Positions 1 to 64,000 of a stretch of DNA of 64,000 nucleotides are shown here, piece after piece; position 1 is the stretch's first letter; the number at the start of each line of letters is the position of its first letter. A program made the translations under genes and the position numbers. Below the pieces are notes generated by a model that saw only the letters and a program-made list of their open reading frames with translations, did not search any database and was not told the DNA's origin. The DNA is from Aggregatibacter aphrophilus ATCC 33389 (GTDB taxonomy: Bacteria; Pseudomonadota; Gammaproteobacteria; Enterobacterales; Pasteurellaceae): positions 558,001 through 622,000 of the forward strand of contig NZ_LR134327.1 of NCBI RefSeq assembly GCF_900636915.1, given 5' to 3'.

Positions 1-914
<914 letters not shown>

Positions 915-1050
915 CAAAAAGTTTAATCGCTCAATACTGCTGACTTAATTAATCTATCTATAAATAAACGAATCTTCGTAGCACTATTCAGTTCAATTTT
1001 AAAATTCTTTTAAAAACGAATCTTCAAGTGCCCACACAGTTTGTCTGATT

Positions 1051-1066
1051 GATTGTTAAAGAACAA
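1051..1066 (-). promoter_or_regulatory. rRNA leader boxA antitermination element
   Basis: The minus strand reads TTGTTCTTTAACAATC, close to the E. coli rrn boxA (TGCTCTTTAACA). It lies in the leader between the rRNA promoter and the 16S gene, where NusB/S10 antitermination complexes assemble in relatives. Confidence 0.75.
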
Positions 1067-1069
1067 AAA

Positions 1070-1106
1070 ACGACGCGCTGTTTAGTGCTTTACAACGGCG
1101 CGTCGT
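1070..1106 (-). repeat. Inverted repeat in the rRNA leader
   Basis: Nine-base arms ACGACGCGC (1070-1078) and GCGCGTCGT (1098-1106) are perfect complements around a 19-base loop. The hairpin lies just downstream of the rRNA start site and upstream of boxA. A leader hairpin is usual in rrn operons; no T-run follows it, so it is not a terminator. Confidence 0.6.
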
Positions 1107-1117
1107 TGTGGGGGCGT

Positions 1118-1145
1118 ATTATAGGCTTTTATCCAGACCTTGCAA
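1118..1145 (-). promoter_or_regulatory. rRNA operon promoter
   Basis: On the minus strand TTGCAA (1145-1140) and a perfect TATAAT (1123-1118) are separated by 16 bases. The discriminator that follows is GC-rich (ACGCCCCC), typical of promoters under stringent control. A-tracts upstream of the -35 (about 1146-1185) look like an UP element. Confidence 0.85.
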
Positions 1146-1226
1146 CCCCTTTTTGTGATTTTTTGCAAAATATTTTTCAATTGATTATTTTTTGTTAAAA
1201 CTAATGCTCTATTCAATAAAATTAGC

Positions 1227-1290
1227 ATAAAAAAGTGCAGTGAATTTTCGCGATGTTAAAAAACGTTCGGAAAATCTACCGCACTTTTAT
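1227..1290 (-). terminator. sucD terminator made of paired uptake sequences
   Basis: An exact USS (ACCGCACTT, 1279-1287) faces a one-mismatch copy (AAGTGCAGT). The arms ATAAAAAAGTGCAGTGAATTTT-like and its partner form an imperfect hairpin just after the sucD stop. It insulates the rRNA promoter from sucD transcription. Confidence 0.6.
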
Positions 1291-1294
1291 TTCT

Positions 1295-2173
1295 TTAAAA
1301 TGACTTATTCAATACTTCTCTCAATGCTGAGCCGATTTGTGCTAAACTTCTGACAGTTTTTACACTGGCAGCTTCAAGGGCTGCGAATTTCTCATCGGCA
1401 GTGCCTTTACCGCCACTAATGATAGCACCGGCGTGTCCCATACGCTTACCTTTAGGTGCGGTAACACCTGCGATGTAGCTTACAACAGGTTTGGTCACAT
1501 GCTCTTTAATGAACGCCGCCGCTTCTTCCTCTGCCGAACCGCCGATTTCACCAATCATCACAATCGCTTCGGTTTGCGGATCGTCTTGGAATAATTTCAA
1601 AATATCTACAAAACTAGAACCCGGAATTGGGTCACCGCCGATACCAACACATGTAGATTGACCAAAACCTTCATCTGTGGTTTGTTTCACCGCTTCATAA
1701 GTCAAGGTACCGGAACGGGAAACAATACCGATTTTACCTTTTTTATGAATATGGCCAGGCATAATACCGATTTTGCATTCTTCCGGTGTAATCACGCCAG
1801 GGCAGTTTGGTCCAATCATGCGTACACCGGTTTGATTTAAACGTTGTTTTACCACCAACATATCAAGAGTTGGGATGCCTTCAGTAATACAAACAATCAA
1901 TTTAATGCCTGCATCAATGGCTTCTAAAATGGCATCTTTACAACCGGGCGCTGGCACATAAATTACCGTTGCGGTGGCACCGGTAGCTTCTACCGCTTCG
2001 CGTACCGTATTGAAAACCGGTAAGCCTAAATGGGTTGTGCCGCCTTTATTTGGAGAAACGCCGCCAACTAATTTTGTGCCGTAAGCTAATGCCTGTTCGG
2101 AATGAAATGTGCCTTGACCACCGGTGAAACCTTGGCAAATGACCTTTGTATCTTTATTAATTAAAATTGACAT
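1295..2173 (-). CDS. sucD: Succinate-CoA ligase, alpha subunit
   Basis: SucD forms the CoA-binding half of succinyl-CoA synthetase, which makes succinate and a nucleoside triphosphate from succinyl-CoA in the TCA cycle. The 292-residue product has the Rossmann CoA-binding start ([14 protein letters not shown], residues 15-28), the conserved GPNCPGV (121-127) and the phospho-histidine motif GHAGAI with His247. Length matches the family (E. coli 289). The start has a clear AAGGAG seven bases upstream. It follows sucC by only 11 bases, so the two subunits are surely co-transcribed, and it is the last gene of the sucABCD cluster. Identity is secure; nothing is unusual in the sequence. Confidence 0.98.
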
Positions 2174-2184
2174 TTTTTTACTCC

Positions 2185-3354
2185 TTACGCATGACCATTT
2201 GCCGCTTTCACAGACTCTACCGCTGCATCCGTTAAGGTTTGCGCCGCAATAATATTCAAACCGCTCTTCGCTAAAATTTCACGCCCTAATGGCGCGTTAT
2301 TACCTTCTAAACGCACCACAACCGGCACATTCACACCCACTTCATTTACTGCCGCGATAATCCCTTCTGCAATGAGATCACAACGCACGATACCGCCGAA
2401 AATATTGACGAGCACCGCTTTCACATTTTTATCGGAAAGAATGATTTTGAAGGCTTCTGCAACGCGTTCTTTGGTTGCGCCGCCGCCCACGTCCAAGAAG
2501 TTCGCCGGTTGGCCCCCTTCTAGCTTCACAATATCCATGGTGCCCATGGCAAGCCCCGCCCCGTTCACCATGCAACCGATATTGCCGTCTAATGCCACGT
2601 AGTTGAGTTGGAAACTTTCCGCTAAGGCTTCGCGAGGATCTTCTTGGCTTGGATCTTGCATTGCCGCTAAAGCCGGCTGACGATATAACGCATTGCTATC
2701 CACCACAATTTTGGCATCTAAACAAAGAAGATTGCCTTCTTTGGTAACCACAAGCGGATTCACTTCTAATAAGGACAAATCTCTTTCGACGAACATTTTT
2801 GCCATTTGGGTAAAAATATGGGCAAATTGTTTCACTTGATCGCCTTTTAAACCCAATTTAAACGCCAACTCACGACCTTGATACGGCATGCCGCCGGTCA
2901 GCGGGTCAATCGCCATTTTATGTAATAAGTGCGGTGTTTTTTCAGCGACTTCTTCAATGTTAATGCCACCTTCGGTGGACACCATGAAGACCACACGTTG
3001 CGATGCGCGATCCAATACGGCACCTAAGTACAACTCACGTTCAATTTGTGCTTTTTCCTCTACATAAATGCTATTTACCGGCTGACCATTGGCATCAGAT
3101 TGGAAAGTTACCAAGCGCTGTCCCAACCATTTATCAGCAAATTCTCTCACTTCCGCTTCATTGCGCACGAGTTTCACACCTCCCGCTTTGCCACGTCCTC
3201 CGGCATGCACTTGACATTTGATAACCCACCCGTCACCGTCCAGATGCTTAATGGCGTCTGCCGCTTCATCTGCTGTTGAACAAGCAATCCCTTTGCTGAC
3301 AGGCAATTGGTATTCGACAAAAAGTTGCTTACTTTGATATTCATGTAGATTCAT
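2185..3354 (-). CDS. sucC: Succinate-CoA ligase, beta subunit
   Basis: SucC is the nucleotide-binding ATP-grasp subunit that pairs with SucD. The protein begins [11 protein letters not shown], the canonical family start, and has 389 residues against 388 in E. coli. An upstream in-frame extension of 18 codons is open, but AAGGAT lies directly before 3354 and the extension has no family counterpart, so 3354 is chosen. Visible motifs are the lysine-rich [15 protein letters not shown]-grasp loop (about residues 45-56) and the glycine-rich GGGATKERV near residue 290. A terminator-like hairpin separates it from sucB, so sucCD may be expressed at a level different from sucAB. Confidence 0.97.
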
Positions 3355-3411
3355 AAAAAAATCCTTGGTTAAATGCACTAATTTGCGTAATAACTTGTCT
3401 CGAGACAATAA

Positions 3412-3450
3412 AGAACCGCCTGTCTTACGAACAAGCGGTTCTTCTCTTTT
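3412..3450 (-). terminator. Hairpin between sucB and sucC
   Basis: The arms AGAACCGCCTGT (3412-3423) and ACAAGCGGTTCT (3431-3442) pair over 12 positions with one mismatch. A short imperfect T-run follows on the minus strand, so termination may be partial. This is one of the few gene-end hairpins here not built from AAGTGCGGT; its arm instead contains ACAAGCGGT. Confidence 0.55.
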
Positions 3451-4654
3451 AAATTTCTAACAATAATCTGGTTGGATCTTCCAACAATTCTTTGACTGTT
3501 ACCAAGAAACCCACAGATTCGCGGCCGTCAATTAAACGGTGATCATAGCTTAGCGCCAGGTACATCATTGGACGAATCACCACTTGGCCATCAATAGCCA
3601 CCGGACGATCTTTAATGGCGTGCATACCCAAAATCGCACTTTGCGGCGGGTTGATGATTGGCGTGGACATTAAGGAACCGAACACACCGCCATTGGTGAT
3701 CGTAAAATTACCGCCGGTTAAATCTTCCACGGTCAATTTGCCATCACGGCCTTTTTCTGCTAACGCCTTAATAGATTTTTCAATTTCCGCCATAGAAAGT
3801 TTGTCACAATCACGCAATACCGGCGTCACCAAACCACGAGGCGTAGAAACGGCAATACTTACGTCAAAATAGTTGTGATAAACCACGTCATCACCGTCAA
3901 TGGAGGCATTCACTTCCGGATAACGTTTTAAGGCTTCCACCACAGCTTTAATGTAGAAAGACATAAAACCCAAACGTACGCCATGTTGTTTTTCAAATTT
4001 TTCACCATATTGTTTACGCAAACTCATAATCGGTTGCATATCCACTTCATTGAATGTGGTTAACATGGCAGTGTTATTTTTGGCTTCCAACAAACGTTCT
4101 GCAATGCGTTTACGCAAACGGGTCATCGGCACGCGTTTTTCGCTGCGGGCAGCATAAGAGACGGTGCTGACGGTATTTTCTGCCGGTTTCACAGCAGCGG
4201 CACGTTTTGCAATAACCGCTTCGACGTCTTCACGGGTAATACGACCGCCCACGCCGGTCCCTTTCACCTCAGTGGCTTGTACATCATGTTCCGCCAACAA
4301 ACGGCGAACTCCCGGGCTTAACACATCAGAGGTATGAGGTTCATCCGGCACTTCGGTACGACGATCCGCCGGGGTCGGTTCTGCCATTTTTTCCATTGCT
4401 GCAGCAGCTGCTGAAACAGAATCCTCCAACGTACCGAGCAATTGTTTGCTCACGACAGTAGCACCCTCACCTTGCAAAATTTCGGTAATAATGCCATCCG
4501 CTTGCGCCGGGACTTCAAGCACCACTTTGTCGGTTTCAATTTCCACAATCACTTCATCACGTTTCACCGCATCCCCTGCTTTTTTATGCCAAGTGGCAAC
4601 GGTGGCATCGGCAACTGACTCGGGCAAATCCGGCACGAGAATTTCAATAGTCAT
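3449..4654 (-). CDS. sucB: 2-oxoglutarate dehydrogenase E2, dihydrolipoyl succinyltransferase
   Basis: SucB is the core E2 of the 2-oxoglutarate dehydrogenase complex and passes the succinyl group from lipoate to CoA. The 401-residue protein has one lipoyl domain (residues 1-76, with lipoyl Lys43 in [11 protein letters not shown]), an alanine/proline-rich linker, a peripheral-subunit-binding domain (about 112-146, [13 protein letters not shown]) and a catalytic acyltransferase domain ending with [11 protein letters not shown], where His372 and Asp376 are the catalytic pair. The length matches E. coli (405). AAGGAA precedes the start. It lies 131 bases after sucA, and a paired-USS hairpin occupies that gap. 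Confidence 0.97.
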
Positions 4655-4706
4655 GATTTTATTCCTTTTTTGTATTCATTTCGCTAAGTATCAATTTATT
4701 GCACTT

Positions 4707-4771
4707 AAAGTGCGGTCGTTTTTCAAGACGTTTTTTAACGGAAAAAACAGTTTCAAAATCCACCGCACTTT
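4707..4771 (-). terminator. Paired-USS hairpin between sucA and sucB
   Basis: AAAGTGCGGT (4707-4716) and ACCGCACTTT (4762-4771) are exact complements with a 45-base spacer that can fold further. The T-run on the minus strand is weak, so it may reduce rather than block transcription from sucA into sucB. Confidence 0.4.
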
Positions 4772-4785
4772 ACGTCATTTCGTTA

Positions 4786-7590
4786 TTAAAGCGTTAAGGC
4801 ATCTTCCACCAATTGCTGTTGCTGTTTAGTATGCAAAGACAAATAACCCACCGCAGGTGACGCAGATGCCGGACGGCCGGCGTAAGTTAATTTTGCTTTT
4901 GTCGGAATCACCGCTTCAAAGTTATGTTTGCTACTATACCAAGCACCTTGATTTAACGGTTCTTCTTGGCACCACACCACATCTTTTACATAAGCATATG
5001 GGGCAAGCACCGCTTTGACGTCTTCGTGTGGGAACGGATAAAGTTGTTCAATACGAATAATAGCGACATTGGTTTGCCCGTTTTTACGGCGTTGTTCCAA
5101 TAAATCGTAATATACCTTACCAGCACACATCACGACACGTTTCACTTTTTTCGGATCAAGTTCATCAATTTCACCGATAACCGTTTGGAATGTTCCGTTG
5201 ACTAATTCTTCCATACTAGACACTGCTAACGGATGACGCAATAAGGATTTCGGCGAGATACCAATTAATGGACGACGCATTTTACGAATGGCTTGGCGAC
5301 GTAACATATGATAAACCTGAGCCGGCGTGGACGGAATGCACACCTGCATATTTTGCTCCGCGCAAAGTTGTAAATAACGTTCCAAACGGGCGGAAGAGTG
5401 TTCCGGCCCTTGTCCTTCATAGCCGTGCGGAAGCAACATGACCAAGCCGCACATTCTTCCCCACTTTTGTTCTCCTGAACTGATAAATTGGTCAATGACG
5501 ATTTGAGCACCGTTGGCGAAATCGCCGAATTGCGCTTCCCAAATGGTAAGGGTTTTCGGATCCGTTGTGGCATAACCATATTCAAAAGCCAACACGCCTT
5601 CTTCCGTCAATACGGAATCCCATACTTCAAAGCGACCTTGATTGGCGTGCAATTGGGTTAATGGCACATAGCCGGTACCGTCTTTTTGGTTATGCACTAC
5701 AGCATGACGATGGAAAAATGTGCCTCGACCCGCGTCTTCACCAGATAAACGCACATGAGTGCCTTCATCTAATAAGCTAGCATATGCCATAGTTTCGGCC
5801 ATTCCCCAGTCTAATGGTTTCTTGCCTTTGGCCATTTCCATACGATCCGCATAGATTTTTTCGACACGCGGATGCGGCTGCACATAATCAGGATATTGAG
5901 ACACCCGTTTTGCCAACGTTTTAAAACGCTTAATTGGGAAATGGCTTTCATATGGTGTTGTCCAATCGTAGTTAAGATATTGCAACCAATCCACTTTTGC
6001 CATATCCATTGGGCGCCATTCCGGCACAACACATTCACCGTTATCTAAAGCATCACGGTACAAATTGGAGATTTCAGTGGCATCTTCTTCAGTAATCACG
6101 CCTTCTTGAATTAAACGATTGGCGTACACCTTCGGCGGAGTCGGGTGTTTTTTGATAATGCCATACATCATCGGCTGGGTAGCTAATGGTTCATCAGCTT
6201 CGTTGTGGCCATGACGACGATAAGAAATTAAATCAATGAAAATATCCCGTTTAAAGACAGCACGATATTCCACCGCCATTCGGGCGGCAAACGCAACTGC
6301 CTCCGGATCATCGCCGTTCACGTGAATAATTGGCGCTTGAATCATTTTCGCAATGTCAGTACAAAATTCGGTAGAACGGGTATCGTTCGGGTTAGAGGTA
6401 GTGAAACCAATTTGGTTGTTGATCACAATACGAATCGTACCGCCCACCTTATAACCGCGAGCATTGGACATATTCAGTGTTTCTTGCACGATACCCTGAC
6501 CGGTTACCGCAGAATCGCCATGTACGGTAATTGCTAACACTTTGTTATGTTCTTTATCTTGTTTACGGGTTTGTCTTGCACGTACGGAACCAATAACGAC
6601 CGGGCTCACAATTTCCAAGTGAGACGGGTTAAAAGCAAGTGTCAGATGCACTTTTTTATTATCTACCGCAAAATCGGAGGAGAAACCTTGGTGATATTTC
6701 ACATCGCCGGTGCGCTTGTTATCAGCATGTTTACCGGCAAACTCATCAAATAATTCACTCGGACGTTTACCGAAGACGTTGACTAACATATTTAGACGAC
6801 CACGATGTGCCATCCCCAACACCACATCGTCCATACCGTTACGGCTGGCGTGGCGGATGATCTCTTTCATCATCGGAATAAACGCATCGCTTCCTTCCAA
6901 AGAGAAACGCTTGGCTCCCGGGAATTTCGCTCCTAAATAACGCTCTAAACCGTCGGCCGCCGTTAATTCTTTCAGCAAATTGATTTTTTCGTCTTTACTG
7001 AAAAGCGGCTGTTCAATCCATTTTTCTTGTTTGCTTTGCAACCAATTACGCTGTTCCATATCATGAATGTGCATAAACTCGAGGCCAATGTTGCCACAAT
7101 AGGTTGCTTTCAAATCGCGGGCTAAATCACGCAGTTTCATGCTTTCTTTGCCATAAACGGCATAGTCAATATTGAAACTTTCATCCAAATCGGCGTCGGT
7201 TAATCCATGTTGGTGATAATCTAATTCAGGCACCGAGGAAGTTTTCCAACGGTAATAATTGAGGGGGTCAAGTGTGGCTTCAATGTAGCCACGAGAACGG
7301 TATGCGTTAATAAACTGTAAAACTTTGACTAATTTCGCACTCGCTTCCGGGTCAATCACGGTAACACTCTGTCCATGATTTTCTCGCGCTAAACGACGGA
7401 AATAATCGCGTACTGTCGAATGGGGTTGCTCAGGTGCGGTGGATTTTGGCAACGTTTCGAAAATCGCCTGCCAACTGGCATCCACGCTTTTCGGGTCTTC
7501 AAGATAGCGTTCATAAAGATCCTCAATATAAGACTGATTCGCTCCACCTAATGCACTAGAGGTGAGCAATTCCTGTAAAGAATGCTGCAT
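4786..7590 (-). CDS. sucA: 2-oxoglutarate dehydrogenase E1
   Basis: SucA is the thiamine-diphosphate-dependent E1 that decarboxylates 2-oxoglutarate and succinylates the lipoyl group of SucB. The 934-residue protein starts MQHSLQELLTSSALGG like the E. coli enzyme (933). A GTG three codons upstream is open, but AAGGTGG lies five bases before 7590, which fixes the ATG. The thiamine-diphosphate region VNGDDPEAVAFAARMA and the family signature YRRHGHNEADEP are visible near residues 415-460. It is the first gene of sucABCD, and a promoter with a CRP-like site lies about 80 bases upstream. Confidence 0.98.
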   Translation of the reverse strand: MQHSLQELLTSSALGGANQSYIEDLYERYLEDPKSVDASWQAIFETLPKSTAPEQPHSTVRDYFRRLARENHGQSVTVIDPEASAKLVKVLQFINAYRSRGYIEATLDPLNYYRWKTSSVPELDYHQHGLTDADLDESFNIDYAVYGKESMKLRDLARDLKATYCGNIGLEFMHIHDMEQRNWLQSKQEKWIEQPLFSKDEKINLLKELTAADGLERYLGAKFPGAKRFSLEGSDAFIPMMKEIIRHASRNGMDDVVLGMAHRGRLNMLVNVFGKRPSELFDEFAGKHADNKRTGDVKYHQGFSSDFAVDNKKVHLTLAFNPSHLEIVSPVVIGSVRARQTRKQDKEHNKVLAITVHGDSAVTGQGIVQETLNMSNARGYKVGGTIRIVINNQIGFTTSNPNDTRSTEFCTDIAKMIQAPIIHVNGDDPEAVAFAARMAVEYRAVFKRDIFIDLISYRRHGHNEADEPLATQPMMYGIIKKHPTPPKVYANRLIQEGVITEEDATEISNLYRDALDNGECVVPEWRPMDMAKVDWLQYLNYDWTTPYESHFPIKRFKTLAKRVSQYPDYVQPHPRVEKIYADRMEMAKGKKPLDWGMAETMAYASLLDEGTHVRLSGEDAGRGTFFHRHAVVHNQKDGTGYVPLTQLHANQGRFEVWDSVLTEEGVLAFEYGYATTDPKTLTIWEAQFGDFANGAQIVIDQFISSGEQKWGRMCGLVMLLPHGYEGQGPEHSSARLERYLQLCAEQNMQVCIPSTPAQVYHMLRRQAIRKMRRPLIGISPKSLLRHPLAVSSMEELVNGTFQTVIGEIDELDPKKVKRVVMCAGKVYYDLLEQRRKNGQTNVAIIRIEQLYPFPHEDVKAVLAPYAYVKDVVWCQEEPLNQGAWYSSKHNFEAVIPTKAKLTYAGRPASASPAVGYLSLHTKQQQQLVEDALTL

Positions 7591-7645
7591 ACATACCACC
7601 TTTAAATTAATACGCTAACAAACAACGTGACGATAGATAAACATA

Positions 7646-7662
7646 GAAGAGTTCTACTCTTC
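7646..7662 (-). other. Small hairpin at the 5' end of the sucA leader
   Basis: GAAGAGT (7646-7652) and ACTCTTC (7656-7662) are perfect complements around a three-base loop. If transcription starts near 7668, as the -10 suggests, this hairpin begins about six bases into the mRNA. Such 5' hairpins can protect transcripts from decay; that role is inferred. Confidence 0.4.
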
Positions 7663-7674
7663 AGAGAGGGACAC

Positions 7675-7717
7675 ATTATGCCTGAGAAATAAAATCCATA
7701 CTGTGATCCAGATTTGA
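7675..7717 (-). promoter_or_regulatory. sucA promoter with candidate CRP site
   Basis: The minus strand has CATAAT (7680-7675) as a -10. A CRP-like site TGTGATCCAGATTTGA (7702-7717 on the plus strand) has one perfect half (TGTGA) and one degenerate half. Its centre, 7709.5, is 41.5 bases from the predicted start at 7668, the class II CRP position. No good -35 is present, as expected for an activator-dependent promoter. Confidence 0.4.
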
Positions 7718-7758
7718 ATTTTTACAAAAAAATAACTTTTTATCTCCTTTTTGGCTAC

Positions 7759-7819
7759 AAGTGCAGTGAACAAACGCGATGTTATAATGGAAAAAATGCC
7801 GTATTTTTTCACCGCACTT
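7759..7819 (-). terminator. gloC terminator, paired USS
   Basis: Arms AAGTGCAGTGAA (7759-7770) and TTCACCGCACTT (7808-7819) pair over 12 bases with one mismatch. The left arm carries a USS with one base changed. It lies just after the gloC stop. Confidence 0.55.
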
Positions 7820-7835
7820 CATTTGTAAAAAACAA

Positions 7836-8474
7836 TTACTCCGCTTTTACATAAGGATTTGTTTGCTTTTCGGTGCCAATCGTAGTGTAAGGGCCATGAC
7901 CGGCAACAATAATCATATCATCCCCCAAGGGATATAACTTTTCACGAATAGACGCAATAATCTCTTCATAGCTTCCGCCAGGAAAATCCGTACGACCAAT
8001 GCCGCTTTTGAATAATACATCACCGGTAAAAGCGATGCGTTTTTGATGCTCGATAAAACCGATATGACCAGGCGTATGGCCCGGCAAATGTAACACTTCA
8101 AAGGTAAAATCGCCTATCGTTAACACTTCCCCTTCCTGATCCAACCAACGATCAGGTTCAAAAGCAGCCACTTCAAATAAGGTACCGAACTTTTCCGATT
8201 GTTGCGGCAGGCTTTTAAACCAATAATCGTCTTTGGAATTTGAACCTAAAATTTGCACATTGAAATGCTGCTTCAACTTTTCTGCCGCGCTGACATGATC
8301 CAAATGACCGTGCGTAAGCAAGATCACCTGTAAATTCAATCCTAATTCTTCAATACGCTTAATGAGTTTATCGGCCTCGCCACCCGGATCAATAATAGCG
8401 GCATTGTTATTCTCATCCCAAATTAATGAGCAATTTTGCTGAAATGCCGTCACCGGAATAATTTCAATATTCAT
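7836..8474 (-). CDS. gloC: Metallo-beta-lactamase-fold hydrolase, glyoxalase II type (YcbL/GloC)
   Basis: This 212-residue protein is a metallo-beta-lactamase-fold thioesterase of the YcbL (GloC) group, which hydrolyses S-lactoylglutathione in vitro. The binuclear metal motif THGHLDH lies at residues 54-60; LPGHTPGH, the bridging aspartate in TGDVLF and AGHGPYT supply the other ligands. It lacks the C-terminal substrate domain of true GloB, which is encoded separately at 37154-37855. GGGAG precedes the start. The order ldtD-mepK-gloC matches E. coli ycbB-ycbK-ycbL, although a strong terminator separates mepK from this gene. The physiological substrate remains less certain than the fold. Confidence 0.9.
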   Translation of the reverse strand: MNIEIIPVTAFQQNCSLIWDENNNAAIIDPGGEADKLIKRIEELGLNLQVILLTHGHLDHVSAAEKLKQHFNVQILGSNSKDDYWFKSLPQQSEKFGTLFEVAAFEPDRWLDQEGEVLTIGDFTFEVLHLPGHTPGHIGFIEHQKRIAFTGDVLFKSGIGRTDFPGGSYEEIIASIREKLYPLGDDMIIVAGHGPYTTIGTEKQTNPYVKAE

Positions 8475-8497
8475 CGTCTCTCCCTGTTACCTTGTAT

Positions 8498-8523
8498 AAA
8501 AAAACCGCAACAAAGTGCGGTTT
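8498..8523 (-). terminator. mepK terminator
   Basis: Arms AAACCGCA (8502-8509) and TGCGGTTT (8516-8523) form an eight-base stem, and seven T residues follow on the minus strand. The right arm holds an exact USS, so one uptake signal doubles as half of the hairpin. Confidence 0.8.
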
Positions 8524-8540
8524 AAAATTTGGCTGTTTCG

Positions 8541-9101
8541 CTAGCTGCCATTCCATGTACGAACTGGACCTGTGTCCATATGAACAAAATTACTACGCGG
8601 GTAATACCCCACGCCACCATCTTGCAAAGATTCTACTGTATTACGCAATTTTGCTAATGGTACACCATCAATACGAAAATCAATGGCCTGACCACGAATA
8701 TGATAACTATTGCTTGCCACGCCACGACTACGACGATGCATTGCGGCATTACTGGCAGCGGAACGATATCCACAAATAATTTGAATTTCGGTATTGCGTA
8801 AACCTAATTGTTGTTGAACCCGATAGAATTTTGTAAACAGCTGCGGATCCATTTTATGTACCTGATTGGTACGTTTATCACGCAGAAAATGATCAAGAAG
8901 TCGTAACGTATTGACACTGAAGCCTCGCCCAAAGGCAAATTCAGCACTTAATTTTTCCCCGGTATTGATGTTACGGAAACTCAACATTCGTGGTCTTGGT
9001 GTTGAAACCGCAGCTAACACTGTATCAGGCAATAATGCTGCGCCCAACACAATTCCTCCTAGCGATAACCACTTACGACGGCCATGGTTAATATTACTCA
9101 T
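8541..9101 (-). CDS. mepK: Murein endopeptidase MepK (DUF882, M15-like), Tat-exported
   Basis: The protein belongs to the YcbK/DUF882 family. In E. coli MepK is a periplasmic endopeptidase that cuts the 3-3 (mDAP-mDAP) crosslinks of peptidoglycan. The 186-residue product has a twin-arginine signal (RRKWL at 8-12, then a hydrophobic run ending VLA). Zinc ligands typical of the LAS fold are visible: His134 in SYHIRGQAIDFRI, Asp141, and His174 in VHMDTGP. AGGAA precedes the start. It lies 70 bases after ldtD, the enzyme that makes 3-3 crosslinks, so maker and cutter of the same bond are neighbours, as in E. coli. Confidence 0.94.
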   Translation of the reverse strand: MSNINHGRRKWLSLGGIVLGAALLPDTVLAAVSTPRPRMLSFRNINTGEKLSAEFAFGRGFSVNTLRLLDHFLRDKRTNQVHKMDPQLFTKFYRVQQQLGLRNTEIQIICGYRSAASNAAMHRRSRGVASNSYHIRGQAIDFRIDGVPLAKLRNTVESLQDGGVGYYPRSNFVHMDTGPVRTWNGS

Positions 9102-9171
9102 CTTTTATTCCTAAATATTGTTACAAATCGTTGTTTTTGACTGATTCCGCCAAACTTAGTTCAACCCATAA

Positions 9172-10692
9172 TTACTGAACATATTGCTTTAAAACATCCC
9201 AGTCAATATAGCTCAAATTCGGGGCTTTGTCATAACCGTAAATATCCGGCAAAGTATGCACTTGATCTTTATCAACCCATGCGGTGACATAATATAAAAA
9301 GACCGGATTATCGGATTTAATGCTGGCTGATGTCGTTTTTCGGCTTTTCAATACATTTTGTTTTCGTTCATCGCTCCAACCCGCTTCTTTCAATAAAATT
9401 GTCGCAAGTTGATCAGATTTTTCTACACGCACGCAACCGGAACTTAAATCTCGTTTTTTATTACCAAATAAGCTGCGTTTTGGGGTGTCGTGTAAGTAAA
9501 TGGCATCAGAACTAGGCATATTAAATTTATAGTTACCTAAAGCGCTATTGTCGCTTGGAGCCTGGCGTAAACGGTACGGGAATTTCTTCGCCGTCATGTT
9601 TTCCCAATCAATGGTGTAAGGATCAATCGTATTTCCATTGCTGTCAATAATCGTATAGCCATTGCGATAAATATAACTCGGATCTTTTCGCACTTTCGGA
9701 ATAATATCTTCGTTAATTAGACGAGTTGGTGCATTCCAGGGCGGATTCACAACCACATTACTTAAACGACTAAACATGACTGGTGTTTTACGTTCTGTTT
9801 TTCCGACAATCACGCGAGAATTTAACACCGCTTCTCCATCACGGTAATAAGTTAACTGATAACTTGGAATATTCACAAAAATCCCATTTTGGAAAGTAGG
9901 CAAAATTCGCAAACGTTGTGCATTAATTGCCAGACGGTGCAACTCGGTAGTTTTATTTTTATCCACGCCTTTTACAATCAACGCTTTCACTTTATCTAAA
10001 GTTTGCTTAAACAAAGGATTGTCACTGGAAAGATTTTTTATGAAAGCCAAATTATCATTATTTTTAACCGCACTTAACCACGCAGAAAGTTGGTTTTCAT
10101 CAAACTTGCCGGCTTTATAACTATTTTCTGAATATAACCATTTTTGAGCTGAACGTTTCACATTATTGGCATAATACAAATAGTCTAAAAAGGCGTCGGT
10201 TAAAATGACATCCTCAATCAATTCCCCTTTTCCAGCAGATTCACTCACTGCATTCAACGCGCCGGAAGAACGCTTGGAAATACCAGCGGCAATCATAAGC
10301 GCATAATCATGTAAAAATTGTTGTTTGGCTTGGGTATCCGTCCAAAGAGGAGCAAAATTATTCTCTGTATAAATTTTTGCAATGAGCGGTTTAAACTGCA
10401 ACTGAGTATCACCAATACGCTCAACTAAGGCCTGCTCAGCTTGTTGTTGTTTTTCGGCAGCCAAACGCTCTTCTTCTGCTTTTTTCTCGGCAGCTAAGCG
10501 TTCCTCTTCTGCTTTAGCTTCCAATTCTAACTGTTGTGTAGTTAAATTTATTTCCTGCTGTGGCAAAACCTGTTCGGCAATTTTCTCCGCGACCTGAGGA
10601 GCCGCAGACTTAACCTCTTCAGCAACAACATTTCCTACATAAAAAGATGTCATTAATGCCAATGTTGCTAATTTAAAAGACTTTGTATTCAT
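9172..10692 (-). CDS. ldtD: L,D-transpeptidase YcbB/LdtD
   Basis: LdtD forms 3-3 peptidoglycan crosslinks in the periplasm and gives beta-lactam tolerance in E. coli. The 506-residue protein has an N-terminal signal (about 1-24, ending VVA), a charged alanine/glutamate coiled-coil segment (about 55-90) and a C-terminal YkuD domain. The catalytic pair is His401 (LHDTPKRSLF) and Cys420 in SSGCVRV. It is about 110 residues shorter than E. coli LdtD. Within the coiled segment an 11-residue unit with core AEEERLAAEK occurs twice in tandem (61-81), with several synonymous DNA differences between the copies. AAGGAA precedes the start. Confidence 0.94.
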   Translation of the reverse strand: MNTKSFKLATLALMTSFYVGNVVAEEVKSAAPQVAEKIAEQVLPQQEINLTTQQLELEAKAEEERLAAEKKAEEERLAAEKQQQAEQALVERIGDTQLQFKPLIAKIYTENNFAPLWTDTQAKQQFLHDYALMIAAGISKRSSGALNAVSESAGKGELIEDVILTDAFLDYLYYANNVKRSAQKWLYSENSYKAGKFDENQLSAWLSAVKNNDNLAFIKNLSSDNPLFKQTLDKVKALIVKGVDKNKTTELHRLAINAQRLRILPTFQNGIFVNIPSYQLTYYRDGEAVLNSRVIVGKTERKTPVMFSRLSNVVVNPPWNAPTRLINEDIIPKVRKDPSYIYRNGYTIIDSNGNTIDPYTIDWENMTAKKFPYRLRQAPSDNSALGNYKFNMPSSDAIYLHDTPKRSLFGNKKRDLSSGCVRVEKSDQLATILLKEAGWSDERKQNVLKSRKTTSASIKSDNPVFLYYVTAWVDKDQVHTLPDIYGYDKAPNLSYIDWDVLKQYVQ

Positions 10693-10739
10693 GAATAGTA
10701 GTTCCTTAATTCATCTTCTTAAAAACTTATGTAAAAACG

Positions 10740-10760
10740 ACCGCACTTTTAAAAGTGCGG
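10740..10760 (-). terminator. prc terminator, back-to-back USS palindrome
   Basis: Positions 10741-10760 form a perfect 20-base palindrome made of ACCGCACTT-type and AAGTGCGG-type arms with no separate spacer. A run of T follows on the minus strand (complement of 10729-10737). It ends prc transcription before ldtD. Confidence 0.7.
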
Positions 10761-10776
10761 CCTAAAAATAAAACGT

Positions 10777-12834
10777 TTATTTATTCGAAGATTTATTCGC
10801 TTCTTTTATCTCTTCTTTTTCTCCACTAAATTTTACGACATCTACCGCCATAGCTTCCGCTTCTTTTAAGAAGAAATCCGGTGCATCATAATCTTTCGGC
10901 AAATCATTAATGTCTTTTAATGGTTTCTTACCTTCACGCTTAAAGCGCGCATTTAGATCTTTCAAACGCTTATCGTCATCTTTGTCATTTTCTGCTTTAC
11001 GTTTTTCATAATTCAGCGATAAGAATTTACGATCACGACGTTCATCACGCACTTTTAAATCTTCATTTAATGCAATGAATTCAGGATCTTTCGCCATTCT
11101 GTCTCGATGTTTTTTTGTTAATTCGGCGACTAAATCACGTGCTTTTGTCACTTCGGAATAGTTCACCGACGGAATCTTATCCCAAGGCAGCGCATTGTCC
11201 TCTTTCTCTTCGCCATATTCTTTCATATCGATGACATTAGGGAAGGTAATATCTGGCGCTACGCCTTTCAATTGAGTACTCCCCCCATTAATCCGATAGA
11301 ACTTTTGAATAGTATATTGAATTAAACCTAACGGAGTTTGATCCAAATCGTACACAAAGTTCAATGAACGACTTTGTTGTACCGTGCCTTTACCATAAGT
11401 ATTTTGGCCTATAATAATACCACGATTGTAGTCCTGAATTGCCGCTGCAAAAATCTCGGAAGCAGATGCACTAAAGCGGTTAATCATCACCAATAACGGA
11501 CCAGTGTATTGCTGCGCGTTATCCGGGTCTTCGTGAACACGAATGCGTTGATAAGCATCACGGACTTGCACCACTGGACCATCGCTAATAAATAAACCGC
11601 TTAAACCTACAGCCTCAGTCAAAGCTCCACCGCCGTTTTCACGCAAATCAACAATTAATGCAGATGCACCTTTAGTTTGCATTTCAACAAGTAGCTTCTT
11701 CACATCATTCGTTAAACCAAGATAAAAACTTGGAATTTTGATAATAGCTACAGTCACGCCATCAACTTTTTCAACAGTTAATTTGGCGGCTTGATCTTCA
11801 ATTCGGATTTTGTCTCGAACTAGCGTAACGATACGGGATTTTCCGCCTTTTGCAGGTTCCACTTCTAAACGAACTTTAGACCCCTTTTTACCTTTAATTT
11901 TATCAACAATGTCTTCCAAACGCCAACCGATAACATCTTCAATTTCGCCTTTTTCTTGACCTACACCGACAATCTTATCACCGGCTTTCAGTTTCTTACT
12001 ACGTTCTGCCGGAGCGCCAGGAACTAAAGACTTAATACTGGTTTCATCATCTTCAGCTTGCAAAGTGGCACCAATCCCCTCCAAAGAAAGATTCATACTT
12101 TCGTTGAAACTTTTTGCAGTGCGGGGCGCCAAATAACTGGTATGAGGGTCAATCTCGCGGGCGAAGGCATTTAAATAGGTTTGTAGCACATCATCGGCCT
12201 TGGTTTGAGTTAAACGACGAATGGCTAAATTGTAACGTTTAACCAATTTATCTTTAATTTCTGGCCATTTTTTATCTTTTAATTTCAAGCTGATAATGTC
12301 ATTTTTAACACGCGCCTCCCACAATTTTTCGGCATCAGCTTCTGTTTTGGGCCAAGCAGCTTTTTCACGATCAATTTCAATTTGATCATCACCACTTAAA
12401 TTCGGTTCTTTATCCAGCAATGACAATGCATAACGATAACGCTCGTAACGGCGTTTCATCATTAAATCATACATATTGAAAGCAATGTCTAATGTGCCAG
12501 CATTTAACTCTTCATCTATTTTCTTACCATATTTTGCACGCATTTCATCAATATCAGATTGCAAAAAAGTCGTACGATTAAAATCGAGTGCTTTAAGATA
12601 ACGATCAAAAATCTTTTCTGAAAACTCATCGTCAAGTTGAAATTTACGATAATGGGATTGTGTCAGACGGGTCGTTGCACGCTTAGTCGCAAACATATTC
12701 ACTTCGGAAGGTTGCAAAGTAACAAGATCGCTTGCTTTTAACTTTGGTTGTACCGCTTCTACAACACCGGCGTTAAATAAAAATGTTCCTAACACAAGTG
12801 CGGTCAAATAATTTTTTGTTTTAGTAAATTTCAT
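10777..12834 (-). CDS. prc: Tail-specific periplasmic protease Prc
   Basis: Prc (Tsp) is a periplasmic S41 serine protease that trims proteins from their C-termini; in E. coli it processes FtsI and controls peptidoglycan hydrolases. The 685-residue product has a signal peptide (about 1-27), an N-terminal helical domain, a PDZ domain (about 245-340) and the protease core. Counting against E. coli, the Ser/Lys dyad is Ser457 (FSASASEIF) and Lys482 (YGKGTVQQ), with Asp468 between. The lysine-rich C-terminus is normal for the family. The proQ-prc order matches E. coli, with a hairpin between the genes. Confidence 0.97.
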   Translation of the reverse strand: MKFTKTKNYLTALVLGTFLFNAGVVEAVQPKLKASDLVTLQPSEVNMFATKRATTRLTQSHYRKFQLDDEFSEKIFDRYLKALDFNRTTFLQSDIDEMRAKYGKKIDEELNAGTLDIAFNMYDLMMKRRYERYRYALSLLDKEPNLSGDDQIEIDREKAAWPKTEADAEKLWEARVKNDIISLKLKDKKWPEIKDKLVKRYNLAIRRLTQTKADDVLQTYLNAFAREIDPHTSYLAPRTAKSFNESMNLSLEGIGATLQAEDDETSIKSLVPGAPAERSKKLKAGDKIVGVGQEKGEIEDVIGWRLEDIVDKIKGKKGSKVRLEVEPAKGGKSRIVTLVRDKIRIEDQAAKLTVEKVDGVTVAIIKIPSFYLGLTNDVKKLLVEMQTKGASALIVDLRENGGGALTEAVGLSGLFISDGPVVQVRDAYQRIRVHEDPDNAQQYTGPLLVMINRFSASASEIFAAAIQDYNRGIIIGQNTYGKGTVQQSRSLNFVYDLDQTPLGLIQYTIQKFYRINGGSTQLKGVAPDITFPNVIDMKEYGEEKEDNALPWDKIPSVNYSEVTKARDLVAELTKKHRDRMAKDPEFIALNEDLKVRDERRDRKFLSLNYEKRKAENDKDDDKRLKDLNARFKREGKKPLKDINDLPKDYDAPDFFLKEAEAMAVDVVKFSGEKEEIKEANKSSNK

Positions 12835-12862
12835 TCAGACTTTCCTAATAAATACCAATAAA

Positions 12863-12890
12863 ATAAAGTTATCTGACAAGATAACTTTAT
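12863..12890 (-). terminator. Hairpin between proQ and prc
   Basis: ATAAAGTTATC (12863-12873) and GATAACTTTAT (12880-12890) form a perfect 11-base AT-rich stem with a six-base loop; TTTATT follows on the minus strand. Low GC makes it a weak terminator, so proQ and prc could still be partly co-transcribed. Confidence 0.5.
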
Positions 12891-12901
12891 TAAAACTCAA
12901 G

Positions 12902-13519
12902 TTAGGCAAATAAACGATCTGCTGTGATGTTTATCACTAATCCATTGTCCAATTCAACACGGGCTGTATCATTGGAAAACGCTAAAACCAAAGCATTTTG
13001 TGCACGTTCTCCCACTTTCACTTTAACTTGTTGACCTTTTTGCAATGTTGCCATATCAATGCTATTTAATACCACTTTTGGTTTACGAGCAGGTTTTTCG
13101 CCCTGTCTATCGATGGGCTTATGACGACGTAGCGGACGTTTTTTCTCAGCAGCACCTTTGGCAGCTTTTTCGCTTGCCCGTTTTTGAGCAAGCGCTGCTT
13201 TGGCTTCAGCCAACTGTTGCGCAGCGTGTTCTATATGTTCCTGCTCCAATTCACCGGCAGGATTTCCCTCCAAATCCACACGCACAGCTCCGGCTTTACA
13301 GCCATGCAAATAACGCCAGTTTGAGGTATATTGACGTAAGGCCTGACGCAATTGAGTTTTACTTACGCGCTCATCATCTTTTAACGCCTCACTGAGGTCT
13401 TGAAACAAACCGATTTTTAATGGTTTTGCCTCTCCCTCAATAGAAAAACATAGCGGAAACTTTTCCGCCAAATAAGCAATAATCTCTTTGTTATTAGTTA
13501 ACTTTTGCACTTCTGTCAT
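12902..13519 (-). CDS. proQ: RNA chaperone ProQ
   Basis: ProQ is a global RNA-binding chaperone for structured mRNA 3' ends and small RNAs. The 205-residue protein has a FinO/ProQ domain (about 1-120, including KPLKIGLFQDL and LRQYTSNWRYL), a basic linker rich in Lys/Arg/Ala (about 130-150) and a C-terminal Tudor-like domain ending in ITADRLFA. The frame is open for 52 more codons upstream, but AGGA lies seven bases before 13519 and MTEVQKLTNNKEII is the family start. It is divergent from letA, as in E. coli where yebST sit beside proQ. Confidence 0.95.
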   Translation of the reverse strand: MTEVQKLTNNKEIIAYLAEKFPLCFSIEGEAKPLKIGLFQDLSEALKDDERVSKTQLRQALRQYTSNWRYLHGCKAGAVRVDLEGNPAGELEQEHIEHAAQQLAEAKAALAQKRASEKAAKGAAEKKRPLRRHKPIDRQGEKPARKPKVVLNSIDMATLQKGQQVKVKVGERAQNALVLAFSNDTARVELDNGLVINITADRLFA

Positions 13520-13729
13520 TACGAAATCCTGCATAGATTTTAAGTAGAAAAACTTGCTACATTTTAGCTTAATTTCAGAAAAAATGACAATTAATAATCT
13601 ATTTACCCTCAAGAAATAATAAATTTTTGTAAAAATGACCGCACTTTTATGTCTAAGCAATGTAAATTCATACAAAAAAGCTGAAATACAGTATAAAATG
13701 CGCTCTCTTTTACTTAGGTAACATAATTA

Positions 13730-15010
13730 ATGACAGCAAATTCATCCGTAAATTTCACCAAGGCCAACTTCTACCGTATAACGCGTTGCGGAGATTGTAA
13801 TGCCGTGGTTAAAATTTCCACCTTGCAACAAGGTCAAAGTGCCGTTTGTCCACGCTGTCATAACGTCTTATACGCCACCAGTCGTTGGAGCTTAAAACGT
13901 TGTTCTATCATCGCCCTTTCAATATTGATTTTAATGCCTTTTGCCCTAACCTATCCGCTGCTTAGCATTGATTTGCTTGGTGAAAAAATTGATGCGTCAG
14001 TTTGGTTGGGCGTTTGGAAAATGGCGACTCAAGGTTTTTCCTATACAGCGTTTTTAATCTTTATTTGTGCCGTATTTATGCCTATTGCCTTTGCGCTGTT
14101 AGTCATTTTATTGCAGTTATCGAAAATGATAAAAATCAAACCGCGCAATTTATTAATTTCTCTAGGATATATCAAACCTTGGGTGATGTTTGATGTTTAC
14201 TTAGTTGCGCTAGGCGTGAGTATATTTAAAGTTCGTGAATACGCCACAGTCGAAGTGGATATCTATTTAATTGCATTGGTTTTCACCGCACTTTTAACCA
14301 CATTATTATTTATTAAAATTAATCCTAACGAAGTGTGGAACGATTTTTACCCGCAAAGCAAAGCCGTTAATGAACTGACTCGAGCAGAGAACTTGCGTTA
14401 TTGTCACTCCTGCCAGTACAGTTTTATCAATCCACTGTCGGATCGCAAAGAACGAGAAATCTGTCCCCGTTGTTTTTCACAAATAGATATCCCACCTTCC
14501 ATTAAATTGCAACGTACTTGGGCATTGTTACTCGCTGGGATTATCATGCTATTCCCCGCCAATTTATTGCCAATGTCGGTGATTTATTTAAACGGTGCGC
14601 CTAGCGCAGATACATTGATGTCGGGCGTAATAAGTTTTATGGAGATGGGTAGCTATTTCATCGCCTTTATCGTGTTCACTGCCAGTATTTTCGTACCAAT
14701 TAGCAAAGTACTGATTATGTTGTATTTGCTTATTTGTGTGCATTTCAAGCTCAAACACTCGATCCGTTGGCAAATGCGCTTATTACATATCGTGCATTTC
14801 GTCGGACGTTGGTCTATGTTAGATTTATTCGTATTGGCGTTAATGATGTCCTTGGTCACACGCGGACAAATTATTGATTTTTCTGTAGGTACTGCAGCGT
14901 TTTATTTCGGCGCAGCGGTATTTTTAACAATGATTGCAGCGGAACAATTTGACAGCCGCTTAATTTGGGAAATATATGACAGACAACAAGCAAAACACAC
15001 CAACTCATGA
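13730..15010 (+). CDS. letA: Inner-membrane lipid transport protein LetA (YebS/PqiA family)
   Basis: LetA (YebS) works with LetB to move phospholipids between the inner and outer membranes. The 426-residue protein has two related halves, each with a zinc-ribbon pair (Cys20/Cys23 and Cys40/Cys43; then CHSC and CPRC near residues 224-247) followed by four predicted membrane helices. AGGTAAC precedes the start. Its last 35 bases overlap letB, which points to translational coupling. Identity rests on the tandem ribbon plus PqiA architecture and on the adjacent MCE protein. Confidence 0.94.
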   Translation: MTANSSVNFTKANFYRITRCGDCNAVVKISTLQQGQSAVCPRCHNVLYATSRWSLKRCSIIALSILILMPFALTYPLLSIDLLGEKIDASVWLGVWKMATQGFSYTAFLIFICAVFMPIAFALLVILLQLSKMIKIKPRNLLISLGYIKPWVMFDVYLVALGVSIFKVREYATVEVDIYLIALVFTALLTTLLFIKINPNEVWNDFYPQSKAVNELTRAENLRYCHSCQYSFINPLSDRKEREICPRCFSQIDIPPSIKLQRTWALLLAGIIMLFPANLLPMSVIYLNGAPSADTLMSGVISFMEMGSYFIAFIVFTASIFVPISKVLIMLYLLICVHFKLKHSIRWQMRLLHIVHFVGRWSMLDLFVLALMMSLVTRGQIIDFSVGTAAFYFGAAVFLTMIAAEQFDSRLIWEIYDRQQAKHTNS

Positions 15011-17630
15011 AACCGAAGTGTCGGCACAGATTCGTCAAAATAAACGAATTTCACCCTTTTGGTTACTTCCGTTCATCGCACTTTGTATCGGCGCCATTTT
15101 GTTCTTTCAAATTGTACAAGAGCAAGGCATTAGCGTTCGTATCAGTTTTTCCAATGGTGATGGTATCGTAGCAGGTAAAACTCAGATTCGTTATCAAGGG
15201 TTACAGATTGGGGTGGTGAAGAAAGTTAATTTCACCAATGACTTACAAACAGTAGAAGTGGTCGCCAATATTTATCCTGAGGCTAGAAGCGTACTCCGTG
15301 AAAACACTAAATTTTGGTTGGTTAAGCCAAGTGCTTCTTTGGCCGGGATTTCCGGTCTAGATGCATTAGTCTCTGGTAACTACATTACCTTACAGCCTGG
15401 TGATGGCGATACCCAGCATGAATTCACAGCGGAAACAGAAGGGCCAATTGCACAACTCAATCCCGGCGATTTATTAATTCATTTGATTTCTGACGACTTG
15501 GGTTCAATTTCCATTGGTGCATCTATTTATTATAAAAAAACACCGGTAGGTAAAATCTATGACTATCATTTCACCGAAGACGGTAAAAAAGTCGAAATTG
15601 ATGTGGTCATTGACAAGCCTTATACAAAATTCGTGAAAAAAGACAGTCACTTTTGGAATATCAGCGGTATTAATGCCAATATCAGTATTTCCGGCCTAAA
15701 TGTAAACATGGATAGTTTAAATTCCGTGGTGCAAGGCGCCGTTGCCTTTGACTCACCAAACGAAAGCGTAAACGCTGAAATGAATGAAAAATATACCCTT
15801 TATTCCAATTTACAAGCGGCCAAGCGTGGTATCAATATTCAAGTCAATATTCCAAACACGGCCGGATTGGAAGAAGGAAAAACCCATGTGTACTACCAAA
15901 ATACGGAAATCGGCGTACTCTCGAAACTAAGTGCAGTGGAAAGTAACGATGAAATTTTAACTGGTACATTGCTCATTGATCCAAACCTTGCCAACTTATT
16001 TAAAGCCAATACCAACATTGTATTACGCGTGAAAAAACCGGGACTCGGTGATTTAACCGATGTACAAAAGCTATTGCGTGGAAAATATTTTGAGGTATTG
16101 CCGGGCTCCGGTGATAGCAAAATGGCATTTGATGTTATTAAAGAAAGCGAGCTGCTGTTAAAACAACCTAATACTTTAGTTCTCAACCTCACAGCACCGG
16201 AAACCTATGGCGTCAGTGAAGGACAACCACTGATTTATAACAACATTCAAATCGGTGAAATCGTAGACCAGTCTATAGATACTGCTGGCGTCAAATTTAA
16301 AGTGGCCATAGCCGGAGAATATCGTCATTTAATTCATGGTGATACACTCTTTATTGCTGCTTCTAATTTTGATGTCAGTATCGGCATTGACGGTTTACGT
16401 TTCGAGGCTGCAACACCGGAAAAATGGTTACAAGGCGGCATTCGAGTGGTGGCAGGCAAAACTCAAAGCAAACCCAAAGCCACTTATGCACTTTACAGTG
16501 ATTTAAGCAATGCGGAAGCTGGTATTACCGAGGTTCAGCCTAAGCCGACAATCACCTTAAATACTACTCATCTACCAAGTATTAGCAAAGGTTCTCTAGT
16601 GCTTTACCGTCAATATGAAGTCGGGAAGATTTTAGATGTTCGTCCACAAACACAAAACTTCGAAGTGGATGTATTTATTTACCCGAAATATCAGCATTTG
16701 CTAACAGAGAAAAGCCTATTCTGGGTGGAAAGCGCCGCACAAATTGATATAACACCAAAAGGTATCAGTATTCAGGCATCCCCTGTGGCCCGTTCTCTAA
16801 AGGGTGCAATCAGTTTTGATAATAGTGGAGGTAAAAACAATCACACCCTTTACCCAAATGAATTGCGGGCGAAATCTGCCGGGCAGCAAATTACATTAAC
16901 CGCAGAAGATGCCACCAACATCAGCAAAGGCATGGTATTACGTTATCTTGGGTTAAACATTGGTGAAATCGATAGCATTCAGCTTGACCAAAAAAATAAC
17001 AAAATTATCACCAAGGCCTTCATTAATCCGAATTATATGGCGCTCATTGCCAAAGAAGGATCGCGCTTTAAAGTGATTTCACCACAAATTTCCGCCGGAG
17101 GCATTGAAAATATCGATAGCCTGCTGCAACCTTATATTGATGTAGAAGTAGGAGCCGGTAAAAGCAAAACACAATTTACTTTAAGCCAATCTGTCAGCAA
17201 TAACATCAAATATACCAACGGGTTACCGCTTGTTCTAGAAACTAATGATGCATTAAACATCACGGCGGGATCACCGATCATGTATCGCGGAGTGGAAGTA
17301 GGTACGATTAAAAACTTAGAATTGAATTCTTTAGGCGATCGAGTATTTATCAACATTCTTATCGCCCCGAGATACCAACATTTAGTGCGCCAAAATTCCG
17401 AGTTCTGGATCGCTTCCGGCTATGATTTTAATCTCAGTCTGACCGGCGGCGCACAATTTAATACAGGCAGTGTACAACAACTGTTAAAAGGCGGTATCTC
17501 CTTTTCCACACCATCGAGCACTGTAGTTCAGGGACAAGCTAAAGCCAATCAACATTTCTTACTACAAGTCAAACGCCCTGAAGACGCACAAAAATGGAAC
17601 CAAGGCGCGTTACCGGCAGCAAAAAATTGA
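14976..17630 (+). CDS. letB: MCE-domain lipid tunnel LetB (YebT)
   Basis: LetB forms a periplasmic tube of stacked MCE rings that links the two membranes for lipid transport. The 884-residue protein has one N-terminal membrane helix (about 27-46, after RISPFWLLP) and seven MCE repeats, recognisable by the recurring pattern of Gly, a turn, then YxGxxIGxV. They begin near residues 52, 163, 285, 402, 520, 635 and 750. Seven repeats and the length match E. coli YebT (877). The gene overlaps letA by 35 bases and ends at a strong USS terminator. Confidence 0.96.
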   Translation: MTDNKQNTPTHETEVSAQIRQNKRISPFWLLPFIALCIGAILFFQIVQEQGISVRISFSNGDGIVAGKTQIRYQGLQIGVVKKVNFTNDLQTVEVVANIYPEARSVLRENTKFWLVKPSASLAGISGLDALVSGNYITLQPGDGDTQHEFTAETEGPIAQLNPGDLLIHLISDDLGSISIGASIYYKKTPVGKIYDYHFTEDGKKVEIDVVIDKPYTKFVKKDSHFWNISGINANISISGLNVNMDSLNSVVQGAVAFDSPNESVNAEMNEKYTLYSNLQAAKRGINIQVNIPNTAGLEEGKTHVYYQNTEIGVLSKLSAVESNDEILTGTLLIDPNLANLFKANTNIVLRVKKPGLGDLTDVQKLLRGKYFEVLPGSGDSKMAFDVIKESELLLKQPNTLVLNLTAPETYGVSEGQPLIYNNIQIGEIVDQSIDTAGVKFKVAIAGEYRHLIHGDTLFIAASNFDVSIGIDGLRFEAATPEKWLQGGIRVVAGKTQSKPKATYALYSDLSNAEAGITEVQPKPTITLNTTHLPSISKGSLVLYRQYEVGKILDVRPQTQNFEVDVFIYPKYQHLLTEKSLFWVESAAQIDITPKGISIQASPVARSLKGAISFDNSGGKNNHTLYPNELRAKSAGQQITLTAEDATNISKGMVLRYLGLNIGEIDSIQLDQKNNKIITKAFINPNYMALIAKEGSRFKVISPQISAGGIENIDSLLQPYIDVEVGAGKSKTQFTLSQSVSNNIKYTNGLPLVLETNDALNITAGSPIMYRGVEVGTIKNLELNSLGDRVFINILIAPRYQHLVRQNSEFWIASGYDFNLSLTGGAQFNTGSVQQLLKGGISFSTPSSTVVQGQAKANQHFLLQVKRPEDAQKWNQGALPAAKN

Positions 17631-17634
17631 TGAG

Positions 17635-17671
17635 AAAAATGACCGCACTTTGTTGAAGTGCGGTCATTTTT
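17635..17671. terminator. Bidirectional USS terminator between letB and pepT
   Basis: AAAAATGACCGCACTT (17635-17650) and AAGTGCGGTCATTTTT (17656-17671) form a perfect 16-base stem with a five-base loop. A-tract and T-tract on the two sides let it serve both convergent genes. Confidence 0.9.
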
Positions 17672-17682
17672 GACTGCGATTT

Positions 17683-18933
17683 TTAGCTAAACGATTTTTG
17701 AGTTGCCAATTCCACGACTTTCACAATTACATTCACCGCGTCTTTCATGCCTTCAAGCGTAATCAATTCATGCTTACTATGAAAATTATACCCGCCGGTG
17801 AAAATATTCGGACAAGCCAACCCTTTTTCTGCTAACCAAGCACCGTCGGTGCCACCTCGAATGAGCTTATGATTTGGTGTAATTCCGCATTGTTTCATGG
17901 CAAGATCCGCCAGTGCGATAGATTGAGGCACTTGTTTTACTGCCTCATACATATTTTTATAGCTATCGGTAAGTTCTAGCTCAATCAGTTTTGGTAAATG
18001 TTTTTGTTGATTAAATTGATCTACTAAATTACGGATAAATTGTTTACGTTTTTCAAATTCTGCTCCATCAAAATCACGAATGAGATAATGCAACTCTGCT
18101 TTTTCAATATCGCCGGAAAAATGATTTAAATGAAAGAAACCTTCCCTCTGTTCAGTGTTTTCAGGGGTTTCTGCCTGAGGAAAAGATTGCTGAAATTCAC
18201 AAGCGAGAGCTAATGCATTAATCATTTTATTTTTTGCCGAACCGGTGTGAATATTACGTCCGTGAAAAGTCACTTTGGCAGAAGCTGCATTAAAGTTTTC
18301 ATACTCCAGTTCCCCCACAGCCCCACCATCAATGGTATAAGCCCAATCGCATGGAAAATCATCGAAAGGAAAAAATTGCATACCGAGACCGATTTCTTCA
18401 TCAGGTGTGAATGCAACTCGAATATTACAGTGAGGTAAATTTTCCGTTTTTAAACGATAAAGTGCGGTCATAATTTCCGCTATTCCGGATTTGTTATCAG
18501 CACCCAATAAGGTATTTCCATCAGCCACAATCAAAGTTTTGCCGATGAGCTGATGCAAGAAAGGATAATAGACAGGGCTGATAAACTCTTCGCCGATACC
18601 TAAAGCAATGTCACCGCCACGATAATTTTCGATAACTTCAGGTTGTACATTTTTGCCGCTACAATCAGGCGAGGTATCTAAATGCGAAATGAGGCCGATA
18701 GTAGGCGCGTTTAAATCCACATTAGAAGGTAAAAATGCCGTGAGAACACAATGTTTACTCAACACAATGTCTTGTAATCCCAACGCAACAAGCTCTTGTT
18801 GTAGGTGTTTGGCAAGGGTAAGTTGACCTGAAGAGCTAGGTGAGTTTTTTGCACCTAGTTTAGATTGGGTATCATAATCAACATAATTAAAAAAACGTTC
18901 CAAAACCGGTTCTTTAGATAGTAAATCTTGCAT
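17683..18933 (-). CDS. pepT: Peptidase T (tripeptide aminopeptidase)
   Basis: PepT is a cytosolic M20 zinc aminopeptidase that releases the N-terminal residue of tripeptides. The 416-residue product shows the metal-site motifs in family order: HLDTSPD, GADNKSG, TPDEEIG, DGGAVGE and HSKHE. The length is that of the family (about 410). A strong AGGAGG lies before the ATG. The gene is monocistronic, convergent with letB. An exact USS lies inside the coding region near 18462. In E. coli pepT is next to potABCD in divergent orientation, as here. Confidence 0.97.
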   Translation of the reverse strand: MQDLLSKEPVLERFFNYVDYDTQSKLGAKNSPSSSGQLTLAKHLQQELVALGLQDIVLSKHCVLTAFLPSNVDLNAPTIGLISHLDTSPDCSGKNVQPEVIENYRGGDIALGIGEEFISPVYYPFLHQLIGKTLIVADGNTLLGADNKSGIAEIMTALYRLKTENLPHCNIRVAFTPDEEIGLGMQFFPFDDFPCDWAYTIDGGAVGELEYENFNAASAKVTFHGRNIHTGSAKNKMINALALACEFQQSFPQAETPENTEQREGFFHLNHFSGDIEKAELHYLIRDFDGAEFEKRKQFIRNLVDQFNQQKHLPKLIELELTDSYKNMYEAVKQVPQSIALADLAMKQCGITPNHKLIRGGTDGAWLAEKGLACPNIFTGGYNFHSKHELITLEGMKDAVNVIVKVVELATQKSFS

Positions 18934-19125
18934 AATTTTCCTCCTTTATTTTTATCTATTTTGCTTTCCGAAAAACACATGAAAAAAATCAAGTTTAGTC
19001 TAGTGATAAAACGTATACAGTTCCTTGATATATAACAACTATTCTAGTTTTTATTAAAAATCACTATTAATTACTTTTCATTATGCCCCGATCACTATAT
19101 CATTAGCTCCTATTTTAATGTAGCC

Positions 19126-19152
19126 CCTGCATAATTTTGCAGGTTTTTATTT
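19126..19152 (+). terminator. Terminator-like hairpin in the potA leader
   Basis: CCTGCA (19126-19131) and TGCAGG (19138-19143) pair around a six-base loop and are followed by TTTTTATTT. The hairpin lies about 50 bases before the potA start, so it would act on potA's own leader as an attenuator. A hairpin with the same core arms lies before potD. Confidence 0.55.
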
Positions 19153-19201
19153 CTACTCAGTACCAACTTATTTGGTGAAATTAGGGAGAAAACCAAAGCT
19201 A

Positions 19202-20320
19202 GTGGAAAATCCAGTTCAAAACAAGCCAATTATTGAGCTTCGTTCTCTTACTAAATCATACGGAACCAACACCATTCTTAAAGATTTTAATCTAACCATT
19301 AATAATGGTGAATTCTTAACTATTTTAGGTCCTTCCGGTTGTGGTAAAACCACTGTTTTACGCTTACTTGCAGGTCTTGAAGAATTAGATTCCGGTCACA
19401 TTATTTTGGACGGTGAAGATATCACTCATGTGCCTGCGGAAAAACGCCACATCAATACCGTATTCCAAAGTTATGCCTTATTCCCACACATGACGATTTT
19501 TGAGAATGTCGCCTTCGGTTTGCGTATGCAAAAAGTCGCAGAAAGCGAAATTAAACCTCGCGTTCTGGATGCCTTGCGTATGGTGCAGTTGGAAGAGATG
19601 GCAGATCGTAAACCGACCCAACTTTCAGGTGGTCAACAACAACGTATTGCCATTGCCCGCGCGGTAGTAAATAAGCCTAAAGTATTATTGCTTGATGAAT
19701 CCTTATCTGCGTTGGATTACAAATTACGTAAAAAAATGCAACAAGAATTAAAAATGTTGCAACGCCAATTAGGTATTACCTTTATTTTCGTAACACATGA
19801 CCAAGAAGAAGCGATCACGATGTCTGACCGTATTGTGTTGTTACGTAAAGGTAAAATTGCGCAAGACGGTTCCCCGCGTGAAATTTATGAAGATCCGGCG
19901 AACCTGTTTGTTGCTCGTTTTATCGGTGAAATTAATGTGTTTGAGGCAACTGTAATTGAACGTAAATCTGATGATGAACTACTTGCTAACGTAGAAGGTC
20001 GTGTATGTGATATCCACACGAGCATCTCTGCTGAAAAAGATCAAAAACTGCAAGTATTATTACGCCCAGAAGACATTGTGATTGAAGAGCTTGACGAAAA
20101 TGAGCACTCAAATGCAATTATTGGTCGCATTGTGGATCGTACCTATAAAGGAATGACACTTGAGTCTACTGTAGAATTTGAACATAACGGAAAACGCGTG
20201 TTAGTCAGCGAATTCTTTAACGAAGACGATCCGCACATGGATCACAGTATTGGTCAACGTGTAGGTATTACATGGCACGAAGGTTGGGAGGTTGTACTCA
20301 ACGATGAAGATAATCAATAA
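19202..20320 (+). CDS. potA: Spermidine/putrescine importer ATPase PotA
   Basis: PotA is the ABC ATPase that drives polyamine import through PotBC. Walker A (GPSGCGKT), the signature LSGGQQQR, Walker B (LLLDES) and the switch histidine in VTHDQEEA are present, followed by a TOBE-type regulatory domain (about 240-372). The start is uncertain: TTG at 19172 and GTG at 19202 are open. GTG at 19202 ([13 protein letters not shown]) fits homologues best by memory, though the nearest AGGGAG is 13-14 bases upstream. With it the protein has 372 residues. The end overlaps potB by 17 bases. Confidence 0.95.
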
Positions 20321-21164
20321 TAAATTTCAGAAAATTACTGTTGCGATTATCTTCAGTTGGCTCATCTTCTTTGTACTAATTCCCAACTTATTGGTATTAG
20401 TCGTAAGTTTCTTAACTAGAGATAGTAGCAACTTCTACGCTTTGCCATTTAACTTTGATAACTACATCAACCTGTTTAATCCGCTTTATGCGCAGGTAGT
20501 GTGGAACTCATTGTATATGTCGGGCATTGCCACAATCATTTGCTTACTGATCGGCTATCCGTTCGCCTTTATGGTCAGTAAAATTCACCCGAAATATCGA
20601 CCGCTCTTGTTATTCCTTGTGGTATTGCCATTCTGGACTAACTCCCTTATTCGTATTTATGGTATGAAAATATTCCTTGGTGTAAAAGGTGTGTTGAATA
20701 CCATGTTGATGGATATGGGAATTTTGAGCGAACCAATTCGAATTCTGAATACAGAAGTTGCAGTTATCATCGGTTTAGTGTATTTGCTGTTACCATTTAT
20801 GATTCTGCCGCTCTACTCCGCTATCGAAAAACTTGATGGTCGTTTATTAGAAGCTGCAAAAGACTTGGGAGCCAATGCTATCCAGCGTTTCTTCCGCGTG
20901 ATTCTGCCATTAACTATGCCGGGTATCATTGCCGGTTGCTTGTTGGTATTGTTACCTGCAATGGGTATGTTCTATGTGGCTGACTTACTCGGTGGAGCAA
21001 AAGTGTTGTTAGTGGGTAACGTGATTAAGAGCGAGTTCTTAATTTCCCGTAACTGGCCATTTGGTTCGGCAATCAGTATCGGTTTAACCATTTTAATGGC
21101 ATTGTTAATTTTCGTTTATTATCGTGCAAATAAATTGCTGAACAAAAAAGTGGAGTTGGAATAA
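20304..21164 (+). CDS. potB: Polyamine importer permease PotB
   Basis: PotB is one of two permease subunits of the polyamine ABC importer. The 286-residue protein has about six membrane helices and the EAA loop motif [22 protein letters not shown] (about 190-210) that contacts PotA. The start is taken as ATG 20304 inside the potA end, 12 bases after GGGAGG. A TTG at 20292 is open but directly abuts that ribosome site. It overlaps potC by one base (TAATG). Order and overlaps match E. coli potABCD. Confidence 0.95.
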
Positions 21165-21937
21165 TGAGCCGTTTACTACGTAATATTTTTATGTTTGTGG
21201 TGTACGCTTATTTGTATATCCCAATCATCATTTTAGTGACTAACTCCTTCAATTCTGATCGTTATGGTTTAAGTTGGAAAGGTTTTAGTTGGAACTGGTA
21301 TGAACGTTTATTTAACAACGACACCTTAATTCAAGCAGCCATTCATTCCGTAACGATTGCTTTCTTTGCAGCGACGCTTGCCACTATTGTTGGCGGTTTA
21401 ACCGCAATTGCGCTTTATCGCTACCGTTTCCGCGGTAAACAAGCTGTGAGTGGAATGTTATTTATCGTAATGATGTCACCGGATATCGTCATGGCGGTGT
21501 CTTTACTTGCCTTGTTCATGGTTGTCGGCATTTCCTTAGGCTTCTGGTCTTTATTATTAGCCCATGTAACCTTCTGTTTACCTTATGTAACGGTAACTAT
21601 TTTCTCTCGCTTAAACGGATTCGATGCAAGAATGTTAGAAGCGGCGAAAGACTTAGGGGCAAGTGAAATTACGATTTTACGCAAAATCATTCTTCCGCTC
21701 GCTTTGCCTGCGGTAGTTTCAGGTTGGTTATTGAGTTTCACTATTTCACTAGACGATGTTGTAGTGTCCTCTTTTGTAAGTGGTGTGAGCTATGAAATCC
21801 TACCGTTGCGTATTTTCTCCTTAGTAAAAACTGGGGTGACACCGGAAGTGAATGCATTGGCTACCATCATGATTGTGCTGTCGTTATTACTAGTTATTGC
21901 TAGCCAATTAATCGGTAAAGAGCATAAAGACATCTAG
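21164..21937 (+). CDS. potC: Polyamine importer permease PotC
   Basis: PotC is the second permease of the polyamine importer. The 257-residue protein has about six membrane helices and the EAA motif [19 protein letters not shown] (about 164-182). Its ATG shares the A of the potB stop, implying coupled translation. It is followed by a strong intrinsic terminator, so potD, the next gene, is probably partly uncoupled from potABC at the mRNA level. Confidence 0.95.
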   Translation: MSRLLRNIFMFVVYAYLYIPIIILVTNSFNSDRYGLSWKGFSWNWYERLFNNDTLIQAAIHSVTIAFFAATLATIVGGLTAIALYRYRFRGKQAVSGMLFIVMMSPDIVMAVSLLALFMVVGISLGFWSLLLAHVTFCLPYVTVTIFSRLNGFDARMLEAAKDLGASEITILRKIILPLALPAVVSGWLLSFTISLDDVVVSSFVSGVSYEILPLRIFSLVKTGVTPEVNALATIMIVLSLLLVIASQLIGKEHKDI

Positions 21938-21979
21938 TCATAATAATGCTTCACAAATAATTTAATAGCACATACAATA

Positions 21980-22009
21980 CGCCTTGACGCACAATCAAGG
22001 CGTTTTTTT
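21980..22009 (+). terminator. potC terminator
   Basis: CGCCTTGA (21980-21987) and TCAAGGCG (21995-22002) form a perfect eight-base stem followed by seven T residues. It lies 43 bases after the potC stop and 58 bases before potD. Confidence 0.85.
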
Positions 22010-22013
22010 ATAG

Positions 22014-22039
22014 CTGCATAAAATGCAGGTGTTTTTTTT
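22014..22039 (+). terminator. Second terminator-like hairpin, in the potD leader
   Basis: CTGCA (22014-22018) and TGCAG (22024-22028) pair and are followed by GTG and eight T residues. An alternative hairpin AGGTG (22027-22031) with CACCT (22040-22044) shares bases with it, so the two folds exclude each other. The potD start is 28 bases further on. Confidence 0.5.
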
Positions 22040-22066
22040 CACCTCTTTTACGGAGAACAAACAAAA

Positions 22067-23164
22067 ATGAAAAAATTTGCTGGTTTATTCACCGCAAGTA
22101 TGATCGCTGTTGCACTTACCGGTTGTAACGATAAAGAAAACAAACAAACGCAAACCACGCCGGAAGCTCCTAAAGCTGAAGCGCCTGCAAATGATACCGT
22201 GTATCTTTACACATGGACTGAATATGTACCGGATGGTCTTTTAGATGATTTCACCAAAGAAACCGGTATTAAAGTGATTGTGTCAAGTCTTGAATCAAAC
22301 GAGACAATGTATGCAAAATTAAAAACCCAAGGTGCCTCCGGAGGTTATGATGTTATTGCTCCTTCTAACTACTTCGTGTCAAAAATGGCTCGTGAAGGTA
22401 TGTTGGCCGAATTAGATCACAATCAATTACCGGTAATTAAAGAGCTTGATCCGGATTGGTTAAATAAACCATATGATAAAGGTAACAAATATTCCCTTCC
22501 GCAATTATTAGGCGCACCGGGTATCGCCTTTAATACCAACACTTACAAAGGTTCTGACTTCACCTCTTGGGGAGATTTCTGGAAACCTGAATTTACCAAT
22601 AAAGTGCAATTATTAGATGATGCCCGCGAAGTATTCAATATTGCTTTATTGAAAAGCGGGCAAGATCCGAATACCCAAGATCCGGCGATTATCAAACAGG
22701 CTTACGAAGAATTATTGAAACTACGCCCAAATGTACTTTCTTTTAATTCTGACAATCCGGCAAACTCTTTCATTTCAGGTGAAGTGGAAGTAGGTCAATT
22801 ATGGAACGGTTCTGTACGTATCGCGAAAAAAGAACAAGCACCTTTAGACATGGTATTCCCAAAAGAAGGTCCGGTACTTTGGGTGGATACGCTAGCCATT
22901 CCAGTGACCTCTAAAAATCCAGAAGGCGCACACAAACTCATTAACTATCTGTTAGGTGCGAAAGCAGCGGAAAAATTGACACTTGCTATCGGTTATCCAA
23001 CGGCTAATCTTGAAGCAAAAAAAGTGCTGCCAAAAGAAATCACTGAAGATCCTTCGATCTACCCTACTGCTGAGGTATTAAAAAACAGCCACTGGCAAGA
23101 TGACGTAGGTGATGCTATTCAGTATTATGAACAATATTATCAAGAGCTGAAAGCAGCAAAATAA
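22067..23164 (+). CDS. potD: Polyamine-binding protein PotD, predicted lipoprotein
   Basis: PotD binds spermidine/putrescine in the periplasm and delivers it to PotBC. The 365-residue product has a lipoprotein signal with lipobox LTGC (Cys20), then a flexible Gln/Pro/Ala segment to about residue 42, then the type II binding-protein fold. Conserved polyamine-site parts include YTWTEYVPD, LESNETMYAK and the aspartate in WVDTLAIP. E. coli PotD is a soluble periplasmic protein, so the lipobox implies membrane anchoring, as is common for Pasteurellaceae homologues. CGGAG lies upstream. It ends at a USS-paired terminator. Confidence 0.95.
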   Translation: MKKFAGLFTASMIAVALTGCNDKENKQTQTTPEAPKAEAPANDTVYLYTWTEYVPDGLLDDFTKETGIKVIVSSLESNETMYAKLKTQGASGGYDVIAPSNYFVSKMAREGMLAELDHNQLPVIKELDPDWLNKPYDKGNKYSLPQLLGAPGIAFNTNTYKGSDFTSWGDFWKPEFTNKVQLLDDAREVFNIALLKSGQDPNTQDPAIIKQAYEELLKLRPNVLSFNSDNPANSFISGEVEVGQLWNGSVRIAKKEQAPLDMVFPKEGPVLWVDTLAIPVTSKNPEGAHKLINYLLGAKAAEKLTLAIGYPTANLEAKKVLPKEITEDPSIYPTAEVLKNSHWQDDVGDAIQYYEQYYQELKAAK

Positions 23165-23181
23165 TCTGTTTAAACGAATAC

Positions 23182-23227
23182 AAAGTGCGGTCGTAAATTT
23201 ATTTAAAATATCGACCGCACTTTTTTT
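23182..23227 (+). terminator. potD terminator, paired USS
   Basis: AAAGTGCGGTCG (23182-23193) and CGACCGCACTTT (23212-23223) form a perfect 12-base stem followed by a T-run to 23227. The loop holds a further small AT-rich inverted repeat. Confidence 0.85.
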
Positions 23228-23277
23228 CTAAAATGCTAAGATAAGGAAATTATTATCGAAAATAAAAGGAGATGGTC

Positions 23278-24174
23278 ATGTCGATTCATATTTCAGATAA
23301 AATTCAACACGCCTTACACCATATTTCCCCCCATGAATTGTCCCAAGACGTTTGGCACATTTTACAAGAACAAAAATTTGCTGGATTCTTACCGCACTTT
23401 GCCGTTCAACATCTTTGTAATAAATATCAGTTAACAGTACAACAACTGGCTCTCGCGCTACTGCCTATTGCAGCCTGCTATGCCACCACACCGATTTCAA
23501 ACTTTAACGTTGGCGCAATTACCACTGGCGTAAGCGGAAATTTTTACTTCGGCGCCAACCAAGAATTTAGTAAGACCGATATTCAACAAACCATTCACGC
23601 GGAACAAAGCGCTATTAGCCATGCTTGGATGCGTGGTGAAAAACAAATCACTGACATCACCGTCAACTACACCCCCTGCGGTCATTGCCGTCAATTTATG
23701 AATGAACTCAATGGCGCAGACAAGCTACAAATTCATTTGCCACACAGTCAACATAATTTATTACATCAGTATTTGCCCGACGCTTTCGGTCCAAAAAATC
23801 TGAATATTCACTTGCATCTATTGGATCAGCATGATAATCAACTTACGTTAAACACAGAAGACCCAGTGACAGCACAGGCACTTACAATGGCCAATCAAGC
23901 CCATGCGCCATATTCCAACACCTTCCACGGCGTCGCGATTCAAACGCAAGATCGACAAATTTATCATGGCAGCTATGCTGAAAATGCAGCATTTAATCCA
24001 AGTCTGCCAGCATTACAGGTGGCGCTAAATCACCTCATATTAAGTGGCGAAGAAGTGCAAAATATTACACGGGTAGTGATGATGGAAAAATCTGCATCGC
24101 TTAGCTACAAAGCCATGGCGGAAGAACTGCTCGGTACGTTGACGAATGTGAAATTAGAGTATATTGCGCTCTAA
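23278..24174 (+). CDS. cdd: Cytidine deaminase
   Basis: Cdd deaminates cytidine and deoxycytidine for pyrimidine salvage. The 298-residue product is the long two-domain type found in E. coli (294). The catalytic N-terminal half has His107-Ala-Glu109 and Cys134/Cys137 (TPCGHC) as zinc and proton-shuttle residues; the C-terminal half is the degenerate second domain. ATG at 23278 is chosen because AAGGAG lies seven bases before it; an ATG two codons upstream touches that site. An exact USS lies within the gene near 23392. Confidence 0.95.
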
Positions 24175-24194
24175 CGCCATCTGATAAAACGCCG

Positions 24195-24240
24195 AAAAAG
24201 AAGACCGCACTTGACTTTCCTAAGTGCGGTCTTCTTTTTT
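24195..24240. terminator. Bidirectional USS terminator between cdd and prfC
   Basis: Positions 24195-24212 and 24222-24239 are perfect 18-base complements containing a USS each, with a nine-base loop. A and T tracts on both flanks make it work for both convergent genes. Confidence 0.9.
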
Positions 24241-24256
24241 AATGTTTTTGAACAGA

Positions 24257-25840
24257 TTAATGTTCGCGGGTTTTGAAGAATGTCACGTCAGGATAACGCT
24301 CTTGCGCAAGATTGAGGTTCACCATAGTCGGGGCGATATAAGTGAGGTTATCGCCACCGTCTAACGCTAAGTTTTGCTCGTTTTTACGTTTAAATTCCTC
24401 AAATTTTTTCGCATCGGCACATTCAACCCAACGCGCTGTTGCCACATTAACGGTTTCGTAAATGGCTTCTACGTTGTATTCGGATTTCAAGCGCGAAACG
24501 ACCACATCAAACTGCAACACGCCCACTGCACCAACGATTAAATCGTTATTCAACAACGGACGAAAAACCTGCACGGCGCCTTCTTCGGAAAGCTGTACCA
24601 AGCCTTTTAATAATTGTTTTTGCTTAAGTGGATCTTTCAAACGAATACGGCGGAATAATTCCGGTGCAAAGTTTGGAATACCCGTGAATTTTAACTCTTC
24701 CCCTTGGGTAAACGTATCGCCGATTTGAATCGTACCGTGATTGTGCAAGCCGATAATATCGCCGGCGTAAGCCTCTTCCGCGTGCGCACGGTCACCCGCC
24801 ATAAAGGTTAAAGCGTCGGAAATCACTACCTCTTTACCAATACGCACATGTTTGAGCTTCATGCCTTTTTCGTATTTACCGGACACGACGCGTAAGAATG
24901 CAACGCGGTCGCGGTGTTTCGGATCCATATTGGCTTGAATTTTAAACACGAAACCACTGAATTTTTCTTCGTCGGCAGACACTTTACGCGCATCTGCCTG
25001 ACGGGCTTGTGGCGCCGGTGCCCATTCTGTTAAGCCGTCAAGGAAATGATCCACGCCGAAATTCCCTAACGCCGTACCGAAAAAGACCGGCGTCAGTTCA
25101 CCGTTTAGGAATAAATCTAAGTCAAATTCATTGCTGGCGCCTTTGACTAATTCCAATTCATCACGTAATTGTTGTGCCAAATCGTCACCTACGGCGTTAT
25201 CCAATTCCGGATTATTCAAGCCTTTTACAATTCGCACTTCTTGAATAGTGTGCCCTTGCCCGGTCTGATAGAGATAGGTTTCGTCTTTGTATAAGTGGTA
25301 CACGCCCTTGAACAATTTACCGCATCCAATAGGCCAAGTAATGGGCGCGCAGTGAATTTTTAACACGTTTTCCACTTCGTCCAACAATTCCATCGGATCA
25401 CGAATGTCACGGTCAAGTTTGTTCATAAACGTGATAATCGGTGTGTCGCGCAAACGGGTAACTTCCATCAATTTAATGGTACGATCCTCAACCCCTTTCG
25501 CGGAATCAATCACCATCAAACAGCTATCCACAGCGGTTAAAGTGCGGTAAGTATCTTCAGAGAAATCCTCATGCCCTGGGGTATCCAGCAAGTTCACCAA
25601 ACAATCGTTATATGGAAATTGCATCACAGAGGTGGTAATGGAAATCCCACGTTGTTTTTCCATTTCCATCCAGTCGGATTTGGCGTGTTGCGCAGAACCT
25701 TTGCCTTTCACCGAACCGGCTTTTTGAATGGCATTTCCGTAAAGCAGCACTTTTTCAGTGATGGTGGTTTTACCCGCGTCGGGGTGAGAAATAATCGCAA
25801 AGGTGCGACGTTTGTTAACCTGTTCTTGTGGGTATGTCAT
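24257..25840 (-). CDS. prfC: Peptide chain release factor 3
   Basis: RF3 is the GTPase that recycles RF1 and RF2 after translation termination. The 527-residue product (E. coli 529) has the G1 motif SHPDAGKTT (about 18-26), G3 DTPGHEDF and G4 MNKLDR, followed by the EF-Tu-like domain II and the RF3-specific domain III. No clear Shine-Dalgarno is visible before the ATG. A small GC-rich hairpin lies in its leader (25883-25896). A USS is inside the gene near 25540. Confidence 0.97.
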
Positions 25841-26172
25841 GATTTGTCTGTTACTTATTTGATTTAAGAAGAATAAAGAAAACCGTCTTAAGACGGCTGA
25901 TAAATTAATCGCGCAACTATATGCTTTTTAGCCCGTTTTTTCAAGCTTGGAAATGCACGCAGACTGTTTCTTAAAAGATGGTAATCCATTTATTCATATA
26001 GTACCGACAATAAAAAGTGCGGTGTTTTTTCAGATTGTTTTTGTTTTAAACGCATTCGATATTGACCACACTTTAAGCTGAAAATACAGAAAAAGAGAAT
26101 AGCCGTTCATTTCAAATGGAGTGAAGAAATTTTCTACCTCATTGTTTTTAAAAGCGAATTCACACAAAACCT

Positions 26173-26188
26173 TGTGATCCAAGTCACA
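26173..26188. promoter_or_regulatory. Candidate CRP site upstream of the porin
   Basis: TGTGATCCAAGTCACA matches both CRP half-sites (TGTGA-N6-TCACA) exactly. A TAAATT at 26211-26216 is placed so that this site would be centred about 41.5 bases before the start. It is about 390 bases from the porin ATG. Confidence 0.6.
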
Positions 26189-26327
26189 AAATTAAAATGA
26201 AATCCCGCTCTAAATTTAAAATGATTTATTTTATTTTTTGTCAAATTTTAAAATTATTTAATTTCATTTAAAATCAAATAGTTATAACAATCTCCAAGTA
26301 AATACTAATTCAAAAAAATATTAGAAA

Positions 26328-26343
26328 TGTGATCTGAATAACA
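26328..26343. promoter_or_regulatory. Second candidate CRP site upstream of the porin
   Basis: TGTGATCTGAATAACA matches nine of the ten conserved CRP half-site bases. It lies 155 bases downstream of the first site. No matching -10 is seen at the class II distance. Confidence 0.4.
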
Positions 26344-26570
26344 ATTTTTTTAGACAATAAAAAACCAAAATCAACATAACCAGTTGAAATTAAAATAAAT
26401 TATTTTTCAAGTAAAAATTAGAGATAAGTTGACATGAGAAAAATCATTGATTAGCGTTAATTCAAAATTAAGAAATACGCCATCAAACAATAAAAAATGG
26501 AGTGAAACTTCTTAATTTAGTAAATGGACTTACCATCAATTTTGTTAAAACCAACCATAAGGTGACCAAT

Positions 26571-27578
26571 ATGAAAAAAACGCTTATCGCATTTGCAGTA
26601 GCGGCCATGGCAGCTACTTCGGCAAACGCTGCTGTCATTTATAAGAATGAAGGCACAAAAATTGATTTAGACGGACGTGGCGCACTAGAAATCGTCAAAG
26701 TAAAAGGTAAACGTACCGATTTAGTGGACCGCGGTTCCCGTGTACGCGTTCGCGCATTCCAAGAACTGGGTGGCGGTTTTACAGCATTAAGTGCGGTTGA
26801 ACTCCGTTTCACAACAAACGGCACTGTAGGTGACGGCATAAAAGCCCAACGTTTATTTGTGGGATTCTCACATGAAGATGTAGGTTCGTTAACCTTTGGT
26901 CGTCAATTAACATTAGGTGACCACATTCCTAAAGCAAACTATTCCTATGAATTAGGCGGCAACGTTTTACACGATTCTGCACCAAAAGCCGTTCATTTTA
27001 TGTCAAATAAATTTTCCGGTTTCCGCTTTGCAACAGACTACTATTTTGGTGAAGCAGATAAATCTAAAGCCGCAAACGGTCAAGGTTACGGTGTAGGTGC
27101 ATTCTATGATGGTCAATGGGATGATCTAGCCGTAAGATTCGGTTCCGGTTATGTTGAAATCATCAAAGGCACCACTCCGGCAGACGACTACAAACAAAAA
27201 ATGTTAGGTGTCGGCTTTGATGTAAAATATAAAATTGTCAGCCTTGGTTTAGACTGGGCACATGGTCATTCACCTAAGGGTCATAAAGATTATAATTTCA
27301 AACATAGCTTGAGTGCTAAATATGAAAAAATCGACCGTTTCGACTTAGGTTTTAAAGTTGATTTAACCGAAAAAAATGCTCTTTACGGTGCATATTTATG
27401 GGGTACCGGTAAAGGACAAGCTAACGGTAAGCACAGAGGCTGGATGCTTGGTGTAGATCATAAATTCACTAAACAAGTTGCCGTTTACCTTGAAGGCGGC
27501 AAAGCGCAAGTTAAAGAAAATGGCGTAAAAGTATCTGATGCAAGTCGTGTAGGCTTAGGTACTCGTATTCTGTTCTAA
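26571..27578 (+). CDS. Gram-negative general porin
   Basis: The 335-residue product is a trimeric beta-barrel porin of the Gram-negative porin family, comparable to Pasteurellaceae OmpP2/OmpH-type proteins. A signal peptide is clear (MKKTLIAFAVAAMAATSANA, cut after residue 20), and the mature chain begins AVIYKNEGTKIDLDGRGALEIV. Alternating hydrophobic strands run to a terminal phenylalanine (RILF), the usual outer-membrane assembly signal. AAGGTGACC precedes the ATG. The frame stays open for 23 codons upstream to a GTG, but that lacks a proper ribosome site. A long AT-rich region with CRP-like sites lies upstream. The exact orthologue name is not certain. Confidence 0.9.
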   Translation: MKKTLIAFAVAAMAATSANAAVIYKNEGTKIDLDGRGALEIVKVKGKRTDLVDRGSRVRVRAFQELGGGFTALSAVELRFTTNGTVGDGIKAQRLFVGFSHEDVGSLTFGRQLTLGDHIPKANYSYELGGNVLHDSAPKAVHFMSNKFSGFRFATDYYFGEADKSKAANGQGYGVGAFYDGQWDDLAVRFGSGYVEIIKGTTPADDYKQKMLGVGFDVKYKIVSLGLDWAHGHSPKGHKDYNFKHSLSAKYEKIDRFDLGFKVDLTEKNALYGAYLWGTGKGQANGKHRGWMLGVDHKFTKQVAVYLEGGKAQVKENGVKVSDASRVGLGTRILF

Positions 27579-27607
27579 TCTTTAACATAATGCTCCTGTC
27601 TTTTTTT

Positions 27608-27640
27608 GACCGATGACGCAAGTTGTCGGTCTTTTTGTTT
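27608..27640 (+). terminator. Porin terminator
   Basis: GACCGA (27608-27613) and TCGGTC (27626-27631) form a six-base stem followed by TTTTTGTTTTT. Confidence 0.7.
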
Positions 27641-27747
27641 TTATAGGCTGATGTCTGATAAAACACGATAAAAACTGACCGCACTTTATGATGCAATCAC
27701 ATAATATTCTTACCAATCAATAGAACTCATACAATTTCCCAGAAAAA

Positions 27748-27780
27748 ATGCAAACGTTTGCGTCAAAAGTGCGGTACAAT
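27748..27780 (+). promoter_or_regulatory. PurR operator and promoter of purC
   Basis: ATGCAAACGTTTGCGT (27748-27763) matches the PurR operator (ACGCAAACGTTTGCGT) at 15 of 16 bases. TACAAT (27775-27780) is a likely -10, so the operator covers the -35 region. The site predicts purine repression of purC. A USS lies between the operator and the -10. Confidence 0.85.
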
Positions 27781-27818
27781 ACACGCCACGACTTTTACGC
27801 AGATAAAAAGGGAATAAC

Positions 27819-28679
27819 ATGACACAACTCAGTCTAAAAAAAATCTATTCGGGCAAGGTTCGAGATTTATATGAAATTGATGATAAACGGATGTTAATGG
27901 TGGCGACAGATCGTTTATCGGCCTTTGATGTGATTTTAGATGATCCGATTCCGCGTAAAGGCGAAATTCTTACCAAAATTTCCAATTTCTGGTTCAATAA
28001 ACTTGCCCATATCATGCCAAATCACTTCACCGGCGATAGCATTTATGATGTGCTCCCCAAAGCCGAAGCGGACTTGGTAAAAGATCGCGCCGTAGTTTGT
28101 AAACGCTTAACCCCAATTAAAATTGAGTCCATTGTGCGCGGTTATTTAACCGGCAGCGGTCTGAAAGATTATAAACAAACCGGTACCATTTGCGGCTTAG
28201 AATTACCAAAAGGCTTAGTAGAAGCCAGTAAATTGCCCGAGCCGATTTTCACGCCGTCCAGCAAAGAAGAAATCGGCAACCACGACATTAATATCAGCTA
28301 TGCCGAATGCGAAAAACTCATTGGTAAAGATTTAGCGGTACAAGTGAAAGAAAAAGCTATTGCTCTTTATACCGAAGCGGCAAAATACGCGCTAACTAAA
28401 GGTATCATTATTTGTGATACCAAGTTTGAATTCGGATTGGATGAAAACGGCACATTAACATTGATGGATGAAGTATTAACGCCGGACTCCAGCCGTTTTT
28501 GGTCGGTAGAAACCTATCAAGAAGGCACAAACCCACCATCCTTCGATAAGCAATTTATTCGCGATTGGTTAGAAAATAGCGGTTGGAATAAACAACCACC
28601 GGCACCGAAAGTGCCTGCGGATGTCATTCAAAAAACTGTTGATAAATATCAAGAAGCCTTGGATTTATTGATGAAATAG
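27819..28679 (+). CDS. purC: SAICAR synthase PurC
   Basis: PurC joins aspartate to CAIR to make SAICAR in purine synthesis. The 286-residue enzyme begins MTQLSLKKIYSGKVRDLYEID and shows the ATP-binding GKVRDLY, the conserved ATDRLSAFD and the KRLTPIKIESIVRGYLTGSG block. It is the longer type with a C-terminal extension, not the about 237-residue E. coli form. AAGGGA precedes the ATG. The PurR operator upstream fits the function. It ends with its own terminator before yeeZ. Confidence 0.96.
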   Translation: MTQLSLKKIYSGKVRDLYEIDDKRMLMVATDRLSAFDVILDDPIPRKGEILTKISNFWFNKLAHIMPNHFTGDSIYDVLPKAEADLVKDRAVVCKRLTPIKIESIVRGYLTGSGLKDYKQTGTICGLELPKGLVEASKLPEPIFTPSSKEEIGNHDINISYAECEKLIGKDLAVQVKEKAIALYTEAAKYALTKGIIICDTKFEFGLDENGTLTLMDEVLTPDSSRFWSVETYQEGTNPPSFDKQFIRDWLENSGWNKQPPAPKVPADVIQKTVDKYQEALDLLMK

Positions 28680-28689
28680 CTTTAAAGGT

Positions 28690-28725
28690 ATTCCCGCTAT
28701 GCATTAGAATAGTGGGAATTTTTAT
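28690..28725 (+). terminator. purC terminator
   Basis: ATTCCCGCTAT (28690-28700) and ATAGTGGGAAT (28709-28719) pair over 11 positions with one G-T pair, followed by a T-run. Confidence 0.75.
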
Positions 28726-28743
28726 AACTGGAATAGGAGTAAT

Positions 28744-29574
28744 ATGAGGTCGGTCGCCATTGTCGGATTAGGTTGGCTAGGTTTGCCACTAGCACGACAT
28801 TTAAAAAATCTAGGCTGGGATGTAAAAGGTACAAAACGAACCCACGAAGGTGTAGAACAAATGCGTTTAATGCGTTTGGAAGCCTATCATTTAGAACTTA
28901 CCCCTGAAATTAATGCCGATCCTGACGATGTCAGTGCGCTACTCAATGTTGATTCGTTGATCATTAATATTCCACCAAGCCAATATTTTTTTGATCTCAA
29001 TCAGTACGTCCAAAGCGTACAAAATTTGGTTAACGAAGCCTTGTTACATGGCGTTAGTCATATTATTTTTATTAGCTCCACTTCTGTTTTTCCTGATATT
29101 TCCGCTTATTTTGACGAGTCTGTTACTCCACAACCGGATAGCGATATTGGTCGTGCATTGGTTGAAATCGAAAACGGATTAGCTCAGATGCAAGACATTG
29201 ATTGCGACATTATTCGTTTTGCAGGTTTAGTCGGCAACGATCGCCACCCAATTTACTCTCTTGCCGGTAAACAGGAGCTTAAGTGCGGTCATTCTCCGGT
29301 GAATTTGGTCCATTTAGACGATTGCGCCCGTGCCATTCAATTATTGTTAGAAACGCCCGGAGGCTATCGCTTATACCATTTGGCCGCACCAATTCACCCG
29401 ACGCGGGAAGAATATTACCGTCACGCTGCTGAAAAATACGCGCTGGAACTACCGCACTTTATTAGTACAGATCAAGATCCGCAGCGCATTATCATGGCGG
29501 AAAAAATTTGCAATGAATTGGAATTTGTTTACCAATACCCGGATCCAAATTTAATGCTTACAACAGAAGAATAA
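28744..29574 (+). CDS. yeeZ: NAD(P)-dependent epimerase-like protein YeeZ
   Basis: This 276-residue protein is an extended short-chain dehydrogenase/epimerase of the YeeZ family. It starts with a dinucleotide-binding Rossmann motif (IVGLGWLGLPLA, about 5-16). The catalytic region is SSTSVFPD, and the usual YxxxK is not obvious, which is also true of E. coli YeeZ as I recall. Its substrate is unknown. AGGAG precedes the ATG. It stands alone between purC and argG and ends where a USS begins. Two USS lie inside the coding sequence (near 29282 and 29451). Confidence 0.88.
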   Translation: MRSVAIVGLGWLGLPLARHLKNLGWDVKGTKRTHEGVEQMRLMRLEAYHLELTPEINADPDDVSALLNVDSLIINIPPSQYFFDLNQYVQSVQNLVNEALLHGVSHIIFISSTSVFPDISAYFDESVTPQPDSDIGRALVEIENGLAQMQDIDCDIIRFAGLVGNDRHPIYSLAGKQELKCGHSPVNLVHLDDCARAIQLLLETPGGYRLYHLAAPIHPTREEYYRHAAEKYALELPHFISTDQDPQRIIMAEKICNELEFVYQYPDPNLMLTTEE

Positions 29575-29687
29575 AAGTGCGGTCATTTTTAACTCTAGAA
29601 TAGCCAATATTTTGGGTTAAGCATCGTTATTTCCCTTTGTATAACCTAAAATAGCCTCAAAGGGACAGAAATCATAAACACAAATAA

Positions 29688-31037
<1,350 letters not shown>

Positions 31038-31052
31038 AAACGCAGGAAAAGC

Positions 31053-31108
31053 ACCGCACTTTTGAGATTAACGAACACACGTAACAGATCTCTACAAAGT
31101 GCGGTTTA
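31053..31108 (+). terminator. argG terminator, paired USS
   Basis: ACCGCACTTT (31053-31062) pairs with AAAGTGCGGT (31096-31105), and GAGAT (31064-31068) with ATCTC (31088-31092). The T-run after it is poor. Confidence 0.55.
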
Positions 31109-31282
31109 AAATAACAATGATCCAAGGGTGCATTACATACACCCATTTTTTATCTTATCTAAACCACAAAAAACGTTTCTAAAACGAACCGTACTCTACG
31201 ACCTATTTGTAAAGATTTTGCAACTGCTCGCTATTTACCATATCATAGGCCCCCTTTCTTACTCACTAATTTGAGGTAATTT

Positions 31283-31528
31283 ATGTTTGGAATTGACTCT
31301 GTCGAAATTTTCGGTTATGTCGCAACATTAATTGTCGCCGCATCTTTTTTATTTAAATCCATCGTTCCGCTTCGTATCGTTAATAGCATTGGTGCCGCAT
31401 TATTTGTAGTTTACGCCCTCATCACCCAAACCTACCCGGTAGCATTATTAAACGCATTTCTAGTTGTCGTGCATATTTATCAGTTATGGCGTTTAAAAAA
31501 GACCAGTAAGATCACTAGCGTAAAATAA
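31283..31528 (+). CDS. Small inner-membrane protein, YgjV-like
   Basis: The 81-residue product has three predicted membrane helices (about 8-27, 30-48 and 50-68) and a basic tail (RLKKTSKITSVK). The pattern of small hydrophobic helices resembles one half of the YgjV family of inner-membrane proteins, which are about twice as long. GAGG lies eight bases before the ATG, and the frame is well isolated, so it is probably real. Function is unknown. A half-damaged USS hairpin follows it. Confidence 0.7.
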   Translation: MFGIDSVEIFGYVATLIVAASFLFKSIVPLRIVNSIGAALFVVYALITQTYPVALLNAFLVVVHIYQLWRLKKTSKITSVK

Positions 31529-31544
31529 CCCCTCTCTTCCAGCC

Positions 31545-31598
31545 AAAAGTGCGGTCAGTTTTTTTCGTATTTTTTATAATACATGACCGCCCTCTTTT
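31545..31598 (+). terminator. Decayed paired-USS hairpin
   Basis: AAAAGTGCGGTCA (31545-31557) faces TGACCGCCCTCTTTT (31584-31598). The first USS is exact; the second has two substitutions in the ACTT part. It looks like an eroded USS terminator of the small membrane gene. Confidence 0.45.
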
Positions 31599-31663
31599 CT
31601 TTATTCGACAAAACGAAATCACATAAAATTTATTTATCTGAAACATTAAAAAAAATATTAAAA

Positions 31664-31679
31664 CATGATCTAAGTCACA
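31664..31679. promoter_or_regulatory. Weak CRP-like site before ggt
   Basis: CATGATCTAAGTCACA has one perfect CRP half (TCACA) and three of five bases in the other. It lies 93 bases before the ggt start. No clear -10 fits the class II distance, so it is tentative. Confidence 0.25.
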
Positions 31680-31771
31680 AATTCATCGCTCACCTTACGA
31701 TCTCTTGTTGTTTTAATCACCAAAATTAGGTTAATCTCAAAGCAGTTATTGCACACACAACAGGAGAAAAT

Positions 31772-33544
31772 ATGAAAAAACTCGCCACCAAATGCTTATT
31801 TAGCAGTTTAGCGCTTTCTATTGCCCTCGCAGTGGGAAGCCCATTTGCCATAGCTAATCAACCGGCTGCCACACCGTCTGCAACGGAATTGGCAGCAGCG
31901 CGTTATGACAGCGCCAATGATATCTTCCATCCTGTTTATGCCAAACAGGGGATGGTTGCCAGTGAACAAGGTTTAGCCACACAAGTGGGCGCAGACATTT
32001 TACGCCAAGGTGGTAACGCCGTTGACGCCGCCGTTGCCGTAGGCTTTGCGCTGGCGGTGGTGTTGCCTAATGCAGGCAATATTGGTGGCGGTGGCTTTAT
32101 GGTATTACACGATGCCAAAAGCGGCGGCAATTATTCCGTTGATTTCCGTGAAACTGCTCCGTTGAAAGCAGATCGTGATATGTATTTGGATAAAGACGGT
32201 AACGTGATTGACGGTCGTTCTCTTTACACTCATTTTGCCGTAGGTGTACCGGGCACTGTTGCCGGTATGGAATATGCCTTGAAAAAATGGGGCACAATGT
32301 CCCTCGCTCAAGTCATTGCACCGGCCATTAAATTGGCAGAAAAGGGCTTTGTAGTTGGCCCGATGTTAGCAAGTACATTAAAAGAAGAAAAAGACAATTT
32401 AGGCAAATGGCCGCAATCAAAAGCCATCTTCTTTAAAAATGGTGAGCCGTTGCAAGAAGGCGATTTGTTAGTGCAAAAAGACTTGGCTAACTCTCTAAAA
32501 CTGATTGCCAAACAAGGGGCAAAAGCCTTTTATGAAGGCAATATAGCCAAGAAAATTGTCGCTGAAATGGAGAAAAATCAAGGCTTAATCACGCTGGAAG
32601 ATTTAAAAGGCTATAAAGTCGTGGAACGTAAACCGATTGAAGGCGAATATCGCGGTTATAAAGTGGTGACTATGCCGCCACCAAGTTCCGGCGGAGTGCA
32701 TTTAGTGCAAATTTTGAATATTTTGGAACGCTATCCGATGGCTGATTACGGCGTGAACAGTGCCAAAAGCATTCACTATTTGGCGGAAGCGATGAAACTT
32801 GCCTACGCCGACCGTTCCGAATATTTAGGCGATCCTGATTTTGTAAAAATTCCGGTAACAGGCTTAATCTCGAAAAAATACGCTGATGAATTAGCCCAAG
32901 GTATTAGCGACAGTAAAGTGAAAGCGGCAAGTGAAATCAAACCGGGTAAGCCGCAACCTTACGAAAGTGACCAAACCACCCATTTTTCCGTTATGGATAA
33001 GCACGGTAATGCGGTGGCAGTGACCTATACCCTCAACTTTAACTTCGGTAGTGGCATTGTGGCAGAAGGCACAGGAATTCTGTTAAATGACGAAATGGAT
33101 GATTTCTCCGCCAAACCGGGCGTACCAAACGCTTTTGGGCTTATCGGCGGCGAGGCCAATGCCATTGCGCCGCAAAAACGCCCGCTTTCATCCATGACGC
33201 CAACCTTAGTAATGAAGGACAATAAACCGTGGTTAGTCACCGGTAGCCCCGGTGGCGCACGAATTATCACGACCGTACTACAAAGTATCGTCAATACCAT
33301 CGACCACAAAATGAACCCGGCAGAAGCCATCGTGACCCCGCGCGTTCATCATCAATGGTTGCCTGATGAGTTACGTATAGAAGAAGGCTTAAGTCCGGAT
33401 ACCTTGTCTTTACTCAAAGCGCAAGGTTACAACATTAAAGAAAAAGCCCCAATGGGACGGGTTCAAATCATCCAAGCCACCGAAAATGGCTTCTATGGTT
33501 ATTCCGACCCACGCAATCCTGAAGGGAAAACAGTCGGGTATTAA
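31772..33544 (+). CDS. ggt: Gamma-glutamyltranspeptidase
   Basis: Ggt is a periplasmic Ntn-hydrolase that transfers or hydrolyses the gamma-glutamyl group of glutathione. The 590-residue precursor has a signal peptide (about 1-28). Self-cleavage before Thr402 in QTTHFSV would give a large and a small subunit. The oxyanion and substrate residues in GNIGGGGFM, RETAP and GSPGGARI are present, as is the PLSSMTPT motif. Length fits E. coli Ggt (580). AGGAG precedes the ATG. It is monocistronic with its own terminator. Confidence 0.96.
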   Translation: MKKLATKCLFSSLALSIALAVGSPFAIANQPAATPSATELAAARYDSANDIFHPVYAKQGMVASEQGLATQVGADILRQGGNAVDAAVAVGFALAVVLPNAGNIGGGGFMVLHDAKSGGNYSVDFRETAPLKADRDMYLDKDGNVIDGRSLYTHFAVGVPGTVAGMEYALKKWGTMSLAQVIAPAIKLAEKGFVVGPMLASTLKEEKDNLGKWPQSKAIFFKNGEPLQEGDLLVQKDLANSLKLIAKQGAKAFYEGNIAKKIVAEMEKNQGLITLEDLKGYKVVERKPIEGEYRGYKVVTMPPPSSGGVHLVQILNILERYPMADYGVNSAKSIHYLAEAMKLAYADRSEYLGDPDFVKIPVTGLISKKYADELAQGISDSKVKAASEIKPGKPQPYESDQTTHFSVMDKHGNAVAVTYTLNFNFGSGIVAEGTGILLNDEMDDFSAKPGVPNAFGLIGGEANAIAPQKRPLSSMTPTLVMKDNKPWLVTGSPGGARIITTVLQSIVNTIDHKMNPAEAIVTPRVHHQWLPDELRIEEGLSPDTLSLLKAQGYNIKEKAPMGRVQIIQATENGFYGYSDPRNPEGKTVGY

Positions 33545-33554
33545 ATACAAAATA

Positions 33555-33575
33555 GGCGCATACAATGCGCCTTTA
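33555..33575. terminator. Terminator between ggt and the tRNA operon
   Basis: GGCGCAT (33555-33561) and ATGCGCC (33565-33571) pair around three bases, with short T-runs on both strands. It can serve ggt and the converging tRNA transcript. Confidence 0.7.
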
Positions 33576-33628
33576 TCACATTGATAACTAAATAAAAAGT
33601 AGAAATTTAATTTTATTAATAAGGAACA

Positions 33629-33703
33629 TGGCTGGGGTACTAGGATTCGAACCTAGGAATGCCGAGATCAAAACCCGGTGCCTTACCGCTTGGCGATACC
33701 CCA
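33629..33703 (-). tRNA. tRNA-Gln (TTG)
   Basis: The complement folds as a 75-base tRNA with encoded CCA. It begins TGGGGTATCGCCAAGCGG as E. coli tRNA-Gln does, carries the anticodon TTG in the loop TTTTGAT, and has the T-loop GGTTCGAATCC. It is identical to the neighbouring copy. Confidence 0.97.
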
Positions 33704-33740
33704 ATAGAAAGTGTACTGAAAAATAGAATTTGGAATAGTA

Positions 33741-33815
33741 TGGCTGGGGTACTAGGATTCGAACCTAGGAATGCCGAGATCAAAACCCGGTGCCTTACCG
33801 CTTGGCGATACCCCA
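33741..33815 (-). tRNA. tRNA-Gln (TTG), second copy
   Basis: This 75-base gene is identical in sequence to the tRNA at 33629-33703 and lies 37 bases upstream of it in the same operon. Tandem Gln genes also occur in the E. coli metT operon. Confidence 0.97.
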
Positions 33816-33843
33816 ACTACTATATTGATATCAATGAAATGAA

Positions 33844-33928
33844 TGGTGCGGGACGAGGGACTTGAACCCACACACCTCGCGGCGCCGGAACCTAAATCCG
33901 GTGCGTCTACCAATTTCGCCAGTCCCGC
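33844..33928 (-). tRNA. tRNA-Leu (TAG)
   Basis: The complement gives an 85-base class II tRNA starting GCGGGACTGGCGAAATTGG, with a long variable arm, anticodon TAG in ATTTAGG, T-loop GGTTCAAGTCC and encoded CCA. Confidence 0.97.
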
Positions 33929-33932
33929 AATA

Positions 33933-34009
33933 TGGTGGCTATGACGGGATTCGAACCTGTGACCCCAACATTATGAGTGTTGTGCTCTAACCAACTGAGC
34001 TACATAGCC
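33933..34009 (-). tRNA. tRNA-Met (CAT), elongator
   Basis: The complement folds as a 77-base tRNA starting GGCTATGTAGCTCAGTTGG with anticodon loop CTCATAA and encoded CCA. It resembles E. coli elongator metT, not the initiator. It is the first gene of the Met-Leu-Gln-Gln operon. Confidence 0.96.
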
Positions 34010-34046
34010 ATTTATTTGCAACTATCTCATTGACTTTGCGGAGCGT

Positions 34047-34075
34047 ATTATGCGGATATCGACCCTACTCGTCAA
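34047..34075 (-). promoter_or_regulatory. Promoter of the tRNA operon
   Basis: On the minus strand TTGACG (34075-34070) and CATAAT (34052-34047) are 17 bases apart. The following ACGC is GC-rich, as in stable RNA promoters. It lies 38 bases before tRNA-Met. Confidence 0.85.
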
Positions 34076-34247
34076 CCATTTTTTTATTAAAATAAATATT
34101 TTCGGAACATTCGAATAGAGATTAAACAAATCGTATTAATTTTATTCACAAGCTCGCATAGAAACCTACTCATTCCTTTGGAGCTGTTGATAAAGCCAAT
34201 ATTCAAAAAACATTGTTTTTTGACCGCACTTTACAGCCTGAGTGTTT

Positions 34248-35471
34248 TTATTCCTCAATCAAACGACGCAACAAACTGCCGTCATACAATGCACGCTTAA
34301 CCAAAGCAAACGCACCGATAACATCTTCATTGCTTAATTCGGATGCTTCTAACGGCGTATTTTGCACAAACGCAGGTAATGCGTGGCTTTCTAAGGTGCG
34401 ACGAATTGCAGCAAATAACACATTTTTCGCTTGGGTAATTTCACCGGAAATTACTATTTTTTCCGGATTAAACATATTTACGCTCATCGCCAGCACACGC
34501 CCGATTTGCACTCCAACGTGTTCAATTAGCTCCGTTGCCACCGCGTCTTGTTTATTGCTGGCTTTACAAATCGCTTCAATATCATGAGCCTCTAAAGAAA
34601 GCCATTTGCTTTGATAGCCATCTTCCAATAACTCCGACATTTTATTTTCAATCGCAGAATTACTAACAACCGTTTCCAAACAACCCACATTACCGCACAT
34701 ACAACGCTTGCCTAATGGATCTACCTGAATATGTCCGATTTCCCCCACATTATTCTTATAACCCAAAAAGACTTCATGATTAATCACAATTCCCGCACCA
34801 ACCCCTCTGTGAATACGCAACAACAAAGAATCATAACAATCTTTTGTCACGCCGAAATAATGCTCGGCAAGGGCTAAACTGCGCACATCATGACCGATAA
34901 ATGTCGGTAAATTAAAGTGTGCCGCAATATGATTGGCCAAATCCCAAGGCTCATTGAGCTCAAAATGCAGTACTTGTTCAATCATATTACTTTTCATGTC
35001 CACAAATCCCGGCACAGTAATCCCGATAGCAATGAATTCGCTACTGCGTTTTTGATTAGCTTGAATGAACGCTTCTAAATGCTGAAATAAAAACGCTTCA
35101 AATTCTTTTGGAGATTGATGGACAGGTAAATCAAACACCTCTTTTTTGAGCAACTTAGTGGATAAATCCATAATCGCTAAAGTTAAGTGTTCACGTCCTA
35201 AGCTGATTAAAATGGCACGGAAGGCTTTATATTCGGCCACGATAGAGGTTGCACGGCGACCACCCGTGGATTCTTGCTGCTCCACCTCTTTAATCAGACC
35301 GCGCGCCAATAAATAACGGGTAATTTTCGTCACGCTTGCCGGTGCAAGTTGACTGGTTTCTGAAATTTGAATACGAGAAATAGGCCCTTGTTGATCGATA
35401 AGTTTATAGACCACCGCACTATTCATCTGTTTCACTAAATCAACATTTGCGATTTGATGATTTTCTCGCAT
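34248..35471 (-). CDS. nagC: ROK-family repressor NagC
   Basis: NagC represses amino-sugar genes and is released by N-acetylglucosamine 6-phosphate. The 407-residue protein has an N-terminal winged helix (about 20-75, with NVDLVKQMN and QLAPASVTKITRYLL) and a C-terminal ROK sugar-sensing domain with the zinc motif GKRCMCGNVGCLE. NVDLVKQ and STGGRRA match E. coli NagC rather than Mlc. A TTG start five codons upstream is open, but GGGAG lies six bases before 35471. Its presence fits a cell that releases N-acetylglucosamine with dispersin B, though no nag operon is in the window. Confidence 0.88.
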   Translation of the reverse strand: MRENHQIANVDLVKQMNSAVVYKLIDQQGPISRIQISETSQLAPASVTKITRYLLARGLIKEVEQQESTGGRRATSIVAEYKAFRAILISLGREHLTLAIMDLSTKLLKKEVFDLPVHQSPKEFEAFLFQHLEAFIQANQKRSSEFIAIGITVPGFVDMKSNMIEQVLHFELNEPWDLANHIAAHFNLPTFIGHDVRSLALAEHYFGVTKDCYDSLLLRIHRGVGAGIVINHEVFLGYKNNVGEIGHIQVDPLGKRCMCGNVGCLETVVSNSAIENKMSELLEDGYQSKWLSLEAHDIEAICKASNKQDAVATELIEHVGVQIGRVLAMSVNMFNPEKIVISGEITQAKNVLFAAIRRTLESHALPAFVQNTPLEASELSNEDVIGAFALVKRALYDGSLLRRLIEE

Positions 35472-35533
35472 TTTATTCTCCCACAAAATATGAATTGAAT
35501 TATTTTAAAGCGGATTTCATAAATAGGAAATAG

Positions 35534-36838
35534 CTATTCCTGCTCCATGCCAAGGGCTTTGGAAAACATTTGTAAACCGGTAGCATTGCCGTTTTTTACC
35601 ATCGTCTGCATGGCTTGTGTCGGCGAATGAATTAACTTATTCATTAATTTATAGCTTAATTCTTGCACCACAAGTTCGGCATCTTCACCCTGTTGTATTG
35701 CGTTCAAAGCTCTTTCCAATAAAACTTGTCGGGTTTGATCGGCATTTTCACGGTATTTGCGAATCAAATTAGAAAATTGATGTACTTTTAACCACTCAAA
35801 GAAATCCTGACATTCCTGCCGAATAATCTCTTTTGCTTGCTCCGAAGCCTGTTCCCGCCGACTTAAGTTATGCTGGATAATATTTTGCAAATCATCCACA
35901 GTGTAATGATAAACGCTGTCTAATTCCGCCGCACTTTCTTCAATATCACGGGGCACCGCAATATCCACCAACAATATCGGTTTATAATCCCGCTGTTGTT
36001 GCGCCATCTCCACCATTGTTTGCGTAATGAGCACGGTTGGACTACCCGTTGAGCTAATCACGATATCCGCTTGATTCAATCCTTCTTGCAACCGTTCCAG
36101 ACCAATCGCCTGAACATTTTGCGGCCGCTCTAATTTGTCCAATAAGGTCTCCGCACGGGCTAAAGTGCGGTTAGCAATAACAATGTTTTTTACGCCATGG
36201 CGCAACAAATGGCGACTAACCAATTCAATCGTCTCACCTGCGCCCACTAACAAAATCGTTAGATCGCGTAAAGACTCAAAAATCTGACGCGCCAAGCTAC
36301 ACGCAGCATAAGCAACGGACACTGCACTTTCGCCGATATTGGTCTCAGTCCGCACCCGCTTCGCCGTCGCAAAGGTTTTTTGGAATAAACGGGAGAGTTC
36401 GCCGGAAATGGACTGATGTTCGTGTTGATAATACTCTTCACTCATTTGATAGGCTTGTTTCACCTGCCCTAAAATTTGCGGTTCGCCCAAAATTAGCGAA
36501 TCCAAGCCACAAGCTACTTCCATCAAATGATTTACCGCCGGCAGATTTTCATGAATATAAATACAACGATTAAGCTCAGCTAAATCCAACTGATGGATCG
36601 TCGAAAACCATTGCACTGCCTGTGTAATCCAACTTTGTGCTTCTTGCGGTGAAACACGTTTATTGTGTAAATAGACTTCTGTTCTATTGCAAGTGGACAA
36701 AATAACCGCGCTTTCCGCCAATTCGGTTTGCTGAATATTACGCAAGGCAAAAGCGCGCTTTTCGTCAGAAAACGCAACTTTTTCCCGTAACGCAACAGAA
36801 GCGGTTTTGTGATTGATACCCAGAACTAAAATCGTCAT
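35534..36838 (-). CDS. hemA: Glutamyl-tRNA reductase
   Basis: HemA reduces glutamyl-tRNA to glutamate semialdehyde, the first step of haem synthesis by the C5 path. The 434-residue product starts [15 protein letters not shown]; the catalytic Cys50 sits in STCNRTEVY. The NADPH-binding motif GAGETIELV and the C-terminal dimerisation helices follow. No Shine-Dalgarno is visible before the ATG. It lies 62 bases before nagC on the same strand; whether they share an mRNA is not clear. Confidence 0.96.
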
Positions 36839-37153
36839 AAAAAATACATGAAAAAATCACCGCACTTTCTCTTTAAAATACAAATGCGGCGAAATTTGTC
36901 CCACAGAAAAATAAAAGATAGAAATTAAAACGGGCATATTCTAGCTGAATTGCCAAGTTTTGGGCAAATTGATGTAAGAAAAAAGCCATTAATCTGCAAT
37001 TTTATTGCGTACCATCAAATAAGTGGGCACGGTCAAAATAGAAAAACCGATTAACACGGTAATTGATTATAAAAAACTCATTAATCTACTAATGCCTTTT
37101 GAGGTCGCTATTTGCCTCTTATCCGCCCTAAATTTTTATTTACCCTCAACTCG
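36839..37153. other. Gene-poor gap between hemA and gloB
   Basis: The 315-base gap holds a USS (near 36860) beside the hemA start and, on the minus strand, a 24-codon open remnant described separately (36989-37066). Nothing else is recognisable. Confidence 0.5.
36989..37066 (-). pseudogene. Possible 3' remnant of a membrane-protein gene
   Basis: The minus strand encodes 24 residues (ITVLIGFSILTVPTYLMV, then RNKIAD) directly before a TAA. The sequence is a hydrophobic helix followed by a positively charged tail, like the C-terminus of a transporter. Two codons upstream the frame is closed by TAA and there is no start codon. It therefore looks like the leftover end of a deleted permease gene. 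The family cannot be named from this fragment, and chance is possible. Confidence 0.3.
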
Positions 37154-37855
37154 CTAAAACTTATCTTTTGCCTGGCGTAATTGGGTAAATTGCGCCAAGT
37201 TGGTTGCCGTTAAAAACGGATTAATTTGTTTTTCCAAGCCTATCGTGGTCGGTAGGCTTGGTTTATTTTCAGCACGTAACTGCGCCACCAAAACACGATG
37301 ATTTTCCACCGCACTTTTGTTTGCCCAAACGTTTTGCACAAACGCTAAATTACTTAACGTATATTCATGTCCCGGGCAAACAATGGTGTCCTCAGGCAAC
37401 GCCGCGAAACGCTGCATGGTGGCGAACATTTGCGCATAATCACCGGTAAATACCCGCCCGCAACCGGCGGAAAATAAGGCATCACCGCAAAACAAATGCC
37501 CATCCACCCAATAACTCACATGCTGCGCTGTATGTCCGCCACTGGGTAGCACTTGAATTTGGTAATGTTCGGTGATAAGGTCGCCTTCATTAATCACCTG
37601 CGTCAGCCCATGTTCAACACACTCTGCCGGACCATAAATCGGTACTTGCGGGAAACGTTGTTTAAACGCCGCAACACCGTCCGTGTGATCCGCATGGTTG
37701 TGCGTGAGCAACAATGCTTCAACGGAAAAATGTTGTTCTTCCAACAAGTGAAATAGCTTGTCGGTTTCGGGCAAGTCAACAATGAGCAACGGTAAATTTT
37801 CCCGTGCATAAAGCCAAATATAATTATCGTTTAACGCAGGAATCGGAATTAACAT
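37154..37855 (-). CDS. gloB: Hydroxyacylglutathione hydrolase (glyoxalase II)
   Basis: GloB hydrolyses S-lactoylglutathione, the last step of methylglyoxal detoxification. The 233-residue protein has the metal motif [10 protein letters not shown] (His52, His54, Asp56, His57), [12 protein letters not shown], the bridging aspartate in [18 protein letters not shown] and the C-terminal glutathione-site helices. GAGG precedes the ATG. The window also has mgsA, which makes methylglyoxal, so source and sink are both present. The start lies only 17 bases from that of the divergent yafS. Confidence 0.96.
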
Positions 37856-37872
37856 AGGACCTCGGAGTTACC

Positions 37873-38571
37873 ATGATGTGGCGTGCTAAATATGAAAAGT
37901 CACTGGCGATGCCCACCGGTTGGCAACAACTGCCAAATGGGTGCGCTTATTGTAACGCATTAAACGCTTATTTTGCCCCTTGGTTTACAAAAATTTGTGG
38001 TTATCAGATTCTGAAAATTGGCGGACTTAGCGCAGAAATTCAATGTGATTTGCCCTTGCGCCACCAAATTAGTCTCAGCGAAAAAATAACGGAAAATTTG
38101 ACCGCACTTTTAGACGATCATCATTCTGTTGTACAAGCCAAGCTCACCGAACTCCCCTTTATTCAACAGCAGTTGGATGCTTGTGTGCTGACTAACACGC
38201 TGAATTTTGTCCAAGATCCCCATCAAGTGTTGCGCGAAACCCACCGCGTTCTCACCGATGACGGCTATTTGTTCCTCAGTCTGTTTAATCCGTTTAACGG
38301 TCTATTTTTTAAATCAAAAACGGGAGACTTCCCTTCACGTCATTATTGCATTTGGCGGATCATTGATTGGTTGGAATTACTAAACTTTGATATTTTGGAA
38401 CAGCGGAATTTGGCGCTATCCCATCAAGCCGCCGGTTGGTTTGCCCCGTTAACGGTTATCGTGGCGCAAAAACGCACCTACCCGTTGACGCTTAATCCGC
38501 AAAAAGTGCGGTCAAAAATTCCGGCGTTTTTACAACTGGCAGAAGCGTTGAAACAAGCGGAAGATCTTTAG
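37873..38571 (+). CDS. yafS: YafS-like class I methyltransferase
   Basis: The 232-residue protein is a SAM-dependent methyltransferase of the YafS type. The fold is inferred from the central acidic strand LDACVLTNTLNFVQDPHQVLRE and the later GYLFLSLFNP strand. The glycine-rich SAM loop is degenerate (LKIGGLSAEIQ), so catalytic competence is uncertain. In E. coli yafS is also divergent from gloB. GGAG lies before the double ATG. Its target is unknown. Confidence 0.82.
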   Translation: MMWRAKYEKSLAMPTGWQQLPNGCAYCNALNAYFAPWFTKICGYQILKIGGLSAEIQCDLPLRHQISLSEKITENLTALLDDHHSVVQAKLTELPFIQQQLDACVLTNTLNFVQDPHQVLRETHRVLTDDGYLFLSLFNPFNGLFFKSKTGDFPSRHYCIWRIIDWLELLNFDILEQRNLALSHQAAGWFAPLTVIVAQKRTYPLTLNPQKVRSKIPAFLQLAEALKQAEDL

Positions 38572-38588
38572 TCTTTAAAGAAAAAAAT

Positions 38589-38620
38589 AACGGTCAGAAA
38601 TAAATTAATTTCTGACCGTT
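38589..38620. terminator. Bidirectional terminator between yafS and ptsG
   Basis: AACGGTCAGAAAT (38589-38601) and ATTTCTGACCGTT (38608-38620) form a perfect 13-base stem with a six-base loop between the two convergent genes. Confidence 0.8.
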
Positions 38621-38642
38621 CCTATTTGTAGTGAGGAAAAAA

Positions 38643-40136
38643 TTAATCTTCTTTACCTAGAATCTGGTTAATCTCGCTTTTATATAATACTGCTTTAGCC
38701 CCATAAACTGCTTGTACGCCACCACCAACTTCTAATACTTCAACGGCGCCTAACGCTTTTAAGCGTGGTTTATCCACTAATTTGACGTCTTTCACTGCCA
38801 CCCGTAAACGGGTAATGCAAGCATCCACGTTTTCAATATTTTCTGCACTACCTAGGGCGTTGATGATCTCGTGGGCGTTTTCCGTTAAAGAAGAGGTTTG
38901 CTGTTCCACGCTGTCTTCTTGCTCTTCTGCACGTCCCGGGGTCATCACATTAAATTGCGTAATTAAGAAACGGAAGCTGAAATAATACAACGCCGCCCAA
39001 CATACGCCGACCCAAATTACCGTAAACCAGTTGGTATTTTCATTGCCTTGCAAGATCCCAAACAACAGGAAGTCAATAAATCCACCGGAGAACGTGTTAC
39101 CGATGGAAATATTCAAAATGTCGGCAATATAGAAGGATACACCGTCTAAAAAGGCGTGGAAAACATACAACCAAGGTGCAACGAATAAGAACATAAATTC
39201 GATAGGCTCGGTGATCCCTGTAATAAAAGAGGTCAACGCCGCACCAAGGAATAACCCGCCAATGGTTTTACGACGCGCTTTCGGCACACAGTGATACATC
39301 GCCAAACAGGCTGCCGGCAAGCCGAACATCATGGTGTCAAAACGGCCTGCGAAGAAACGTGTACCTTCCGTAAATAAACCTTGGTGATTCGGATCCGCCA
39401 ATTGGGCAAAGAAGATTTTTTGCGCCCCGATAATGGTTTCACCATTCACGATTTCCGTACCGCCTAATTCGGTGTACCAAAATAAAGGATAAATCATGTG
39501 GTGTAAGCCTACTGCACCACATAAGCGCATGAGGAAGCCATAAAAGAATGTTCCGATTGCGCCCATAGAAGCAATATGTTCACCGGCAGACAACAACCAA
39601 TTTTGAAATGTCGGCCAAATTAAAAAGAAGATGGCGCCGACAAAAATCGCCGCAAAGGAGGTAACAATCGGCACAAAACGTGAACCGCCGAAAAAGCCTA
39701 AAATTTGAGGCAATTGAATATTATGATATTTATTGTGCAGTTTGACGGTAATCAACCCCATCACCAAAGCACCGATCACGCCCGTATCAATTCCTTTGGT
39801 TTCCGGTGAAAACAGCGGAATCAATGCTGCAATCGTACCGGTCATGATCAAATAGCCGACCGTTGCCGCTAACGCTGCAACCCCTTTATCCCGTTTGGCT
39901 AAACCAATGCCTAAACCTATACAAAGTAATAGTGCCAAATTACCGAACACCACCGAACCGGCAGCCGACATGATCTGAAAAATGCCTTGCAAAACAGGGT
40001 TATCCAACAAAGGATAGGCTTGCACGGTGGCCTTGTTGGATAAGGCACCGCCGATACCTAATAATAAACCGGCCGCCGGTAAAATGGCGATCGGCAACAT
40101 AAAAGCTTTACCTACTTGTTGAAGTTGTTTAAACAT
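38643..40136 (-). CDS. ptsG: PTS glucose-type transporter EIICB
   Basis: This protein imports and phosphorylates a hexose, most likely glucose, using phosphate from EIIA-Glc. The 497-residue product has an EIIC membrane domain (about 1-400, with GITEPIEF) and an EIIB domain with the phosphorylated Cys440 in DACITRLRV. The loop GGTEIVNGETIIGAQ and GTRFFAGRFDTMMFGLPAA resemble the Vibrio-type PtsG as I recall it, more than E. coli PtsG. Start 40136 is chosen because AGGAG lies six bases upstream; an in-frame GTG six codons earlier overlaps that site. Maltose or GlcNAc specificity cannot be excluded. Confidence 0.88.
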   Translation of the reverse strand: MFKQLQQVGKAFMLPIAILPAAGLLLGIGGALSNKATVQAYPLLDNPVLQGIFQIMSAAGSVVFGNLALLLCIGLGIGLAKRDKGVAALAATVGYLIMTGTIAALIPLFSPETKGIDTGVIGALVMGLITVKLHNKYHNIQLPQILGFFGGSRFVPIVTSFAAIFVGAIFFLIWPTFQNWLLSAGEHIASMGAIGTFFYGFLMRLCGAVGLHHMIYPLFWYTELGGTEIVNGETIIGAQKIFFAQLADPNHQGLFTEGTRFFAGRFDTMMFGLPAACLAMYHCVPKARRKTIGGLFLGAALTSFITGITEPIEFMFLFVAPWLYVFHAFLDGVSFYIADILNISIGNTFSGGFIDFLLFGILQGNENTNWFTVIWVGVCWAALYYFSFRFLITQFNVMTPGRAEEQEDSVEQQTSSLTENAHEIINALGSAENIENVDACITRLRVAVKDVKLVDKPRLKALGAVEVLEVGGGVQAVYGAKAVLYKSEINQILGKED

Positions 40137-40303
40137 AATTCGTCTCCTATTCACTATGTTTAACTGAAATCCATTTTCTTTTTTTATGGAGTTAATTTTC
40201 CATGTGCTAAATATTTTTAGAATACTACTTCAATATATAAACAAAAAACATGATTAAGATCTCGTTTTAACAAGAAAACTGACTGGACGTGATTAGTTAG
40301 GAC

Positions 40304-40334
40304 AAAAAAATCGGCATTCGAAAATGCCGATTTT
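40304..40334 (-). terminator. yegP terminator with UUCG loop
   Basis: AAAATCGGCATT (40307-40318) and AATGCCGATTTT (40323-40334) form a 12-base stem. On the minus strand the loop is TTCG, a very stable tetraloop, followed by seven T residues. Confidence 0.9.
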
Positions 40335-40349
40335 AGAAAAAAATACCAA

Positions 40350-40682
40350 TTAAGCTTCTTTGATTACCGTGGTAGAAGCATTGTTAATCACGGATTCAAT
40401 ACCTTTTTTAGTGGCAGCTTGGGAAGAATAATATTGGCCACGACCGATTTCCTGATGGTTGGCTGCTTTCAACACGAAATATGGTTGATCGCTTTTAGTG
40501 GTTCGAAGCTCAAAATTTTTCTCATCCACGCCATTTTTCTGCACTGAGGCAATGCCGTTTTGCGCAGAAGCTTTGGTTTTATAAAGCTCGCTGGTTAAAA
40601 TGATTTGTCCGTTAGTGGCGATCAAGTTGAACATAAATTGACCGTCTTTTGCTGTTTTTAATTCATAATGTCCTTGCGCCAT
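40350..40682 (-). CDS. yegP: YegP-family protein (two DUF1508 repeats)
   Basis: The 110-residue protein consists of two DUF1508 repeats (about 5-52 and 56-103), each of the form GxYxLKxAKDGQFxFNLxAxNGQxIxxSExYxxKxxAxxGIxSV. Family members are small cytosolic proteins of unknown function, the same length as E. coli YegP. AGGAGG-like CCTCCT complement lies just upstream. It is monocistronic, divergent from manA and bounded by a strong terminator. Confidence 0.92.
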   Translation of the reverse strand: MAQGHYELKTAKDGQFMFNLIATNGQIILTSELYKTKASAQNGIASVQKNGVDEKNFELRTTKSDQPYFVLKAANHQEIGRGQYYSSQAATKKGIESVINNASTTVIKEA

Positions 40683-40885
40683 TTTTATTCCTCCTAAGGT
40701 TAATTCAATGGGGTGAACCGTCTAAAATTTAATTAGACAAAGGAAAAAAAATACCTTGCAAAATAAAAATTTTAGACATTGCTAAATGTATAAAAAAAGC
40801 ACGTTTATAGCAACAGCCAAAAGTGAAAATATGCTAAAATGCGTGCCCAATATAACGCGACAAAACACTGACAGAGGAAATTAAC

Positions 40886-42088
40886 ATGGCCGGTATTTAT
40901 CAACTAAAAGGCTGTATTCAACCTTATGCTTGGGGTGGCAAACATTATATTGCGAACTTACTAAATGTCACAAACAATCAAGAACCATACGCTGAATATT
41001 GGTTAGGCGCACACATTTCCGCCCCGTCACAATTACTTATCGCCAACGGTGAAATATCATTACTTGATTTTCTACACAAAAATCCCACCGCACTTGGTAC
41101 ACAAAGTCGTCAATTGTTTGGTGATAATTTGCCTTATTTGCTGAAAATTTTAGATGTCGCCAATCCCCTTTCCATTCAGTTGCACCCGACTAAAAAACAA
41201 GCTGAAATTGGCTTTGCGCAGGAAAATGCCGCAGGCATCCCGTTAAATGATCCGAAGCGCACCTATAAGGACGATAACCATAAGCCGGAAATGATGATTG
41301 CTTTGTCCGATTTTTGGCTTTTACATGGTTTTAAAACCAAATCCAAAATTCTCGACACCCTACGCCAACGCACGTCACTTGCGGATCTGGCAACAAAATT
41401 GGCCTCGCAGAATTTAGCGGATTTTTACGCTGACATTATGTTAGCCAAACAAGATCAATTAGCACAATGGCTCTTGCCGATTATTGAGGGTCAACAGAAG
41501 GCTTACGAGCAAAATCAACTTGCCATGCAGGATCCTGATTACTGGGTGCTTTACACATTGCACGCCATGCAGATTTCCCGAGACAAGTTAGATGCAGGCT
41601 TAATGAGTTTTTACTTGTTCAATATTGTGAATTTGCAGGTTGGCGAAGGTATTTTCCAAGCGGCCGGCGTGCCGCACGCATATTTACGCGGACAAAATAT
41701 TGAACTAATGGCCTGTTCCGACAATGTCATTCGTGGCGGTCTAACGCCAAAACACGTTGATATCGAACAATTGCTAAAAATCATCGATTGCAGTGAAATT
41801 GTCCCTCAGATTATCGCGCCGGCACCTAAAAATCAGGTTTACACCTATCCGACGCCCATTGCCGATTTTGCCTTGAGCAATATGCCTTACGCAAAAAACA
41901 CCGAGATTTCCGACCGCACTTTAAACGGCACGATTCTCTTAGTAATGACTGGCGAAATCACATTGGAAGCCGCACAACAAAAACTCACTTTGAAACAAGG
42001 ACAAGCGGCGTTCGTTGAAGCAGATACAGACTATCGTGTGCATGGCATGCAAGAAGGTTATGCCGTGTTTGCCGGGTTGCCACTTTAA
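40886..42088 (+). CDS. manA: Mannose-6-phosphate isomerase
   Basis: ManA interconverts mannose 6-phosphate and fructose 6-phosphate. The 400-residue type I enzyme carries the zinc ligands in IQLHPTK, NHKPEMM and GVPHAYL, and the catalytic RGQNIELMACSDNVIRGGLT region. GAGG precedes the ATG. An extended -10, TGCTAAAAT (40832-40840), lies about 45 bases upstream. Three USS lie within or near the gene (about 41090 and 41921). Confidence 0.96.
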   Translation: MAGIYQLKGCIQPYAWGGKHYIANLLNVTNNQEPYAEYWLGAHISAPSQLLIANGEISLLDFLHKNPTALGTQSRQLFGDNLPYLLKILDVANPLSIQLHPTKKQAEIGFAQENAAGIPLNDPKRTYKDDNHKPEMMIALSDFWLLHGFKTKSKILDTLRQRTSLADLATKLASQNLADFYADIMLAKQDQLAQWLLPIIEGQQKAYEQNQLAMQDPDYWVLYTLHAMQISRDKLDAGLMSFYLFNIVNLQVGEGIFQAAGVPHAYLRGQNIELMACSDNVIRGGLTPKHVDIEQLLKIIDCSEIVPQIIAPAPKNQVYTYPTPIADFALSNMPYAKNTEISDRTLNGTILLVMTGEITLEAAQQKLTLKQGQAAFVEADTDYRVHGMQEGYAVFAGLPL

Positions 42089-42186
42089 ATTCAGTTTATC
42101 TTCCCCTCGCCCGTTTACGGAAGAGGAGAAAAATTCATATTTTTATTGGTTATTCAAGAAGAAAATACATCAAAAATAGGAACATT

Positions 42187-43950
42187 ATGACCGAACAAAC
42201 CTTTATTCTCGGCAAAGATGCCGCCCTTGAGGAAAGTATTGAAAAATTTCAACAAAAACTGACCGCACTTGGCTTTAACATTGAAGAAGCCTCGTGGTTA
42301 AATCCCGTGCCAAACGTGTGGTCGGTACATATTCGTGACAAAGACTGCCCGCAATGTTTCACCAACGGCAAGGGTGCCAGTAAAAAAGCGGCATTAGCTT
42401 CCGCATTAGGCGAATATTTTGAGCGTCTTTCCACCAACTATTTCTGGACGGATTTCTATTTAGGGCAAGACATTGCCAATAGCGATTTTGTGCACTATCC
42501 GAACGAAAAATGGTTCCCTATTGAAGATGAAGCCCTATTGCCTCGTGGTATTTTAGACGATCATTTATTTGAACATTTCGATCCGAATCAAGAGCTGACA
42601 CCTGAACTTTTAGTGGATTTGCAATCGGGCAACTATGAGCGAGGCATTGTCGCGCTGCCTTATGTACGCCAATCAGATCAACAGACGGTGTATATTCCGC
42701 AAAATATTATCTCTAACCTTTATGTTTCCAACGGTATGTCTGCCGGCAACAGCCAATTTGAAGCCCGTGTACAGGGATTGTCGGAAGTGTTTGAGCGCTA
42801 TGTGAAAAATAAAATCATCGCAGAAGCGATCAGCCTGCCGTTAATTCCGCAAGACGTAATGGCGCGTTATCCGTCCATTCAAGCGTCTATTGATAAACTA
42901 GAACAGGAAGGTTTCCCGATTTTGGCGTATGACGCCTCTCTTGGCGGTAAATATCCGGTGATTTGTGTCATTTTACTCAACCCGACCAATGGCACGTGTT
43001 TTGCCTCTTTCGGAGCGCACCCAAAATTCCAAGTGGCATTAGAGCGCACCGTCACCGAATTATTACAAGGTCGTAGCCTAAAAGAGTTGGACGTTTTCGC
43101 CCCGCCGTCATTCAATAACGATGATGTGGCCGAACACGCCAATTTGGAAACCCACTTTATTGATTCCAGCGGTTTAATTTCTTGGGATTTATTCAAAGAC
43201 ACACCGGATTATGAGTTCGCCGATTGGGATTTCTCCGGCAAAGATACCCATGAAGAATACGACAATCTCATGGCGGTTCTCCGCGAGGAAAACAAAGAGG
43301 TTTACATCATGGACTACAATCACTTAGGTGTTTACGCCTGTCGCATCATCGTGCCGAGCATGTCCGATATTTATCCGGCAGACGACTTAATTTACGCCAA
43401 CAGTAACATGGGCATGGACTGGCGAGAAATCCTGTTGGATTTACCGCACTTCCACCACGACAAAGAAACCTATCAAGAATTATTGGACGAACTGGACGAA
43501 CAAGACATTGACGACGCCACCCGCGTACGTGAATTTATCGGCATCGTGGCACCGAAAGCCAGCGGCTGGACAACTTTGCGCATCGGTGAATTAAAATCCA
43601 TGCTTTATCTCGCTTTAGGCGACTTGGCAATGGCGTTAGACTGGGCGAACTGGACATACAATATGAACAGCTCCGTGTTCACCGCTGAACGCGCTAATTA
43701 TTACCGTTGCTTAATTAGCAGCCTTGAATTATTTATGGACAGCAAACGCACGCCACAACAATACCGTATGGTATTCGACAAAATGTATGGCAAAGACGCG
43801 GTGGCATTTGCGTGGGGCGCGATTCAAGGTGGAAATCCGTTCTATAACCTGCCTGCCAGCGACGAAACTCTCGCTAACTTTAGTGAACATCAAAAATTAT
43901 TGGCAGCCTATGCTAAATTGCAAAAGGCAAAACGTGAAAATTGGCAGTAA
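42187..43950 (+). CDS. ycaO: YcaO, cyclodehydratase-fold protein linked to S12 methylthiolation
   Basis: The 587-residue protein is orthologous in length and sequence to E. coli YcaO (586). It has the ATP-binding YcaO fold (about 60-420, with KGASKKAALASALGEYFERLS and EARVQGLSEVFERY) and a C-terminal tetratricopeptide-like region. E. coli YcaO helps RimO methylthiolate ribosomal protein S12. No partner thiopeptide or azoline biosynthesis genes are nearby, so a natural-product role is unlikely. AGGA lies before the ATG. The manA-ycaO gap is 98 bases without a clear terminator, so they may be co-transcribed. Confidence 0.93.
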   Translation: MTEQTFILGKDAALEESIEKFQQKLTALGFNIEEASWLNPVPNVWSVHIRDKDCPQCFTNGKGASKKAALASALGEYFERLSTNYFWTDFYLGQDIANSDFVHYPNEKWFPIEDEALLPRGILDDHLFEHFDPNQELTPELLVDLQSGNYERGIVALPYVRQSDQQTVYIPQNIISNLYVSNGMSAGNSQFEARVQGLSEVFERYVKNKIIAEAISLPLIPQDVMARYPSIQASIDKLEQEGFPILAYDASLGGKYPVICVILLNPTNGTCFASFGAHPKFQVALERTVTELLQGRSLKELDVFAPPSFNNDDVAEHANLETHFIDSSGLISWDLFKDTPDYEFADWDFSGKDTHEEYDNLMAVLREENKEVYIMDYNHLGVYACRIIVPSMSDIYPADDLIYANSNMGMDWREILLDLPHFHHDKETYQELLDELDEQDIDDATRVREFIGIVAPKASGWTTLRIGELKSMLYLALGDLAMALDWANWTYNMNSSVFTAERANYYRCLISSLELFMDSKRTPQQYRMVFDKMYGKDAVAFAWGAIQGGNPFYNLPASDETLANFSEHQKLLAAYAKLQKAKRENWQ

Positions 43951-43980
43951 AGTGCGGTCATTTTTTTAAGCGTTTTTATC

Positions 43981-44008
43981 AGGGTGAAGCAATTCACCCT
44001 TTTTATTT
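43981..44008 (+). terminator. ycaO terminator
   Basis: AGGGTGAA (43981-43988) and TTCACCCT (43993-44000) form an eight-base stem with a GCAA (GNRA) tetraloop, followed by TTTTATTT. A USS lies between it and the ycaO stop. Confidence 0.85.
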
Positions 44009-44118
44009 CTGTTAAGGGAATGTAGAAAAACCTATCAACTCATTGAATTAGCAAAGAAAAACACTATAATCGAAAAGCTACACAACGCCTCACATATTCA
44101 ATAACCTAGGAAAATTTC

Positions 44119-44427
44119 ATGAAAAAAATACTCGCAACAATATCAATAACCATATTATTAAATACTTGTGCCACTCTTGAAACCTTAGATAAACCTAAAT
44201 TTTACAGCGGTACACGAATGGATATTGAGTCGCTTAATGATCGTTCTCGATCTCACGGAACATCGGCTGATTTAGCAGATGCATTCATAAAATCGTTGTA
44301 TTTAATAGATCTACCATTTAGCTTTGTAGCCGATACGGCTTTGTTACCAATTAAAACCCTTCAAGTTTTAGCAAGTAGCGATGAAGAAGATAAGACTAAA
44401 CGTTCTGATGTACCACGTCATCAATAA
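44119..44427 (+). CDS. YceK/YidQ-family small lipoprotein
   Basis: The 102-residue product resembles the YceK/YidQ (DUF1375) lipoproteins of unknown function. It has the hallmark tyrosine/asparagine-rich start after the signal (KFYSGTRMDIESL) and the LPFSFVADTALLPI helix typical of the family. The signal ends LLNTC-A with Cys17. Asn at -2 and Thr at -1 do not fit the usual lipobox, so lipidation is uncertain. Similar small outer-membrane lipoproteins occur beside unrelated genes, and context gives no further clue. AGGAAA precedes the ATG. Confidence 0.75.
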   Translation: MKKILATISITILLNTCATLETLDKPKFYSGTRMDIESLNDRSRSHGTSADLADAFIKSLYLIDLPFSFVADTALLPIKTLQVLASSDEEDKTKRSDVPRHQ

Positions 44428-44430
44428 CCA

Positions 44431-44466
44431 AAATGACCGTTTAAAAACTAAGTTGTCATTTTTTTA
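44431..44466 (+). terminator. Terminator after the YceK-like gene
   Basis: AAATGAC (44431-44437) and GTCATTT (44455-44461) pair across a 17-base loop and a run of T follows. Confidence 0.6.
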
Positions 44467-44564
44467 TGGAAAATTTTCGTTCTGTGATCTAACACATAGA
44501 AATACAAAAACATTCAAGCTATGATTTAACCAATTGTTTCACATAAATTTAGAGGAGGTTATTT

Positions 44565-44972
44565 ATGCAAAGTTGGACAACTGAAATGTGGCAAGCTGCA
44601 TTAATCGGTTTAGTGGTTGGTTTTATTATTGGTTATTTTTTATTACGACTCACCAAAGAATCTGCCAAAAAACAAGTGAAAACCGAAGCGGAATTACGCG
44701 CCGCAAAAGAACAGTTGGAAAATCAAAAACAACAATTGGAGAAACATTTTTCGGAAAGTGCCGATTTGTTGAAATCCCTTGCACAGGATTATCAAAAACT
44801 GTATCAACACCTTGCACAATCCTCTAATCGGTTATTGCCGGAACTCACTGACAAGGCATTGTTCCAACATAATTTATTGGATGACAAAGGGAATCCGTTG
44901 CCGACAAATTCAGACGATCAGCCGAAAGACTATTCCGAAGGCTCTTCAGGGATTTTCAAGGCAGAAAAATAG
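44565..44972 (+). CDS. zapG: ZapG/YhcB inner-membrane division-associated protein
   Basis: The 135-residue protein matches the YhcB (DUF1043, ZapG) family, which links cell elongation, division and lipopolysaccharide synthesis in E. coli. It has one N-terminal membrane helix (about 9-29), a long coiled coil (about 33-85) and a disordered acidic tail. GAGGAGG lies before the ATG. It is monocistronic and ends at a USS terminator. Confidence 0.92.
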   Translation: MQSWTTEMWQAALIGLVVGFIIGYFLLRLTKESAKKQVKTEAELRAAKEQLENQKQQLEKHFSESADLLKSLAQDYQKLYQHLAQSSNRLLPELTDKALFQHNLLDDKGNPLPTNSDDQPKDYSEGSSGIFKAEK

Positions 44973-44997
44973 TTGCTCTATCTTCGCGCAAACATAG

Positions 44998-45044
44998 AAA
45001 GTGCGGTCAGAAAAACAATCATTTTTTTGACCGCACTTTTATTC
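44998..45044 (+). terminator. zapG terminator, paired USS
   Basis: AAAGTGCGGTCA (44998-45009) and TGACCGCACTTT (45028-45039) form a perfect 12-base stem; a short T-run follows. Confidence 0.75.
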
Positions 45045-45073
45045 CTCTATCTAAAAATATTTATGCGGAATAA

Positions 45074-45102
45074 TTGACATTTAGTGTCCTAGCCCTTACC
45101 TT
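45074..45102 (+). promoter_or_regulatory. Candidate promoter of yccA
   Basis: A perfect TTGACA (45074-45079) is followed after 17 bases by TACCTT (45097-45102), 48 bases before the yccA start. Confidence 0.55.
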
Positions 45103-45149
45103 ACACAAAGGTTTCAACCTATTATTTTCTTTACACTAAAGGAGCTTTT

Positions 45150-45812
45150 ATGCAATCTCGTATTATTGTTGACAGCAGAGAAGAATCGTTACTTAGTACA
45201 CACAAAGTACTGCGCAACACGTATTTCTTGTTGGCGTTAACATTAGCATTTTCCGCCGTGGTGGCTTATGTTTCTATGGCAATGGATTTACCTCGCCCGG
45301 GGTTAATCGTTCTGCTTGTGGGTTTCTATGGTTTGCTTTTCTTAACAAACGCCTTGGCGAATAGTGGATTAGGTATTTTGGCTGCGTTTGCATTCACCGG
45401 TTTCTTGGGTTATACCATTGGGCCAATTTTGAATATGTATGTAAGCGCGGGTTTGGGTGATGCTATCGTGTTAGCGTTGGCCGGTACGGCAATTACCTTC
45501 TTTGCCTGCTCCGCTTATGTGTTGACCACCAAAAAAGACATGTCTTTCTTATCCGGTACAATGTTGGCGTTATTCGTTGTATTGTTAGTTGGCATGGTAG
45601 CGAGTTTCTTCTTCCACTTCCCGGCACTTTATGTGGGTATCAGCGCGCTATTCATCGTATTCTCCACCATGGGGATTTTGTATGAAACCAGCAACATTAT
45701 CCACGGCGGAGAAACCAACTATATTCGTGCGACCGTAAGTTTATTCGTGTCTATCTATAACCTGTTTATCAGCTTATTAAACTTGCTTTCATTCTTCTCT
45801 TCCAGAGATTAA
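45150..45812 (+). CDS. yccA: YccA, Bax-inhibitor-1 family membrane protein
   Basis: YccA is a seven-helix inner-membrane protein that modulates the FtsH protease in E. coli. The 220-residue product has the family features: seven hydrophobic segments from residue 24 on, the acidic ILYETSNII motif of the sixth helix, and a polar N-terminus of the usual length. AAGGAG precedes the ATG. It is followed by a terminator and tusE, as in E. coli. Confidence 0.94.
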
Positions 45813-45836
45813 TTATTAATTTGATAGATAAATTCA

Positions 45837-45863
45837 ACGCCCCTTTTCTGGGGCGTTTTTGTA
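45837..45863 (+). terminator. yccA terminator
   Basis: ACGCCCC (45837-45843) and GGGGCGT (45850-45856) form a perfect stem followed by a T-run. It ends 35 bases before tusE. Confidence 0.85.
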
Positions 45864-45897
45864 TAATCAAACCCATGAAAACAATAAGGTTATCACG

Positions 45898-46227
45898 ATG
45901 TTGAGTGTAAATAATAAGCAAATTGAAACTGATGCGTCAGGCTATTTATTAAATATTAATGATTGGACCCCGGATGTGGCATTGGCTATTGCAACATTAG
46001 AAAATTTAGAACTCACCGAAGCGCATTGGGAAATTATCCATTTTGTGCGGGATTTTTATCAAGAATATAAAACCTCTCCTGCTATTCGAATGCTAGTAAA
46101 AGCCACTGCACAAAAACTGGGTGAAGACAAAGGGAATAGCCGTTATTTACAACGGCTGTTTCCCGATGGCCCTGCCAAACAGGCAACCAAATTAGCCGGA
46201 TTACCTAAACCGGCAAAATGCCTATAA
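45898..46227 (+). CDS. tusE: Sulfur-relay protein TusE
   Basis: TusE (DsrC family) passes persulfide sulfur from TusBCD to MnmA for 2-thiouridine in tRNA. The 109-residue protein keeps the C-terminal reactive cysteine as its next-to-last residue (KPAKCL) and the core [17 protein letters not shown] 45898 is chosen because AAGGT lies eight bases upstream; an open frame extends 13 codons further through the yccA terminator and is rejected. Neighbouring yccA matches the E. coli order. Confidence 0.95.
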
Positions 46228-46228
46228 C

Positions 46229-46270
46229 CAATTTGCGAATCATTTGCATTTAAAAAATAAAAGAATATAA
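46229..46270 (+). promoter_or_regulatory. yfeABCD promoter with candidate Fur box
   Basis: TATAAT (46265-46270) is a perfect -10. The -35 region (ATTTGC, 46242-46247) lies inside CAATTTGCGAATCATTTGC (46229-46247), which matches the 19-base Fur consensus at 11 positions by hand count. A second overlapping register also scores about half. Iron repression is therefore plausible. Confidence 0.5.
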
Positions 46271-46325
46271 TCATCCTCGCAACTTATGTTGTTATTCTAT
46301 AATTAAAAAACTAAGGAGAAAAATC

Positions 46326-47207
46326 ATGCGTTTACTCGCAACCCTCATCAGCGTACTTACACTAAGTTTAAGTAGCAGCTTGGCTTATGCAAAATTCAAA
46401 GTTGTTACCACCTTCACCATCATTCAAGACATGGCGCAGAATATCGCCGGTGATGTCGCTACCGTGGAATCTATCACCAAACCAGGTGCAGAAATTCACG
46501 ATTATGAGCCGACACCAAAAGATATTGTGAAAGCCCAATCTGCCGACTTAGTATTATGGAACGGTTTAAATCTTGAACGTTGGTTTGAAAAATTCTTCCA
46601 AAACGTGAAAGATAAACCGGCTGTTGTTGTGACTGAAGGTATTGAACCAATGTCTATTCATGAAGGTCCTTATACCGGTAACCCGAATCCGCACGCTTGG
46701 ATGTCCCCTTCCAATGCATTGATTTATATTGAGAACATTAAAAATGCGTTGGTGAAATACGATCCGCAGAATAAAGAAACATACGAAAAAAACGCCGCAC
46801 TTTATGCACAAAAAATCAAAGAGTTGGATAAACCACTCCGCGAAAAATTAGCGCAAGTGCCAGAAGCTCAACGTTGGTTGGTTACCAGTGAAGGGGCATT
46901 TAGCTATCTCACCCGTGACTATGGTTTTAAAGAAGCCTATTTATGGCCGATTAATGCCGAACAGCAAGGTACGCCTCAACAGGTTCGTAAAGTCATTGAA
47001 ACTGTTAAGGCCAACAACATTCCGGTCGTTTTCAGTGAAAGTACCATTTCACCTAAACCGGCAAAACAAGTCGCGAAAGAAACCGGTGCGAAATACGGTG
47101 GCGTGCTTTATGTGGATTCCCTTTCCAATAAAAAAGGCCCGGTACCGACATATATTGATTTGTTGAATACCACCGTTTCCACTATCGCAAAAGGATTTGA
47201 AAAATAA
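46326..47207 (+). CDS. yfeA: Iron/manganese-binding protein YfeA (SitA/AfeA type)
   Basis: YfeA captures Mn or Fe in the periplasm for the YfeBCD importer. The 293-residue cluster A-I binding protein has a signal peptide (about 1-22) and four metal ligands as in the SitA/YfeA group: His58 (EIHDYEPT), His123 (NPHAWM), Glu189 (SEGAFSY) and Asp264 (YVDSLS). It lacks the histidine-rich loop of zinc-specific ZnuA. AAGGAG precedes the ATG. Overlaps with the next genes make a tight four-gene operon, equivalent to afeABCD of A. actinomycetemcomitans. Confidence 0.95.
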
Positions 47208-48097
47208 TGTCATCTAATATTGCCTCGATCTGTGTTGAAGATGTAACCGTTCGCTATAACAACGGTCATACCGCCATCCACGATGTCACCTTCCACTTAG
47301 AAGGCGGCACCACTTGTGCTCTTGTAGGCGTAAATGGAAGCGGAAAATCAACCCTATTTAAAAGTCTAATGGGGTTGATTAATCCACAACAAGGCAATAT
47401 TACGTTGTGTCATTTGCCAATAAAGCAGGCATTAAAACAAGACCTGGTCTCTTATGTTCCCCAGTCAGAAGAAGTGGACTGGCAATTCCCAGTATCTGTT
47501 TATGATGTGGTGCTCATGGGACGCTACGGCTACATGAATTTGTTGCGCCGCCCAAGTGAAATAGATAAGCAAAAAGTGCAAGAAGCCATGCAACGGGTGA
47601 ATATTGAGCACCTTGCTCACCGTCAAATTGGCGAGCTTTCCGGTGGTCAGAAAAAACGGGTCTTTTTAGCCCGCGCGCTTGCCCAACAAAGTCAGATTAT
47701 TTTACTGGATGAACCTTTTACCGGCGTTGATGTGCAAACAGAAAATGCCATTGTCGATTTACTCGGGCAATTACGTAGCGAAGGCCATCTCATTTTGGTC
47801 TCTACCCATAACTTGGGTGCTGTACCGGATTTTTGTGATCAGGTGGTGATGATTAATCGTACCGTAATTGCAGCCGGCTCAACGGACACGACCTTCAATC
47901 AACATAATTTGGAACTGGCCTTTGGCGGCGTATTGCGCCACATTAAGTTGCTCGGTTCAGACCTACACGATGACGAAGATCCGCGAGCAGTGACAGTGCT
48001 TACCGATGATGAACGGGCTGCGGTGTTCTATGGTAAAACCAAAGTCGATCCACCTGCGCCGATTGTGAAACACTGTAAATCAGAGGAAAAACCATAA
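47207..48097 (+). CDS. yfeB: Iron/manganese importer ATPase YfeB
   Basis: YfeB is the ATPase of the metal importer. The 296-residue protein has Walker A (GVNGSGKST), signature LSGGQKKR, Walker B (IILLDEPF) and the switch histidine (STHNLG). The C-terminal 50 residues are an acidic extension typical of this subgroup. Its ATG shares a base with the yfeA stop (TAATG), so translation is coupled. Confidence 0.95.
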
Positions 48098-48954
48098 TGT
48101 TAGATCTCTTACTGGAACCTTTTTCCTATGATTATATGGTGAAAGCCATCTTGCTCAGTTCCGCAGTGGGTGGCGTATGTGCTTTTTTGTCTGCCTATTT
48201 GATGCTAAAAGGTTGGTCGCTCATTGGTGATGCCCTTTCCCATTCCGTTGTTCCCGGTGTTGCCATCGCTTATGCGCTTTCCCTGCCTTATGCATTAGGC
48301 GCTTTCTTCTCCGGCATTTTAGCTGCTGTGTCCATTTTATGGGTAAAATCCATTACCAAACTACGGGAAGATGCGGTTATCGGCTTTATTTTTACCACAT
48401 TTTTTGCTCTCGGCTTGCTGATCATTTCCCTCAACCCGACTTCCGTCAATGTGCAAGACATTGTGTTAGGTAACATCCTAGGCATTGCGGATGAAGATAT
48501 TATTCAAGTGGCGATTATCATCGGCATTAGTCTGATTTTATTACTCATTTTTTGGAAAGATCTGTTATTAATTTTCTTTGATGAAGTCCATGCCACTTCC
48601 GTAGGCCTCACACCGATTTATTACAAAGTGCTGTTTTTTACTTTACTCAGCGCTTGTGTCGTTGCCGCCTTACAAACCGTCGGCGCTATTTTGGTCATCG
48701 CGATGGTGATCACACCGGGCGCAACCGCTTATTTACTTACCGATCGATTTAAAACCCTTGCTATCATCGCGACTATCCTAGGTATCCTTTCCAGTGCCAT
48801 TGGGGTTTATATCAGCTATTTCTTAGATGGTGCGACCGGTGCCGTCATTGTCTGTATTCAGACCGCACTTTTCCTATTGGCCTTCATTTTCTCACCAAAA
48901 TACGGCTTATTACGTCAACGTAAACCGATTACGCAAGAAGAGGTGCAACAATGA
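48097..48954 (+). CDS. yfeC: Iron/manganese importer permease YfeC
   Basis: YfeC is one of the two ABC-3 permeases that pair with YfeB. The 285-residue protein has eight or nine hydrophobic helices and the family motif GWSLIGDALSHSVVPGVA (about 45-62). It overlaps yfeB by one base and yfeD by four (ATGA). A USS is inside the gene near 48861. Confidence 0.94.
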   Translation: MLDLLLEPFSYDYMVKAILLSSAVGGVCAFLSAYLMLKGWSLIGDALSHSVVPGVAIAYALSLPYALGAFFSGILAAVSILWVKSITKLREDAVIGFIFTTFFALGLLIISLNPTSVNVQDIVLGNILGIADEDIIQVAIIIGISLILLLIFWKDLLLIFFDEVHATSVGLTPIYYKVLFFTLLSACVVAALQTVGAILVIAMVITPGATAYLLTDRFKTLAIIATILGILSSAIGVYISYFLDGATGAVIVCIQTALFLLAFIFSPKYGLLRQRKPITQEEVQQ

Positions 48955-49799
48955 CCGCCATTTATCAGTGGTTCACCGAGCCTTTCACCTATCCGTTTAT
49001 GCAAAATGCTTTGATTACAGCGTTATTGGTATCCATTATTTGCGCCATGCTATCCTGCTATTTAGTGTTGAAAGGTTGGTCGTTGATGGGAGATGCGATT
49101 TCGCATGCCGTTCTGCCGGGCATTGTGGTGGCTTTCTGGTTAGGATTGCCCTTAGCTATCGGTGCCTTTGTCGCAGGTTTAACTTGTTCCGTCTGCGTGG
49201 GATATTTAAAAGAAAACAGTCGTATTAAAGAAGATACCGCCATGGGCATTGTCTTTTCAGGGATGTTTGCTCTCGGGATTGTATTGTTCACCAAAATTGA
49301 AACGGATCAACATTTAACCCATATCTTATTTGGTAACTTGCTTGGCGTGAGCGATGCAGAAATGCTTCAAACACTGGTCATAAGTGCGGTCATTTTTTTG
49401 GTTGTTTTTTTGCGCCGTAAGGATTTTCTGCTGTATTGTTTTGATGCCACGCAAGCCAAAATTGTCGGCTTATCTCCTCGACTCCTGCATTACAGCTTGC
49501 TGATTCTTCTCGCCTTAACCATCGTGAGCGCCATGCAAGTAGTGGGCGTTATTTTAGTCGTTGCTATGCTAATTTCACCGGGCATTACGGCATTTATTTT
49601 AACCAAACGTTTTGATTATATGATTGCCATTGCTTTGGTGACCTCAATCAGCACCAGCATTTTAGGCACGATTGTCAGTTATCACATTGACGGCGCAACC
49701 GGTCCTTGTATCATCTTGCTCCAAGCAGCAGTATTCTTAATTGCGCTTGTGTATAGCAAAATAAGACTCAGATTTAATGTAGCACCTGAAACTCGGTAA
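48951..49799 (+). CDS. yfeD: Iron/manganese importer permease YfeD
   Basis: YfeD is the second ABC-3 permease. The 282-residue protein is a paralogue of YfeC with the same motif (GWSLMGDAISHAVLPGIV, about 44-61) and helix pattern. The gene starts in a four-base overlap with yfeC, and its last 26 bases overlap the end of acyP on the opposite strand, so the two mRNAs share complementary 3' ends. Confidence 0.94.
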   Translation: MTAIYQWFTEPFTYPFMQNALITALLVSIICAMLSCYLVLKGWSLMGDAISHAVLPGIVVAFWLGLPLAIGAFVAGLTCSVCVGYLKENSRIKEDTAMGIVFSGMFALGIVLFTKIETDQHLTHILFGNLLGVSDAEMLQTLVISAVIFLVVFLRRKDFLLYCFDATQAKIVGLSPRLLHYSLLILLALTIVSAMQVVGVILVVAMLISPGITAFILTKRFDYMIAIALVTSISTSILGTIVSYHIDGATGPCIILLQAAVFLIALVYSKIRLRFNVAPETR

Positions 49800-50046
49800 A
49801 TTCCCGTTCGCTAAGGTAATCTTCCACAAAAACTTGCGTTACCTTAGCGGTGCGTGGCCCGTGATGCAACCATGCAGAAAAGGTTTCAATTTGCTCCTCG
49901 GAACCACAAGCTATCACCTCCACAGAGCCATCCCATAAATTTCGCACAAAACCTAACACACCGATTTTTTGTGCTTCGTTCCAAGTAAAATAACGAAATC
50001 CAACACCTTGTACCTGACCATAAACAAGAAAGCGTTTTTTCTGCAT
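49774..50046 (-). CDS. acyP: Acylphosphatase
   Basis: AcyP hydrolyses acyl phosphates. The 90-residue protein (E. coli YccX 92) has the phosphate loop GQVQGVGFRYFT with the catalytic arginine, and the catalytic asparagine in VRNLWDGSVE. ATG 50046 has AAGGAG seven bases upstream; a 10-codon longer frame is rejected. It is convergent with yfeD, overlapping by 26 bases. Confidence 0.95.
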   Translation of the reverse strand: MQKKRFLVYGQVQGVGFRYFTWNEAQKIGVLGFVRNLWDGSVEVIACGSEEQIETFSAWLHHGPRTAKVTQVFVEDYLSEREFTEFQVLH

Positions 50047-50200
50047 TTTTGTCTCCTTAATGTTGTACAAAAGCAAAAAATCCCGATTAATCTGAATTTT
50101 CTGTTTTCATTTTGCCTAATTTGGAATAGCATACAGGCTACGCTTTATGCTATAAAGTGTCATCTAATTTTAATTAATGTCCTTCAAAACAGGAGTAAAT

Positions 50201-50872
50201 ATGAAATTTCGTTTCGCTGCATTAGCTGCAACACTTTTAGCCAGTACTGCGAGCTTTGCAGGTGTGGTAACAGGTTCATCAAACATTGATTTCTTAGCCA
50301 TTGACGGCCAAAAACCGAGCAAATCCCTCTTAAAAGAAACCCGCTCTTTCAATATCAATGATACGCAAAAACACCAAGTGGTGGTACGTGTATCCGAAAT
50401 TGTTCAAATGGGTTCTGACCGCTCTTTATTTGAATCAGATCCAATTGTGGTGACTTTCCAAGGTTCAAATGAAGACATCGCGATTTCTGCTCCGCATTTG
50501 CAAAATGAACGCGACATTAATGCTTTCAAAAAATCCCCTGTTATCAGCGTAAAAACCCAATCAGGCGCGAATGTTGCTAATCAACAAGAATATTTGAAGC
50601 AGGAAGGCTTCTTCCCAGCAACGAGCTTAATCAAAGACTTAGGTGAATATAATGCCTCCGGCGCACCAGCCGCCGTACCGGCATTCGCAAGTGCAACCGC
50701 AGCACCTGCCGCAGCTGTTGTTGCCAGTGCTGCAGCAAGCGGTAAAGTTAATAAAGGTAAGGTGACTTTACAAGGTGAAAACGTCGCAGAACAAATGTTG
50801 CAATATTGGTATCAACAAGCCGATAAAGAAACACAAGCGCGTTTCATTGATTGGGCTAAAAAACAAAAATAA
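50201..50872 (+). CDS. YccT/CsgI-like periplasmic protein (DUF2057)
   Basis: The 223-residue product belongs to DUF2057 (E. coli YccT, described as a curli-synthesis inhibitor). It has a signal peptide (about 1-20, ending ASFA), the core VTGSSNIDFLAIDGQKPSK and an alanine-rich low-complexity stretch (about 150-180) before the conserved C-terminal MLQYWYQQADKETQ helix. CAGGAG precedes the ATG. No curli genes are visible here, so the role is unknown. The next gene is mgsA, as in E. coli. Confidence 0.85.
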   Translation: MKFRFAALAATLLASTASFAGVVTGSSNIDFLAIDGQKPSKSLLKETRSFNINDTQKHQVVVRVSEIVQMGSDRSLFESDPIVVTFQGSNEDIAISAPHLQNERDINAFKKSPVISVKTQSGANVANQQEYLKQEGFFPATSLIKDLGEYNASGAPAAVPAFASATAAPAAAVVASAAASGKVNKGKVTLQGENVAEQMLQYWYQQADKETQARFIDWAKKQK

Positions 50873-50902
50873 TCGGTGATCTATCCCGTTAAATTTATCT
50901 GC

Positions 50903-50932
50903 AAAAAGTGAGCCCGCCCGCTCACTTTTTAT
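50903..50932 (+). terminator. Terminator between the yccT-like gene and mgsA
   Basis: AAAAAGTGAGC (50903-50913) and GCTCACTTTTT (50920-50930) form an 11-base stem with a six-base C/G loop and a T-run. The mgsA start follows 15 bases later. Confidence 0.8.
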
Positions 50933-50945
50933 TTTAGGAGCAATT

Positions 50946-51404
50946 ATGCAAACAACCTATCGCACATTACCGGCAAGTAAGCACATCGCATTAGTGGCTC
51001 ATGACCACTGTAAAGCAGACCTCATAAACTGGTGTAAAACTCACCGCACTTTATTGGCCAATCACACATTATATGGCACTGGCACTACCGGTAATCTCAT
51101 TCATCGGGAAACCGGCTTAACGGTAAACAGCTTGCTCAGTGGGCCTATGGGTGGAGATCAACAATTAGGTGGGTTAATCGCCGAAAATAAAATTGATTTA
51201 ATGGTTTTCTTTTGGGATCCCACGAATGCGGTGCCACATGATCCCGATGTGAAAGCGCTTATGCGAATCGCAACAGTGTGGAATATTCCGGTGGCAATGA
51301 ATATTGCCAGTGCGGATTTTTTAATCACCTCGCCATTATTTAATAGTAATAGCGATATCCGTATTCCCGACTATCAAGGTTATTTAGCTGAACGTTTGAA
51401 ATAG
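50946..51404 (+). CDS. mgsA: Methylglyoxal synthase
   Basis: MgsA converts dihydroxyacetone phosphate to methylglyoxal, relieving sugar-phosphate stress. The 152-residue enzyme shows GTGTTGNLI, the catalytic Asp71 in [12 protein letters not shown], and [18 protein letters not shown]. Length equals E. coli MgsA (152). AGGAG precedes the ATG. The downstream yccF starts two bases after its stop. The detoxifying gloB lies elsewhere in the window. Confidence 0.97.
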
Positions 51405-51406
51405 TA

Positions 51407-51868
51407 ATGCTTATGAACTTAAGTTTAATTTTAAATATTCTGAATTTTGTCCTCGGGGGCTTTGTGACGACACTTGGCTGGTTATTTGCTACCGTCATGA
51501 GTGCCGCATTAATTATCACGCTTCCTTATACCCGTAGCTGTTGGGAAATTTGTAAAATGTCTTTGCTGCCATTCGGCAATGATTTAATTCATGTTAAATA
51601 TTTAGAACCCAAAAGTGCGGTGGAAAATTCTATTGGATCGTTACTTAATGTTGTTTGGTTTATTTTTTTCGGTTGGTGGTTATTTATCACGCATATTTTT
51701 TGTGGTGTTTCCCAATGTCTTACGATTATCGGCATCCCGACCGGGTTGGCTCATTTCAACATTGCCAGAATCGCATTATTTCCGGTGGGGCAACGGGTCA
51801 TCCCTAAAGACATGGCAGAGCTAATTCGTCAACGAAACGCAACACAATACGATCGTTTTTATAAATAG
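51407..51868 (+). CDS. yccF: YccF-family inner-membrane protein
   Basis: The 153-residue protein has two YccF-domain halves, each with paired membrane helices, and matches E. coli YccF across its length (ILNFVLGGFVTTLGWLFAT, then ITLPYTRSCWEI). Function is unknown; a DNA topology role has been suggested for relatives only weakly. ATG 51407 or 51413 are both possible and neither has a clear ribosome site, which suggests translational coupling to mgsA. In E. coli yccF lies beside yccS, as here. Confidence 0.88.
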   Translation: MLMNLSLILNILNFVLGGFVTTLGWLFATVMSAALIITLPYTRSCWEICKMSLLPFGNDLIHVKYLEPKSAVENSIGSLLNVVWFIFFGWWLFITHIFCGVSQCLTIIGIPTGLAHFNIARIALFPVGQRVIPKDMAELIRQRNATQYDRFYK

Positions 51869-51890
51869 TGCAGAAGAGCTAAGGTTAAGC

Positions 51891-54032
51891 ATGAATCATT
51901 GGTTTAATGCAAAAGTCATCGCCTCCATTCCTATTTTTATTGCCGTAAATCTGGCGATGATTGCCATTTGGTATTTCAACATTTCCGAGCAAAGTATGCC
52001 GCTAGTGTTGGGTATTATCGCCGGTGGTTTGGTGGATTTGGATAACCGCTTAACCGGTCGAATTAAAAATGTGTTTTACACGCTTCTCGCCTTTTCTATT
52101 TCTTCTATCAGCGTTCAACTCAGTATTAATCACAACTGGCAATTTATGCTGTTAATGACGGCGATGACCTTTGCCTTCACAATGATCGGCGCTATTGGCC
52201 AACGTTATAGCACCATCGCATTCGGCACCTTGGTTGTAGCGTTATATACCACATTAACCTATTTGCCTGAAACCGTTTGGTATATGAATCCGCTGATGAT
52301 TTTGTGCGGAACATTGCTGTATAGCGTAACAACCCTATGTGTGCATTTATTTTTCCCTAACCGTCCCGTCCAGGAAAGCGTAGCAAAATCGTTTATTGCG
52401 TTAGCAAATTACCTTGATGCAAAATCCACCTTTTTCGATCCTGACGATATCGATCAGATTGAGAATAAACATATCACTATGGCAATGAAAAACAGCGAGC
52501 TCATTAATGCATTTAATGACGCCAGAACCGCGCTGTTTTATCGTATTCGGGGGCAACATCGTCACAGTCGTACCACGAAAATGATTCGCTATTATTTCTC
52601 CGCACAAGATATTCACGAGCGAATCAGTTCAAGCCATTTTAATTATAAAATGCTGGCTGAACACTTAAAAAATACCGATTTGATTTTCCGCATTCAACGC
52701 CTACTGGAGCTACAAGCACAGGCCTGTCGTGATGTTGCGTTCAGCTTGCAACAAAACAAAACCTATCGTTACGACTCCCGTGTGGAAAAAGCCATTAATG
52801 GCTTAAACCAATCTTTTGAGCTTTACTACAACACACACGGCACAGAAAACGAGATCCTGATTAATATCCAAACCTTGTTGGATAATTTAAAAAGCGTGGA
52901 CTATCAATTACGCCATATCGATCAAGAGATAAACGAGCTTGAACAAACCGACACGGCTCAAATTTATACGGAACAAATTACCGGCCTGAAAAATATTTTA
53001 TTCACCATTCGCAGCCATTTTAATTTTAATTCACAACTGTTCCGCCATGCCGTACGTTTATCTATTGTGGTTTTTATTTGTTGTACGATCGGTGAGTTTT
53101 TACCGTTAGATCGCGGTTATTGGGTATTGCTCACCGCGGTGTTTGTTTGTCAGCCAAACTACACCGCCACTAAGTTACGACTTAAGCAACGAATCCTCGG
53201 TACTATTCTTGGTGTAGTGTTCGGTTCTTTACTACCCTATGCCAACCCAACCTTAGAATTACAATTAGGGCTCATTGTTCTCACCAGCACTCTATTCTTC
53301 TTTTTCCGTACCAATAATTACAGTTTTTCCACCTTTTTCATTACGTTACAGGTAATTTTCAGTTTTGATGTGATGGGATTCGATGTGGAACAAGCGCTAT
53401 ATTCACGGGTGATTGACACGCTCATTGGCGCCACCATTTCATGGTTTGCCGTCTCTTATTTATGGCCGGATTGGAAATATTTACAATTGGAGAAAGTAAG
53501 TCGTCAAGCGATTAAAAGCAATGCCAAATATTTGTTGCATATCGTCAGTCAACTACAATTTGGTAAAGGGGATAATCTAAAATATCGCATTGCCCGCCGT
53601 TATGCCCATGAATATGCGGCGGCATTAAGCGCGACAATGTCTAACATGAACCACGAACCGAAAAAATACCAAGCACATTTGCAGGCGGGATTTGAATTAT
53701 TAAAAATTAATTATTCTTTGCTTAGCTACATTTCTGCCCTAGGGGCTTATCGCAGCAAAATGAAGCGACTACAACAAAGCACATTCTTTTTAGCCGAATT
53801 TTATCCGGCAGCGAAGAAAATTATTTATATTTTGGAACATATTGAGCAATTGTCACCGGCAATTTTTGATAAGCTACAACAAGCGATTGAAACCGCGTTA
53901 AAAGAGGCGCAAAACCACTTAGCACAAAAGGATAAAGCCACGCAACAATCGTCCCATATTCCCATGCAACAGCTCAACATGATAAATCAGATTTTGCCCT
54001 CGCTTTATCGTGCGATTCAGCAGTTTGACTAA
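51891..54032 (+). CDS. yccS: YccS, FUSC-family membrane protein
   Basis: The 713-residue protein belongs to the YccS/YhfK FUSC-type family of inner-membrane proteins, related to aromatic-acid efflux AaeB. It has two blocks of about five or six helices (about 10-150 and 385-530), each followed by a large cytoplasmic helical region. E. coli YccS (717-720) has the same layout; its substrate is unknown. AAGG lies about ten bases before the ATG. It follows yccF by 22 bases and overlaps the end of smrB by four bases. Confidence 0.93.
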   Translation: MNHWFNAKVIASIPIFIAVNLAMIAIWYFNISEQSMPLVLGIIAGGLVDLDNRLTGRIKNVFYTLLAFSISSISVQLSINHNWQFMLLMTAMTFAFTMIGAIGQRYSTIAFGTLVVALYTTLTYLPETVWYMNPLMILCGTLLYSVTTLCVHLFFPNRPVQESVAKSFIALANYLDAKSTFFDPDDIDQIENKHITMAMKNSELINAFNDARTALFYRIRGQHRHSRTTKMIRYYFSAQDIHERISSSHFNYKMLAEHLKNTDLIFRIQRLLELQAQACRDVAFSLQQNKTYRYDSRVEKAINGLNQSFELYYNTHGTENEILINIQTLLDNLKSVDYQLRHIDQEINELEQTDTAQIYTEQITGLKNILFTIRSHFNFNSQLFRHAVRLSIVVFICCTIGEFLPLDRGYWVLLTAVFVCQPNYTATKLRLKQRILGTILGVVFGSLLPYANPTLELQLGLIVLTSTLFFFFRTNNYSFSTFFITLQVIFSFDVMGFDVEQALYSRVIDTLIGATISWFAVSYLWPDWKYLQLEKVSRQAIKSNAKYLLHIVSQLQFGKGDNLKYRIARRYAHEYAAALSATMSNMNHEPKKYQAHLQAGFELLKINYSLLSYISALGAYRSKMKRLQQSTFFLAEFYPAAKKIIYILEHIEQLSPAIFDKLQQAIETALKEAQNHLAQKDKATQQSSHIPMQQLNMINQILPSLYRAIQQFD

Positions 54033-54535
54033 ACATCAATTAACATCAAAATTGCCGCATCACCGCCCCACGCTTTCGGGGCTTGGTGCAAGGCGCGTAC
54101 TTTAGGGTGTTGTACCAACCAACGAGGAATTTGACGCTTTAAGGTGTAAGTGCCGTATCCCGTCATCACACTGGCACAATAAATATGCTCTTTCTCACAA
54201 GTCTGAATTAATGCCGCCAATTCCAGCTTCGCCTGCTCGCGGGTTAAGCCGTGTAGATCCAAAAAAATCTCGGGCGAAAAATCCCCTCGCCGCAATTGTT
54301 TCAACAAATGGGAGTCTTCATTTTCACGCAAATATTTGACCGCACTTTCATCGTTTAACAGCGGTTCATATTCATCAGAAAAATAAAACAGCGTGTCCTG
54401 TTGTTCACGCATGTCCTTCAAGGCAATTTGAGCTTTCTTTTTATTCTGCCGAGGCGGCAAAAACGTATCTTGTTTTAACTTTTTAACGCCCTTAATTTCG
54501 GCGCGAAAAAGAGAAATGTCATCTTCATCCAACAT
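54029..54535 (-). CDS. smrB: Ribosome-rescue endonuclease SmrB
   Basis: SmrB cleaves mRNA at collided ribosomes in E. coli. The 168-residue protein has the N-terminal helical extension and a C-terminal Smr domain with the catalytic DLHG (93-96). The second Smr motif, which I recall as HGHG in E. coli, reads TGYG (125-128) here. The flanking LKRQIPRWL and HQAPKAWGGDAA are conserved, so the fold is intact. It is divergent from prmB, as in E. coli, and overlaps yccS by four bases at its end. No strong Shine-Dalgarno is seen. Confidence 0.93.
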   Translation of the reverse strand: MLDEDDISLFRAEIKGVKKLKQDTFLPPRQNKKKAQIALKDMREQQDTLFYFSDEYEPLLNDESAVKYLRENEDSHLLKQLRRGDFSPEIFLDLHGLTREQAKLELAALIQTCEKEHIYCASVMTGYGTYTLKRQIPRWLVQHPKVRALHQAPKAWGGDAAILMLIDV

Positions 54536-54599
54536 TTTCGCTTTCCTATTTCAAATATGATATAACTAGCCCCAATTTTAACATTGATAAGAGAAAATC

Positions 54600-55550
54600 A
54601 TGAACGAAATTGCCTTTAATCAAGAATTAATTGACGATATTTATTCTGCCAACGTACAAAACGACCTACACAGCATCAAAGATTTTCTACGCTGGACTTA
54701 CACTATTTTCAACCGTGCCGATATTTTCTACGGACATGGCTATGACAACCCTTGGGATGAAGCACAACAACTTGTGCTGGCAACCTTACACCTACCGCCG
54801 GATTTTCCAAGCGAATTGTACGATGCCCGTTTAACCATGGCGGAAAAATCAGAATTAATTCGTTTAGTCATGATTCGTTTGGAAAAACGCGTCCCTATTG
54901 CTTATTTAATTCATCGTGCGTGGTTCTGCGGTTTAGAATTTTATGTGGACGAGCGGGTCATCATTCCACGCTCACCGATTGGCGGTCTCATTCAACAGCG
55001 CTTTGCAGGACTCTTAAACTACGAACCAAAACGAATTTTAGACATGTGCACCGGTAGTGGTTGCATTGCCATCGCTTGCGCCGAACAATTCCCACAAGCT
55101 GATGTAGATGCGGTTGATTTGTCTATTGATGCGCTCAATGTGGCGGAAATGAATATCGAACGCCACAATCTGAACCACCGTGTTTTCCCGATTCAATCGA
55201 ATTTGTTCTCTCATTTATTGGAAGAACAATACGATCTCATCGTTGCTAACCCACCTTATGTCGACTTGGAAGATCTCTCCGATATGCCGGAAGAATTTCA
55301 TTATGAGCCGGAAATGGCACTTGGATCGGGCAATGACGGCTTAGACATAACTAAAGAAATTTTACGCATGGCTTCTAATTATCTCACCGACAACGGTCTA
55401 TTGATTTGCGAAGTTGGCAACAGCATGGTGCATTTAATGGAACAATACCCCGATGTACCATTCCATTGGTTGGATCTCCCTAATGGCGGCTTCGGCGTGT
55501 TTGCCCTCACCAAAGCAGAATTAATGGCACATCAAGCCGAATTTGCTTAA
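54600..55550 (+). CDS. prmB: Ribosomal protein uL3 glutamine methyltransferase PrmB
   Basis: PrmB methylates a glutamine of ribosomal protein L3. The 316-residue enzyme has an N-terminal recognition domain and a class I fold with the SAM motif [14 protein letters not shown] (about 145-158) and the catalytic NPPY (VANPPYVD). Length matches E. coli (310). GAGAAAATC precedes the ATG. It ends seven bases before a paired-USS hairpin that is duplicated 1.7 kb further on. Confidence 0.96.
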
Positions 55551-55557
55551 TTGACAA

Positions 55558-55606
55558 AAAAAGTGCGGTTAGTTTAAAAAACATTTTTCAAACTGACCGC
55601 ACTTTT
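55558..55606. repeat. Paired-USS terminator, repeat copy 1 flanking the cassette
   Basis: This 49-base hairpin follows prmB. It has USS arms AAAAAGTGCGGT and ACCGCACTTTT around the loop core AAAAAACATTTTTCAAA. It matches 57303-57350 except for two substitutions and one missing T. Its arms differ by one base from perfect pairing, and the perfect partner of its right arm is found in copy 2. Confidence 0.9.
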
Positions 55607-55681
55607 GTTTTAACTCATACGGGGAAGATATTCGCTTATATAAAAGAGTAAGTAACACCGGTCAAGGAGCAAAACCATCTC

Positions 55682-56296
55682 TTATCTTACGAAATATCTT
55701 AAAATTGTTTTCAATTTATCTTCCGAAGTTTTGTTTTTATTACTCAAGTATATTTCTCTATGAGAATCAGCACACCTAAACACGCCCAGTTCTTTGGTTA
55801 ATTTATCCATTTTTTCAAAGGAGGCAAGTTCAGTGTCATAACTCCCTATATGCAATATTTGAATTGCTTTACCACCATCTATACAGCCAAAACTTACTTT
55901 ATTATATAAGACGTTTGGCTTTTTCTTTTGGACATTTTCAAGTGCATTTAGAAAAATTTCTTGTGTAATAAAATCAGGTTGTTTAATCATAAGCGTATAT
56001 TTTAGCTTATCTTTATCTAACCCATCTTCGTCGGTTTTTTCCCAAATCCCCTCTAAAGGATACACTGTGAAATCTGTGATTTTATCGTCAGATTCATTCT
56101 TCATCATGGATTTAAATAACATCTTAATTGAATATGCAAGCGAATACAGCGTGGATATTCTATCTGAAAAATCCGCTTTATTAGGGTTACCTGCTCCCTG
56201 TATCATAATAAACTTTTGGCTTGGCACATCTACAAGCTCAGGTGTTTGTTTTATGCCATAAAGGTGTTTCTCGTTCTTTTTCCATTCATACTTCAT
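55682..56296 (-). CDS. GyrI-like small-molecule-binding protein
   Basis: The 204-residue protein matches the GyrI-like family (MKYEWKKNEKHLYGIKQTPELVDVPSQKFIMIQG start, GSYDTELASFEKMDKL in the second repeat), which binds small molecules and in some cases hydrolyses cyclic or toxic compounds. AGGAG lies nine bases before the ATG. It is the second gene of a pair with the WYL regulator, 63 bases apart. Codon use is markedly AT-rich with many AAA, TTT and ATA codons, unlike its neighbours. This pairing is familiar from low-GC Gram-positive bacteria, so transfer is likely. The ligand is unknown. Confidence 0.85.
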   Translation of the reverse strand: MKYEWKKNEKHLYGIKQTPELVDVPSQKFIMIQGAGNPNKADFSDRISTLYSLAYSIKMLFKSMMKNESDDKITDFTVYPLEGIWEKTDEDGLDKDKLKYTLMIKQPDFITQEIFLNALENVQKKKPNVLYNKVSFGCIDGGKAIQILHIGSYDTELASFEKMDKLTKELGVFRCADSHREIYLSNKNKTSEDKLKTILRYFVR

Positions 56297-56359
56297 TTTA
56301 GTTTTCTCCTATATAATTTCACAGGTTCCATTATACAGGGGAAAACTTGACACCATTTG

Positions 56360-57259
56360 TCATGTTTTATATTTATCCGCTATCTCATTTACCAGGTTTT
56401 TAATATGGAACCGAACCTCCTCCGGTTCTAGCACTTCTACATAATTTCCAAATGAAAATATATAGTTATATAACGTATCGCTATTAGGTATGTCTATTTC
56501 TGTATATAAATTTCCTTCATCATCCTTAGTAATATCTCCATTAAATTCATCATATACCCTAAAAGCAGCCCTACGATCAAACTTCACTTTTATTCGCACC
56601 ATATTGTCGGGCTTTATATCTTTTCTTAGTCTTATATCACCAAAATTTTCTTTAAAATGTAATAGTAGTATTTCTAAATTCTTAACTCTCGATAGCTTAA
56701 AATATCTGAAATCATTTCTCAGTAAACAAAAAGCGTACAAATACCAATCTTGACCTTTAAATAATAAGCGAGCAGGTTTTACCGTTCGACATGTTTTTTC
56801 TTGATTACTGCTAAAGTATGAAAAGGAAATGATATTTCTATTCAAAATAGCGAACTTTAAATCATTAAAAGTTTTTTCGTATGCCTCATTGTTTTGCCAA
56901 TTATTAAAATCAATCTCTATCCAATTTTGATTTTTCATTTTAAATAGCGCAGATAGCTTCGTTAACAGCTCTCCTTCATATAACTTACTTGTATGCTCCA
57001 GGCTCTGAAGTGCGGTCATTATTTGCTCTTTTTCATTTTGGGACAGTAAAGATTTGCTTAGAATAAATTCTTGAGCAACCTCTATTCCACCACCCTTTCC
57101 TTGAATAACATAAATTGGAATACCTGCACTGCTTATTGAGTCTATATCTCTATAAATCGTTCTTACTGATACTTCAAACCTATCTGCTAGTTCATTTGCA
57201 GTAGCTTTCCCCTTTTCTAATACGTAATACAGTATCCTAAACAATCTACTATCTTTCAT
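56360..57259 (-). CDS. WYL-domain transcription regulator (YafY/DeoR type)
   Basis: The 299-residue protein has an N-terminal winged helix-turn-helix (about 1-60, KATANELADRFEVSVRTIYRDID), a WYL ligand-sensing domain (about 140-215, with DWYLYAFCLLRNDFRYFKLSRV) and a C-terminal WCX-like region. It is the first gene of the pair and probably controls the GyrI-like gene, perhaps in response to nucleic-acid or small-molecule ligands. AGGG lies ten bases before 57259; an ATG three codons upstream abuts it. The gene is AT-rich and carries one USS near 57012, which could have been acquired after transfer or reflect a Pasteurellaceae donor. Confidence 0.88.
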   Translation of the reverse strand: MKDSRLFRILYYVLEKGKATANELADRFEVSVRTIYRDIDSISSAGIPIYVIQGKGGGIEVAQEFILSKSLLSQNEKEQIMTALQSLEHTSKLYEGELLTKLSALFKMKNQNWIEIDFNNWQNNEAYEKTFNDLKFAILNRNIISFSYFSSNQEKTCRTVKPARLLFKGQDWYLYAFCLLRNDFRYFKLSRVKNLEILLLHFKENFGDIRLRKDIKPDNMVRIKVKFDRRAAFRVYDEFNGDITKDDEGNLYTEIDIPNSDTLYNYIFSFGNYVEVLEPEEVRFHIKNLVNEIADKYKT

Positions 57260-57302
57260 GGCAATCATACCCTGCTAGTACAATCATTCTAGTCTGAGTA
57301 AT

Positions 57303-57350
57303 AAAAAGTGCGGTCAGTTAAAAAACATTTTTCAAACCGACCGCACTTTT
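57303..57350. repeat. Paired-USS terminator, repeat copy 2 flanking the cassette
   Basis: This 48-base hairpin ends on the first base of the dspB stop codon. It is near-identical to 55558-55606, including the unusual loop AAAAAACATTTTTCAAA that no other USS hairpin in the window has. It also serves as the dspB terminator. Confidence 0.9.
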
Positions 57351-58525
57351 TATTTAATCTCACTGTTCGTCTTTTGAATCACCGCCTCCAGTAAGCCTTT
57401 TGTATTTTTCTGAATGGCTTCACTTTTCAAGGCCTTGACATCTTCTCCCCAAATAGACAAAGCCGCGCCGGCAATTTTATGGGTATCTTGTGCTTTATTT
57501 TCCGTATTTTGTCCATCCCAAACACTAAGATCCCAATGATTTAAGACGTCTTTTTGAGCAAAGCTCGCATCATGCGAAAGCGTTGAAGAGGTTTTAGGAT
57601 TTATATAAAGATAATAAGAATTATAATTTAAAACAGTAAAACCTTTTTCGACTAATTCCGGCAGACTCACCCGCAGATGACGACGTCGATTTGCCTCGCC
57701 TTCATCTTCCGTATCACCATCATAACTCCAGTAGGTAATTTCAATATTAGGATTTAATTGATCGACGGTATTTTTAATTAAACCATCATTCCAAATTCGG
57801 GTTTTTAATCCTTTTTCTCTTAAAAAATCAGCTAATTTATTGGCATAGGCAATAAATTCATGATTACTATTTTCATCATAACCAAACTCATCACCACCAA
57901 TATGAAAATGCTTAGTACTGTCACCAAAAATATGAATAACTTCAGCCAACAAAGATTGCATAAACTCAATACTGTCCGGATTGGTAATGCTAATTTCGTC
58001 ATCATTTTGTGGTGATTTTAAAGATTGAAGATAGGCTTCCCCCTTTTCTTGTTTTAATAACGTAAAAATCGCCGTCATGTGATTCGGGCTATCCAGTTCG
58101 GGAATAAGCTCAATGCCTTTTGATTTTGCATATGCTTTAATGTCATCAAGCTGTTGATAGCTCAAGAAGGGTTTATTGGTGTAAGGATTAATATAAATTC
58201 CGCTTTTATCTTGAATCGCATTTTCCACACGCTGATTCAGCAACCGACTTTCTAAAGCATAATTTTCGTGATCGGAAAAATGTAAATGCAGAAATGTCCC
58301 GCCCGACTGGCTAATAGTATCAATAAAAGATTTAATAACTTCAGGCGGATAAAAGTGCCTTGCAATATCCAGCATTAATCCGCTTTCCTTTAAAGTTGTT
58401 TTTTGCACTGTTGGCGAATTTATATTGGAATTATCAGAAGACATCTTTACATCGGCAAGACTATTTAACGGGTTCAACAAAAGCAAAGATGGAAGTAAAA
58501 AGATAGTTTTTTTTATATTTTTCAT
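57350..58525 (-). CDS. dspB: Dispersin B homologue, beta-1,6-N-acetylglucosaminidase (GH20)
   Basis: Dispersin B is a secreted glycoside hydrolase family 20 enzyme that cuts poly-beta-1,6-N-acetylglucosamine (PNAG) and releases cells from biofilm. The 391-residue protein has a signal peptide (about 1-24) and a catalytic barrel from residue 48 (SGLMLDIARHFYPPEVIK). The catalytic Asp212-Glu213 pair lies in HIGGDEFGY, with the substrate tryptophans in YWSYDGD and SIWGED. The core matches A. actinomycetemcomitans dispersin B closely by memory, but the first 47 residues do not. ATG 58525 has GAGG five bases upstream; a 12-codon extension is rejected. No pga operon is in the window. Confidence 0.94.
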   Translation of the reverse strand: MKNIKKTIFLLPSLLLLNPLNSLADVKMSSDNSNINSPTVQKTTLKESGLMLDIARHFYPPEVIKSFIDTISQSGGTFLHLHFSDHENYALESRLLNQRVENAIQDKSGIYINPYTNKPFLSYQQLDDIKAYAKSKGIELIPELDSPNHMTAIFTLLKQEKGEAYLQSLKSPQNDDEISITNPDSIEFMQSLLAEVIHIFGDSTKHFHIGGDEFGYDENSNHEFIAYANKLADFLREKGLKTRIWNDGLIKNTVDQLNPNIEITYWSYDGDTEDEGEANRRRHLRVSLPELVEKGFTVLNYNSYYLYINPKTSSTLSHDASFAQKDVLNHWDLSVWDGQNTENKAQDTHKIAGAALSIWGEDVKALKSEAIQKNTKGLLEAVIQKTNSEIK

Positions 58526-58913
58526 AAAAGCCTCAAAAAAGGAAAGAATGCAATAAAACACCTTAATTTTTCACCGCACTTTAATCTATTTTAATATTAT
58601 TTAAGTGACATAAAAAACTGATTTATTAAATAATGGCTACATAGCAGACTTGCAAGTAGTCGCTTCACACTGTCTCTAAAAAAAGACCACCTTAGATAAG
58701 ACAAAAGAATCACCAAAATGTTGATATTTTTTCATTGCGTGAGATGAGAGTCGCACTTATCCTCCCTCAAAAATATTGAAAATCTACTGCTAACGTCCCT
58801 TCACGCACAAACAACTCATCATACATAAAATAAAAATTCATTGTGTTATCAACGCACTATAAATAAATCACATAAAAGCCACCGTGCATTGTATAATACC
58901 GCCAATTTTCAAT
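58526..58913. other. AT-rich gap between dspB and the queuosine leader
   Basis: No convincing gene lies here. A single unpaired USS (58573-58581) sits beside the dspB start. The remainder must hold the dspB promoter on the minus strand and the queuosine-operon promoter (TATAAT at 58892-58897), both with poor -35 elements. Confidence 0.5.
58892..58897 (+). promoter_or_regulatory. -10 element of the queuosine operon
   Basis: A perfect TATAAT lies 18 bases before the preQ1 aptamer. The -35 is weak (TCACAT or similar). Confidence 0.5.
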
Positions 58914-58949
58914 TTGTAGTTCGCAAACCTCCTACATAAAAAAACTAGG
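58914..58949 (+). promoter_or_regulatory. preQ1-I riboswitch aptamer
   Basis: The stretch has the class I preQ1 pattern: stem TGTAG (58915-58919) with CTACA (58932-58936), loop TTCGCAAACCTC carrying the conserved TTC and ACC, and the A-rich tail TAAAAAAACTAGG. Loop ACCT can pair with tail AGGT, closing the pseudoknot and hiding the AGG that would act as ribosome site. Downstream queDE make the preQ1 precursor, which fits feedback control by translation. Confidence 0.85.
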
Positions 58950-58955
58950 TATCAC

Positions 58956-59015
58956 ATGACATTTCCTCTTTTCTTTCCAACCACCTCTGTGACTGCCGAT
59001 GATGTTTTATGTTAG
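58956..59015 (+). CDS. 19-codon reading frame directly under the riboswitch
   Basis: ATG 58956 lies six bases after the AGG of the riboswitch tail and opens 19 codons (MTFPLFFPTTSVTADDVLC) to a TAG. The real queD start is 43 bases beyond that stop. The peptide is not recognised. It may be a translated leader that couples the riboswitch to queD, the start of a lost gene, or chance. Confidence 0.35.
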   Translation: MTFPLFFPTTSVTADDVLC

Positions 59016-59057
59016 CGAACGGTTTAGATCATTATTAACCACATTAACAGGCTGATT

Positions 59058-59483
59058 ATGTTTAAAGTTTCTAAAGAATTTAGTTTTGATATGGCCCATC
59101 TGTTGGATGGGCATGACGGGAAATGCCAAAATCTGCACGGGCATACGTATAAATTACAAGTTGAAGTGTGCGGTAATTTATATGCAATCGGTGCCAAACA
59201 GGGCATGGTGATTGATTTTAGCGATCTCAAAACCATTGTAAAACGTGCCGTTTTAGATCCTATGGATCATGCTTTCATTTACGATCAAACCAGCGAGCGG
59301 GAAAGCAAAATCGCCACATTGTTACAACAGCTGGATTCCAAAACCTTTGGTGTACCGTTTCGCACGACGGCCGAGCAGCTGGCACAGTTTATTTATCGTC
59401 GTTTGAAAGACGAAGAAAATCTGCCGGTTTCTGCCATCCGTTTATGGGAAACCCCAACGTCATTTTGTGAATATGAGGAATAA
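59058..59483 (+). CDS. queD: 6-carboxytetrahydropterin synthase QueD
   Basis: QueD makes 6-carboxy-tetrahydropterin from dihydroneopterin triphosphate in queuosine synthesis. The 141-residue protein carries the zinc histidines (DMAHLLDGHDGKC and NLHGHTYKL), the catalytic cysteine of the first motif, and the C-terminal ETPTSFCEY. CAGG lies eight bases before the ATG. It follows the preQ1 riboswitch and leads queE, whose GTG start lies five bases after its stop. Confidence 0.95.
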   Translation: MFKVSKEFSFDMAHLLDGHDGKCQNLHGHTYKLQVEVCGNLYAIGAKQGMVIDFSDLKTIVKRAVLDPMDHAFIYDQTSERESKIATLLQQLDSKTFGVPFRTTAEQLAQFIYRRLKDEENLPVSAIRLWETPTSFCEYEE

Positions 59484-59488
59484 GTGCA

Positions 59489-60118
59489 GTGCAAAAAATT
59501 GACGTTTTTACGCCTTCTTACAATATCGTTGAGATTTTTGAGAGCCTACAAGGTGAAGGGTTTAACACCGGTATGCCAAGCATTTTTGTACGTTTCGGCA
59601 AATGTAACCTCGCCTGTCCTTGGTGCGACACTAATTACAATCAATTTGAACGCATGACCTTAGCGCAAATCATGGAAGAAGTGCGGTCATTTTCAGCAAA
59701 GAATATTATTATCACCGGTGGCGAGCCGACCATTGTGCCGAATATTGAGCTTCTGCTGGATCAAATGAAATCGGAGGGCTATTTTCTTGCCATTGAGACT
59801 AACGGCTTGAAACCGATTCCCACACAAATTGACTATATCGCCACCAGCCCGAAACGGTTATATCAACATAAATATGAACAGTGTTGCATTGAATTTGCCG
59901 ATGAAGTACGCATTGTTGCAGACGGCGATGTCAGTGATTTTTGTGCGTTGATTGAAGAGAACATTCAGGCGACTCGCTACTACCTTTCCCCTTGCGAAAT
60001 CAACGGCAAAATGAATTTGCTGGAAACCATTACCCAATTAGGTTTATTAAACCAACGCCCCAACAAACCAAAGTGGTTATTAAGTGTACAAACGCATAAA
60101 TTAATTGGCATAGCATAA
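59489..60118 (+). CDS. queE: 7-carboxy-7-deazaguanine synthase QueE
   Basis: QueE is a radical-SAM enzyme that forms the 7-deazaguanine ring from carboxy-tetrahydropterin. The 209-residue protein has the cluster motif CNLACPWC (Cys39, Cys43, Cys46), ITGGEPT, and the conserved IFESLQGEGFNTGMPSIFVR start. The start is GTG at 59489 with GAGG ten bases upstream inside the queD end. QueC, the next enzyme of the path, is not in this locus. A terminated short transcript is predicted just after this gene. Confidence 0.94.
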   Translation: MQKIDVFTPSYNIVEIFESLQGEGFNTGMPSIFVRFGKCNLACPWCDTNYNQFERMTLAQIMEEVRSFSAKNIIITGGEPTIVPNIELLLDQMKSEGYFLAIETNGLKPIPTQIDYIATSPKRLYQHKYEQCCIEFADEVRIVADGDVSDFCALIEENIQATRYYLSPCEINGKMNLLETITQLGLLNQRPNKPKWLLSVQTHKLIGIA

Positions 60119-60147
60119 ATTTCTTGTCGAAAAAACTTAAATTTAGC

Positions 60148-60278
60148 TTGATCGCTATATATTAAATTGTATAATGAAGTCGTTTTTATTTAAGATAGTC
60201 GTCATTCTTAAACACAGTGGCCGATGCAAAAACTCCCCCACGTCTTTGTCAAAAGATCTTCGCATCGGCCATTTTTTT
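60148..60278 (+). ncRNA. Candidate small RNA with own promoter and terminator
   Basis: TTGATC (60148-60153) and a perfect TATAAT (60170-60175) are 16 bases apart, predicting a start near 60182. The RNA would end after about 97 bases at a hairpin TGGCCGATGC (60218-60227) with GCATCGGCCA (60262-60271) followed by seven T residues. The 34-base apical part holds a C-rich single strand (CTCCCCCAC) and a small inner hairpin TCTTT/AAAGA. It could instead be the queE terminator or an attenuator of ybgI. It matches no RNA family I know. Confidence 0.5.
60218..60278 (+). terminator. Strong intrinsic terminator after queE
   Basis: A perfect ten-base GC-rich stem (60218-60227 with 60262-60271) with a structured 34-base loop and seven T residues (60272-60278). 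Confidence 0.85.
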
Positions 60279-60342
60279 CTTCTTATTCCCTACTAAAGCC
60301 ATTATTATTACGCCATTCTTTTTCTTCTTTTAGAGAACCTTT

Positions 60343-61098
60343 ATGCAAAATTTAGCCCTAGAAAATCTGCTTAATCAAAAGCTCAATAGCGATACTATTA
60401 ACGACTACGCACCAAATGGCTTACAAGTGGAAGGCAAGGTCGAAGTCAAAAAAATCATCACCGGCGTCACCGCCAGCCAAGCCCTAATTGATTATGCCGT
60501 TGAGCAAAAAGCAGACGCCTTGCTTGTTCATCACGGTTATTTCTGGAAAAGCGAAAATCCTTGTATCCGCGGTATGAAAGGCAAGCGAATCAAAACCTTA
60601 TTAGTCAATGACATCAATTTATACGGCTATCATTTGCCTTTAGATGTTCACCCCGAACTCGGCAACAACGCCCTGCTCGGCCGGTTACTTGGCATTGAAA
60701 ATCTTCAACCGTTAGAACAAAACGCAGTCAGCATTCCGGTGTGGGGCACCTTAAAAGAACCGTCAACCGCCGAACAATTTGCCGAACGCATTGAACGCGT
60801 GTTAAACCGCAAACCGCTAATTTGCACGGAAAACGGACCGCACTTTATTAGTAAAGTCGGTATTTGTAGCGGTGGCGGACAGGGATATATCGACCTTGCC
60901 GCAGCACAAAATTGTGACGCTTTTATCACAGGTGAAGTATCTGAGCAAACCATTCACTCCGCCAGAGAGCAAGGGATTCATTTCTTTGCTGCCGGGCACC
61001 ATGCCACTGAACGTTACGGCATTAAAGCTCTCGGCGAATGGTTGGCAAAAGAACACGGTTTTGACGTGGAATTTAAGGATATAGATAATCCGGCTTAA
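60343..61098 (+). CDS. ybgI: Nif3/YbgI-family dinuclear metal protein
   Basis: The 251-residue protein belongs to the Nif3-like (GTP cyclohydrolase I type 2) family, hexameric proteins with a dinuclear metal site and no agreed function. Metal-site motifs are present: VHHGYFWKSE (about 61-70), YHLPLDVHPELGNN and the C-terminal GHHATERYG. Length matches E. coli YbgI (247). AGAG lies about ten bases before the ATG. A promoter for fabI lies just after its stop. Confidence 0.92.
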   Translation: MQNLALENLLNQKLNSDTINDYAPNGLQVEGKVEVKKIITGVTASQALIDYAVEQKADALLVHHGYFWKSENPCIRGMKGKRIKTLLVNDINLYGYHLPLDVHPELGNNALLGRLLGIENLQPLEQNAVSIPVWGTLKEPSTAEQFAERIERVLNRKPLICTENGPHFISKVGICSGGGQGYIDLAAAQNCDAFITGEVSEQTIHSAREQGIHFFAAGHHATERYGIKALGEWLAKEHGFDVEFKDIDNPA

Positions 61099-61122
61099 CT
61101 GGTTAAACCAAAAACCGCCACA

Positions 61123-61151
61123 TTGCTCAAGACCGGCAAAACAAGTATAAT
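61123..61151 (+). promoter_or_regulatory. fabI promoter
   Basis: TTGCTC (61123-61128) and a perfect TATAAT (61146-61151) are 17 bases apart and 38 bases before the fabI start. Confidence 0.75.
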
Positions 61152-61188
61152 CTTGCCACTTTTTAACTCAAACAATTTAGGAATAACT

Positions 61189-61977
61189 ATGGGTTTCTTA
61201 ACAGGTAAACGTATTTTAGTCACAGGTCTCGCCAGCAACCGTTCTATCGCTTACGGTATCGCTAAGGCCATGAAAGAACAAGGTGCAGAATTAGCCTTCA
61301 CTTATTTAAATGAAAAATTACAACCGCGTGTTGAAGAATTTGCCAAAGAATTTGGCGCAAACATCGTTCTTCCGTTAGACGTTGCCACCGATGAAAGCAT
61401 TCAAAACTGCTTCGCAGAATTAAGCAAACACTGGGATAAATTTGATGGTTTTGTACACGCCATCGCATTCGCACCGGGCGATCAATTAGACGGCGACTAT
61501 GTGAATGCGGCAACCCGTGAAGGTTATCGCATTGCCCACGACATCAGTGCATACAGTTTTGTAGCAATGGCGCAAGCAGCACGTCCATATTTGAATCCTA
61601 ACGCGGCATTATTAACCCTTTCTTATTTAGGTGCAGAACGTGCCATTCCAAACTATAACGTGATGTGTTTAGCCAAAGCCTCTCTTGAAGCGGCAACCCG
61701 TGTGATGGCAGCAGATTTAGGCAAAGACGGCATTCGCGTGAACGCCATTTCCGCAGGCCCGATTCGTACCTTAGCGGCTTCCGGCATTAAAAACTTCAAG
61801 AAAATGTTGGCAACCTTCGAGAAAACCGCTGCATTACGCCGTACCGTGACCATTGAAGATGTGGGCAACTCCGCAGCGTTCTTATGCTCTGATTTAGCAT
61901 CCGGCATCACCGGTGAAATCGTCCATGTTGATGCAGGCTTCAGCATCACCGCCATGGGCGAGTTAGGCGAAGAATAA
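61189..61977 (+). CDS. fabI: Enoyl-ACP reductase FabI
   Basis: FabI performs the last reduction of fatty-acid elongation and is the target of triclosan. The 262-residue protein equals E. coli FabI in length, with catalytic Tyr156 and Lys163 (YNVMCLAK), Tyr146, and the NADH-binding GLASNRSIA. Position 93, glycine in E. coli (IGFAPGD), is alanine here (IAFAPGD). ATG 61189 has TAGGA upstream; a 22-codon extension runs through the promoter and is rejected. The fabI-rnb order matches E. coli. Confidence 0.97.
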
Positions 61978-61999
61978 TTTTTTCTTCCTTTATTTTATC

Positions 62000-62024
62000 G
62001 GCAGGTTTTTTAACCTGCCTTTTC
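62000..62024 (+). terminator. fabI terminator
   Basis: GGCAGGTT (62000-62007) and AACCTGCC (62012-62019) form an eight-base stem, then TTTTCT follows. Confidence 0.8.
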
Positions 62025-62033
62025 TATTTGTAA

Positions 62034-62056
62034 GGCGGATTTTAGTCCGCCATTTT
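62034..62056 (+). terminator. Second hairpin between fabI and rnb
   Basis: GGCGGA (62034-62039) and TCCGCC (62046-62051) pair and ATTTTA follows. Another GGCGGA at 62068-62073 could compete for the same TCCGCC, giving a shifted fold with a 16-base loop. Confidence 0.5.
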
Positions 62057-62102
62057 ATGACGGCTTCGGCGGACTCCACTCTGCCCTACGATAAAAATAA
62101 TT

Positions 62103-64000
62103 ATGTTCCAAGACAACCCATTACTCGCACAACTCAAACAACAAATTCATGACAGTAAAGAACGTGTAGAAGGCACGGTAAAAGGCTCCGATAAAGCCTA
62201 TGGCTTTTTAGAATGTGATAAAAAAAGCTACTTTATTGCACCACCTGCCATGAAAAAAGTGATGCACGGCGACAAAATCAGTGCCACTATCGAAAAACAA
62301 GGCGATAAAGAACAAGCCGAACCGGAGACCTTAATCGAGCCGATGCTTACCCGTTTTATCGCGAAAGTGCGGTTCAATAAAGACAAGAAATTGCAGGTGC
62401 TTGTTGATCACCCTAACATTAATCAGCCCATTGGCGCCGCGCAAAGCAAAGCCGTCAAAGAAGAATTACAGGAAGGCGATTGGGTTGTGGCAACCTTAAA
62501 AATCCACCCTTTGCGCGACGATCGTTTTTTCTATGCGCAAATCACTCAATTTATTTGCCACGCCGATGATGAACTGGCACCTTGGTGGGTGACACTTGCG
62601 CGTCACGAACAACCGCGTGAACCGGTACAAGGACAAGATCACTATGAAATGCAAGATCAAGAAACGCGCGAAAATCTGACCGCACTTCACTTCGTCACTA
62701 TCGACTCTGAAACCACGCAGGACATGGACGATGCCTTGTATATTGAGCCTATTGCCTCAAACGGTGAACAAACCGGCTGGAAATTAGTGGTTGCCATTGC
62801 CGATCCGACGGCTTATATCAGTTTAAATTCACAAATCGAAAAAGACGCCAAACAACGTTGTTTCACCAATTATCTGCCCGGCTTCAATATTCCGATGTTG
62901 CCACGGGAACTTTCTGATGAGCTTTGTTCCTTAAAACCTCACGAAACCCGTCCGGCATTGGTTTGCTACATTCAAACGGACTTACAGGGCAACATCAGTG
63001 CGCCGGCAAAATTTGTGTTAGCCGATGTGCAATCAAAAGATAAATTAACGTACAACCAAGTCTCTGATTACTTAGAAGACAAAGACAATGCTTGGCAACC
63101 GGAAAATCCGGAAACGGCACAGCAAATTCACTGGTTGCACCAATTTACCCTAACTAGAACGCAATGGCGCAAAACCCACGCACTGCTTTTTAAAGAAAAA
63201 CCGGATTATTCTTTCGTGCTGGCAGAAAACGGCAAAGTGCAAGAAATTAAGGCGGAGTATCGCCGTATCGCCAACCAAATCGTGGAAGAATCCATGATTA
63301 TCGCGAATATCTGCGCCGCCCAATTTTTACATGAAAACTTACAGTGCGGCATTTTTAACACGCACAGCGGATTCGATAAAAAATTCTTGGAAAACGCCCA
63401 CAATTTCTTGTTAGCTAATTTAGCCAATGATGAAAATAAAGCGGAATTACAAAGCCGTTATGCACCAGAAAATTTGGCAACCTTAAAAGGTTACTGCCAA
63501 ATGCGCCATGATATTGAACCGATTGAAGGAGATTATTTGGAATTCCGTTTGCGTCGTTTCCTCACTTTCGCAGAATTTAAAGCGGAATTAGCACCGCACT
63601 TTGGCCTAGGCTTAAAGGGTTACGCCACGTGGACGTCGCCAATCCGCAAATATTCCGATATGGTGAACCATCGCTTAATCAAAGCCCATTTAGCCAACCG
63701 CGATTTTACCAAACCGGAAGAAACGGTACTTGCCCGCTTGCAAGAAGCACGTCGCCAAAATCGTTTGGTGGAACGTGATATTGCCGATTGGCTATATTGT
63801 CGTTATTTGGCGGATAAGGTGGAAAGCAAAGTCGAATTTGAAGCCGAAGTACAAGACGTCACCCGCGGCGGCTTGCGTGTCATGCTGTTGGAAAACGGTG
63901 CCTCCATGTTTATCCCGGCCTCCACACTCCATGACAACCGAGAGGAAATCACCATAAATAATGATGAAATAGCCTTCTACATTAAAGATCAGCGCCAATA
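62103..64000 (+). CDS. rnb: Exoribonuclease II, truncated by the window edge
   Basis: RNase II degrades single-stranded RNA from the 3' end. The frame opens at ATG 62103 (MFQDNPLLAQLKQQIHDSKE) and is uninterrupted for 632 codons to the window end, so nearly all of the about 645-660-residue enzyme is present. It has N-terminal cold-shock domains, the RNB catalytic block with the metal aspartates in TIDSETTQDMDDALYIE, the later signature GYATWTSPIRKYSDMVNHR, and the start of the C-terminal S1 domain. No clear ribosome site precedes the ATG. Two exact USS are in the first third of the gene. Confidence 0.96.
   Translation, partial: MFQDNPLLAQLKQQIHDSKERVEGTVKGSDKAYGFLECDKKSYFIAPPAMKKVMHGDKISATIEKQGDKEQAEPETLIEPMLTRFIAKVRFNKDKKLQVLVDHPNINQPIGAAQSKAVKEELQEGDWVVATLKIHPLRDDRFFYAQITQFICHADDELAPWWVTLARHEQPREPVQGQDHYEMQDQETRENLTALHFVTIDSETTQDMDDALYIEPIASNGEQTGWKLVVAIADPTAYISLNSQIEKDAKQRCFTNYLPGFNIPMLPRELSDELCSLKPHETRPALVCYIQTDLQGNISAPAKFVLADVQSKDKLTYNQVSDYLEDKDNAWQPENPETAQQIHWLHQFTLTRTQWRKTHALLFKEKPDYSFVLAENGKVQEIKAEYRRIANQIVEESMIIANICAAQFLHENLQCGIFNTHSGFDKKFLENAHNFLLANLANDENKAELQSRYAPENLATLKGYCQMRHDIEPIEGDYLEFRLRRFLTFAEFKAELAPHFGLGLKGYATWTSPIRKYSDMVNHRLIKAHLANRDFTKPEETVLARLQEARRQNRLVERDIADWLYCRYLADKVESKVEFEAEVQDVTRGGLRVMLLENGASMFIPASTLHDNREEITINNDEIAFYIKDQRQ

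Follow-up and report, generated by a model that had tools for sequence, protein, structure and literature searches.

Closest described systems

In the available text on the minimal mobile element of Neisseria (PMC3898611), whole-gene content varies between conserved genes, a recombinase gene is lacking and the host carries uptake signals. The paired USS terminators of the Pasteurellaceae are described in the accessible part of Kingsford et al. 2007 (PMC1852404) as inverted cores at gene ends with stable stems and T tails. On the protein side, Lin2189 is a GyrI-like protein that hydrolyses yatakemycin; in enzymes of this type E157 and E185 are essential, and W85 and Y187 are important (available part of PMC5684135). 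The WYL regulators of genotoxic stress SiwR and PafBC combine an HTH with a WYL domain and have a palindrome near the controlled gene, and a mycobacterial WYL regulator responds to genotoxic stress and controls DinB-superfamily genes (available part of PMC10693628).

The prmB-dspB junction of Aggregatibacter aphrophilus ATCC 33389 (genome G000) resembles each of these systems in part. As in a minimal mobile element, a cassette of whole genes lies between two conserved genes in one genome (G000) and is missing from that place in another (G003), no recombinase was found among the cassette ORFs of at least 60 aa, and the flanks are diverged as allelic exchange would leave them. In contrast to the element as far as PMC3898611 was available, the boundaries here fall at paired USS terminators, with one in the empty site, and recombination is here a proposal from sequence comparison. 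The hairpins have the inverted cores, stems and T tails of the paired USS terminators, but two of them bracket an insert; in the accessible part of PMC1852404 the string 'duplicat' occurs 0 times. The GyrI-like protein agrees with the cyclopropanoid hydrolases of the Lin2189 type in domain, length and key residues (PMC5684135, in the part available). The regulator shares the HTH plus WYL build and the nearby palindrome with SiwR and PafBC, whereas its partner gene here is GyrI-like (PMC10693628, likewise in part). A literature search of titles and abstract beginnings, with subscription papers outside its scope, returned no USS-hairpin-bounded cassettes, which leaves their absence unproven. The available part of a study on A. 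actinomycetemcomitans genomic islands (PMC9506275) does not mention the prmB-dspB locus.

Organization of the prmB-dspB locus

The window is the whole analysed stretch of 64,000 nucleotides (G000:C1:558001-622000) in a 2.34-Mb single-contig genome. It was compared with a genus sample of nine Aggregatibacter genomes (G000-G008), which includes G000 itself and A. kilianii as G006. The features of the junction are, in window coordinates:

54600..55550, plus strand: prmB, 50S ribosomal protein L3 glutamine methyltransferase (TIGR03533, 432.5 bits, cut-off 229.7)
55558..55606, no strand: USS hairpin 1, with two inverted AAGTGCGGT cores, starting 7 bases past the prmB stop
55682..56296, minus strand: gyrI, encoding a GyrI-like relative of Lin2189, a cyclopropanoid hydrolase (PF06445; PDB 3b49, 5x5m, 5x5r)
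56330..56335, minus strand: TATAAT 5' of gyrI, a likely -10 box judged from the sequence only (the consensus scan did not report TATAAT)
56348..56362, no strand: perfect dyad TGACA-N5-TGTCA overlapping the wyl stop, a likely (predicted) WYL operator
56360..57268, minus strand: wyl, an HTH_11-WYL-WCX transcription regulator (PF13280, PF08279 and PF25583 above cut-off)
57303..57350, no strand: USS hairpin 2, the arms of which match the single hairpin of G003
57350..58525, minus strand: dspB, family 20 glycosyl hydrolase (PF00728)

prmB and dspB are convergent, with wyl and gyrI between them and a hairpin on either side of the pair. The prmB stop codon occupies 55548-55550, and hairpin 2 overlaps the dspB stop codon (57350-57352, minus strand) by one base, the first on the plus strand. 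An earlier note on this DNA had placed the hairpins, the 7-base gap and the one-base overlap correctly. prmB was matched in 61 of 61 genomes searched; dspB, the product of which we take to be dispersin B, was matched in six of the nine genus genomes. The G+C content is 31.6% in wyl and 32.5% in gyrI, against 43.9% in prmB.

The plasmid search with the locus gave no match. In the defence-library search WYL models alone were matched, and none for GyrI. The promoter and terminator scan of the region, which has a loop limit of 8, reported 0 terminators and was uninformative on promoters too. Near the locus, the RNA-family search found only a PreQ1 riboswitch (window 58910-58954, 40.7 bits), located before two genes that we take to be queD and queE.

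Two near-identical USS hairpins

Hairpins 1 and 2 are near-identical, as had been noticed before: their inner 26 and 25 bases, respectively, are 3 edits apart. They have a loop 17-mer in common that is absent elsewhere in G000, and its sole other copy in the nine genus genomes sits, inverted, in the prmB-dspB hairpin of G003. Among the G000 hairpins of 42-46 nt (n=11), they form the only one of 55 pairs within 3 edits. Over mixed lengths the pair ranks 7th of 3486, these pairs being drawn from 84 of the 122 G000 hairpins (101 listed, minus 17 short ones). In relatives, close pairs within the 42-46-nt class are frequent: 41 of 253 fall within 3 edits in G004, 26 of 136 in G008 and 15 of 120 in G007, but not in G003 (2 of 28, from 8 of its 9 hairpins). 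Three hairpins of G004 are identical save for loop inversion, and a core of an A-run, C-G or C-A, and a T-run is common to many 42-46-nt hairpins across the genus. Since near-identical hairpins are this frequent in relatives, the resemblance is by itself weak evidence, and the case for an event rests on the empty site in G003. The earlier idea of a loop special to the pair holds in G000, where it is unique, but nearly fails in the relatives with their many similar hairpins.

Both hairpins have two inverted USS cores close together, a stable stem and a T tail, and their RNA folds beat all shuffles on either strand (z -6.1 to -10.7). Hairpin 1 is likely prmB's own bidirectional terminator and hairpin 2 is likely dspB's own terminator, both as predictions. 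A USS hairpin lies at most 30 bases past prmB in six of the seven congeners other than G003, the exception being G001; these hairpins vary in length, and three have one core mismatch. The tail of hairpin 1, TTTTGTTT, is also found in the prmB terminators of G006, G007 and G008, and occurs in 3 of the 102 tails of the G000/G003 sample with hairpin 1 counted. The right flanks of hairpins 1 and 2 are alike, against a background of 2.9%. When G.U pairs are allowed, hairpin 1 is fully paired only as prmB RNA, and hairpin 2 only as dspB RNA.

A separate observation concerns the mrp terminator of G000 (L165), in which both USS cores are altered in matching fashion (AAGAGCGGT and ACCGCTCTT). The stem is retained and the uptake motif is gone, as expected if selection acts on termination.

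An empty site in the closest congener

G003 is the closest congener of G000 (PrmB 96% identical), and it proved to be the single-hairpin, cassette-free relative that the earlier note had sought at this junction. Its order is prmB, one hairpin, dspB, and its genome has no match to WYL or GyrI at E 0.001. The left flank of the G003 hairpin is that of the prmB side and the right flank that of the dspB side. Its loop is turned relative to both G000 copies, and it already has the mismatch of copy 2, which makes the "one perfect ancestor" once proposed for the two copies needless.

Divergence between G000 and G003 is raised on both sides of the cassette. In prmB, 14 differences fall in the first 630 columns (2.2%) and 22 in the last 325 (6.8%). 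dspB differs at 77 of 1176 positions (6.5%) and the dspB-queD spacer at 70 of 531 (13%), while queD-queE differs at 20 of 1058 (1.9%), yccS by 3.1% and smrB by 1.6%. The dS is 0.25 for dspB, compared to 0.03-0.10 for yccS, smrB and prmB. At the junction-side end of dspB, 30 codons differ at 1 of 90 bases and the preceding 30 codons at 8; with this end near-unchanged, the diverged tract is patchy. Such divergence to the left and right of the cassette suggests replacement of the entire junction by transformation, in either direction and without hairpins being required. It is an indication only, as rapid evolution of dspB and the freedom of a non-coding spacer to change could also raise it.

The explanation that we prefer, tentatively and with a little less than even confidence, has several parts. 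prmB and dspB would each have a private USS terminator (hairpin 1 and hairpin 2, respectively), and a Firmicutes-derived WYL and GyrI pair would move together with dspB, the block being dspB-hairpin-WYL-GyrI. The segment from the prmB 3' end to dspB would have been exchanged whole by transformation with a relative's version, in the manner of a minimal mobile element and with either G000 or G003 as the recipient. The USS of the terminators would help DNA uptake, yet need not be crossover points. WYL would sense DNA damage and control gyrI via the dyad before it, and GyrI would open cyclopropane-type DNA-alkylating toxins. The anatomy, empty site, relatives, diverged tract and conserved residues are observed, and from them we infer the swap, the regulation and the enzyme activity.

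The single hairpin of G003 may also be read as a loss, in which the block with its two hairpins was present in an ancestor of G000 and G003, and recombination between the hairpins removed the cassette from G003. A hairpin that combines the prmB-side left flank with the dspB-side right flank agrees with it, as does the old dspB linkage (see below). However, the G003 loop is inverted with respect to both copies, and the raised flank divergence would be left unexplained; we regard such a deletion as rather unlikely.

Two further differences between these genomes lie elsewhere. The 43-kb segment G000:C1:548377-591739 (window 1-33739) has no counterpart at that place in G003, and window 38571-40373 comprises 1.8 kb in G000 versus 0.12 kb in G003.

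Relatives, origin and age of the cassette

Some WYL match was found in 41 of 140 family genomes, but full-length matches at 60% or more only in G000, G006 and G130, which are also the only genomes of the 140 with GyrI matches. In the WYL tree of 23 rows (6 loci and 17 of 120 listed proteins), G000 and G006 are sisters (100/99) on a long stem nested in the Bacillota, and G130 groups elsewhere. A foreign origin of the cassette, which looks taken over from oral Firmicutes, is supported by this placement; together with the G+C values it bears out the earlier description of the cassette as foreign and AT-rich. Oral Pasteurellaceae appear to have received the WYL-GyrI module from Firmicutes on two occasions or more, in Aggregatibacter and in G130. 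In G130, from a different genus, DUF1706 (ClbS/DfsB family) and radical SAM genes come after WYL and GyrI, with MobC- and relaxase-like genes near the cassette. The same four genes are present in E. yurii, and the first three in a Peptostreptococcaceae MAG. At the G000 and G006 loci themselves, the DUF1706 and radical SAM genes are absent after GyrI. With clusters at 95-99% set aside, which are presumably the species itself, the closest WYL relative among the best 120 of 6349 is that of A. kilianii (80%), and the closest GyrI relative among the best 120 of 5256 is on a 902-base contig (85%).

The order in A. kilianii is ndk, dspB, WYL, GyrI, mrp, which puts WYL-GyrI behind dspB at two chromosomal places, one in G000 and one in G006. 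A half USS hairpin lies at the dspB stop in G006, followed by a G+C-rich repeat, the cassette, another repeat, a full hairpin and mrp. The cargo between dspB and mrp varies between species: besides the cassette in G006, G004 holds some 6 kb that include one VgrG-like gene and a pair of ankyrin-repeat genes (L112 3742-8787). G007 and G008 have ndk, dspB, one hairpin and mrp, and G002 and G005 have ndk, a hairpin and mrp, with dspB missing.

Between G000 and G006, the dS of wyl and gyrI is 1.20 (12 joint bootstraps, 0.84-1.52), next to 1.53 for prmB, 1.20 for yccS, 0.95 for smrB and 2.01 for dspB. On this estimate the two Aggregatibacter cassettes parted about when their species did, and a cassette dS of 1.2 means that the dspB linkage, unless coincidental, predates the G000-G003 split. 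The base composition adds a complication. GC3 in G006 is 24-26% in the cassette versus 56% in its own dspB, and the synonymous differences of the G006 cassette show no lean to GC (42:53); the same count gives 86:16 in dspB, 76:22 in prmB, 128:60 in yccS and 33:17 in smrB. As the G006 cassette is un-ameliorated, the cassettes were not resident in both genomes throughout, and at least one transfer must have come later. We read this as at least two probable arrivals of one dspB-linked cassette lineage.

The missing amelioration in G006 would also suit separate arrivals from unsampled AT-rich donors, with the cassettes settling beside dspB by chance or through a preference for hairpins and no old block involved. 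The full pair occurs in just 3 of the 140 family genomes, in G130 near relaxase genes, which points the same way. Yet the WYL pair is monophyletic, and apart from the 95-99% clusters nothing closer than the 80% (WYL) and 85% (GyrI) relatives was found among the best 120 of each search, so that separate arrivals appear improbable.

Hairpin junctions elsewhere in the genus

Another junction, between two genes that we take from their sequence to be dusA and asnA, has one 44-nt hairpin in G000, G003, G007 and G008. In G004 it has two hairpins around 296 bp of repeats, and these are one edit apart once the loop is turned, plus one USS mismatch. In G002 and G005 a half hairpin is followed by a short insert and then a full hairpin; in G006 there is only a half hairpin and in G001 one degenerate hairpin, with other sequence beside both. 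The simple reading is a gain in G004, and the step from a single to a double hairpin shows that the paired-hairpin architecture can arise by insertion.

The frequency of this architecture was surveyed in two ways. When 384 kb of G000 and 378 kb of G003 were compared, only 78.6 kb aligned, in 13 HSPs with a minimum length of 300 bases. Of the 12 differences between them, five show a USS hairpin no more than 120 bp from a boundary in one genome or the other, and the focal locus alone has hairpins at both ends; with 78.6 kb alignable, this is weak as a wide test of hairpin-bounded cargo. The second survey, round 42-46-nt hairpins, covered 53 regions (17 of 17 hairpins in G008, 16 of 16 in G007 and 20 of 23 in G004), which gave 36 orthologous region pairs. 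By our reading, nine junctions in these three genomes break at most 60 bases from a hairpin: dusA-asnA has near-identical hairpins on both sides, and L211 has hairpins of two lengths. Other region pairs break farther off (e.g. L183/L201 and L190/L212), and the insert of L182/L205 has a dispersed G+C-rich repeat at its boundaries in place of hairpins. Because the regions were picked round hairpins, enrichment cannot be judged from these counts. Paired near-identical hairpins stand at 2 of the 21 junction differences read, the focal locus and dusA-asnA. USS hairpins as a general loading route, an idea of the earlier note, gain an example in dusA-asnA but would be a rare one.

For the focal locus, the earlier note had proposed that one hairpin shared by prmB and dspB was ancestral and that USS-hairpin recombination brought the cassette into the G000 lineage, leaving two copies. 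The single hairpin in G003, the rank of the two hairpins as the closest pair in G000 (in their length class), the nearly unchanged junction end of dspB, and the same architecture with clear polarity at dusA-asnA all agree with such an insertion. It is nevertheless unlikely in our view: the dspB-WYL-GyrI order also exists elsewhere in A. kilianii, the cassettes are old by dS, and the prmB 3' end and dspB show elevated divergence as well. Moreover, prmB has hairpins of its own in relatives, the tail of hairpin 1 resembles their prmB terminators, and the RNA pairing ties each hairpin to its own gene. The design is also absent at 11 of the 12 and 8 of the 9 differences, one of the 8 having two hairpins of unequal length. 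As a whole, the earlier interpretation is partly supported.

In a broader form, the hairpins might serve as landing pads: two-hairpin donor DNA would recombine with a single resident hairpin in a transformable relative and so load cargo at gene ends, and the reverse would unload it. Both neighbours would keep a terminator, and a single sequence of some 44 bases would serve as uptake tag, homology and terminator. The best support comes from dusA-asnA in G004, and the focal locus fits the idea without requiring it; for the time being we consider it distinctly doubtful.

Some related observations were made during these comparisons. The near-identical hairpins at 1013476 and 1019415 of G000 were rejected as a further pair, as they lie inside a tandem duplication and so have another cause. 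The duplicated region (G000:C1:1008000-1021000, L121) holds genes for DUF4123, an alpha/beta hydrolase and further genes with similar USS hairpins. At L188 1930-2080 (G008) and L226 1925-2080 (G007), a second hairpin-like sequence follows right behind a USS hairpin. It has TTCAGACGGC, the same in G007, and G008 reads TTCAGGCGGC. We take TTCAGACGGC to be the Neisseria uptake sequence, and both places look as if Neisseria DNA was joined at the USS terminator.

At G003:C2:61271-61412, a 56-nt USS hairpin is interrupted by a 141-bp inverted-repeat, MITE-like element, at whose ends some 14 bases are repeated; the intact site is G000:C1:535711-535766. USS hairpins can thus take insertions, and a transposon-like insertion of the cassette with a long target duplication at the hairpins could be imagined. 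The cassette ORFs of at least 60 aa are without a recombinase, though, and to our knowledge an exact duplication of a 48-49-base hairpin is atypical of transposases, so that this route is hardly credible.

The whole-junction exchange that we prefer has its own difficulties. In G000 no hairpin pair of the 42-46-nt class other than the focal one lies within 3 edits; the right flanks of the two are alike and their loops are turned relative to G003, as duplication gives. The patchy tract, a possibly fast dspB, the un-ameliorated cassette of G006 and the clear two-hairpin gain at dusA-asnA count against it as well.

Predicted function of GyrI and WYL

The GyrI protein matches PF06445 with 59.7 bits (cut-off 26) and aligns with Lin2189 over nearly its whole length (E 7.4e-36). 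Its residues E156, E181, W85 and Y183 are invariant in 26 sequences and match E157, E185, W85 and Y187 of Lin2189; the W85 pairing is that of HMMER, whereas MAFFT puts a gap there. The aromatic cage is incomplete compared to Lin2189 in the available part of PMC5684135, with W99 replaced by L and Y46 by F.

The WYL protein (PF08279, PF13280 and PF25583) has the HTH plus WYL build. The TGACA-N5-TGTCA dyad lies behind wyl in five of the six loci compared, and E. yurii has a variant. The DinB-superfamily targets of the mycobacterial WYL regulator fit the ClbS-family (DUF1706) gene that accompanies the relatives of the cassette in E. yurii, G130 and the MAG. From this, the cassette probably pairs a damage-responsive regulator with a cyclopropanoid hydrolase, and our best guess is a damage-induced protection module against DNA-alkylating toxins.

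Implications

The prmB-dspB junction is a site of gene gain or loss in these bacteria. If the exchange at hairpins is real, a transformable species can add genes at gene ends with transcription unbroken, and uptake signals would gain a second role. Even with private terminators, the junction offers a clean presence/absence locus at which allelic exchange, loss and hairpin-guided insertion may be told apart.
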